Below are positions 1 to 33,636 of a stretch of DNA of 33,636 nucleotides, one piece after another. The translations under genes were made by a program, and so were the position numbers. Origin of the DNA: a virus. The stretch covers positions 1 to 33,636 of the IMG/VR virus record IMGVR_UViG_3300009492_000003. The stretch is one strand, 5' to 3'. Position 1 is the first letter of the stretch, and the number at the start of each line of letters is the position of its first letter. The notes below the pieces were generated by a model. It was given only the letters and a program-made list of their open reading frames with translations. It was not told the DNA's origin and made no database searches.

Positions 1-74
1 TTTTAATGATACGGCGACCACCGAGATCTACACAAGGAGTATCGTCGGCAGCGTCGGATGTGTATAAGAGACAG
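1..74 (+). other. Illumina P5/Nextera adapter (sequencing artefact)
   Basis: This is not biological sequence. Bases 5-33 match the Illumina P5 oligonucleotide, 34-41 (AAGGAGTA) are an 8-base i5 index, and 42-74 match the Nextera read-1 adapter ending in the 19-bp Tn5 mosaic end (56-74). There is one mismatch, G instead of A at position 56. Four T bases precede P5. Phage sequence therefore begins at about 75, at a tagmentation junction. Confidence 0.98.
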
Positions 75-99
75 CCCTTAAGTGAGGCTCAGAGGCTAG

Positions 100-633
100 T
101 TGCTGATTACGTTCTCAGAGCTGGCAGTTCTTAAAGGCTGCAGTCCTGCGGCGGTCAGCTATGCCGTCAAGCACGGGCGCATCTCAGACGCCGTTGTGGA
201 AAAAGACGGGAAGCGGTGGCTTGACCGGGACCTGGCGCTTGAGCTGTGGAACAAGAACACCAGGGCGACCCACAACAGCAAGGTCAGCCGGCCTGACCCT
301 GTGGAAAACAAGCCCAAGCCGGAGGATCTGCGGGAGCGGATCGACGCACTCCCTGACGATCAGATTCCAGGGCTGAACGACAGCAAGGCACGGCGCGAGC
401 ACTACTTGGCGGAGAAGGCGAAGCTGGAGGTGCAGACCATGCAGGGCGACCTGGTGCCTGCTGCTGACGTCAAGGCCGCAGCATTCAAGAAAGCCCGCAC
501 CGTCAGGGACAGCATGCTGGCCATCCCCGACCGGGTGGTCCCCACGCTGATCAGCATGACCGACACCAGGGCAGCGCATCAGTTGCTCACCGAAGAGATC
601 CGCACAGCACTGAGGAGCCTGGCTGATGGCTGA
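100..633 (+). CDS. terS: Terminase small subunit, Nu1-like
   Basis: Predicted DNA-recognition subunit of the packaging terminase, which binds the packaging site and hands DNA to the large subunit. The first 55 or so residues read as a winged helix-turn-helix (FSELAVLKGCSPAAVSYAV, then a basic wing with GKRWLDRDLALELW), typical of lambda Nu1 relatives. The rest is helical and charged. The start is TTG at 100: an in-frame TAG lies immediately before it (97-99), an AGAGG lies 4 nt upstream, and no ATG occurs in frame until the middle of the protein. It overlaps the large subunit by 8 nt. The 177-residue length fits the family. Confidence 0.85.
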   Translation: MLITFSELAVLKGCSPAAVSYAVKHGRISDAVVEKDGKRWLDRDLALELWNKNTRATHNSKVSRPDPVENKPKPEDLRERIDALPDDQIPGLNDSKARREHYLAEKAKLEVQTMQGDLVPAADVKAAAFKKARTVRDSMLAIPDRVVPTLISMTDTRAAHQLLTEEIRTALRSLADG

Positions 634-2509
634 CGCATTCGAGCTCCACGACCTGGCATTCAGTGAGGGCTTGATGCCGGCCGATCCGATGACGGTTGAC
701 CAGTGGGCCGATCGTCACCGCATCCTGTCCACCAAAGGCTCGGCGGAGCCCGGCCCGTGGCGCACCGATCGCACCCCCTACCTGCGGGAGCCGATGCAAT
801 GCCTGAGCCCCTCCAGCCCGTGGCGTCGTGTCGTGCTCATGTTCGGCAGCCAGATGGGGAAGACCGAGGTGGTGCTGAACTGGTTGGGATCGATCATCCA
901 CCTATGGCCAGCGCCGACCCTGCTGGTGCAGCCCACGCTCGATATGGCCAAGCGTCTGAACCGCCAGCGACTGGAGCCCCTGCTGCGCGAGACGCCTGTC
1001 CTGTCTGACCTGATCGCGCCCGCCAGGGCCAGGGACAGCGGCAACACCATGTTCCTGAAGGAGTTCCGTGGCGGCCTGTTTGTTCTCACCGGCGCGAACA
1101 GCGGCAGCGGCCTGCAGTCAATGCCTGCGGCCTACCTGCTGGCTGACGAGGTGTCGTCCTACCCGTTCGAGGCAGACGACAAGGGCGACCCCCTGGAGAA
1201 CGCCGAAGCCAGGACGTCGACGTTCCCCATGGGGAAGGTGCTGATCACGAGCACACCCGGCACCCGAGGGATGTGCAGGATCACCAGTGAATACGAGACT
1301 CGATCAGATCGGCGACAGCTGGCGGTCTTGATGCCCTGCTGCGGATCACTTGAAGTGCTCCGCTGGCGGGAACACATGAAGTGGGACCGGCCCGATGGTG
1401 AGGTGTTCGCGCAATGCCCGGCCTGTGGAGAACGCGTCAGCGAGCATCACAAAACCACGATGCTGGCCGGTGCCGTGTGGCAGGCGACTGCCAAGGGCGA
1501 CGGCATCACCGCAGGATTCCACCTACCCGGGTGGTACGCCCCGGCCGGCTGGACCAGCTGGGCGCAGATCCGCGATGAGTTCCTGCGCGCCAAGGTCGAC
1601 CCCCTGCTGCTCAAGGGCTGGGTGAACAAACGCGCAGCCGAGGCATGGGAGGATGAGGCTGTCGCTGTGATCAACGCCGAGGGCTTGATGGCCAGGGCAC
1701 AGTCTGAGACGTTCTCGAGTGGCACCTGCCCCGAGGGCGTCGTCCTGCTGCTAATGGCCGTTGACACTCAGGACACCTGGCTGGAGACCACCGTCTGGGG
1801 CTTTGGCCGTGGGGAGGAGATGTGGCGGATCTGGCATCAGAAGGTGGAGGGCAGCCCGGCAGAGGCTGACGTCTGGGAACAGATCGACAGCATCAGGCAC
1901 ACGGAATGGCCGATGGAGGGCGGCGGCACGTTGACGGTCCGGCATTGTGGCGTTGACACCGGGGGCCACTTCACGCAGGAGGCCTATGAATACTGCAGAC
2001 AGCGCTCCAGAGAGGGCGTCGTGGCCCTGAAGGGCAGCAAGAACAAGGCAGCGCCAGCTCTCGGCAAGGGATCCAAGGTGGACGTCAACGCCAGAGGGCA
2101 GACGATCAAGAAAGGCCTGACGCTGTATCAGGTGGGAGGCGACACCCTGAAGCGCACGATCTATGCGCGACTCAAGCGCGACTCCCCCGGCCCTGGAGCA
2201 ATCCACCTGCCGAACGACGTAACCGAGGAGTACCTGCAGGGCCTGACCTGTGAGCGACTGGTGCCGAAGATGGTCAAAGGGTTTCAGGTGCTCGGTTGGG
2301 AGAACCCCTCGGGCGCCAGAAACGAACCGCTCGATCTCACCGTCTACAGCCTGGCGATCCTGGAGCTGGTCAAGCGCAGATACAACCGCGCGAGTCTTTG
2401 GTCGCAGTTGGAGGCGGCAGCAGAGGAGCGCAAGGCCGGACAAGCCAAGCCCAAGCCAAAACGGCGCAGATCAGAGCCCAGTGGGCCGGGATTTGTCACC
2501 GGGTGGTAA
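626..2509 (+). CDS. terL: Terminase large subunit, GpA family
   Basis: ATP-driven packaging motor and nuclease of the lambda gpA type, acting at the procapsid portal. Walker A is at about residues 73-80 (FGSQMGKT), Walker B at 171-175 (LLADE), and a coupling motif STPGT at about 209-213. A CPAC pair after residue 255 and an upstream CC pair could form a zinc site. The C-terminal half carries the nuclease-type domain and ends in a lysine/arginine-rich tail. Length 627 is normal for the family. A GpA-type enzyme with a Nu1-type partner implies cos-site packaging with defined ends, rather than headful packaging. Confidence 0.95.
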   Translation: MADAFELHDLAFSEGLMPADPMTVDQWADRHRILSTKGSAEPGPWRTDRTPYLREPMQCLSPSSPWRRVVLMFGSQMGKTEVVLNWLGSIIHLWPAPTLLVQPTLDMAKRLNRQRLEPLLRETPVLSDLIAPARARDSGNTMFLKEFRGGLFVLTGANSGSGLQSMPAAYLLADEVSSYPFEADDKGDPLENAEARTSTFPMGKVLITSTPGTRGMCRITSEYETRSDRRQLAVLMPCCGSLEVLRWREHMKWDRPDGEVFAQCPACGERVSEHHKTTMLAGAVWQATAKGDGITAGFHLPGWYAPAGWTSWAQIRDEFLRAKVDPLLLKGWVNKRAAEAWEDEAVAVINAEGLMARAQSETFSSGTCPEGVVLLLMAVDTQDTWLETTVWGFGRGEEMWRIWHQKVEGSPAEADVWEQIDSIRHTEWPMEGGGTLTVRHCGVDTGGHFTQEAYEYCRQRSREGVVALKGSKNKAAPALGKGSKVDVNARGQTIKKGLTLYQVGGDTLKRTIYARLKRDSPGPGAIHLPNDVTEEYLQGLTCERLVPKMVKGFQVLGWENPSGARNEPLDLTVYSLAILELVKRRYNRASLWSQLEAAAEERKAGQAKPKPKRRRSEPSGPGFVTGW

Positions 2510-2519
2510 TGGCTATCAT
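2493..2519 (+). promoter_or_regulatory. Possible sigma70-type promoter
   Basis: TTGTCA (2493-2498), a 15-nt spacer, and TATCAT (2514-2519) sit at the 3' end of the terminase gene. The spacer is shorter than the usual 17 nt, so this is weak. It would drive the head genes from 2540 onward. Confidence 0.25.
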
Positions 2520-2539
2520 CCGGCCATGGAGGTGTGCTC

Positions 2540-3106
2540 GTGACTGTTCCCGCTTCAATCGTTGCCGGCAGCACCGTGACGTGGATCGAGCCACCTGCGC
2601 TTGTCACCGACTCCCCGGCCACGTCGGACGCCTGGACCCTGCAGGTTTCCTTCCGCACGAACACAGCAGGCGAGGGCGCGACTGTTGCCGGATCTGCTCG
2701 ATCTGATGGCGGCTGGGACGTTGCCCTGTCAGCCACCACCACGGAATCCTGGGATGCTGGGACCTGGTATTGGCAGAAGCGAATCACAAGCGGCGCCGTG
2801 GTGGTGGTCACCGGCAGCGGAACCACGGAGGTGCTGCCGTCCCTGTCATTCACCGGCGACCCCACAGCATTTGATGGCCGCAGCCAAGCAGAGCAAGACC
2901 TCGACGCGGTTCAGGCTGCCATCAGGGCGATCGTCAGCAAGGGCGCGAAGCAATACTCGATCGGGAACCGCAGTTACACCAGCAACGACCTAGGCCTGCT
3001 GATGCAGCGCGAAGCGCAGCTCAAGGCGATCGTCGCCCGTGAACGAGCAGCAGAGAAGATCGCGCAGGGCCTGGGTGATCCCCGCAACGTCTTTGTGAGG
3101 TTCTGA
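2540..3106 (+). CDS. Head-tail joining protein, gpW-like C-terminus with beta-rich N-terminal extension
   Basis: Sits between terminase and portal, the position of lambda gpW. The last 65 or so residues (QYSIGNRSYTSNDLGLLM, then a charged helix with arginines, ending GDPRNVFVRF) resemble the gpW/head-tail adaptor family, which stabilises the filled head before tail joining. The first 105 or so residues are threonine/serine/valine-rich and look like an immunoglobulin-like beta-sandwich, which lambda gpW (68 aa) lacks. The start is GTG at 2540, because GGAGGTG at 2528-2534 is well spaced for it; a GTG at 2534 would overlap that site. The stop overlaps the portal ATG (TGATG). Function comes from position and the C-terminal pattern only. 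Confidence 0.6.
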   Translation: MTVPASIVAGSTVTWIEPPALVTDSPATSDAWTLQVSFRTNTAGEGATVAGSARSDGGWDVALSATTTESWDAGTWYWQKRITSGAVVVVTGSGTTEVLPSLSFTGDPTAFDGRSQAEQDLDAVQAAIRAIVSKGAKQYSIGNRSYTSNDLGLLMQREAQLKAIVARERAAEKIAQGLGDPRNVFVRF

Positions 3107-4596
3107 TGGCCAGGAAAGCCGCATCCATGCCGGAGGCGCACACCCCGAAGCGCAGGCGAGCCTATGAGGGCGCACTGCAGTCCCGGCTGACTGCCAACTG
3201 GATCACCAGCAGCACCAGCGCAGACGCTGAGATTGACGGCAGCCTGGTACGGCTGCGGAACCGCTCACGGCAGCTTGTCCGTGATTCCCCCTACGCCCGC
3301 CAAGCCATCCGCGCGATCGGCGCGAACGTCGTCGGGCGCGGTATCAGGATGCAGGGCCGTGTGCGGATGCAGCGCGGCAACCGGCTGAACGAGCCGATCA
3401 ACCGCCGCATCGAGGCAGCCTGGCAGACCTGGTGCAGGGCTGACCGCTGCCACGTCGCTGGCCGGCTGAGCATGGCCGAGATCCTGCGGCTGGCGATCAT
3501 GGCCGTTGCCGAATCCGGCGAGGTGTTCCTGCGGATCATTCCCGAACCGTTCGGGCGCAGCCGGATCCCCCTCGGCATCGAGATCATCGAGTCGGATTAC
3601 TGCGACGAGGGCAAGAGCTACGGCAAGGATGCCAACGGGAATCAGTGGCGCATGGGCGTCCAGGTCAACCGCTGGGGCCGGCCGATCAAATACGCCTTCC
3701 GCACAACGCACCCGGGCGACATTGCCAACGCTCGCGGCGGCGAAGTGATCGAGGTGCCTGCCGATCAGATCATCCATTTGTTCATCCCTGAGCGACCCGG
3801 CCAGACCCGTGGCGCTCCATGGGTGGCCAGCGCAATCAAGCGACTCCACCACCTGGACGGCTACGAGGAGGCCGAGGTGGTCAGGGCCAGGGCCAACAGC
3901 AGCCTTATGGGCTTCATCCAGTCACCCGAGGGCGAGCTCCAGGGCGATGAGGTGCTGGACGGCGACCAGGTGACTAGGTTCGAGCCTGGAGTCTTCAAAT
4001 ATCTGGCGCCCGGGGAAACCGTCAACGTTCCCCAGCTCGACGCCCCTGATGGGCAGTTCGAGCCATTTCTGCGTGGGATGCTCCGCTCCGTGGCCGCTGC
4101 GATCGGCTGTTCCTACGAGCTGATTTCAAAGGACTTCAGTCAAAGCAACTACAGCAGCAGCCGGCTGAGCCTGCTGGAGGACCGCGAGCAGTGGCGCATT
4201 CTCCAGGACTTCATGATCGAGCACCTACTGCAGCCGATCTATGAGCGTTGGCTGGCCGCTGCTGTTGGCGCTGGCCAGCTGCGGCTGCCCGACTATGAGG
4301 CCATGCCGGAGCGCTACGAGGCCGTTCAGTGGTATCCGCGCGGATGGGCATGGGTGGATCCGCAGAAGGAAGTGCAGGCCTACCGCGATGCCGTCAGGGC
4401 TGGCTTCAAGACGCAGGCGCAGATCGTCGCTGAGAGCGGTGGTGACATCGAGGATCTGCTGATCGCCCGCGCCAATGAGGTCGACAGGGCCGAACAGCTG
4501 GGCCTGCAGTTCGACACCAACCCGGCCGACGATCAGCAGGGCGGCGCACCAGACGCCACACCAGAGCAGCAACCTGACCCGACCACTGAGGACTGA
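3106..4596 (+). CDS. Portal protein, lambda gpB family
   Basis: Forms the dodecameric portal at one capsid vertex, through which DNA is packaged and ejected. The 496 residues follow the lambda-type portal layout: a basic N-terminus, an early segment with RDSPYARQAIRAIGANVVGRG, then DEVLDG...FEPGVFKYLAPGE, and the conserved SYELISKDFSQSNYSSSR region near residue 340, where family members carry a similar N/S-Y-S-S motif. The C-terminus is disordered and rich in Q, D and P. It overlaps the next gene by 1 nt (TGATG), which suggests translational coupling. Confidence 0.93.
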   Translation: MARKAASMPEAHTPKRRRAYEGALQSRLTANWITSSTSADAEIDGSLVRLRNRSRQLVRDSPYARQAIRAIGANVVGRGIRMQGRVRMQRGNRLNEPINRRIEAAWQTWCRADRCHVAGRLSMAEILRLAIMAVAESGEVFLRIIPEPFGRSRIPLGIEIIESDYCDEGKSYGKDANGNQWRMGVQVNRWGRPIKYAFRTTHPGDIANARGGEVIEVPADQIIHLFIPERPGQTRGAPWVASAIKRLHHLDGYEEAEVVRARANSSLMGFIQSPEGELQGDEVLDGDQVTRFEPGVFKYLAPGETVNVPQLDAPDGQFEPFLRGMLRSVAAAIGCSYELISKDFSQSNYSSSRLSLLEDREQWRILQDFMIEHLLQPIYERWLAAAVGAGQLRLPDYEAMPERYEAVQWYPRGWAWVDPQKEVQAYRDAVRAGFKTQAQIVAESGGDIEDLLIARANEVDRAEQLGLQFDTNPADDQQGGAPDATPEQQPDPTTED

Positions 4597-6878
4597 TGGC
4601 CAACGTCAACGGCACCGAGATCAACCTGATGCCCACCGAGGGCATGAAGGCAGAAGCACGGCGCTATCGCGCGTGGAAGGAAGACGGCGAAGCTGGCGGC
4701 ACCGACGTGGCATCCCGCAGGGCCAGCCAGATTCTCTCCGGCGATGAGCTCAGCCCCGACACGGTGATCACCATGGCGGCCTGGTTCGCCAGGCATGAGG
4801 TGGACAAGCAAGGCGAAGGCTTCAGCCCAGACGAGGACGGTTACCCCTCACCCGGTCGAGTCGCGTGGGCAGCCTGGGGCGGTGATGCTGGCCAGACCTG
4901 GAGCACCGCCAAAGGCGAGAGCATAAAGAAGGCGCGAGGCGAGCGCAGCGCAGAGAGCACTGAACCCCCAGCGGATAGCATGGCAGCAAAGGGTATCCCT
5001 TCGACGATGGATCTACGCGACCTCAACTCCCAGCCCCTCTACCGCTCGGCGGTGGTGGCTGAGGTTGCGCGTGCTGATGAGGATCCCGAGGTGGTGGAAT
5101 TCACATTCAGCAGCGAGCAGCCGGTTGAGAGGTACTTTGGGATGGAGGTGCTCAGCCACGACCCCGAGGCCATGAACATGAGCCGCCTGAACAGTGGGGC
5201 GGCGCCATGGCTGTGGAATCACAATGCTGAAGTCGTGCTAGGCGTCGTTGAGCGTGCCTGGATGGGTGACGATCGCCGCGGCCGTGTCCGCACCCGCTGG
5301 TCACCGAACACCAAGATCGAAGGAAGCGAAGAGTACAAGCGCCGCCAGGACTGGGAGAGCGGAACGATCAGGAACGTGAGCTTCATGTATTCGATCGACG
5401 CACCGCTCGACACCACCAGCCGGGAAGGCATGGCACTGGTGACAGCCTTCACCCCGATGGAAGTCAGCGCCGTGTCAATCCCAGCCGACCACACGGTCGG
5501 CCAAGGCCGCAAGGCCACCAGCAGCTCGGGTCCGCCCGGCGCTGCAGCGGCCACGGTCGCACCCTTGACCCACAACAACAGCAACCACATGGACCCCTCC
5601 ACCATCGACATGGAGGCAGTGCGGGCTCAGGCTGCGGCCGATGAGCGCACCCGCGTTGCCTCTATTACTTCCCTCTGCCGTGAGCACAAGGCAGACGACC
5701 TGGCCCAGGGCCTGATCGAATCCGGTGCCTCTGAAGCTGACGCTATGCGCTCGGTTCTGGCCGAGATTGCCAAGCGTCCCCCTGCCCAGCTTGCAACCCC
5801 TGCGGCTCCTGCCCGTTCTGCTCAGCCCATCGCCTCCGGTGGCGGTTCTGCTGACATCGGCCTGACCGAGAAAGAAGCTCGCAGCTTCAGCTTCGTGAAG
5901 GCGATCCGGGCGCAGATGATGCCCAACGATCGCGCTGCCTACGAGGCTGCCGCTTTCGAGCGCGAAGTCTCCGATGCCACCGCTCAGCGCATGGGCGTGA
6001 CCCCTCGCGGCATCCTGGCCCCCAACGACGTACTGAGCCGCGACCTGACCGTCAGCAACGCCTCCAGCGCTGGCGATCTGGTGTTCACCGATGCTCGCCC
6101 CGGTAGCTTCATCGAGCTGCTGCGCAACCGCCTGGCGTTGAGCACCCTCGGCGTGACCATGCTCACCGGCCTGCAAGGCCCCGTGGCGATCCCCCGCCAG
6201 ACCGGCGCCGCGACTGCCTACTGGGTGGCTGAAGGCGGTGACCCCACCGAATCCGAGCCCACCGTTGATCAGGTGAGCCTGGTGGCCAAGACCCTCGGCG
6301 CTTTCACCGAGTTCTCCCGCCGCCTGATGCTGCAGAGCTCCATCGACGTGGAGCAGATGGTCCGCACCGAGCTGGCCACTGTGATCGCCCTGGAGATCGA
6401 CCGCGCTGCACTGTATGGCCTGGGCTCCAGCAGCCAGCCTGAGGGCCTGAAGCTGGTCACCGGCATCAACACCGAGGACTTCAACGCCGACAACCCGACC
6501 TATGCCGAACTGGTGAGCATGGAGTCGAAGATTGCCGCTGACAACGCCGACATCGGCGCGATGTCCTACCTGACCAACAGCACCATCTACGGCGGCTTCA
6601 AGACCACCGAGAAAGCGGCCAGCACCGCTCAGTTCGTGCTTGAGCCCGGCGGCACCGTCAACGGCTACAACACCGTGCGCTCCAACCAGGTGGCCACTGG
6701 TGATGTGTTCTTCGGAGTGTGGAGCCAGATGATCATGGGCATGTGGGGCGCTCTGGACATCCAGGTGAACCCCTACGCCAACGACAAGAGCGGCGGCGTG
6801 CGCGTCACTGCACTGCAGGATGTTGACGTGGCTGTGCGTCACCCCGAGGCCTTCTGCCGCGGCAACAACACCCTCTGA
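4596..6878 (+). CDS. Prohead protease-major capsid protein fusion (HK97 type)
   Basis: One 760-residue frame holds what are usually separate genes. Residues 1-115 form an extra domain (ITMAAWFARHEVDK, then GRVAWAAWGGDAG). Residues 145-305 look like a U35-family HK97 prohead protease, with candidate catalytic His209 (WLWNH), Ser262 (RNVSFMYS) and Glu289 (MEVSAVSIPAD). Residues 335-415 are alanine-rich and helical, like the scaffold/delta region removed during maturation. Residues 420-760 read as an HK97-fold capsid subunit (AIPRQTGAATAYWVAEGG, TLGAFTEFSRRLM). I see no stop, restart or slippery site between the parts. The shell would be released by self-cleavage after assembly; that is inference. 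Confidence 0.92.
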   Translation: MANVNGTEINLMPTEGMKAEARRYRAWKEDGEAGGTDVASRRASQILSGDELSPDTVITMAAWFARHEVDKQGEGFSPDEDGYPSPGRVAWAAWGGDAGQTWSTAKGESIKKARGERSAESTEPPADSMAAKGIPSTMDLRDLNSQPLYRSAVVAEVARADEDPEVVEFTFSSEQPVERYFGMEVLSHDPEAMNMSRLNSGAAPWLWNHNAEVVLGVVERAWMGDDRRGRVRTRWSPNTKIEGSEEYKRRQDWESGTIRNVSFMYSIDAPLDTTSREGMALVTAFTPMEVSAVSIPADHTVGQGRKATSSSGPPGAAAATVAPLTHNNSNHMDPSTIDMEAVRAQAAADERTRVASITSLCREHKADDLAQGLIESGASEADAMRSVLAEIAKRPPAQLATPAAPARSAQPIASGGGSADIGLTEKEARSFSFVKAIRAQMMPNDRAAYEAAAFEREVSDATAQRMGVTPRGILAPNDVLSRDLTVSNASSAGDLVFTDARPGSFIELLRNRLALSTLGVTMLTGLQGPVAIPRQTGAATAYWVAEGGDPTESEPTVDQVSLVAKTLGAFTEFSRRLMLQSSIDVEQMVRTELATVIALEIDRAALYGLGSSSQPEGLKLVTGINTEDFNADNPTYAELVSMESKIAADNADIGAMSYLTNSTIYGGFKTTEKAASTAQFVLEPGGTVNGYNTVRSNQVATGDVFFGVWSQMIMGMWGALDIQVNPYANDKSGGVRVTALQDVDVAVRHPEAFCRGNNTL

Positions 6879-6884
6879 TGATCC

Positions 6885-7106
6885 ATGAGGCTTGAGATCC
6901 TACGCCAGACCTCCATCGCCGGCCAGCCCGCAAGGGTTGGCGACGTGGTGGAGGTGGACGGCCGCGACGCCCGGCTGCTGATTGGCAGCGGCAAGGCGAA
7001 GCCGGCCCCGGCAGCAGTCCCAGAGGTGCAGCCGCTGGCGGAGGATCCCGAGCCGATCAAACGCAAACCACGAACCCGTCGCTCCAAGATCCATGGCACT
7101 CCATGA
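6885..7106 (+). CDS. Small head-region protein (gpFI-like position)
   Basis: A 73-residue protein directly after the capsid gene. Residues 1-40 (QPARVGDVVEVDGRDARLLI) match a short beta-barrel-like pattern common in small phage proteins beside capsid genes, possibly the DUF7210 type. The tail is proline-rich, then basic (KRKPRTRRSK). The position matches lambda FI, a packaging accessory, but the sequence does not prove that role. Its end overlaps the next gene by 14 nt. Confidence 0.65.
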   Translation: MRLEILRQTSIAGQPARVGDVVEVDGRDARLLIGSGKAKPAPAAVPEVQPLAEDPEPIKRKPRTRRSKIHGTP

Positions 7107-7470
7107 GCTCACGCTCGACAAGCTCGAGCACTTCACCCTCCTGGCCACCACGACTATCACCGCCACTGGCGATCAGACCGGCGTCGACCTGGCCGGCTAC
7201 GAGGGCGATGTCCAGATCATCCTGTCTGGCACCGCTGCAGGCGCCGCCGCAGACCTGACCTTCCGCATTGAAGAGTCTGCCGACGACTCGACCTACACCG
7301 CAGCCACCGGCGGCACCTTCACCGCGATCGGCAACGCTGCTTACAAGGAGGTGATCACCCTGAACAGCAACGACCTCAAGCGCTACATCCGCCTGAGCTG
7401 CACTGCTGAGACTGGCACCGCCAGCTCTGCCGTGACCTGCTTCGGCTTTGGCCTCAAGAAGTACGGCTGA
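7093..7470 (+). CDS. Putative virion structural protein (head decoration or connector region)
   Basis: 125 residues starting at ATG 7093 (MALHELTLDKLEHF). A longer reading of this frame from 6982 would run through the gene before it in another frame and is rejected. The protein is rich in T, A, D and G, with alternating beta-strand patterns (GVDLAGYEGDVQIILSG, ADLTFRIEESADDSTY) and no membrane segment or enzyme motif. Its place between capsid and head-tail stopper suggests a capsid decoration or connector protein. I do not recognise a defined family. Confidence 0.65.
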   Translation: MALHELTLDKLEHFTLLATTTITATGDQTGVDLAGYEGDVQIILSGTAAGAAADLTFRIEESADDSTYTAATGGTFTAIGNAAYKEVITLNSNDLKRYIRLSCTAETGTASSAVTCFGFGLKKYG

Positions 7471-7820
7471 TGTTCACGGAAGACCTCTCGATCTTCCTTG
7501 ACGACTTTGGCGTCAGCTGCACGGCTGGCGCCATTACTGCATTGGGCATTCTCGACATGCCGGGCGAGACGGTCGCCGGCGGCATGGTCGTCACCACGGA
7601 GTACATGCTGACCGCGAAGGCGTCTGACTTTGGCGACCTGCTTTACGGCGATAGCATCACAGTGAACGGTGCCAACTACCAAGTGCGCGAGACGTTACTC
7701 CTGGACGACGGCAAGTTCTGCCAGATCGCGCTGTCGCTGATCGCAGCGGTGACACTGATCACCACGCTGTCAGGCCTGAGCATCACAACCCTGTCAGGCA
7801 TATCGCTGCGAACGCAATGA
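7470..7820 (+). CDS. Head-tail stopper/attachment protein, gpFII-like
   Basis: Likely plugs the portal and gives the tail its docking surface. The N-terminus MFTEDLSIFLDDFGV and the later GDSITVNGANYQVRETLLLDDG match the pattern of the phage head-tail attachment (FII-like) family, and 116 aa is its usual length. The C-terminus is odd: a tandem ITTLSGLS / ITTLSGIS repeat after the expected domain end. The start ATG overlaps the previous stop (TGATG). Confidence 0.7.
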   Translation: MFTEDLSIFLDDFGVSCTAGAITALGILDMPGETVAGGMVVTTEYMLTAKASDFGDLLYGDSITVNGANYQVRETLLLDDGKFCQIALSLIAAVTLITTLSGLSITTLSGISLRTQ

Positions 7821-8944
7821 CGATCGAAACTACCACAATCACGGGCCTGCCTGACGCAACAACACCGCTCACCGGTAACGAGCGTGTGCCGATGGATCAG
7901 TCTGGCACGACGGCTGACGCCACAACGCAGGACATCGCTGATCTGGCCGGCGCAGCGATCACTGCAGCGATCGCCACCCACGACGATGAGGCAGACCCGC
8001 ACAACGGCGCAAGCCCGACGTTTGCTGATCTGACCCTGACCGGCCTGCTGACGGCGCCACACATTCACGGCAGCCTGGCGGGTGACATCTACCTGCACGT
8101 CAAGAACACCAGCGGCGGCACCCTGGCGGCCAACACAGCGATCTATGCGACTGGATCCGTAGGCGACACTGATCGAATCGAGGTGGCGGCCTGTGACCCG
8201 ACCGACCCGGCAAAGATGCCGGCCATCGGCCTGCTCACCACCGCGTTGGGCAACAACGCCGAGGGCGATGCGATCATCCTCGGCGAGCTGAGACCGACGA
8301 ACACCAACAGTTACACCCTGGGCGATGAGCTCTATGTCGGTGCGGGTGGGGCATTGGTGAGCACGATCCCCGTGTCCGGCACGGTGCAACGTGTCGGCAG
8401 CGTTGCCAGGGTCCAGTCCGAAACCGGCACGATCGTGGTGGGCATCGGCGCTGGAATGTCCCGGGTGGGCTTCACCGGTGCTTACGGCGATCTGAGCGGA
8501 GCCCCAACGTTGGGCGGCGCTGCGGCGCTGGACGTTGGCACGACTGCTGGCACGGTGGCCGCTGGCGATGATGCCCGGTTTGCAGTGGAGGACATCTACG
8601 TCATCGCCTGCAGCGACGAAACGACAGACCTCGCAACCGGCACGGCAACAGTCACGTTCAGGATGCCAGCCGCTGGCACGCTGACCGCAGTGAAGGCGAC
8701 AGTCACCACGGCGCCAGTGGGCAGCGATCTGATCGTCGACATCAACGAAGCCGGAACGTCAGTGTTGAGCACGAAGCTGAGCATTGATGACGGAGAGAAA
8801 ACGAGCGAGACAGCGGCAACCCCTCCAGTGATCAGCGATTCAGCCCTGGCGGACGACGCAGAGATCACGATCGACATTGACCAGGTGGGCAGCGGCACTG
8901 CAGGCGCTGGCCTGAAGGTCACCCTTTACGTCTCCCGGAGCTGA
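7817..8944 (+). CDS. Putative fibre/virion surface protein
   Basis: 375 residues, dominated by T, A, G, D and S with beta-strand repeats. The N-terminus (TTTITGLPDATTPLTGNERV, then DQSGTTADATTQDIADL) is the attachment-type opening I associate with phage fibre proteins. The centre contains small-residue repeats and a DVGTTAGTVAAGDDARF linker of the kind found before fibre shafts; the C-terminal 110 residues resemble a compact beta-sandwich. It overlaps the previous gene by 4 nt (ATGA). It could be a side tail fibre or a head fibre; the sequence does not decide. Confidence 0.65.
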   Translation: MTIETTTITGLPDATTPLTGNERVPMDQSGTTADATTQDIADLAGAAITAAIATHDDEADPHNGASPTFADLTLTGLLTAPHIHGSLAGDIYLHVKNTSGGTLAANTAIYATGSVGDTDRIEVAACDPTDPAKMPAIGLLTTALGNNAEGDAIILGELRPTNTNSYTLGDELYVGAGGALVSTIPVSGTVQRVGSVARVQSETGTIVVGIGAGMSRVGFTGAYGDLSGAPTLGGAAALDVGTTAGTVAAGDDARFAVEDIYVIACSDETTDLATGTATVTFRMPAAGTLTAVKATVTTAPVGSDLIVDINEAGTSVLSTKLSIDDGEKTSETAATPPVISDSALADDAEITIDIDQVGSGTAGAGLKVTLYVSRS

Positions 8945-8948
8945 AGCC

Positions 8949-9611
8949 ATGAACACTCTCGCGCTCTGGGACACGATCAATCAGGAGATCCTCAGCTACC
9001 CGAGGGCTGATGATGAGCCCGTGGTCAACCTGGACCCGCGCTACTTGGTGCTGCGGATTGTCAAGGAAGACCGGCCCGATGCCCCCGAAGGCTTCACCGT
9101 GCGGCAGCGCTGGACCGTTGACCTCGATGCGCTGGAATGGCGCCACGGGTGGGAGTTGATCGAGCTGCCGGCACCGGCCCCTGCTGCTGACTGGCGCACG
9201 TTCAAGCTTCTGCTGCTGGCCCACCCTGAGATCAACATGCTGTTGGGTGGTGGCATCTCAGCAGCCCCCGCAGCGGCTCTTAGCCTGCCTGCGACGCTGC
9301 TCAACGCTGCCGGCGGTGGCGCGGTTGACGACTTCCGCGCGGCATGGCTGCAGCTGCGCCGCATGGGACTGGTGAGCGCTGAGCTGCTGCAGGAGGTGCG
9401 TGCGCTGGCGATCAGCAGCAACCTGCCCGAGGCCTTTGTGGAGGCCCTGGGCGGTGGCGCAAGGCCGGCTGCGCAGTATCTGGGGCAGGAGTGGATGGAC
9501 GACGCAGGCGAGCTGTGGGTGGTGGTTCAGGCACGCGGCGAGGATGGCCAGTTCCTACCGGACGACCCGACGACGCCTGAGCGCGAATCGCTGATCTGGG
9601 AGAAAGCATGA
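8949..9611 (+). CDS. Unknown protein of the fibre cassette, possibly an assembly factor
   Basis: 220 residues, not recognised. The N-terminal half has acidic and aromatic stretches (YPRADDEPVVNLDPRYLVL, RHGWELIEL). The middle is Ala/Leu-rich and helical (about 85-160). The C-terminus is acidic with WMDDAGELWVVVQARGED. No signal peptide is visible. Its position directly after one fibre gene and overlapping a lectin-like gene (ATGA) is where tail-fibre assembly chaperones often sit, but that role is inferred from context only. A GGAG at about 8937 lies 9 nt before the start. Confidence 0.6.
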   Translation: MNTLALWDTINQEILSYPRADDEPVVNLDPRYLVLRIVKEDRPDAPEGFTVRQRWTVDLDALEWRHGWELIELPAPAPAADWRTFKLLLLAHPEINMLLGGGISAAPAAALSLPATLLNAAGGGAVDDFRAAWLQLRRMGLVSAELLQEVRALAISSNLPEAFVEALGGGARPAAQYLGQEWMDDAGELWVVVQARGEDGQFLPDDPTTPERESLIWEKA

Positions 9612-10330
9612 GCATTATCTACATCAACCCGTATCAGTTCGCGGCGGCGGCAGCGCCGACAGACCCCTACTTCGCGAATGTTTCACTGCTGCTGCATGGC
9701 GATGGCGCCAATGGCAGCACGACGATCATTGACAGCAGTCCATCACCTAAGACTGTGACGGCTGTGGGCGATGCTCAGATCAGTACGGCAGAGAGCAAGT
9801 TCGGCGGAGCGAGTATTGCATTTGATGGAAATGGGGATTATTTACAATTGCCGCACAATGTAGATTTCAGCCTCGGATCCGAAGACTTCACGATTGAATT
9901 CTTTTTATTGACTAACCAAGCAACGGCAGGGACACCCGTGGCGCACAGAAACGGATCTGGAGCCGGCAATACAAATTGGTTGGTTCAGCTAGGTTCCGTG
10001 ACGCAAGGAAAATTGAGCTTATACCTCAGCGACGGAAGTTCATACATAGTTTCGGGTTTGACTACTGTATCATCGATAAATAACGGCCAATGGCATCATT
10101 ACGCGGCAACAAGATCAGGGTCCAGTGTTAGGGTTTTTGTGGATGGCATCCTCGAAAGCACCGCTACAACTATAAACTCGGTATCAAGCACCGCTAGAGT
10201 CCTGCAGATTGGCAATGATGCGACTACAAATTATTTCAACGGCTACATCGACGACCTCCGCATCACCAAAGGCGTCGCCCGCTACACCAGTAACTTCACC
10301 CCACCCACTGCGCCGTTCCCTGACGCCTGA
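9608..10330 (+). CDS. LamG/concanavalin A-like lectin-domain protein, probable receptor-binding protein
   Basis: Residues 20-240 form a laminin-G/ConA-like jelly roll: SLLLHGDGANGSTTIIDSS, then FGGASIAFDGNGDYLQL, EDFTIEFFL, NNGQWHHYAATRSGSSVRVF, and FNGYIDDLRITKGVARY at the end. This order of motifs is the hallmark of LamG_3 domains, which bind glycans. The N-terminus SIIYINPYQFAAAA is a typical short virion-attachment peptide. The base composition changes sharply inside the gene: 9841-9900 has 25 G/C of 60 and 10021-10080 has 24 of 60, while both ends return to the high GC of the phage. That suggests a recently imported domain. It likely recognises a host surface polysaccharide. Confidence 0.8.
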   Translation: MSIIYINPYQFAAAAAPTDPYFANVSLLLHGDGANGSTTIIDSSPSPKTVTAVGDAQISTAESKFGGASIAFDGNGDYLQLPHNVDFSLGSEDFTIEFFLLTNQATAGTPVAHRNGSGAGNTNWLVQLGSVTQGKLSLYLSDGSSYIVSGLTTVSSINNGQWHHYAATRSGSSVRVFVDGILESTATTINSVSSTARVLQIGNDATTNYFNGYIDDLRITKGVARYTSNFTPPTAPFPDA

Positions 10331-10752
10331 TGACCAGCATCCGTGAGCAGATCCTCGCAGCGCTAACCACCACCCTGGGCAGCACCAGTGGGGTCACGGC
10401 GGTCTACCGCAGCAGGGCGGCGGCAATCGCTCGGGCTGAAGCCCCCGTGCTGATCGTGCAGCCCGGGCCAGGTCGGGCGCAGAGACACAGCACCTGCAAG
10501 CTGCATCACACCATGGACGTGGAGGTGATCGTTCACACTCGCGGAGAAATCCCCGACGTGCTGGTGGACCCGATCATCGTCTCAGCCCATGCTCTGATCA
10601 TGGCCGACACCACCATCGGCGGCCTGGCCACTGACATCGTGCCGACAAACGACAATCCCCAGCTCGATCCTGCAGACCTCAGCAGCATGTGGTGGGTCCA
10701 CACTTACGAGGTGCAGTTCCGAACGCGGGAGGGCGACCTGACGCAGGCTTGA
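10330..10752 (+). CDS. Tail terminator-like protein (gpU position)
   Basis: 140 residues, short alpha/beta protein. Motifs such as REQILAALTTTL, VYRSRAAAIARAEAPVLIVQPG and WWVHTYEVQFRTREGDL follow the pattern of siphophage minor tail/tail terminator proteins encoded just before the tube protein. The terminator caps the tail tube and binds the head connector. It starts at an ATG overlapping the lectin stop (TGATG). No exact family assignment is claimed. Confidence 0.65.
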   Translation: MTSIREQILAALTTTLGSTSGVTAVYRSRAAAIARAEAPVLIVQPGPGRAQRHSTCKLHHTMDVEVIVHTRGEIPDVLVDPIIVSAHALIMADTTIGGLATDIVPTNDNPQLDPADLSSMWWVHTYEVQFRTREGDLTQA

Positions 10753-10777
10753 TATTGTTGGGCATCGCATCCTGCCC

Positions 10778-10978
10778 ATGGCCAAGAAGTCAACCCCAAC
10801 GATTCCGCCACGGCCAACAGAGGGCGGATCGTATGAGCTGGTGAACAACGAATGGGTCTGTCTCAGGCGAACAGCGCAGCCTGGTGAGACGTTGCCGGAG
10901 CCAGAGCCCCTTGTCTGCCCTGCCCCCGTGGCCTGTCAGAATGAGCCGGAGCCTTCCCCTGTTCCCGACCCGGAGTAA
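10778..10978 (+). CDS. Small proline-rich protein before the tail tube gene
   Basis: 66 residues: a compact start (GGSYELVNNEWVCLRRT), then a Pro/Glu tail with two Cys-Pro pairs. No recognisable family. It lies between tail terminator and tube with a 3-nt gap to the latter. GC3 is high and the frame is coding-like. Its function is unknown; a minor tail or assembly role is only suggested by position. Confidence 0.5.
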   Translation: MAKKSTPTIPPRPTEGGSYELVNNEWVCLRRTAQPGETLPEPEPLVCPAPVACQNEPEPSPVPDPE

Positions 10979-10981
10979 CCA

Positions 10982-11914
10982 ATGGCCCTGTGGAGAAACC
11001 GACTGGCCTTGGTGAAGGCCGAGTCAACCTACGGCACCAATCCCACACCAGCGGCGACTGATGCGCTGCTGTTCACCGAGCTCGATGTCACGCCCCTGGA
11101 GATGGAGCTGATCGAGAGGGAGACGATCCAGACCTACTTCGGCAACCGCCAGAACGTCATCGGCCAGCGTTCCGTCCCGATCAGCGCCACTGTTGAACTT
11201 GCTGGTTCCGGCACCGCTGGCACAGCCCCGCGTTACGGCCCGATGCTGACTGCTTCCGGCCTGGGTGAGACGATCGTGGCAGCGACCAGCGTCACTTACG
11301 CCCCGGTGAGCTCTGCATTCGACAGCTATACGATGCAGTTCTTCATCGACAACGGCAGCGAGCAGGCCATCACCGGCATTCGCGGCTCGTTCGACATGAG
11401 CCTGTCGACCGGCGCAATCCCCACGATTGCGTTCAGCCATATGGGCATCTTCGGCGCCCCGACTGCGCTGTCGCTGCCAAGCCCGACCTACAGCAACCAG
11501 GCCACACCGCTCTCAGTCAATGCTGACAACACCGCCACGGTGACGGTCCACGGCTTCAGCGCCTGCATGACGGAGTTCAGCCTGAGCCTCGGCACCGAGA
11601 TGACGTTCGAGCAAAAGGCTGGATGCACAAAGCAAGTCAGGCTGACCGATCGCCGCACCACCGGCAGCATCACCATCGAGCTGCCGGCGTTCGCCACGAA
11701 GGACTTCATTGATGCCGTCAACACTCAGGCCGAGGCGACCATCACCTGGGTCCATGGCAGCAGTGCCGGCAACATCATCACCTTCACGGCTGATCAGACC
11801 GCTTTCGATTCGCCGACCTATGTCGAGAGCGACAGCGTGACGCACATCACCCTGCCGTTCCGCTGCCTGCCATCCTCGGCCGGTAACGACGACTTCACCC
11901 TGGCTTTCACCTGA
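10982..11914 (+). CDS. Major tail tube protein
   Basis: 310 residues. The opening MALWRNRLALVKAESTYGTNP and the following segment (DVTPLEMELIERETIQTYFGNR) match the tail-tube family of siphophages with two beta-barrel tube domains (Phage_tube_2 type). It polymerises as rings around the tape measure to form the tail shaft. GGAG 6 nt upstream of ATG gives a good ribosome site, consistent with high expression. Its position before the G/T chaperones and tape measure confirms the call. Confidence 0.88.
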   Translation: MALWRNRLALVKAESTYGTNPTPAATDALLFTELDVTPLEMELIERETIQTYFGNRQNVIGQRSVPISATVELAGSGTAGTAPRYGPMLTASGLGETIVAATSVTYAPVSSAFDSYTMQFFIDNGSEQAITGIRGSFDMSLSTGAIPTIAFSHMGIFGAPTALSLPSPTYSNQATPLSVNADNTATVTVHGFSACMTEFSLSLGTEMTFEQKAGCTKQVRLTDRRTTGSITIELPAFATKDFIDAVNTQAEATITWVHGSSAGNIITFTADQTAFDSPTYVESDSVTHITLPFRCLPSSAGNDDFTLAFT

Positions 11915-11929
11915 TCCAGGGTTAACACT

Positions 11930-11938
11930 CACCACCCC
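11930..11938 (+). promoter_or_regulatory. Start-associated CACCACCCC element (plus-strand copy)
   Basis: CACCACCCC ends 8 nt before the ATG at 11947, in the 32-nt gap after the tail tube gene. It is the only clear plus-strand copy of the element found before minus-strand genes. No Shine-Dalgarno is visible here. Confidence 0.5.
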
Positions 11939-11946
11939 TACATCGC

Positions 11947-12324
11947 ATGAGTTTCGTACTCGAACAGTCGCCCACATTCAAGCACCCTGTCTCAATCCGT
12001 GAGGTGCTCGATGGCGGCAAGATCCGCACGCATCAGTTCACCGCAATCTTCAACCGGCTGACGCAGACACGCATCGAAGAAGCAGGGATGCAGGTGTCAG
12101 CTTTGCAGGCTGCAATCCGTCGAGGTGAGGAGATCAAAGACATCCCCACACGGCAGATTGCCGATGAGATTTTGGCCGGATGGGAGGGCATCACCACCGC
12201 AGACGGTGAGCCTGTGGAAATGACCCCGAGCACCAAATCGCAGCTGCTTGACCGTGCCGCTGTTGCCGATGCTTTGGTTGAGACTTTCTTTGACGCAGAC
12301 AGGAAGGCACGAGCAAAAAACTGA
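11947..12324 (+). CDS. Tail assembly chaperone, gpG-like
   Basis: 125 residues, helical. Lambda gpG coats the tape measure and recruits tube subunits. The call rests on position (tube, this, small ORF, tape measure) and on a frameshift signal at its end: the last codons GCA AAA AAC TGA contain the slippery heptamer A AAA AAC, with a hairpin 8 nt later. Slippage by -1 gives a 236-residue G-T fusion (125 residues plus 111 encoded from 12321). The gene lacks a clear Shine-Dalgarno and is preceded by CACCACCCC. Confidence 0.8.
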   Translation: MSFVLEQSPTFKHPVSIREVLDGGKIRTHQFTAIFNRLTQTRIEEAGMQVSALQAAIRRGEEIKDIPTRQIADEILAGWEGITTADGEPVEMTPSTKSQLLDRAAVADALVETFFDADRKARAKN

Positions 12325-12353
12325 CAGGCGCCGTTGACCACATGTTCAACGGC
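12315..12353 (+). promoter_or_regulatory. Programmed -1 ribosomal frameshift signal
   Basis: The slippery heptamer A AAA AAC (12315-12321) is correctly phased: zero-frame codons are AAA AAC followed at once by TGA. After an 8-nt spacer comes a perfect 8-bp stem, GCCGTTGA (12330-12337) with TCAACGGC (12346-12353), loop CCACATGT. The -1 frame from 12321 is open into the 12342 ORF. Heptamer, spacing and stem all match established -1 frameshift elements. In lambda the equivalent heptamer is GGGAAAG. Confidence 0.88.
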
Positions 12354-12656
12354 AAGGGCGACACCACACAACTGGAGGCCGATGCAGCGCGTTATGGCGT
12401 GATCCTGGAGCCGCACCACCTACAGCCGCCTGAGTATCTGCTGTGGGCTGAGCTGTGGCCTGCGGTTGATCTGTTCATGCGATGCCATACGCAATGGCGA
12501 GCAGGGCCAGGCGGGCTGATCGGGCTGGATTACCCGGCGGTGCTGCAGACGGCGGCAGTCTTCGGCATTGCTGTCGATGCTGCGATAATGGAGGACATCC
12601 AGGTGATGGAGCTCCACGCCCGGACCCTGATCAACAGCAAGGCAGGAGGCTCCTAA
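12342..12656 (+). CDS. gpT-like C-terminal part of the G-T frameshift product
   Basis: The ORF resembles the DUF1799 type of phage proteins (LEADAARYGVILEPHHLQ, then EYLLWAELWPAVDLFM). It lies in the -1 frame relative to the G-like gene, and that frame is open without stops from the slippery site at 12321. It is therefore probably translated mainly as the C-terminal 111 residues of a fusion with gpG. An ATG at 12342 exists, but it is inside the loop of the frameshift hairpin and has no ribosome site. In lambda, gpGT binds both the tape measure and the tube protein. Confidence 0.78.
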   Translation: MFNGKGDTTQLEADAARYGVILEPHHLQPPEYLLWAELWPAVDLFMRCHTQWRAGPGGLIGLDYPAVLQTAAVFGIAVDAAIMEDIQVMELHARTLINSKAGGS

Positions 12657-12658
12657 CC

Positions 12659-14422
12659 ATGGCAGTGATGAGCGCTTTGCTGCAGATCAAGGCCAACGTC
12701 ACGGGCCAGCAGTCTGTCGACAGGCTGAGCCAGAGTCTCGGCAATGCCAGCACGCAATCAAAGGGACTGGGCGATGCTTTCGTCCGGCTTGGCAATGCCA
12801 GCCGATCCCTCGGCGGCGTGATGGCGTCCATCGGTGCTGGTGCGCTGGCCACGAGCTTTGCCAGAGCTGGCGTCGACGCAAGCCGAACAGAGAAACGACT
12901 GGCGAACCTCGCGGATCAGTTCAATGAGACTGGCGACCTGATGTCGTTCGCCGGTGAAGCTGCGCAACGGTACGGCATCGGGCAGACGCAAGCGGCTAAC
13001 GCTGTGGCCGACCTTTACGCCCGGCTGAGGCCTACCGGATCATCGCTGAAGGAGATCGAGACCGCGTTCGTGGGCGTGAACAACGCAGCGGCGCAGATGG
13101 GGCTCACCGCTAATCAGACCGACAATGTGATGCTGCAGCTGAGCCAGGCGCTGGGTTCCGGCAAGCTCCAGGGCGATGAGTTCCGCAGCGTGATGGAGCA
13201 GCTGCCAACGATCGGCCAGGCTGTCGCCAAGGTGATGGGCACCACCGTCGCAGGGCTGAAGGAATTGTCGTCCGACGGCAAGATCACGTCTGAGGTGCTG
13301 CTGAAGGCGCTGGCGGAGCTATCCAAGAGTGAGCCACCACCACCGGACGCCTACAAGCGCTATCAGGCCGCTGTTGCTGATCTGAGCACGGCAGTCGGCA
13401 CCCAGCTACTGCCTGCGCTGACGCCATTGGTCGACCTGGCCGGATCGCTCGTGGGGCTGTTCTCTGCGCTGCCTGGTCCAGTGCAGACGCTGACGGTGGC
13501 CGTAGGTGGCCTGGTTGCTGGTTTCGTGGTGATCGCCCCTGCGCTGACCTCCGTGGTTGCGCTGCTCAAGGGCCTGGCAGCATTGCAGATCGGCGCAACG
13601 ATCGCCGGATGGCTTGGGGCTGTCGGCCCATTGCTGGCTGCGCTGAAGGGCTTCGGAGCACTGATTGTCGCCGTCTTCACCGGCCCGGTTGGCTGGGTGG
13701 CGCTGCTGGTAGGAGCCGGCGTGGCCATCTACGCATTCCGCGATCAGATTGGCGGAGCGCTCAAGGCGATCGGGCAGTTCTTCGTGGATGGCTTCAACGC
13801 GATCGGGGAAGTGCTCAAGGCCGCGGCCCAGGCCTATCTGGACTTCTATGTCACGCCTGTGCTCGGCTTCGCTCAGAAGGCCTGGGATGGCATCGTGGAC
13901 ATCTTCAACAGGCTGCCCGAGGCGGTCAAAGCGCCGTTCATCGCGGCTGGCCGGATGATCCAGAACGTGTGGAACGGCATCCTGACGTTCGTCACCAACA
14001 GCCTGAACAGCTTCATCCAGAAGGTGAATGCGGCCATCAACCTGGCGCGGAACATCGGCGTGAACATCCCTAACATCCCCCTGGTCCCTGGCCCGCAGGA
14101 GGCCCCCAGCTTCGCCGGTGGTGGATACACAGGCAACGGCCCCCGTACAGGTGGCGTTGACGGTAAGGGCGGCTTCCCGGCGATCCTGCACCCTCGGGAG
14201 CGTGTCATCGACCTGGCAGCTGGTGGCGTAATGGCTGGAGGTGGCGGCAGCGTTGCGATGCAGCCGGCCCAGATCAACATCAACACCGGCCCTGTGATGC
14301 AGGCTGACGGCCAGAACTGGGTGTCCGTGCAAGACCTGCAGAGGGCGATGCGAGCCACTGAAGCGGCCACCATGGCCCGGCTGCGCACCTATGCCGGTCG
14401 CCGTGCCGTGGGGGTCGCCTGA
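12659..14422 (+). CDS. Tape measure protein
   Basis: 587 residues from ATG 12659, chosen because AGGAGG at 12644-12649 is 9 nt upstream; a longer frame from 12482 runs through the preceding gene. It sets tail length and helps DNA ejection. The N-terminal third shows the tape-measure N-terminal domain (NAVADLYARLRPTG, GSGKLQGDEFRSVMEQLP, GKITSEVLLKALAEL). The middle has strongly hydrophobic segments (about 270-360), and the C-terminus has GGGYTGNGPRTGG, a glycine motif common in tape measures. At about 0.15 nm per residue the tail would be near 90 nm long. Confidence 0.93.
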   Translation: MAVMSALLQIKANVTGQQSVDRLSQSLGNASTQSKGLGDAFVRLGNASRSLGGVMASIGAGALATSFARAGVDASRTEKRLANLADQFNETGDLMSFAGEAAQRYGIGQTQAANAVADLYARLRPTGSSLKEIETAFVGVNNAAAQMGLTANQTDNVMLQLSQALGSGKLQGDEFRSVMEQLPTIGQAVAKVMGTTVAGLKELSSDGKITSEVLLKALAELSKSEPPPPDAYKRYQAAVADLSTAVGTQLLPALTPLVDLAGSLVGLFSALPGPVQTLTVAVGGLVAGFVVIAPALTSVVALLKGLAALQIGATIAGWLGAVGPLLAALKGFGALIVAVFTGPVGWVALLVGAGVAIYAFRDQIGGALKAIGQFFVDGFNAIGEVLKAAAQAYLDFYVTPVLGFAQKAWDGIVDIFNRLPEAVKAPFIAAGRMIQNVWNGILTFVTNSLNSFIQKVNAAINLARNIGVNIPNIPLVPGPQEAPSFAGGGYTGNGPRTGGVDGKGGFPAILHPRERVIDLAAGGVMAGGGGSVAMQPAQININTGPVMQADGQNWVSVQDLQRAMRATEAATMARLRTYAGRRAVGVA

Positions 14423-14889
14423 TGGCCAGAGCGCAGTCTCAGTTCCTGCGGATCTACGACGCTGGTGGCATCACCTATCAGCGCTGGCAGAACTTCTACA
14501 GCAACGCCATCGTGTCCTGGGATAGCGCCAGCTGGGTCTATGTGGGTTTCACTGCCTCCGGTGTGGCATCAGGCGTCACGGGCGATGAGGGCGGCATCAC
14601 GCTGACCCTGCCGGCCACCGGTGTGGTGGTTCAGGCCGTCGACCTGGCGATGGAGCAGGCGCGACTGTTCGAGGTGCGGACCTACGAGTTCGACCCCGTG
14701 GCCGATGGCGTCAGCTCACCACCGGCTGGCCAGACGCTGATCTCCACGTTCCTGGGTGAGATCACCAGCGCATCTGAGGCCGGCTTTGAGTTCACGCTGC
14801 AGATGGGCAGCAGCCTGTCACCTGTCGGCGCTCAGTTCCCACCGCGCACGATGACGAACAATCTGATCGGGATGGGGATGCAATTCTGA
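14422..14889 (+). CDS. Minor tail/distal tail protein
   Basis: 155 residues, beta-rich. The opening SQFLRIYDAGGITYQRWQN and the closing FPPRTMTNNLIGMGMQF (a P-P-R...N-L-I-G pattern) resemble minor tail proteins encoded between tape measure and hub in lambdoid tails (gpM/gpL zone). It presumably forms a ring at the tail tip. It overlaps both neighbours by a single base (TGATG). Exact family not identified. Confidence 0.65.
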   Translation: MARAQSQFLRIYDAGGITYQRWQNFYSNAIVSWDSASWVYVGFTASGVASGVTGDEGGITLTLPATGVVVQAVDLAMEQARLFEVRTYEFDPVADGVSSPPAGQTLISTFLGEITSASEAGFEFTLQMGSSLSPVGAQFPPRTMTNNLIGMGMQF

Positions 14890-17195
14890 TGGCCGGCCGT
14901 TCGATCAACATCACACGCCGCAAATTGATGACTCGGCAAGAAGCCGAGAGCAGCGGATGGTCTTGGGAGAACGGCGTCGCCACCTTGTCTTACACGGTGG
15001 ACATTCCAGCCAGGTCATCCAAGGGAGGCATTTACAGCCTCGAGCCGCCAGCCAGGGAGCCATCAGTCGACGCAAGGTATTCACTGGCCGCTGCGGAGGT
15101 GCAGCCACCGAACACCGCAGGGCCGGCCCAGGGAGCCCAGGGAGAGCTCTGCGGCAGGCAGCAGGCAGCCGTCATCGGTCAGGCCGTCCCGATAGTCTTT
15201 GCGCGCCGTGTGGGCGATCGCGGCGGCGTGTTCATCACACCACCGGCAACTGATGCGCGATACGAGAACGACGCCAGCAACAACCTGACGGCGAGCTACC
15301 ACCTGATCCTTGGCGATGGCCCGATGGGCAGCGTTCAGGTGCGCGATGTGTTCCAGTGCACCTGCCGTGTCGGATCGTTCACGCAGACCTATAACCGGAG
15401 GGCGGGCGACTGGGACCCCGGCAACTTCCTGGTGGAGCGCGAGGGTTACACCCTCCAGAACGTGCCGGACTACTGCGGCAGCAAGGGCACCGGCGAGGGC
15501 ATGACGACCTTCAGCTACGAGAACTCCTATCCGGACGGATCGGGCGACTGGGCGCTCGAGGTGCAAGTCTTCATCCGCGAAGGCCGGACGGTCACCAGGC
15601 TGGCCGATAGCGTGTCAGGCCCCAGCAGCAACTTCGCCGACCTGTTCAAGCTGGCCATGGAGGTGAGCGCGAAGCTCCCGGCCGACATGATCGACACGAC
15701 GCGGCTGCAGACCGCTGCACTGTTCCTGGATGCGAACCAGCTTTACTGCGACATCAACATCAAGGAGACGCAGAGCCTTGATGACTTCATCAGCGCGAAC
15801 GCGCCATATTTCCTGGTGCGCGAGACACGCGTGGATGGCAAGCGCGGGCTGAGGCCACTGCTGCCGATCGATGGCAGCTATGCCATCAAGACCGATCCGA
15901 TCCCGTGGGAGTTCGAGTTCACCGAGGACTTCATCATCCCGGGCAGCCTGCAAGTTGACTTCACGCCACTGGAGCAGCGCAAGCCGAAGCTGATGCTGGC
16001 GATGTGGCGCCAGCAGCCTGGCGACACGTTCGGGATCATCAGGACGGCTGAGGTGGGCTATGGCAGCGACCGGAGCTCAGGCAACGTCGAGCAGCACGAC
16101 ATGTCCACGTTCTGTACGCATGAGCTCCATGCGGTGCGGGCGATGGCTTACAAGCGAGCACGGCAGAAATGGTCAACGCACACCATCAGCTGGGCCTGCC
16201 GGCCTGAGGTTTACAACAGGATCCTGGAGGAAGGCGACATCGTGCGGCTGACTTACCAGCGCAACGCCAGCGACGGCAGCACGACAACGCACGACTACCT
16301 CTACGAGCTGGATCAGATAGAGAAAACCTCCACCGGCGAGATCGTGTTCCAGGCCACGCACTTCCCTGTCGACGCTGAGGGCCGGTCGCTGGTGGCGCTG
16401 ACCGTGGCGCAGGCTGAAGCCCAGGGACTGAACTACGAAGACGACATCAGGACCGGGATCGACTGCGACGAGAACAGCAGCGCCGATACGTCGGTGCCCG
16501 CTGAGGTGTTCCAGGCTGTCGCCCCTGGCGATCCACCGAACCCACCGCCACCGCCACCACCGCTGCCTCCTGCCCCCTTCCCGCCTGGTGATCCAGAGCC
16601 ACCGCCGGAACCACCACCGGGAGGCTATCCACCGCCGCCAGTGCCACCGGCACCGATCCCCACGCCACCGGATGATCCATTCGATCCGTGTGACACACCC
16701 TGTTATCAAAACACTTTCTACAACGTGACTGTGTGCCCGGCTGGATACACCGAAGTCGGGTCATTCACGAAAGGCGAGCCCGGCACTGATGAGTACGAGT
16801 TTGGCATGATCTGCGAGGATTGCCTGCCGCCAGCTGACATCGACTGCTACCCGCTTGATTGCTGCACACCCGATCAGATCGCCTGGGGCTTCACCTGCGT
16901 TACTAAAGTAACCATTCGGATTTATTTTTACAGCGATCCAGATAACCGATGGATTCCTGTAATAAACGGAACCATGACAACATCTGACGGATCGTTTACG
17001 CTTGATGATCCTGTGCCTATTGTTAGTGGAGGAGATATTGTCGCTTATCTCTACACCTGGAGATGGGTTAATCGGTGCGGCGATGCGCGAACCTTCGAGA
17101 CAAGCTATGTGACTCCATACGCTCCGAACATACAGTTCAAATACGAGCGCACCCCTGAAATAGGCTTTGATCAAACATGCATTGAATGTGTATGA
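14889..17195 (+). CDS. Central tail-tip/host-specificity protein, J-like
   Basis: 768 residues, the last large tail gene. Residues 1-520 read as a tail hub protein (AVPIVFARRVGDRGGVFI, YHLILGDGPMGSVQVRDVF, ILEEGDIVRLTYQRN). Residues 546-600 are an extreme proline linker. Residues 605-768 form a separate module with more than ten cysteines (CDTPCYQN, CEDC, CYPLDCC, CIECV at the end), suggesting disulphides or metal sites. Codon use changes near residue 670: 16981-17040 has only 27 G/C of 60 against a high-GC body. The hub contacts the host and opens for DNA. The C-terminal module is the likely receptor-contact part and looks imported. Confidence 0.78.
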   Translation: MAGRSINITRRKLMTRQEAESSGWSWENGVATLSYTVDIPARSSKGGIYSLEPPAREPSVDARYSLAAAEVQPPNTAGPAQGAQGELCGRQQAAVIGQAVPIVFARRVGDRGGVFITPPATDARYENDASNNLTASYHLILGDGPMGSVQVRDVFQCTCRVGSFTQTYNRRAGDWDPGNFLVEREGYTLQNVPDYCGSKGTGEGMTTFSYENSYPDGSGDWALEVQVFIREGRTVTRLADSVSGPSSNFADLFKLAMEVSAKLPADMIDTTRLQTAALFLDANQLYCDINIKETQSLDDFISANAPYFLVRETRVDGKRGLRPLLPIDGSYAIKTDPIPWEFEFTEDFIIPGSLQVDFTPLEQRKPKLMLAMWRQQPGDTFGIIRTAEVGYGSDRSSGNVEQHDMSTFCTHELHAVRAMAYKRARQKWSTHTISWACRPEVYNRILEEGDIVRLTYQRNASDGSTTTHDYLYELDQIEKTSTGEIVFQATHFPVDAEGRSLVALTVAQAEAQGLNYEDDIRTGIDCDENSSADTSVPAEVFQAVAPGDPPNPPPPPPPLPPAPFPPGDPEPPPEPPPGGYPPPPVPPAPIPTPPDDPFDPCDTPCYQNTFYNVTVCPAGYTEVGSFTKGEPGTDEYEFGMICEDCLPPADIDCYPLDCCTPDQIAWGFTCVTKVTIRIYFYSDPDNRWIPVINGTMTTSDGSFTLDDPVPIVSGGDIVAYLYTWRWVNRCGDARTFETSYVTPYAPNIQFKYERTPEIGFDQTCIECV

Positions 17196-17437
17196 CCACC
17201 CCGACCCCCTCGATCCGCACCATGGCCGAGAGCCTGCTGGTCTCCACCGGCCAGGCCATCAAGCACGGCGTCGCATCAGACGAGACCTACCGCTACCGGC
17301 TGGCTACCTGCTTCAGCTGCGAGCAGTTCAATCACAAGACCCGGCGCTGCGGCAAGTGCGGCTGCTTCATGGCAGCCAAGGCTCGCATCGCTGGCGATCC
17401 TCGGATGCTCTGTCCCCTCCACCTGTGGCAACGTTGA
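17192..17437 (+). CDS. Small zinc-ribbon-like protein (DUF6171-like pattern)
   Basis: 81 residues from ATG 17192, which overlaps the hub stop (ATGA); an alternative ATG lies at 17186. Cysteines occur as CFSC (ATCFSCEQFN), CGKCGC and a final CPLHLWQR, the spacing seen in small phage proteins of the DUF6171 kind, probably binding Zn or Fe-S. This family is often encoded among tail-tip genes, but its role is unknown. The 5' part of the gene returns to high GC after the AT-rich end of the hub. Confidence 0.7.
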   Translation: MTTPTPSIRTMAESLLVSTGQAIKHGVASDETYRYRLATCFSCEQFNHKTRRCGKCGCFMAAKARIAGDPRMLCPLHLWQR

Positions 17438-17440
17438 GCC

Positions 17441-18022
17441 ATGGCCACGTTTCCCGCCCTGACCCCTGCTACCCGTGTCGTCTCACCGGCGCAGTTCCAG
17501 GTGCAGCCGCACAGCAGCATGAACGGGCTCTACGGCTCCACCCTGCTGTGCAATTCCGCGCGGGATCAGTTGATCGAGGTGACCTTCGCCGCCTTGTCGA
17601 CGGCTGATAAGGATCTGATCGTCGATCACTACGACGGGCAGGACAGCGGCTTCCTTGCCTTCGACGTGCCCAACAGCCTGCTGTCAGGCTTCACCCCTGG
17701 CGACTACATCTCGGGCGGCTTCCTGTGGCGCTACAGCCAGCCCCCAGAGGTGGTCGATCGCCCCACCGGCGACACCGGCAGCTGCACCCTGGTGCATGAC
17801 GTGAGCGTGAGCCTGATCTCTCAGGTGGCCGACCTGCAGTTCGTCGCCGGGGCTGATCTGCGGATCGGCGTCAGCTTCTACGCTGAACCCATCACCACCG
17901 TGGCAGGCACAGGCCTGACCATCGGCCTGACCTTCACGCCTGGCTTGCCTACAGTTCCAGCACCAGGCGCAGACCTGACCATCTCTGTCAGCTTCGCCGC
18001 TGGCGCCGCCACCACTCCCTGA
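17441..18022 (+). CDS. Tail-region protein with C-terminal repeats
   Basis: 193 residues. Residues 1-125 share a domain with the 18434 gene: P-x-x-x-P near the start, a basic or charged strand, LSTADKDLIVDHYDGQDSGF against RLVEAAAKDIRDHYAGQFSSG, then a W/Y-x-Y...P-P-E segment and a final strand. The C-terminus adds three imperfect repeats, GADLRIGVSF, GTGLTIGLTF and GADLTISVSF, which look like stacked beta strands of a small shaft. Likely a tail-tip or baseplate component. No enzyme motifs. Confidence 0.6.
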   Translation: MATFPALTPATRVVSPAQFQVQPHSSMNGLYGSTLLCNSARDQLIEVTFAALSTADKDLIVDHYDGQDSGFLAFDVPNSLLSGFTPGDYISGGFLWRYSQPPEVVDRPTGDTGSCTLVHDVSVSLISQVADLQFVAGADLRIGVSFYAEPITTVAGTGLTIGLTFTPGLPTVPAPGADLTISVSFAAGAATTP

Positions 18023-18026
18023 CACC

Positions 18027-18434
18027 ATGGCCAGCCTTATCTACAACAAGTTCCTGGACTACCTGGCGGACAATGACATCAGCGATGACACCTTCAAGGT
18101 GGCGCTGGTGACCAGCAGCTACTCGCCGGACAAGGATGCCGACGAGTTCTTCGATGACGTCACCAACGAGGTGAGCGGCACTGGCTACACCGCTGGCGGC
18201 GAGACGGTGACCGGCACCCTCACGCTCGACACGGCGAACGACAAGCTGACCCTGGAGTTTGCGAGCACCAACTGGACGTCAGCCACCATCACCGCACGGG
18301 GCGCCGTCTACTACTCGAGCACTGGCACCGCATCAACCTCCACCCTGATCGCGTTTAACGACTTCGGGAGTGACGTGGCGGTGACCTCCGGCACCCTGGC
18401 CCTGGCAGCGTCGACCGTGACCCTGCAGAACTGA
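18027..18434 (+). CDS. Conserved phage virion-associated protein
   Basis: 135 residues. The pattern YNKFLDYLADNDISDDTFKVALVTSSYSPD, then NEVSGTGYTAGGETV, TITARGAVYYSSTG and IAFNDFGSDVAV is that of a widespread small siphophage structural protein with a jelly-roll-like fold. It lies between two paralogous tail-region genes. It probably decorates the tail tip or shaft. Exact placement in the particle is unknown. Confidence 0.7.
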   Translation: MASLIYNKFLDYLADNDISDDTFKVALVTSSYSPDKDADEFFDDVTNEVSGTGYTAGGETVTGTLTLDTANDKLTLEFASTNWTSATITARGAVYYSSTGTASTSTLIAFNDFGSDVAVTSGTLALAASTVTLQN

Positions 18435-18775
18435 TGGCCGTCTTCCCACCCTATGAGCCCGACGAGCGCAGCTACGACCTCGGCGCTCATCCGGTGGTGA
18501 CACAGCAGGGATGGGCTGGTGGTGCCATGCGCTTCCGAACCGGATCCGTCCGCACTGGCGCTCAGCTTCGGCTGACGTTCCGCAGGCTGGTGGAGGCCGC
18601 AGCCAAGGACATCAGGGACCACTACGCTGGCCAATTCAGCAGTGGCGAACCCTTCCAGCTGACAGACTCCACACTGCTGGATTCGCGCTACTGGGTCTAC
18701 ACCGACCCACCCGCAGAGACGCACGCAAGCGGCGGCCTAGTAGATCTGGCGGTGACCCTGAGATCGGTGCGCTGA
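18434..18775 (+). CDS. Tail-region protein, paralogue of the 17441 gene product
   Basis: 113 residues corresponding to the N-terminal domain of the 193-residue protein: FPPYEPDERSYDL, RTGAQLRLTFRRLVEAAAKDIRDHY, QLTDSTLLDSRYWVYTDPP and a closing beta strand. It lacks the C-terminal triple repeat. Its start overlaps the preceding stop (TGATG). Likely a tail-tip subunit that arose by duplication. Confidence 0.6.
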   Translation: MAVFPPYEPDERSYDLGAHPVVTQQGWAGGAMRFRTGSVRTGAQLRLTFRRLVEAAAKDIRDHYAGQFSSGEPFQLTDSTLLDSRYWVYTDPPAETHASGGLVDLAVTLRSVR

Positions 18776-18815
18776 GCCTGCGGATACACTGAGCCCGTAG
18801 GCGCACCAGCGTTCA

Positions 18816-19061
18816 GTGATCGAGATCTATGCCGCCGTCATCGGTGCCTCGATCGGCATCGCTGGCATGACAGCTTCGGGGTTTGGGAGACGAGCAGCAG
18901 AATCAAGGGAAGCCGTGATTCGGCTGACGATGGCTGTGGAGAGCATCGCGGGAAAGCTGGAGGAGCTCCACCAGGATCTCAAGGCGGACAAAAAGGAGAT
19001 CTACGGCCGGCTCAACAACTGCGAAACTCGCATCACATCGCTGGAAGCGCGACCGGATTAA
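18816..19061 (+). CDS. Small membrane-anchored coiled-coil protein, lysis-region
   Basis: 81 residues with a GTG start. A short hydrophobic segment (about residues 4-22, YAAVIGASIGIAGMTASGFG) is followed by a long charged amphipathic helix (VESIAGKLEELHQDLKADKK), ending in EARPD. The layout resembles haemolysin XhlA-type or i-spanin-type lysis accessories, which often precede the holin. No cysteine-rich or lipobox partner is seen. No strong ribosome site is visible. Confidence 0.5.
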   Translation: MIEIYAAVIGASIGIAGMTASGFGRRAAESREAVIRLTMAVESIAGKLEELHQDLKADKKEIYGRLNNCETRITSLEARPD

Positions 19062-19068
19062 GATCAGC

Positions 19069-19087
19069 GTGACCCCTGACTGGTCAC
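19069..19087 (+). promoter_or_regulatory. Inverted repeat abutting the holin-candidate start
   Basis: GTGACC (19069-19074), 7-nt loop, GGTCAC (19082-19087), ending one base before the ATG at 19089. In the mRNA it would fold into a 6-bp stem occupying the ribosome-binding region. No Shine-Dalgarno is present there. It may delay or tune translation of the lysis gene. Confidence 0.45.
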
Positions 19088-19088
19088 C

Positions 19089-19388
19089 ATGCAGGAGCTC
19101 GCCAATCGGATCAAGAGCGCAGCCGGCCTGAGCGGTGGCCTGCTGGTGGGCCAAATGCTGTTCGCCGTGGCATTCGTGAGCGCCTGCGAGGTGCCGAACT
19201 TCATGAGCGCAGCACCGCAGAAAAACGCCTGCCTGGAGCGCTGGATGACAGTCTCGACGCTGTTTGTCCCCTCCGGCCTGAGCAAGGGCTCAGCGCCACT
19301 GCCAGTGCCTGCTAAGACTGAGCCGCTGGTGACACCACGCCGGGCGGCACGTCGCACCACCACGAAGACTACCGCGAAGAAGCCATGA
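19089..19388 (+). CDS. Holin candidate
   Basis: 99 residues. Residues 12-33 (GLSGGLLVGQMLFAVAFVSA) form a transmembrane helix, and a second weaker hydrophobic stretch covers about 50-64 (RWMTVSTLFVPSGL). The tail is strongly basic with a K/T/R-rich end (RRAARRTTTKTTAKK), as in many holins. It sits two genes upstream of a GH19 endolysin. Two cysteines lie between the hydrophobic segments. Holins time lysis by making lesions in the inner membrane. The assignment is by topology and location only. Confidence 0.5.
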   Translation: MQELANRIKSAAGLSGGLLVGQMLFAVAFVSACEVPNFMSAAPQKNACLERWMTVSTLFVPSGLSKGSAPLPVPAKTEPLVTPRRAARRTTTKTTAKKP

Positions 19389-19726
19389 GCACGCTGCTAG
19401 GCCTGATCATCGGCTTGATCCTGACGAAGGCGCTGATCGAGCCGCTGGCGGCCAGGATCGGGCGGCGTTACATCCCCTCGGCGGTAGCCAGGACGCTGGA
19501 CCTGCTCGATCCGTTCATGCCTCAGCTCATGGCTGAGCTGTCCCCATCGCAGCTCGAGGCGCTTGTCCGGGCGCAGCTGGAGCGACTGACCGGCGAAAGC
19601 TGGAAGGTGGACGGGCAGCTCGCGCAGTTCTTCGAGGTATTCGATCCTCGCATCAGTGCATCTAAGGCTGACCCCAGCCGCACTATCCCCAAATCCATCC
19701 GCGCCTTCATCAATGAAGCTGGTTGA
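19385..19726 (+). CDS. Membrane-anchored lysis-region protein, unknown
   Basis: 113 residues beginning with a hydrophobic N-terminal helix (STLLGLIIGLILTKALI), followed by a soluble helical part with LSPSQLEALVRAQLERLTG. It overlaps the holin candidate by 4 nt (ATGA), and its 3' end overlaps the endolysin start by 14 nt. It may be a second holin/antiholin component or a lysis accessory. Not recognised as a named family. Confidence 0.5.
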   Translation: MSTLLGLIIGLILTKALIEPLAARIGRRYIPSAVARTLDLLDPFMPQLMAELSPSQLEALVRAQLERLTGESWKVDGQLAQFFEVFDPRISASKADPSRTIPKSIRAFINEAG

Positions 19727-20432
19727 CCTGTTCCGGTATTACAAGCGGCTGGGCCACCAGGACGCGGCGATTGAGGAGCTGGAGGTGGCCATCAATCAGG
19801 CAGCCCCCGGCCTGCTGAGCCGTGACCAAGACTGGTATTCAACCTGGCAGTCAGCAGTGGAAGCACCTACACCACAGTGGCCGCTGACGAAGGCTGAGCT
19901 GGGTCAGATCATGCTCTGCAAGCCCGACACCCTGAGCGACGATCTGATGAACGACCTGGCCCGATGCTGCGAGGTGTTCGGGATCGACACGCGTGTCGAG
20001 CTGGCGCACTTCCTCGGTCAGTGCGGTCACGAGTCTGGCGGGTTGCGCTGGCCTGTGGAGATCCACGACGGCAGCAACTACGAAGGCCGTCAGGACCTGG
20101 GGAACGTCCATCCTGGTGATGGCGTCAAACATGCTGGAACTGGTTTTATCCAGGTGACTGGGAGATACAACCACCAGCGCTTCAGTGATTACTTGGCCAG
20201 CATCGGCAGACCTGACCCCAAGGTGATGCAGTTGGGCAAGGGCTACACCAGTGAGGCCTACCCGTGGTCCATCAGCGGCTTCTGGTGGCACGACAACAAG
20301 ATGAAGAAGCTGATCAGCCAGGGCGCAAGCATCGACCAGGTGGGCGCCAGAGTCAACGGCAGGATGCCTCCCAACGGTGCCCAGGATCGGAGGGACTACA
20401 CCACCAGGGCATTCAAGGTTCTGGGCGCCTGA
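19713..20432 (+). CDS. Endolysin, GH19 (chitinase-like) muramidase
   Basis: 239 residues from ATG 19713; an upstream in-frame ATG at 19656 lies inside the previous gene. Residues 60-239 match phage GH19 lysins: VFGIDTRVELAHFLGQCGHESGG with candidate catalytic Glu107, then a second acidic residue Glu116 before SNYEGRQDLGN, PGDGVKHAGTGFIQVTGR, and GFWWHDNKMKKLI. It cleaves glycan strands of peptidoglycan at the end of infection. The first 55 residues are an extra helical segment, perhaps wall-binding or regulatory. No signal peptide, so it depends on a holin. Confidence 0.88.
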   Translation: MKLVDLFRYYKRLGHQDAAIEELEVAINQAAPGLLSRDQDWYSTWQSAVEAPTPQWPLTKAELGQIMLCKPDTLSDDLMNDLARCCEVFGIDTRVELAHFLGQCGHESGGLRWPVEIHDGSNYEGRQDLGNVHPGDGVKHAGTGFIQVTGRYNHQRFSDYLASIGRPDPKVMQLGKGYTSEAYPWSISGFWWHDNKMKKLISQGASIDQVGARVNGRMPPNGAQDRRDYTTRAFKVLGA

Positions 20433-20565
20433 GCTCCATGGCGGCCTGCTGTAGGAACACCCGCGCCTGCCATTCCTGCCGATGCTCCCGCACCATGCCG
20501 GCATAGGTGACCCGCCAGATCGTGCCTTCGTTCGTCTTGATCCTTTCCAGTTTTGGATGTTGCAC
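20413..20565 (-). CDS. Small unknown protein, minus strand, convergent with the endolysin
   Basis: A 50-residue frame starting at GTG 20565 just after an in-frame stop, and ending inside the last 20 nt of the endolysin gene on the other strand. The product starts VQHPKLERIKTNEGTIWRV and continues with helical, charged sequence (REHRQEWQARVFLQQAAMEL). High GC3 and a sensible amphipathic composition argue it is real. No ribosome site is evident. Function unknown. Confidence 0.55.
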   Translation of the reverse strand: MQHPKLERIKTNEGTIWRVTYAGMVREHRQEWQARVFLQQAAMELRRPEP

Positions 20566-20582
20566 TACCGTTCATTCAGTGA

Positions 20583-20852
20583 GTGAGACAGGCTGCCATG
20601 GGCTGGGCTGACTGGATGGTGGTTCGCCCCAGTGTTGAAGAAGATCTGGCGATCGAAAAAGCAGCCCGTGTCCCGCTCCATCATCATGACGCTGACGACG
20701 TCCGCAGGCTCTGCTCCAACCTGGTCAGGCACTCCTGGCTGCAAGACATGATGATCAGGCAGGCCGTGGGGCGCATCATCGAACTGGAGGCCATCGTCAT
20801 GGCCAACGACAGAGCATCAGCCCCACGCCGGCCATGGTGGCGTTGGTGGTGA
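20583..20852 (+). CDS. Small unknown protein at the end of the late block
   Basis: 89 residues if GTG 20583 is used; ATG 20598 (MGWADWMVV) is an alternative. Mostly helical: DDVRRLCSNLVRHSWLQD, then RQAVGRIIELEAIV, ending in a basic tryptophan-rich tail (PRRPWWRWW). The His-His-His at about 33-35 and the Trp-rich end are unusual. The stop TGA at 20850-20852 abuts the sigma gene stop on the other strand, giving TGATCA. Function unknown. Confidence 0.6.
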   Translation: MRQAAMGWADWMVVRPSVEEDLAIEKAARVPLHHHDADDVRRLCSNLVRHSWLQDMMIRQAVGRIIELEAIVMANDRASAPRRPWWRWW

Positions 20853-21755
20853 TCAGCGCAGTGCTAGGCCGAGGTGACGCGAAATCTTCCGCATCGCCTT
20901 GTCGCGCTTCTGGCGGATGCGCTCACGGCTAACACCCTTCGACTGCCCGATCGAGTTCAGTGTCTCGTAGTTTGCCCCGTTCAGCCCGAAGCACCTGGTC
21001 AGGATCTCGGCCTCCTCTTCGCTGATGAACGCCAGGGCTGAATTGATGGCATCAATCTGCTCCACTTGGCTGGCGTAGGTGCGGTCGTCCTCGTTTGGCT
21101 CTTCTGATGCGATCAGATCAATCAGGGCGGTCCCGTCGCCGTCCCGCGTCGTCGCCGCGACGTCCAGGCTGCACATGTGAATGGAGCGCTCCAGCACCAG
21201 GGCCAGCTGATCCTGGCTGACGCCCATCATCTCAGCAGCCTGCCGCAGCGTCAGCTCTTCGCCCGGGTTCTCCTTGCGGTAGGCCTCCCTGAGCTTCATG
21301 AGCCGGTTCAGCTTCTCAAGGGCATGGATGGGGATGCGGATCGTCCGATCGCTGGTGTCGATGCCGCGGCAGATCGCCTGGCGAATCCACCAGTAGGAGT
21401 AGGTGCTGAACTTGTAGCCGCGGGAGCTGTCGAACAGCTCAACGGCACGGTGGAGCCCGATGCACCCCTCCTGAATCAGATCCATGATCCCGTAGGTGTG
21501 GCCGGCCCTGCCCACGAACTTCTTGGCGATGTTGACCACCAGCCGGAGATTCGACGTCATCATCTTGTCGAAGGCACGTTTGCCGACTCGATACTGGCGG
21601 TGCTCCTGCGGCGTCTCGGGCTTCCCCTCCGTGTCGCGCAGCTCGATGTAGCGCTGGGCTTGGCGAGAGAGCTCGATCTCCTGGCTCGGGGTCAGCAAGG
21701 GGTAGCGGCCGATCTCCTTGAGGTAATCGGCGAAGCTGTCGGGAAAGGCAGGCAT
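20853..21755 (-). CDS. Phage-encoded RpoD-like sigma factor
   Basis: Would bind host core RNA polymerase and redirect it to phage promoters. Regions in order: 1.2 (5-33, YLKEIGRYPLLTPSQEIELS), 2.1-2.4 (55-133, including SNLRLVVNIAKKF, LIQEGCIGLHRAVELFD and YKFSTYSYWWIRQAI), 3 (137-200, with the HTH-like RQAAEMMGVSQDQL) and 4 (238-297, GVSRERIRQKRDKAMRKI). Region 1.1 is absent. The primary-type layout and the YWWIRQ segment look cyanobacterial. Cys129 replaces the Thr that in E. coli sigma70 (T440) contacts the -10 element, so promoter preference may differ. Start ATG 21755 is preceded by a CACCACCCC element. Confidence 0.93.
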   Translation of the reverse strand: MPAFPDSFADYLKEIGRYPLLTPSQEIELSRQAQRYIELRDTEGKPETPQEHRQYRVGKRAFDKMMTSNLRLVVNIAKKFVGRAGHTYGIMDLIQEGCIGLHRAVELFDSSRGYKFSTYSYWWIRQAICRGIDTSDRTIRIPIHALEKLNRLMKLREAYRKENPGEELTLRQAAEMMGVSQDQLALVLERSIHMCSLDVAATTRDGDGTALIDLIASEEPNEDDRTYASQVEQIDAINSALAFISEEEAEILTRCFGLNGANYETLNSIGQSKGVSRERIRQKRDKAMRKISRHLGLALR

Positions 21756-21760
21756 GGCTC

Positions 21761-21770
21761 GGGGTGGTGG
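21761..21770 (-). promoter_or_regulatory. Start-associated CCACCACCCC element (sigma gene)
   Basis: On the minus strand CCACCACCCC is followed by GAGCC and then the ATG at 21755. No normal Shine-Dalgarno lies in the 36-nt gap to the upstream HNH gene. Confidence 0.55.
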
Positions 21771-21791
21771 AGCCCGGCCAAGCTACCACGG

Positions 21792-22142
21792 TCAGTCGGT
21801 GGATCTGACGTTCTGATGCAGCCAGATCCAGATGCTCCCCTCCCGCTCAGGATCCCAGAACGATTGTGCGCGGTACCACTCCTGCCAGTCAGTCGAGCCC
21901 TTCTTGCTGTTGCATCGGGCGCAGCAGCTGATGAGGTTGGCCCTGTCAGTCTGGCCCCCCTTGGATCTGGGCCGGACATGATCAAGCGTCGTGGCCTCCT
22001 GTCCGCAATAGGCGCAGCGGTGCTCCCAGGCCTCCAGGATCGACGCGCGAAAGCGGCGCTTTGCTGATCGTCGATCGATAAAGAGCGTGTCCTCGATGTG
22101 ATGATGGTGGCGGTCGGGCACTCGCTGCTCGTATGCCGCCAT
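21792..22142 (-). CDS. HNH endonuclease
   Basis: 116 residues. The centre is a canonical HNH fold: CAYCGQ, then TLDHVRPRSKGGQTDRANL and SCCARCNSKKGS, with two CxxC pairs for zinc and an LDH...N...N catalytic pattern. The N-terminus contains a run of four histidines. Such enzymes nick or cut DNA as homing nucleases, or help terminase at cos sites when near packaging genes; this one lies beside the sigma gene, so its role is open. Confidence 0.88.
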   Translation of the reverse strand: MAAYEQRVPDRHHHHIEDTLFIDRRSAKRRFRASILEAWEHRCAYCGQEATTLDHVRPRSKGGQTDRANLISCCARCNSKKGSTDWQEWYRAQSFWDPEREGSIWIWLHQNVRSTD

Positions 22143-22172
22143 GCATTGCCGGTATGTGGCCTGAGTCTAGGT

Positions 22173-22502
22173 TCAGAGGATCATCTTCGTTGACAGGGCC
22201 GGGTCCTCATCGGCATGCGCCTCCGGCCCCCAGCCCGTCTCCTTTAACAGCTGCTGGCCTTGTTCAACGGAAGGCGGTTTCGCTTTAACAGCATCGGCCT
22301 CCTCCAGGGTTGCGATCCACGCGTCGAAGGCTTCCCTGGATGGCGTCTTCAAGGGCAACCCAAGCCACTTCCTCAGGGCCGTGGGGCAGGTGAAGCCCAT
22401 GCTGCTGCCCTTCCTGTAACCGACAAACCAGCGCTGACCATTGTCAACGCCTGTCTCGATCGGGAGGCCTCCAGGGAGGTGGAACTGTTCACGTCTGGCC
22501 AT
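22173..22502 (-). CDS. Unknown early protein, 109 residues
   Basis: Starts at ATG 22502 (MARREQFHLPGGLPIETGVD); a longer version would run through the upstream gene. It contains GQRWFVGYRKGSSMGFTCPT and then KWLGLPLKTPSREAFDAWI, which reads like a small alpha/beta domain with Trp, Cys and Phe conserved-looking positions. No named family recognised. The start overlaps the preceding gene by 14 nt. GGAGAG, 3 nt before the start codon, directly follows the CACCACCCCC element. Confidence 0.65.
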   Translation of the reverse strand: MARREQFHLPGGLPIETGVDNGQRWFVGYRKGSSMGFTCPTALRKWLGLPLKTPSREAFDAWIATLEEADAVKAKPPSVEQGQQLLKETGWGPEAHADEDPALSTKMIL

Positions 22503-22710
22503 TGCTCTCCGTGGGGGTGGTGTTGCCGCGCAGCTCGGCGGCGATGGCGCGGATCTCGTTGCGGTACAGGCCGCGGCCAGCGTGGACAGCCAGCTCTTCG
22601 ATAGCAGCGGCGAGGCACTGCTCAACCCAGTCGTCATCAAAGGGTCCGCATAGCTCGTGGCGCTCATTGAAAACAGCTAAAGCCTTCTGGGCGGGTGAGA
22701 GTTCAGTCAT
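22489..22710 (-). CDS. Unknown early protein, 73 residues
   Basis: Helical, charged protein (SPAQKALAVFNERHELCGPF, then CLAAAIEELAVHAGRGLY). GGGAGGAAG just upstream of ATG 22710 is a strong ribosome site. Its last codons encode GNTTPTES and hold the start-associated element of the next gene. The start overlaps a 30-residue membrane microprotein by 4 nt. Function unknown. Confidence 0.65.
   Translation of the reverse strand: MTELSPAQKALAVFNERHELCGPFDDDWVEQCLAAAIEELAVHAGRGLYRNEIRAIAAELRGNTTPTESNGQT
22513..22522 (-). promoter_or_regulatory. Start-associated CACCACCCCC element
   Basis: Minus-strand CACCACCCCC, then ACGGAGAGCA and ATG 22502. The same CCACCCCCACGGAGAG block occurs before ATG 23112. 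It is located in coding sequence of the upstream gene and supplies its C-terminal TTPTE. Confidence 0.6.
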
Positions 22711-22799
22711 CGCTTCCTCCCATTAGCGCCGTCCCAGATAAACCAAAGGACTGCGAACAGGCAGGCAGTGGTGATTGCGTACATCAGAAAGTCAGCCAT
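22707..22799 (-). CDS. 30-residue single-pass membrane microprotein
   Basis: ATG 22799 overlaps the stop of the upstream gene by 8 nt, and its own stop overlaps the ATG of the downstream gene (ATGA at 22710-22707). AAGGA sits 5 nt before the ATG. The product has one hydrophobic helix (FLMYAITTACLFAVLWFIW) and a short basic tail (GANGRKR). Both the exact overlap geometry and the helix support a real gene. Possible membrane effector; unknown function. Confidence 0.6.
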   Translation of the reverse strand: MADFLMYAITTACLFAVLWFIWDGANGRKR

Positions 22800-23112
22800 T
22801 GGAATCCTTTAGTGCTTCGCGGATTGTGTTGCACTGATCAGCAGTCAGCTTTACTCCCGAGGTGCCGTAACACTCAAGCAGCTTGTACGCCTGCTTCTTC
22901 AAGCTCGGCGGCTTCGGGCGGCGGGCGGCGCGGAGCTTGTCTGCGGTTTCAACGTCTGTCCAGTTACGAACTAACCAAGCGATGCACGCCTCCAGCTCCT
23001 GGTCTGCGCCCCATTGGGCGGCGCGATTGCAAAGATTCTGCGTTGCCAGGCTTTCGCTGGCCCACTGCTGCACCAGCTCAGGCGGTGGGGTGATGGTGGG
23101 GTGGTCAGTCAT
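22792..23112 (-). CDS. Unknown early protein, 106 residues
   Basis: Opens with TITPPPELVQQWASE, then NRAAQWGADQELEACIAWLV and RAARRPKPPSLKKQAYKLL. I associate this ITPPPELVQQW / AAQWGADQELEA pattern with small uncharacterised proteins of cyanobacterial phages, from memory and without a search. Helical, no catalytic motif. GGAGAG lies 8 nt upstream of the ATG inside the leader repeat. Confidence 0.65.
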   Translation of the reverse strand: MTDHPTITPPPELVQQWASESLATQNLCNRAAQWGADQELEACIAWLVRNWTDVETADKLRAARRPKPPSLKKQAYKLLECYGTSGVKLTADQCNTIREALKDSNG

Positions 23113-23255
23113 TGAAATCTCTCCGTGGGGGTGGTGGGCTCCGCGTCGAGCTTCCTCAGCTCAGCGCGGATGTTGGCAGCCATGAACCGATTCCCATGGC
23201 GCTCGGCGATTTCGAGCGCCTTCAAGTAGCGCTCTCGGCGGGATGGCTCAGGCAT
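23109..23255 (-). CDS. 48-residue unknown protein
   Basis: Frame from ATG 23255 to a TGA overlapping the next ATG (ATGA). The start overlaps the HNH stop by 8 nt. The product is a basic/acidic helix (SRRERYLKALEIAERHGNRF, then ANIRAELRKLDAEP) ending in TTPTERFQ. High GC3 and the two neat overlaps support it. Its last codons carry the start-associated element. Function unknown. Confidence 0.6.
   Translation of the reverse strand: MPEPSRRERYLKALEIAERHGNRFMAANIRAELRKLDAEPTTPTERFQ
23127..23138 (-). promoter_or_regulatory. Start-associated CCCACCACCCCC element
   Basis: Minus-strand CCCACCACCCCC, then ACGGAGAGATTTCA and ATG 23112. Shares an uninterrupted 18-nt block (CACCACCCCCACGGAGAG) with the copy before 22502. 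Confidence 0.6.
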
Positions 23256-23676
23256 TGAATCTTTGCGGGTGGGCATGGCGGATGCCGTGGCATGGCTTGC
23301 AGAGCGGCACTACATCGAGCCAATGCTCTCGCTCATAGCTGTGGTGATGAAGCACGGCAGCTGGCCGCCCGCAGTCTTGACATTCACATGCCGATGCCGG
23401 CGCCAGTTCGCCGCGCTTGACAGCCCTATGCACTGCCTTGCTGGCGTTGACCTTATGGCGGTTGGCGGCCGCCCATTGAGCATTAGCCTCCCGGCGATGA
23501 GGCTGCTTGCTTCTAGCTCGCTCGCGCTCCAGGACAATCGGATTCCCCGTTGAATAACGGCGGATGCGATCCCTTGTGCATTCCTTGCAAATGTTCAGAT
23601 GGCCGTCTGCCATTCTGGGGTGAACATAAAAGGCGGAAAGCTCTAAAAGCATTCCGCACTTGCGACAAGACTTCAT
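23248..23676 (-). CDS. HNH endonuclease with N-terminal zinc-finger-like part
   Basis: 142 residues. N-terminal CRKCG...CKEC resembles a short zinc-binding start. The middle is basic and lysine/arginine-rich. The C-terminal HNH module has CQDCGRPAAVLHHHSYER, then LDVVPLCKPCHGIRH. It sits between the SSB-like gene and small unknown genes, so it may be a free-standing homing nuclease or a recombination nuclease. Start ATG 23676 follows the SSB-like stop by 3 nt. Confidence 0.88.
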   Translation of the reverse strand: MKSCRKCGMLLELSAFYVHPRMADGHLNICKECTRDRIRRYSTGNPIVLERERARSKQPHRREANAQWAAANRHKVNASKAVHRAVKRGELAPASACECQDCGRPAAVLHHHSYEREHWLDVVPLCKPCHGIRHAHPQRFNA

Positions 23677-23679
23677 GGC

Positions 23680-23973
23680 TCAAAACGGGATCGAATCGTC
23701 GTCAGCAGGCGCCTGCTGCTGTTGCTCCTGCGGGATGCTGATCTTCCCGTTCAGATAGCTCTTGCCGCCCTTGCTGGTGGCCTTCCAGCCAGCGATGCGC
23801 AGTTTGATCACATCCTCATCGCGCCAGTTGCTCTCAGGCTGTGTGCCGAGGTGAGCCACCAGTGCGTCAATGTCAGCGACGGGGATCTCAATCGTGCCGC
23901 TGTAGTCAGGGCTCCGATCGGAGCGCTTCTCCTGCGTGGGGAACAGGCTGAATGATGCGTTGAGTTCGGACAT
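23680..23973 (-). CDS. Single-stranded-DNA-binding-like protein
   Basis: 97 residues from ATG 23973. The extreme C-terminus DDDSIPF is the acidic tip that SSB proteins use to recruit partners. The body has WKATSKGGKSYLNGKISI, a beta-hairpin pattern also seen in DUF736-like small proteins. A Q/A linker precedes the tip. It follows an annealing protein and exonuclease, as expected for a phage recombination set. It probably coats single-stranded DNA during replication and recombination. Upstream CACCACCAAGAAC resembles the leader element. Confidence 0.7.
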   Translation of the reverse strand: MSELNASFSLFPTQEKRSDRSPDYSGTIEIPVADIDALVAHLGTQPESNWRDEDVIKLRIAGWKATSKGGKSYLNGKISIPQEQQQQAPADDDSIPF

Positions 23974-23974
23974 G

Positions 23975-24658
23975 TCAGTTCTTGGTGGTGAGTTCAGTTT
24001 CACGATCGAGCATCAGCTGCAGGAGGGCCTGCTGCTCTTCGTCGGTGAGATCGCCGGCTTCATGCCGGGCGACAAGGCGCTGGCCGACAGCCTCCAGCTG
24101 CTGAGGCGTGGAGGCACCACGGATGGCCTTCATGCCGGCCAGCATGAACTTGGAGGCGGCTTTGGTGTCATCATCCTCAGGCTCATCCTTGGCGGGCTTC
24201 TGCGGCTTGCTGGTGGCCGCTGGCGCGGGCTCAGCCTTGGCGTCCTCGAGCTCCTGCTTTGCCCAGAGCTCATAGCCCAGGCTGAAGTGGAACGCGGCGG
24301 CAGCGCACAAGGCGCGGCGGTGCGTGTCGGTCAGGACCCTGGCGCTGATCTTGTCGAACGGGATGGGATTGTTCCGGTGATCCATGCACGGGAACGGGAA
24401 GTCGCTGGTGATGAATCCGTCAGGACCGGTGAAGTATCCGAGCAGGTAGCCCGTGCCGTCCGGGGCCTTGTGGATCTGACCGCCACCTTCGACGGGCCTG
24501 AGGTGGAAGTCCCAGCCTGGTGCGTGCTCGTGGAGCAGCTGAGCGATGCGAGCCCAGGGCACGTAGCTGGCGGCATAGCTGCCGGTGCCCTTGGTGTAGA
24601 CGTCATCTTTGCGGATGACGCCCGCCAGGTTCGGCGGTGAGGTGATCTGTTCTGTCAT
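23975..24658 (-). CDS. Single-strand annealing protein, DUF1071/Sak3-like
   Basis: 227 residues. The first 140 fit the DUF1071/Sak3 pattern: SYAASYVPWARIAQLLHEHA near the start, a beta region with GYLLGYFTGPDGF and PFPCMDHRNNPIPFD, then ISARVLTDTHRRALCAAAAF. The C-terminal part is disordered, then helical and acidic. These proteins anneal complementary single strands after end resection. It overlaps the exonuclease stop by 1 nt, an exonuclease-annealase pair like lambda Red or RecE/RecT. Confidence 0.72.
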   Translation of the reverse strand: MTEQITSPPNLAGVIRKDDVYTKGTGSYAASYVPWARIAQLLHEHAPGWDFHLRPVEGGGQIHKAPDGTGYLLGYFTGPDGFITSDFPFPCMDHRNNPIPFDKISARVLTDTHRRALCAAAAFHFSLGYELWAKQELEDAKAEPAPAATSKPQKPAKDEPEDDDTKAASKFMLAGMKAIRGASTPQQLEAVGQRLVARHEAGDLTDEEQQALLQLMLDRETELTTKN

Positions 24659-25464
24659 TAGAAGTCAATCGGGGTGATGGTGTCGCTGCCGTAGGACCAG
24701 GCTGGCAGCGAGAGGATCTGCAACTCGTCTCCGTAGCCGGGCCATGCTGCCATAGCGCGGCAGTTGGCGATGCGCTGCAGGTCGCGGTCACGGAGGCGCT
24801 GCCCCTCCGTCAAGGCATCGGCGTCGAGCTGGTAGCAAGCCACGGCATAGGGCGGCTCCTTCTCCACGGCGATGAAGATGAAGCGATCGAACAAGCCACA
24901 CGCCAGGTAGTGGGCATCCTGGACGTGGTAGCGGAAGCTGGCCACGCTCCTGGCGAAGCCCTTGGGGCTGGCGTCGGTGGTGGTCTTGAGGTCGACGCAG
25001 ATGCCGTCGTTGATCCAGTCAGGGCGACACTTGCAGCGCAGCCCTGTCTCAGGATCATCCCACCAGATCGACGCCTCCGCCTTGCCAGCGCTCAGCAGCT
25101 CTGCCGCGTAGGGATGGCGGCGCACGGCACTAGCCATGCGCTGCGCCTGCTGCAGATCTGACTCGCTTACGGGCTCGATGCCGTTGGCCTGCATTTCAGC
25201 CGCTGCCTCCTTGCCGGCCTTGGTTCGGCGATCAGGAGCGATGCCGTAGCGCTTCATCAGCTGGTCGGGCTCGAGCACGGCGCAATGCACCAGGCTGCCC
25301 ATGGTCATGGCGGCGGTGGATTTCGGCAGCTCTGGCACTTTGGTCACGTACCTAGCCCAGTAGTGCTGGCCGGATCGCGCGACCTGATGCAAGTGGCTGG
25401 CGCTGACCGCAGGATCGGCGTGATACTCCTCATTGCTGAGGTGATCGATGATGGCGCGGTTCAT
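24658..25464 (-). CDS. RecE/exonuclease VIII-type PD-(D/E)XK nuclease
   Basis: 268 residues from ATG 25464 (MNRAIIDHLSNEEYHAD). A longer start adds only MRRVGST and lacks support. Catalytic pattern: Asp149 in CRPDW, Asp158-x-Lys160 in CVDLK, and Gln182-x3-Tyr186 (QDAHY), the QxxxY motif of this nuclease class. It matches the DUF3799/exodeoxyribonuclease VIII-like family. It would resect double-stranded ends to feed the annealing protein. Its start overlaps a Cys-rich small gene by 4 nt. Confidence 0.85.
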   Translation of the reverse strand: MNRAIIDHLSNEEYHADPAVSASHLHQVARSGQHYWARYVTKVPELPKSTAAMTMGSLVHCAVLEPDQLMKRYGIAPDRRTKAGKEAAAEMQANGIEPVSESDLQQAQRMASAVRRHPYAAELLSAGKAEASIWWDDPETGLRCKCRPDWINDGICVDLKTTTDASPKGFARSVASFRYHVQDAHYLACGLFDRFIFIAVEKEPPYAVACYQLDADALTEGQRLRDRDLQRIANCRAMAAWPGYGDELQILSLPAWSYGSDTITPIDF

Positions 25465-25625
25465 CGTGCTACCCACTCTCCGCACCAGCGGCTTATAGGG
25501 CAGATGGGCATCATCCCGGAATCACCGAGGCGTGGCGGTTTGATGCAGCAGAGGTTTTCGCCACGGCGGTGGCGCTGGTAGCGGCAGTTGTCGCAGTTCT
25601 GCTGCTCAAGGGGTGGGTTGTTCAT
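25461..25625 (-). CDS. 54-residue cysteine-rich protein
   Basis: Six cysteines: CDNC near residue 11, LCC at 25-27, then ICP and WCG near the end, in a pattern like a small treble-clef or zinc knuckle (NCDNCRYQRHRRGENLCCIK). ATG 25625 and the stop each overlap their neighbours as ATGA. CCCCACAGAGG upstream supplies the ribosome site and resembles the leader element. Probably nucleic-acid or partner binding; function unknown. Confidence 0.65.
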   Translation of the reverse strand: MNNPPLEQQNCDNCRYQRHRRGENLCCIKPPRLGDSGMMPICPISRWCGEWVAR

Positions 25626-25903
25626 TGGGTAACCTCTGTGGGGTCGGCGGCGGATACCGGGGTGGTGGCGTCGCTGGCCCTTTTCTTGTCGCGGCGGCTC
25701 TTGTGGCGATCCAGGATGTCGTCGAGGGGATTGGCTGACAGCCGCAGCTTGCTCTCCAGGGTGGTCACGCCATCGCGCTGGACCCAGTAATGCGGGAAGG
25801 GTGACTCCAGGTAGGAGCCCATCCCGATGACCTCACGCCAGTTGGCACGACGGCCCATGTAGTAGACAATCTGACCGTTTTGGAAGTTAGGTGAATGGCC
25901 CAT
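25622..25903 (-). CDS. Unknown early protein, 93 residues
   Basis: Starts at ATG 25903 (MGHSPNFQNGQIVYYMGRRA). The sequence has a short SH3-like or beta-barrel opening (NGQIVYYMGRRANWREVIGM, PHYWVQRDGVTTLESKLRL), then a basic helix (LDRHKSRRDKKRA) and an acidic/Thr tail ending DPTEVTQ. Beta-barrel plus basic tail suggests nucleic-acid contact. AGAGGA lies about 9 nt upstream. No family recognised. Confidence 0.65.
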   Translation of the reverse strand: MGHSPNFQNGQIVYYMGRRANWREVIGMGSYLESPFPHYWVQRDGVTTLESKLRLSANPLDDILDRHKSRRDKKRASDATTPVSAADPTEVTQ

Positions 25904-26060
25904 AGTGCTTGTCCTCTGTGTGATGCAGCCACTCAATCTGATCCCAGTACGGGAGCCATTCAGCGGCTGCGATTTGCTTTGCTTCTACGAATGATTCAGC
26001 GCGGATGCACTCAAAGACATTCGCTTCGGGAATGGCAAAGTAGAACCGTTTCAGCGTCAT
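25887..26060 (-). CDS. 57-residue unknown protein
   Basis: ATG 26060 overlaps the upstream stop (ATGA). The product TLKRFYFAIPEANVFECIRA, then EAKQIAAAEWLPYWDQIEWL, looks like a small folded alpha/beta domain. It ends within the start of the 25622-25903 gene (17-nt overlap). Likely real by overlap geometry and amino-acid composition. Unknown role. Confidence 0.6.
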   Translation of the reverse strand: MTLKRFYFAIPEANVFECIRAESFVEAKQIAAAEWLPYWDQIEWLHHTEDKHYGPFT

Positions 26061-26169
26061 GCGAACCCGACCCCCGAACTGCGGGATTGATGTTGGGGTT
26101 GCCGTGGTCGAACAGCACGAGGGCGATCGTTGCCGTGGGGAGCAGGAAGAGCAGGATGCGGGTCAGCAT
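26011..26169 (-). CDS. Possible overlapping membrane microprotein, 52 residues
   Basis: ATG 26169 opens a frame (+1 to the surrounding gene) encoding MLTRILLFLLPTATIALVLF, a clear membrane helix, then DHGNPNINPAVRGSGSHD. Between 26170 and about 26070 this frame has very high GC3, whereas the enclosing 98-residue frame has T/A-rich third positions there, so this is probably the coding frame in that stretch. Either it is a nested gene, as in Rz/Rz1 pairs, or a frameshift joins it to the upstream helix. Confidence 0.45.
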   Translation of the reverse strand: MLTRILLFLLPTATIALVLFDHGNPNINPAVRGSGSHDAETVLLCHSRSECL

Positions 26170-26353
26170 GGAGAGCAGGGGCGATGGTGGGCAGTGCGGC
26201 AGGCAGCCGCGTCAGGCTGGCGTTGAGCTGATGGATGGCGGTGCCGAGCGTGTGGCCGGCGGCGTAGAAGGCCACGGCCACCAGGGCCACGGCTGAGATG
26301 ATGCGCTTGATCTGGAGGCCCAGGGCCTCATCGGAGGGGATCTTGAGATTCAT
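26057..26353 (-). CDS. Membrane protein, 98 residues as read
   Basis: Residues 16-40 (RIISAVALVAVAFYAAGHTLG) form a membrane helix, followed by an amphipathic segment to about 60. From residue 62 the frame becomes Pro/His/Arg-rich with poor GC3, while the +1 frame becomes coding-like with a new membrane helix. The true product may end or shift there. CACCACCACCCCC directly precedes the ATG with no Shine-Dalgarno. Its stop overlaps the next ATG (ATGA). Unknown role, possibly early membrane takeover or superinfection exclusion. Confidence 0.55.
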   Translation of the reverse strand: MNLKIPSDEALGLQIKRIISAVALVAVAFYAAGHTLGTAIHQLNASLTRLPAALPTIAPALHADPHPALPAPHGNDRPRAVRPRQPQHQSRSSGVGFA

Positions 26354-26366
26354 GGGGGTGGTGGTG
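26354..26366 (-). promoter_or_regulatory. Start-associated CACCACCACCCCC element
   Basis: Minus-strand CACCACCACCCCC joins directly to ATG 26353 with zero spacing. A GGGGGA-7 nt-TCCCCC hairpin lies just upstream (26375-26393). Confidence 0.55.
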
Positions 26367-26374
26367 AAAGGGGT

Positions 26375-26393
26375 GGGGGATCGCAGCTCCCCC
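26375..26393 (-). promoter_or_regulatory. Hairpin upstream of a start-associated element
   Basis: Perfect inverted repeat GGGGGA (26375-26380) and TCCCCC (26388-26393) with a 7-nt loop. No U-tract follows on the minus strand, so a Rho-independent terminator is unlikely. Confidence 0.5.
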
Positions 26394-26617
26394 GGGCTGA
26401 CCCTTCTCTTGTCCAGGGCGGAGAATCCGGCGCTCGTTATCCGGCTTGTGGCGTGACCCCAACCTAGGGCCAGACTGTGCCCTGATTGGGCAGTGTTGGC
26501 AATTTGTAATAATCGAGGACTTACACGAAGGGCTGTCGCTCAGAACAGATCACCAGGTCTTGGTGATGGTGTAGTGATGCGGCCGTTTCCGGTGCCGCAC
26601 CCTTGATGCCTCGGTGG
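26394..26617 (-). promoter_or_regulatory. Intergenic control region, methyltransferase to membrane gene
   Basis: The longest gap in the early block. It contains a 20-bp motif at 26455-26474 shared with the gap at 29702, a TGCCC-5 nt-GGGCA inverted repeat (26477-26491), and an AT-rich island near 26500-26520 (AATTTGTAATAATCG). It likely holds a minus-strand promoter and an operator. No convincing gene is seen; a short frame at about 26555-26610 encodes a basic peptide and is not supported. Confidence 0.4.
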
Positions 26618-27580
26618 TCAGAGGAGCAGCTCTACCTGGTCGACGTCATTCTCCGACACTGCCGTTGACTCCAGGTTCCGCACTGCCTGGCGGTAGTAGC
26701 TGGGCTTGAGCTCGATGCCTACGCCACGGCGGCCAGCCTGCACAGCGCCGTAGACCTCGCTGCCGACCCCCATGAACGGCGTGAGCACTGTCTCTCCCGG
26801 GTTGCTCCACATCACCACCGCTCGATGGATCACGTCCAACTGGAGCGGATGCACGTGCTTCTCGTCGTCATCGTCTTTGGCGCTGCGGAACTGCAGCACG
26901 TTGTCGATCCTGATGTCATCCCACACGCTTGAGGCGTACTGCCGCCAGATCCATTGGCTGTACTGGTTTTTCTTCTGATCGCCTTTCATTCCGCGAAACC
27001 CATTCAGATCGGCTGGCACGTTGCGCTCACCGCTGTAGTGCATCAGCCCGACCTCATGCACCACCGGCACGGGATTTTCGCCTTTGCGGCGGAACATCAG
27101 CAGGTAATCAGCATTGGCAATGCTGTTGCGGGTGGAGTCTTCGCACAGGGTCTTGTGATGCAAGCTCTTCATCATCGTGCGGTTGCGCACCAGGAGCGGT
27201 TCTTTCCAGATCACGCGGCGGCCACCATAGGCGAACCCTCGGGCCTTGTGCTCGCGGATGATCCGGCCAGGCAGGTCGAACATCGCGTCACAGCCGGCGT
27301 TGCTCAGCGGAATGTCCATGCAATGGACCGCTGAGATCCTGCCCGGCATTGTGATTCGAGAGATTTCGTCAATGCAGAATCCGTAATGATCAAAGAACTC
27401 GTCATAGTTCAGGCAATTAGACATGTCCCGATCGTCGCTGCTGTACTGATACAGGCCGGCGAACGGAGGGGAATAAACAGTGAGATGCACCGACGCATCA
27501 GGCAATTTTTGCATTACCTCCACACAATCGCCGTTATAAATTGCGTAGTTGTCGGTGATCAGTTGATCCTTTACAGCCAT
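26618..27580 (-). CDS. DNA methyltransferase, beta-class (N6-adenine or N4-cytosine)
   Basis: 320 residues. Catalytic motif IV SPPF at 37-40 (LTVYSPPFAG) comes first and the AdoMet-binding FMGVG at 269-273 comes near the end, the order of the beta class. An AdoMet-associated GIELKPSYY follows. No target-recognition repeat is obvious; the 90-230 region is probably the target domain. It would modify phage DNA, perhaps against restriction. Its start overlaps the helicase stop by 10 nt, so both are co-expressed. Base composition is slightly lower in GC than its neighbours. Confidence 0.9.
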   Translation of the reverse strand: MAVKDQLITDNYAIYNGDCVEVMQKLPDASVHLTVYSPPFAGLYQYSSDDRDMSNCLNYDEFFDHYGFCIDEISRITMPGRISAVHCMDIPLSNAGCDAMFDLPGRIIREHKARGFAYGGRRVIWKEPLLVRNRTMMKSLHHKTLCEDSTRNSIANADYLLMFRRKGENPVPVVHEVGLMHYSGERNVPADLNGFRGMKGDQKKNQYSQWIWRQYASSVWDDIRIDNVLQFRSAKDDDDEKHVHPLQLDVIHRAVVMWSNPGETVLTPFMGVGSEVYGAVQAGRRGVGIELKPSYYRQAVRNLESTAVSENDVDQVELLL

Positions 27581-29004
27581 TGGGGAACCTTTGCGTTGTT
27601 TGTGTAAAGATTGGTGCGTTTGATCGTAGTAGCGTCATTCATTTGTGCCACTAGCTGCTCAAACATTGCGGATGCACGCTCAGCCTTTGAGCGCATATTG
27701 GCCAGCACCCTGGCCTCTCCTTCGGTGGCGATCACGTCAACAGCAACCGGTCGCTTTTGGCCGAACCGCCAGCAACGACGAACCGATTGGTAATGCTGCT
27801 CATAGCTGTGGCTGGCAAATGTCACCACGTGGGCGCAATGCTGCCAGTTCAGGCCCCATGCGCCGATCTTGGGTTTGATCACTAGCACCCGCTGACGGCC
27901 GCTGCCAAAAGCCTCGTACAGTTCCACCTTTCGTTCATCCGGTGTGCGGCCAGCAACCTGAGCAGCATCAGGGATGAGCTGTTCCAGTAGATCACCCTCA
28001 GCATTGGTGTGGCACCAAATCACAGCCGGCTGATCATGATCAACCAGCCGGGCTGCATATTCACAACGCTCCTGAATGGTGCGTTTGCGTTCTTCGCGTT
28101 CTTCGCCAAGGCCAAACGCTGGAATTGAAAACAGCATTCCTTCAGCCGGTGGCGCAGCGATAACGTGGTCGTTTTCCGTCAGCAAAGGCAGAACAAACTT
28201 GTCATCACTGAAGCCAAGGTCTGACGGCTTGCGGCAGGCGCGCGCCCAACTTGCAACCCATTGCCAAAAGTGATCGCGGGCGTGATGCTTCAGGCGCCAT
28301 TGGCCGATTGTTTGAGAGACGCGAAACGCCAGCTTTTTGTAATAGTTGGCATTTGCTTCGACCATTGCCTCTGCTGATCTTTGCAACCGTTCCTCGCGCT
28401 TCTGGCCTTTATCGTCGAGCTGCGCAAAGAACCGGCGGAGCATGTCGCTGTAACTCAGTTCACCGAGCGCTTCGGATGAGTTGCCAAGCTCGGTGTAATC
28501 GTTTGGCGCAGCCGTTGCAGTGCACAGCAGCCGATAAGGCATCTTTGACATAAAGCGAGTGATCGCCTTTCTAGTGGAGCCATTGAACGACTTCAAAATG
28601 CTCGACTCATCGCAGACCACACCGGCAAAGTCGGCAGGGTTGAACGCTGACAGCCGCTCGTAGTTGGTGATTACGATCCGCCCAGGGACGCTGCCATCGC
28701 TGGAGCGGTGGCATTCAATCCCGAACTTCTCACCTTCGCGGATGGTCTGCGCAGCCACGGCCAGCGGCGTCAAGATCAGCACTGGCTGGTCGGTGTGCTG
28801 CGCCACGTTCTGAGCCCAGGTGAGCTGCATGGCGGTCTTGCCGAGCCCGCAGTCAGCAAAGATCGCGGCGCGACCCTTCCGCACTGCCCATTGAACGAGG
28901 GCCTGCTGGAAGTCGAACAGCTGATCGGGCATGAACACCGGCTCGAAGCCGTGGTCGGCTCCCGTGTGGAGCTTGCGCTCCAAAAACTCCTGATAGTCGT
29001 CCAT
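27571..29004 (-). CDS. SNF2/DEAD-like superfamily 2 helicase
   Basis: 477 residues from ATG 29004 (MDDYQEFLERKL); a TTG at 29058 has a ribosome site too close to be used. Walker A ADCGLGKT (50-57), motif II CDES (131-134), motif III-like LLCTATAAPNDY, and motif VI QSVRRCWRFGQKRPV near the end, the last typical of SNF2-type enzymes. ATP-driven translocase on double-stranded DNA, possibly for replication or recombination fork processing. The pairing with a methyltransferase in overlapping genes recurs in siphophages. Start is preceded by the CACCACCACCC leader. Confidence 0.9.
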   Translation of the reverse strand: MDDYQEFLERKLHTGADHGFEPVFMPDQLFDFQQALVQWAVRKGRAAIFADCGLGKTAMQLTWAQNVAQHTDQPVLILTPLAVAAQTIREGEKFGIECHRSSDGSVPGRIVITNYERLSAFNPADFAGVVCDESSILKSFNGSTRKAITRFMSKMPYRLLCTATAAPNDYTELGNSSEALGELSYSDMLRRFFAQLDDKGQKREERLQRSAEAMVEANANYYKKLAFRVSQTIGQWRLKHHARDHFWQWVASWARACRKPSDLGFSDDKFVLPLLTENDHVIAAPPAEGMLFSIPAFGLGEEREERKRTIQERCEYAARLVDHDQPAVIWCHTNAEGDLLEQLIPDAAQVAGRTPDERKVELYEAFGSGRQRVLVIKPKIGAWGLNWQHCAHVVTFASHSYEQHYQSVRRCWRFGQKRPVAVDVIATEGEARVLANMRSKAERASAMFEQLVAQMNDATTIKRTNLYTNNAKVPQWL

Positions 29005-29013
29005 ATGGCGTGA

Positions 29014-29025
29014 GGGTGGTGGTGA
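29014..29025 (-). promoter_or_regulatory. Start-associated TCACCACCACCC element
   Basis: Minus-strand TCACCACCACCC, then TCACGCCAT and ATG 29004. Preceded by the hairpin at 29027-29043. Confidence 0.55.
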
Positions 29026-29026
29026 T

Positions 29027-29043
29027 GCCGGATAGGCTCCGGC
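29027..29043 (-). promoter_or_regulatory. Hairpin upstream of the helicase leader
   Basis: Perfect inverted repeat GCCGGA (29027-29032), 5-nt loop, TCCGGC (29038-29043), immediately upstream of the CACCACCACCC element on the minus strand. No U-tract. Confidence 0.55.
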
Positions 29044-29054
29044 GGGCCGTGGGG

Positions 29055-29189
29055 TCAATCCTCCTCGATCTCCAGGTCGTTGATCAGATCGTTGAGGTGA
29101 TCCCAGAACGGGTAATCCTCCCGCTCCTCCTCGGTGGTCAGCTCGTGGAGCTGGGCGGCGAGGGCGAACAGCTGCTGACGGCGTGTCAT
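29055..29189 (-). CDS. 44-residue acidic protein
   Basis: Frame from ATG 29189 with GGAG 6 nt upstream (ATGGAGCGCACC). The product TRRQQLFALAAQLHELTTEE then HLNDLINDLEIEED is a strongly acidic helix-rich peptide. It could mimic DNA or bind a host protein, as many early phage acidic peptides do; that is inference. It ends 12 nt before the hairpin at 29027-29043 that heads the helicase leader. Confidence 0.6.
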   Translation of the reverse strand: MTRRQQLFALAAQLHELTTEEEREDYPFWDHLNDLINDLEIEED

Positions 29190-29202
29190 GGTGCGCTCCA
29201 TC

Positions 29203-29403
29203 TCAGGCGACAAAGAAGCCGTCTTCGTCGTCCCAGCTGATCAAGCTGGGCCAGTCCGGCATGTTGGGGTCGTAGGCCTCTTGCAGCACGGGGCGCAGCT
29301 CATCGGTGGTGACCCGGATGGTGCCGCCTTCGCAGCTCCAGTCGTGGAAGCCGCAGCCGATAGAGGTGGAGGCGAGCAGTTTGTCAGGGGTGATGGCAGT
29401 CAT
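29203..29403 (-). CDS. 66-residue acidic unknown protein
   Basis: Starts at ATG 29403 (MTAITPDKLLASTSIGCGFHD) after a leader with the start-associated element and hairpin. The rest (GTIRVTTDELRPVLQEAYD, then DWPSLISWDDEDGFFVA) is acidic and Trp-containing. A longer upstream start is not credible because it reads through the leader. Unknown role in the early block. Confidence 0.65.
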   Translation of the reverse strand: MTAITPDKLLASTSIGCGFHDWSCEGGTIRVTTDELRPVLQEAYDPNMPDWPSLISWDDEDGFFVA

Positions 29404-29411
29404 TGGCTTGT

Positions 29412-29421
29412 GGGGGTGGTG
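29412..29421 (-). promoter_or_regulatory. Start-associated CACCACCCCC element
   Basis: Minus-strand TCACCACCCCC then ACAAGCCA and ATG 29403. Shares ACAAGC with the copy at 29677. A perfect hairpin lies just upstream at 29428-29446. Confidence 0.6.
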
Positions 29422-29427
29422 ATGGTT

Positions 29428-29446
29428 GCCGGGATGCGCTCCCGGC
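29428..29446 (-). promoter_or_regulatory. Hairpin upstream of a start-associated element
   Basis: Perfect inverted repeat GCCGGGA (29428-29434), loop TGCGC, TCCCGGC (29440-29446). It resembles the helicase-leader hairpin in stem sequence and loop length. No U-tract. Confidence 0.6.
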
Positions 29447-29458
29447 GATCGGTGTGGG

Positions 29459-29668
29459 TCAGAAGGAAGCAGCAATCACGAACTGTCCGGTTTTGGCGGA
29501 GCGATAGATCATGGAGCGGATGTCCTTGCGCTGGCGCCCGGTGCGAGCGCTGAAGCCTTCCCAGATGGTGCCGTCGAAGCCCTGGCGTGTGATGTGAGCG
29601 CGGAGGTTGCTGAGCTCGGCGGTGTTTTCGGTGAGGGTGAAAGTGCGGCCGTTGATGGTGGCGGTCAT
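29459..29668 (-). CDS. 69-residue basic unknown protein
   Basis: ATINGRTFTLTENTAELSNL, then FDGTIWEGFSARTGRQRKDI and RSMIYRSAKTGQFVIAASF: a small beta-rich, basic protein, perhaps nucleic-acid binding. Its start overlaps an 11-codon upstream frame as ATGA. Leader contains CACCACCCC. Unknown family. Confidence 0.65.
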   Translation of the reverse strand: MTATINGRTFTLTENTAELSNLRAHITRQGFDGTIWEGFSARTGRQRKDIRSMIYRSAKTGQFVIAASF

Positions 29669-29700
29669 GAGCTTGTGGGGTGGTGAGGCCTGTTGGCCAT
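29665..29700 (-). CDS. Possible 11-residue leader peptide
   Basis: ATG 29700 opens MANRPHHPTSS, whose stop overlaps the next ATG (ATGA). The frame covers the CACCACCCC element. It may be a translated leader for coupling, or coincidence. No ribosome site is visible. Confidence 0.3.
   Translation of the reverse strand: MANRPHHPTSS
29677..29685 (-). promoter_or_regulatory. Start-associated CACCACCCC element
   Basis: Minus-strand TCACCACCCC then ACAAGCTC and ATG 29668. It has one C fewer than the copy at 29412, which shifts any encoded peptide but keeps the nucleotide motif. Confidence 0.6.
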
Positions 29701-29701
29701 G

Positions 29702-29720
29702 GACCCAATATAGGGCCAGA
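29702..29720 (-). promoter_or_regulatory. Shared early-gap motif, probable promoter or operator
   Basis: Plus-strand GACCCAATATAGGGCCAGA, nearly identical to 26455-26474 (GACCCCAACCTAGGGCCAGA). On the minus strand it gives CCCTATATTGGGT about 30-50 nt before ATG 29668, so TATATT could be a -10 element. No good -35 is visible, which would fit a phage-specific promoter. Confidence 0.45.
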
Positions 29721-29740
29721 TCAGCCCCAACCGTGGAGCG

Positions 29741-30118
29741 CTAACGATTCTTCATCTTTTCCTCTTGCTGGTACATCTCCTCGTGGTGCAGAGCCAGCTC
29801 CTCCTGTGCGGCGAACTGGTCATCTGTCGACTGCTCCCACAAGCAGCCGAGCTGAATGCTTAGGTTCTTGGTCAGAGCGGCGAGATTGGCCACCATGGCG
29901 GAGGCCTCAGGGCTCTCTGCGTATTGGGCCAAGTTGGGGATCCAGGTGCTGATCCAGCGATTCAGGGACTTTTCGGCGTCATGAATGGGCTGGTGGAACA
30001 TGGCAGTCGGTGAACGCTGCCATCTATTGCCATGCCCGCTCAGCGTATGCACTACCGCGTCAGATCCGTTGCGGCGCAGTCGTTTCGAGTGATAGATCAG
30101 TTCGCTGATCTTATTCAT
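29741..30118 (-). CDS. Unknown helical early protein, 125 residues
   Basis: Basic N-terminus (NKISELIYHSKRLRRNGSD), then a helical middle (DAEKSLNRWISTWIPNLAQY, MVANLAALTKNL) and a Glu/Gln-rich C-terminal helix (EELALHHEEMYQQEEKMKNR) that looks like a coiled coil. The start overlaps the RusA stop by 8 nt. No family recognised. Could be a replication or recombination accessory. Confidence 0.6.
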   Translation of the reverse strand: MNKISELIYHSKRLRRNGSDAVVHTLSGHGNRWQRSPTAMFHQPIHDAEKSLNRWISTWIPNLAQYAESPEASAMVANLAALTKNLSIQLGCLWEQSTDDQFAAQEELALHHEEMYQQEEKMKNR

Positions 30119-30608
30119 CGATCGGCCTGACCCTGATCAGAGCGCCCGGCTGCTCCCCGATCCCGCAGTACCCCTTCCATGCGAACAGCTCCACGACCAG
30201 GCAGTCATCCACCAGCAGGCCGCCATCCACGAGCCCGTCAAGCGTCGACCGACAGCACTTGTCCAGATCGTTGCGCTTGACGACGCAGAACCGCGGGGCA
30301 GACGCCCTGAGCTCGCCATTCGCCTTGTGATGGGATCTCGGCCGAGTGAATCTGAAATCGAGCTCCACGGCGCATGGACCGTCGACGCGATCCCCGGCCA
30401 GCCTGGCCTCATGCGCCACAGCAGCCCGCCACGGCTTCACACGCTTGCTGCTCTCCACCATCCGGCCCCCACCGACGTGGCGCTTGCTCCCCTGCGGCGC
30501 TGGGTCGAGGCCCAGGACTGACAGCTCGATCACAGGGCCGCGGCAGATGCCTGACTGTAACGATCCGCCCCATGGGTCCGGTTTGGGGGTAAGTTGGTCC
30601 CGCACCAT
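30111..30608 (-). CDS. rusA: RusA-type Holliday junction resolvase
   Basis: Cuts four-way DNA junctions formed during replication and recombination. Family pattern: LGLDPAPQGSKRHVGG near the N-terminus, RSHHKANGE, then VVKRNDLDKCCRSTLDGLVD and LLVDDCLVVEL, containing the conserved acidic residues (DLD and DD). As read from ATG 30608 the protein is 165 residues with about 25 extra N-terminal residues; GTG 30533 (VIELSVLGLDPAPQG) would give a normal-length protein and a larger divergent control region. I prefer the latter on family length but keep the full frame here. Confidence 0.88.
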   Translation of the reverse strand: MVRDQLTPKPDPWGGSLQSGICRGPVIELSVLGLDPAPQGSKRHVGGGRMVESSKRVKPWRAAVAHEARLAGDRVDGPCAVELDFRFTRPRSHHKANGELRASAPRFCVVKRNDLDKCCRSTLDGLVDGGLLVDDCLVVELFAWKGYCGIGEQPGALIRVRPIDE

Positions 30609-30619
30609 GCACTCACCCC
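30534..30619. promoter_or_regulatory. Divergent control region between leftward and rightward early genes
   Basis: If RusA starts at GTG 30533, these 86 bp separate the divergent operons. The only AT-rich island is ACTGTAACGAT at about 30549-30559; on the minus strand TACAGT could be a -10 element. TCACCCC precedes ATG 30620. An RHH-like protein is encoded at once to the right, a usual arrangement for autoregulation. Confidence 0.4.
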
Positions 30620-30787
30620 ATGAGCAAGCCCCTCCAGTCCGTCGCCGGCCAGAAGGTCTTCATTGATCCCGTCGTGCTCCGAGATGTCGACAACACCAAG
30701 CCCAGCGCCATGAGCCGGACATCCTGGGTCAACTACCTGGTTCAGCTGGGGCTCGCAGCCACGAAGCAACAGCAGCCCGATGCCTGA
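30620..30787 (+). CDS. 55-residue ribbon-helix-helix-like protein, possible regulator
   Basis: KVFIDPVVLRDVDNTKPSAM could give the strand, and SRTSWVNYLVQLGLAA the two-helix part of a CopG/ParD-like fold; the S-x-x-W-V/I-N-Y-L motif is typical. It is the first gene of the rightward operon, next to the divergent junction, as expected for a small autoregulated repressor. Its stop overlaps the next gene start by 8 nt. No other regulator-type gene is seen in the window. Confidence 0.5.
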   Translation: MSKPLQSVAGQKVFIDPVVLRDVDNTKPSAMSRTSWVNYLVQLGLAATKQQQPDA

Positions 30788-31214
30788 TCGCGAGCGCAGC
30801 GCTTACGAGATGCTCCGCTGGGTGCCGTACAGCCTGCAGACGGAGTTTGACCCGGCCCTGGCCATCGAAGGCCACTACAGCCGCATGCAGGTCCACCGCA
30901 GCGATCGGGCGCTCGACGCATGGGACGCAGCGCATCCTCAGCAGGAAAGCCCTGAACTTGCCGCATTCAGGGAGCTGGAGCGAATAGGGCGCATCACCCA
31001 GAACGACTTCTTCTCACCGTCAAAAGCCGCAGATGGATTCTATTCCCGACAACTCAAATCAATACGAGGTGATCGGATCGGTCAGGGAGGAGATCGAGCT
31101 CCTCAAGTCCGACCTGATGCAGATCGTCGAGACAACCCCGGAGGCAGACCTGATGCCTCGCGCTCGGGCACGCGTGAGCGACCACGGCTTAGGCGATTGC
31201 GTCCGCGATGCTGA
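30780..31214 (+). CDS. Unknown protein, C-terminal part doubtful
   Basis: Residues 1-88 (RSAYEMLRWVPYSLQTEFDP, then LDAWDAAHPQQESPELAAF and RIGRITQNDFFSPSKAADG) read as real coding sequence. After about 31033 the frame turns Arg/Gly/Pro-rich and overlaps the N-terminus of the replication ATPase in another frame, where the ATPase frame is the coding-like one. Either the genes overlap by 180 nt or an indel has removed the true stop. Function unknown. Confidence 0.5.
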   Translation: MPDRERSAYEMLRWVPYSLQTEFDPALAIEGHYSRMQVHRSDRALDAWDAAHPQQESPELAAFRELERIGRITQNDFFSPSKAADGFYSRQLKSIRGDRIGQGGDRAPQVRPDADRRDNPGGRPDASRSGTRERPRLRRLRPRC

Positions 31215-32706
31215 CCTCCGCCGATGGCTGGGAGACTGCCTGCTCAAGCTGCGGCCCAAGAGCCGCGGCAAGCGCAAAGGGCAGAAGCTCGACCTAACGC
31301 CTGTCCCGTGGGCCCTGGACGGGATCGTGATGCGTCACCGGCTGAACATGCTGGTGGCAGAGCCCAAGGTCGGCAAGACGTCATTCGTGCTGGCGATGAT
31401 CTCGGCATGGCACCGTGGGCAGCCGTCATTCATCGGGCAGGAGCTCAACGGCGAATGCCCGCCTGTGATCATCGTCGGAACTGATCAGCCGGAGGTGGAC
31501 TGGGGCACCATGCTCACCGCTGAAGGCCTCATGTCTTCGGACGGAGAGATGCAGGATCCCCTGGTTGCGTTCTGGTCTGCGGCTGACCCCCTGCATTTCG
31601 ACGAAGATGGCTTCAAGTTGCTCGACGAAGTCTGCGGCGAGTTTCCCGGGGCGATGGTGCTGTGCGACAGCTACCACGCCTGCGTTGCCACTCTCAACTG
31701 CGAGGACGGCAGCAGCACCTATGCCAATCCCTTGGCGCAGCTGCTGACCGTCACGGCGCCACACGGCGCCACCACGGTGGTGATCCATCACGCAAACAAG
31801 GGCCAGGGCGGATCGATCGTGAGCAAGGCGCGAGGGACCACCGCGCTTACGGCCATCCCCTCGCAGAACATCCTGCTGGCGCCGATGGCCAGCGAAGCCA
31901 ACCCCAACGACCGACGCATCCAACTCAAGACTCAGGGCCGCGCAGGACGGCCTCAGAGCCTGATCATCGAGCGGACGGACGACGGCTGGATCTCTCACGG
32001 CGATGGTCAGGACGTCGTCGAGGAGCAACGCAGGGCTGACGCAGTGCTCAACCTGCCCGACAAAGACGCCGAGGTCTATGCCTACATCCAAGACCGATCA
32101 GCCCAGGGATTCCCTGTCTCTCAGAACGAGCTCCACGCAAACCGCGAACTGAGGCTCAAGCAGTACCAGGCCAGCCGCATCTGCCAGCGACTTGCCCGGG
32201 CAGGGCTGATCTACCAGGACGGACGGGCCTCCGCAGGCGTTGCAGGCGGCCGACCATCACCGCTGTTCAGGGCCAGGGATACCGGCGATGGAGCCCTCTC
32301 TGCAGAACTGCATTCAACGCTTGAACTGCATTCAACCTCGCGCGCACATGAAATAAGTGGGTTTAATGCAGTAAAAACAGTAAAAGCAATAATGCAAGGG
32401 GAGGGGTTTAATGCAGAGCCTCTGCCTGCGTTCAACCATCCCGTCGACGTTCAGCTGGTGCCCGGAGGAGATTGGGCCAGCGGTCACATCACATGCGGGC
32501 CTGCCCCAGGTGATCAGCTGTTCATCCGTCTGGTTGACGGCGATCCAGACGTCAGGCGCCCGTTGCCGCGCTCTCGCATCAGATCGTCCCTGTCTGCCCC
32601 TCTAGCAGCCGAGAGCCAGCCTTCCGCGTCAATCCCCTCTGATCCATCCACACCCGCGTCAGAGCCGCACACAGCGGCCGCTGACGATCACCCCTACGGT
32701 TTCTGA
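31033..32706 (+). CDS. RepA/AAA-type replication ATPase with winged-helix part
   Basis: 557 residues. Residues 1-85 are charged. The ATPase core has Walker A AEPKVGKT (109-116), a VGTDQP segment (148-153), Walker B MVLCDS (208-213), a sensor-like TTVVIHHANKGQGGS and SKARGTTAL. This is the RecA-fold AAA_25/hexameric RepA helicase pattern. Residues about 330-425 look like a winged-helix DNA-binding domain (AYIQDRSAQGFPVSQNEL, YQASRICQRLARAGLIYQD). The remainder is low-complexity and disordered, and its DNA carries a repeat cluster. It likely opens or unwinds the origin. Confidence 0.82.
   Translation: MDSIPDNSNQYEVIGSVREEIELLKSDLMQIVETTPEADLMPRARARVSDHGLGDCVRDADLRRWLGDCLLKLRPKSRGKRKGQKLDLTPVPWALDGIVMRHRLNMLVAEPKVGKTSFVLAMISAWHRGQPSFIGQELNGECPPVIIVGTDQPEVDWGTMLTAEGLMSSDGEMQDPLVAFWSAADPLHFDEDGFKLLDEVCGEFPGAMVLCDSYHACVATLNCEDGSSTYANPLAQLLTVTAPHGATTVVIHHANKGQGGSIVSKARGTTALTAIPSQNILLAPMASEANPNDRRIQLKTQGRAGRPQSLIIERTDDGWISHGDGQDVVEEQRRADAVLNLPDKDAEVYAYIQDRSAQGFPVSQNELHANRELRLKQYQASRICQRLARAGLIYQDGRASAGVAGGRPSPLFRARDTGDGALSAELHSTLELHSTSRAHEISGFNAVKTVKAIMQGEGFNAEPLPAFNHPVDVQLVPGGDWASGHITCGPAPGDQLFIRLVDGDPDVRRPLPRSRIRSSLSAPLAAESQPSASIPSDPSTPASEPHTAAADDHPYGF
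32305..32437 (+). repeat. Iteron cluster with A-rich tract, candidate replication origin
   Basis: Two perfect direct copies of GAACTGCATTCAAC (32305-32318, 32323-32336) are followed by two perfect copies of GGGTTTAATGCAG in inverted sense (32359-32371, 32404-32416), a partial copy near 32390 and a one-mismatch copy CTGCGTTCAACC (32426-32437). Between them lies an A-rich stretch (32351-32400, 16 G/C of 50) with a 9-nt tandem CAGTAAAAA/CAGTAAAAG (32369-32386). The whole is inside the replication ATPase gene, as lambda ori is inside gene O. Confidence 0.65.
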
Positions 32707-32715
32707 AGACCCACC

Positions 32716-32931
32716 ATGAACATGCTCGACACCGACTACGAGATCAGCCCGCGCAACCTGCCCGTGCTGCTGTCCCTGACCAACAGCCTGGATCGAGCCC
32801 TGGCCCAGAGCAGGGCCGTGGCTGACAACGCCATCGATGAGGGCTCCCCGATCCCGCCCGACGTCCACGCCACCCTGGTAGCCAGCCTCTGCAGGATCCA
32901 GGCAGCATTGGACCAGGCCTTGACCGTCTGA
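32716..32931 (+). CDS. 71-residue unknown protein
   Basis: MNMLDTDYEISPRNLPVLLSL then ALAQSRAVADNAIDE and ATLVASLCRIQAALDQALTV: a small, mostly helical, acidic protein. It lies between replication ATPase and the gpZ-like gene with 2 nt to the latter. No family recognised. Confidence 0.6.
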   Translation: MNMLDTDYEISPRNLPVLLSLTNSLDRALAQSRAVADNAIDEGSPIPPDVHATLVASLCRIQAALDQALTV

Positions 32932-32933
32932 CC

Positions 32934-33605
32934 ATGATCAAGATCACCACGGACCTGTCAGAGCTCACCAAGGCGCAGCGCTTCATCGGCGCCTACCGGA
33001 ATCAGCTGCCCTTTGCCGCGTCGGTCGCGCTGAACCAGACCGCCAGGCAGGTGCAGCTGGCCATGAAGCAGCAGACCACAAAGTCGTTCGACAAGCCTGT
33101 CCCGTTCACGAAGAACGCCTTCCGCTACAACAAGTCCACCAAGGTCAACCTGACCGCCGAGGTGTTTCCTGCCGAGGATCGCCCCTACCTGAACACTCAG
33201 ATCTTTGGCGGTCAGCGCCTGTGGAAAACCTACGAGGGGCTGATTCGCGGTCTGGCCAGGGACAGCGGTAACCCGCTCCCCTCCAGCCGCAAGATCGTTC
33301 CCACCCAGATCGCCCGCAATGCAGCAGGCAATCCCAAGCGCCGACTGTTCGGCGAGATCCAGTCGCGCCTATCCACGTCCGATCGAGGCGGCTTCATGAT
33401 CGGCACGCCACGCGGCGGCGGTCGGATGCCTGGCGTTTATCGCCGTTCACGCGGTCGCCTTGTGCCGTACTTCCTTGCGGTGCCCAACGAGCCGACCTAC
33501 CGGCCACGCTTCCCGTTCGAGAAGCTGGGGAACGACACGGTGCGACGCGTCTACCCAACCGAGCTGTCCAAAGCGCTGGACCGGGCGATCGCCTCGGCGC
33601 GGTGA
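32934..33605 (+). CDS. Minor tail protein, gpZ-like
   Basis: 223 residues. LPFAASVALNQTARQVQLAM matches the N-terminal pattern of gpZ-type tail completion proteins; VPFTKNAFRYNKSTKVNLTA and TYRPRFPFEKLGNDTVRRVY are seen in a related group of siphophage proteins. Very basic, as gpZ is. In lambda Z lies between FII and U and is needed to position DNA in the head-tail connector. Here it is instead at the right end of the map, downstream of replication genes and directly upstream of the terminase if ends are joined. Assignment moderate. Confidence 0.5.
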   Translation: MIKITTDLSELTKAQRFIGAYRNQLPFAASVALNQTARQVQLAMKQQTTKSFDKPVPFTKNAFRYNKSTKVNLTAEVFPAEDRPYLNTQIFGGQRLWKTYEGLIRGLARDSGNPLPSSRKIVPTQIARNAAGNPKRRLFGEIQSRLSTSDRGGFMIGTPRGGGRMPGVYRRSRGRLVPYFLAVPNEPTYRPRFPFEKLGNDTVRRVYPTELSKALDRAIASAR

Positions 33606-33636
33606 CCCCCCGGTCTGCGGGTCCTGGGTTTTCCAC
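33606..33636 (+). other. Contig end, gene-free; possible cos-proximal sequence
   Basis: 31 bases with a C6 run followed by GGTCTGCGGGTCCTGG. No gene. With bases 75-99 this is the only non-coding DNA between the gpZ-like gene and terS if the ends are joined, the place where lambda-type phages carry cos. No overlap between the contig ends is seen, so circularity is not shown. Confidence 0.3.

Follow-up and report, generated by a model that had tools for sequence, protein, structure and literature searches.

Facing arrays of 9-bp units within a RepA-type helicase gene as a probable phage replication origin

The window analyzed here is a stretch of 33,636 bp from an IMG/VR virus record, with a GC content of about 62%. 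Its plus strand carries, at positions 31033 to 32706, a gene for a predicted initiator-helicase of 557 amino acids made up of a RepA-like AAA_25 ATPase, a winged helix, a linker, and a C-terminal beta domain. The protein matches PHROG 30286 along almost all of its sequence (7e-138) and Pfam AAA_25 at residues 87 to 258 (4.7e-13). According to this gene, the closest named relatives of the source phage are the Synechococcus siphophages S-CBS1 (30.3 kb) and S-CBS3 (33.0 kb). The S-CBS3 homologue, gp45, is annotated as a “putative hexameric replicative helicase RepA” and that of S-CBS1 as a “hypothetical protein.” About 180 nt at the start of the initiator gene are shared, in a different frame, with a 144-residue ORF that has no known family (30780 to 31214, plus strand).

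A single-sequence search of IMG/VR with the protein encoded at 31033 to 32706 returned no confirmed relative. An alignment-based search of the same collection found 153 relatives, of which the best 80 were kept and, together with the source phage and the two isolates, dereplicated to 52 genes. AAA_25 was present in 51/51 family members, and a P-K-x-GK Walker motif was invariant across the family. An AlphaFold2 model built from a 51-sequence alignment (mean pLDDT of 74.9) predicts, in order, N-terminal helices, a RecA-fold core, a winged helix (residues 343 to 414), a disordered segment (residues 418 to 463), a small beta domain (residues 470 to 518), and a disordered tail. The core, at about residues 77 to 324 (codons at 31261 to 32004), was delimited from the model, the AAA_25 match, and the fold match to RSF1010 RepA. 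Foldseek matched the modeled helicase to RAD51, DnaB, and RSF1010 RepA, and the best target-normalized scores among the matches listed were those of the RSF1010 RepA structures 1olo (TMt of 0.66, rmsd of 4.5) and 1nlf (0.64); the sequence match to RSF1010 RepA was weak when taken alone (E of 0.14). The protein thus has a RecA-fold core with a Walker motif and the topology of RSF1010 RepA, and hexamer formation and 5′-3′ helicase activity are putative. The winged helix (codons at 32059 to 32274) resembles those of the transcription factors LexA, MarR, and Crp. LexA_DNA_bind was matched by 39/51 homologues (best, 4.8e-8), and the protein of the source phage itself gave a weak MarR_2 match. This LexA-like domain is presumed to be the origin-binding domain. 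The linker that follows has a pLDDT below 50 (codons at 32284 to 32421), and the C-terminal beta domain is encoded at 32440 to 32586.

Most homologues end in an acidic tail closed by an aromatic residue, which reads ADDHPYGF here (32683 to 32703) and SDPFDF or DEPPLPF in others. This tail resembles the tip of SSB proteins, and the SSB-like protein of the phage itself (23680 to 24003, minus strand) ends in DDDSIPF; the initiator may mimic an SSB tail to contact host partners. Elsewhere in the window, the phage encodes a sigma-70 family factor of its own, in which regions 1.2, 2, and 4 are present (20853 to 21755, minus strand), as in S-CBS1/S-CBS3-like cyanophages. On the same strand, 26618 to 29058 holds two ORFs with a 10-nt overlap, one for a DEAD/SNF2-like helicase and one for an N6/N4 DNA methylase. 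Because PHROG 16 spans both ORFs and their S-CBS3 counterpart, gp40, is a single long “DNA methylase,” this pair suggests either that a fused gene has been split in this phage or that a frameshift is involved.

The linker codons of the initiator-helicase gene hold a dense cluster of repeats. A sequence-only reading of the window had pointed out six related copies around an A-rich stretch with 9-nt tandem repeats in an otherwise GC-rich genome, and all of these elements are present: two direct copies of GAACTGCATTCAAC (32305 to 32318 and 32323 to 32336), two inverted copies, GGGTTTAATGCAG (32359 to 32371 and 32404 to 32416), a partial minus-strand copy, TGCATTATT (32388 to 32396), a direct copy with one mismatch, CTGCGTTCAAC (32426 to 32436, plus strand), and the A-rich tandem AGTAAAAAC AGTAAAAGC (32370 to 32387). 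When at most one mismatch was allowed, the motif CTGCATTMAAC occurred seven times in the whole 33.6 kb, compared to 0.84 expected; all four exact copies and five of the seven overall lie within 32308 to 32436, and no exact unit occurs elsewhere in the window, for instance, at the start of the gene.

Alignment with 51 homologues gave these copies a common register. A direct array of three 9-bp units, D1 to D3, reads GCATTCAAC GCTTGAACT GCATTCAAC on the plus strand (32310 to 32336) and is followed by a 24-nt central spacer, CTCGCGCGCACATGAAATAAGTGG (32337 to 32360), with an alternating purine-pyrimidine run, CGCGCGCACATG, at 32339 to 32350. An inverted array, I1 to I3, comes next (32361 to 32387) and reads GCATTAAAC, GTTTTTACT, and GCTTTTACT on the minus strand; in the register of the relatives, the A-rich tandem is its I2/I3 part, and the partial copy lies directly after I3. 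A further inverted unit, I4 (GCATTAAAC), was located at 32406 to 32414 by motif scan and homologue alignment. Judged from this alignment, the cluster is a pair of facing arrays (three direct units, a spacer, three inverted units, and one more) rather than six loose copies. The most AT-rich 40- and 50-mers of the 33.6 kb fall within 32346 to 32397, overlapping the spacer and the inverted array, and mark a candidate unwinding element; the 50-mer has a GC content of 28%. Across the gene, inverted-repeat density peaks at the cluster with a value of 21, compared to a mean maximum of 11.2 and a top value of 18 in 60 synonymous-codon shuffles. The array DNA codes for residues 425 to 468, in the linker between the winged helix and the C-terminal beta domain that is predicted to be disordered (residues 418 to 463). 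This refines the earlier placement of the cluster in a disordered 3′ part of the gene in one respect: a folded beta domain comes after the linker, which is thus not the very end of the protein.

The same layout was found across the family. In the 52 dereplicated homologues, the codons of the winged helix and of the C-terminal domain enclose the arrays, which are situated just 3′ of a conserved GGRP motif that closes the winged helix. Three direct 9-bp units are followed by a spacer and then by three inverted units, and most homologues have one more inverted unit beyond. The spacer measures 26 nt in 42 genes, 24 to 25 nt in 4, 49 nt in 5, and 70 nt in 1, and usually contains an alternating purine-pyrimidine run (often CGCGCGCGTATA or CGCGCGC) along with an A-rich GAAATAAG-like stretch. 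Both arrays are kept in the genes with a 49-nt spacer (L034, L037, L039, L057, and L060) and in the one with a 70-nt spacer (L078), the insert of which carries extra direct-type units. The units themselves vary widely among phages, e.g., GTGGCAAAC, GTGCGAAAC, GTTAGAAAC, GTGATAAAC, GTGTTTAAC, GGGTAAAAC, GGGAATAAC, GCCGCAAAC, GGGGTAAAC, and GCATTCAAC, and their most constant portion is the 3′ part. The AT-rich minimum is not general, the lowest-GC 50-mer of the gene being at the array in 21/51 homologues.

The architecture was also written as a search pattern. In 2.9 million viral contigs, the exact pattern occurred in 12 contigs, always in the initiator-helicase gene, and a looser version gave 78 matches, 26 of them in the initiator-helicase family and most others attributable to chance. 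The 20 matches obtained in 84,980 species genomes lay in unrelated genes or lacked arrays and were taken as chance. A profile run against 385 genomes from a single bacterial class gave no match but included no positive control and so carries no weight, and a plasmid search gave one weak match. Direct-then-inverted 9-bp arrays that look genuine were also seen in several contigs outside the family (L122, L143, L144, L172, L169, L174, and L137), for instance as CGTGCAAAC repeats followed by GGTTTGTCC...CTTTG. No long ORF covers these arrays, some of which are near replication genes, and they are possibly intergenic origins of the same design.

The DNA of the arrays is constrained beyond what the encoded protein demands. 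In 42/52 genomes, at least one direct unit agreed with an inverted unit at 8 or more of the 9 bases, compared to a mean of 1.05 genomes (maximum, 4) in synonymous shuffles, and unit pairs matching at 7/9 or better numbered 216, with 8.3 expected under the same shuffling. The two arms covary, matching at 7.05/9 positions within a genome and 5.68/9 between genomes, and none of 20,000 permutations reached the within-genome value. At identical amino acids in related pairs, codon identity was 0.59 to 0.76 against 0.40 to 0.49 expected at residues 420 to 459 only, and near expectation elsewhere in the gene. Simple inverted-repeat density peaked away from the array in about 10 of the 52 homologues, and scoring units in register recovered most of the signal.

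The identity of the units follows that of the winged helix. Between phages, unit distance correlated with winged-helix distance (r = 0.74) far more than with the distance of the ATPase core (0.24) or of the C-terminal domain just beyond the array (0.27), and the partial correlation between units and winged helix given the ATPase core was 0.75 (0/5,000 permutations). When the correlation was computed in a sliding window, it climbed from about residue 340, reached its maximum of 0.73 at residues 360 to 389, remained high over the linker that encodes the units, and fell to 0.28 at residues 460 to 489. It was no higher than 0.28 over the C-terminal beta domain, and the flanking protein segments gave 0.29 and 0.28. 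Part of this association could be due to linkage, as the winged helix and the arrays are neighbors; plain linkage would not produce the asymmetry, since the C-terminal side does not share the association. Natural exchanges point the same way. In the pairs L016/L029 and L045/L052, the ATPase core is 98% identical and the C-terminal domain 92 to 94% identical, whereas the winged helix is only 47 to 49% identical and the unit types differ (GGGTAAAAC versus GTGGCAAAC); DNA identity is about 0.9 on either side of a segment spanning roughly residues 345 to 465, within which it falls to 0.35 to 0.6. Among pairs with an ATPase identity of at least 85%, the mean unit match was 8.4/9 where the winged helix was at least 80% identical (80 pairs) and 5.4/9 where it was below 60% (149 pairs); as the pairs are not independent events, these counts show consistency rather than a probability. 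Near-identical ATPase cores with divergent winged helices and different units show that the winged helix and the arrays travel together as a cassette.

Taken together, the anatomy of the cluster, its conserved architecture, the DNA-level constraint, the covariation of the arms, the winged helix-unit association, and the cassette exchange, along with the AT-rich minimum of the genome, the RepA-like helicase fold, and the confinement of the exact pattern to this gene, make it highly probable, in our judgment, that the cluster is the phage replication origin, located inside the gene of its own initiator-helicase and bound by the winged helix of that protein. The sequence-only reading had already proposed a candidate origin with iterons beside a winged helix, and the comparison with relatives supports both points. 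The facing arrays of a 9-bp unit, their family-wide position, the coevolution with the winged helix, and the joint exchange with it go beyond that proposal. Cumulative GC skew, a check suggested at the time, follows gene orientation, with extremes near 30 kb and at 19 to 23 kb, and does not single out the cluster. In the mechanism that we propose, the LexA-like winged helix would bind the 9-bp units of the head-to-tail arrays, which face each other across a spacer of 24 to 26 bp. With both arrays filled, RepA-type RecA-fold subunits would surround the spacer and the AT-rich inverted array; the DNA would melt there, and the helicase would be loaded directly, perhaps in the form of an opposed pair of hexamers. 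Priming and extension would then fall to host enzymes, as no phage polymerase, primase, or separate helicase loader, and no other initiator, was recognized among the genes scanned (the main replication-side ORFs, the terminase, and the portal). The sites would occupy codons of the disordered linker, a segment that tolerates variation in its protein sequence, so that the binding domain and its target would be inherited and exchanged as one origin-specificity cassette. We regard as evenly balanced the stronger proposal that such a self-contained cassette is swapped between near-identical initiators, that one recombination event thereby changes the replication specificity of a marine phage, and that the RepA-type helicase carries out its own loading from both sides, with no distinct initiator or loader.

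Three other explanations of the arrays were considered. It is scarcely credible that a low-complexity linker produced the repeats by chance or as a by-product of its protein sequence: the 9-bp period is in frame, the linker is disordered, and some linkers do read as peptide repeats, e.g., TSQTSQT, yet the peptides differ for inverted copies, codon conservation exceeds the amino acid prediction, and the one-mismatch copy of the source phage at 32426 to 32436 lies in a different frame from D1 and D3. The loss of the arm match upon synonymous shuffling led us to reject a protein-repeat artefact. In the main rival reading, the array might instead serve only as an operator or roadblock, bound by the winged-helix protein to control transcription of its own gene or the downstream tail genes, with replication starting elsewhere. 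The LexA/MarR/Crp-like character of the winged helix and the presence of tail genes just downstream (ORF at 32934 to 33605) are in keeping with this, and any binding site would explain the arm covariation and the winged-helix association equally well. However, whereas the operator of a LexA-type repressor overlaps the promoter of the regulated gene, a scan of the cluster for sigma-70-type promoters, the only type covered, found none, and exact units are confined to the cluster. Moreover, the protein is a RecA-fold helicase-type ATPase, and facing arrays around an alternating purine-pyrimidine and AT-rich center are typical of origins. We thus consider a purely regulatory site unlikely, and the array could be an origin and still take part in autoregulation.

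A packaging, partition, or recombination site for the same protein seems very unlikely. Arrays of short units do serve in partition and packaging, and the genome carries recombination genes (an exonuclease VIII-like gene, a Sak-like annealing protein, and RusA), but the protein that correlates with the units is neither ParA/ParB nor a terminase; it is an ATPase of the RepA/DnaB class and has a winged helix of its own. The terminase lies on the other side of the map, and the ORFs scanned offered no competing initiator.

If true, the origin reading would provide a mapped candidate origin and initiator for a large group of uncultured marine phages, plus S-CBS1 and S-CBS3. The natural cassette swaps would offer a readable specificity code, relating the winged helix to the 9-bp unit, and an example of replication-specificity switching, which might allow, for example, escape from interference by a coinfecting phage or from origin decoys. 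Such a gene, with the initiator and its origin in one piece, could also be used as a small replicon for cyanobacteria.

A literature search, with most subscription papers outside its reach, found no description of an origin in this initiator-helicase family, and several known systems share parts of its design. In lambda, the origin lies within gene O, with iterons and an AT-rich tract inside the initiator gene, and extra iterons lengthen the protein (PMC7466680, PMC3349717); the O protein binds the iterons via its amino-terminal half (PMC4488673). As in lambda and its Stx phage relatives, the iteron cluster of the window lies inside the coding sequence of a replication protein and adjoins an AT-rich tract, although many homologues show this tract less clearly. 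The four 18-bp iterons of lambda lie to one side of its AT tract, whereas 9-bp units face each other across a spacer here, and lambda O is a non-ATPase that recruits host DnaB through P, in contrast to a RepA-type ATPase with a LexA-like winged helix. Pfam and PHROG scans found no lambda O-type domain but AAA_25 and the LexA-like winged helix instead; together with the relatives, this bears out the earlier suggestion of a lambda O-like arrangement on an unrelated protein. If the origin reading is true, this unrelated helicase would provide an independent instance of the lambda O solution. Direct repeats within the genes of the lactococcal replisome organizers TP901-1 ORF13 and Tuc2009 ORF16 also act as origins (PMC8965321). 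The repeats here likewise lie inside the gene of a replication protein, but the lactococcal proteins are, by description, replisome organizers and not RepA-type helicases. SaPI Rep and SCCmec Cch2 are helicases whose C-terminal domain reads the iterons of their own origin, and two-hexamer loading has been proposed for them (PMC7581432). The protein described here would similarly be a helicase with a fused domain for its own iterons. The origin in those elements is just downstream of the helicase gene, whereas our arrays are inside the gene, upstream of the codons for the C-terminal domain, and Cch2 is a 3′-5′ helicase of a different class from the RecA-fold RepA-like core. That core shares its fold with RSF1010 RepA, which relies on a separate protein, RepC, to open the oriV where it is loaded (PMC8965321), whereas the winged helix and the candidate origin are built into the helicase gene here. 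By analogy, the present case would thus combine the in-gene site of lambda and TP901-1/Tuc2009 with the helicase-fused binding domain of the SaPI/SCCmec elements, on a RepA-type core.
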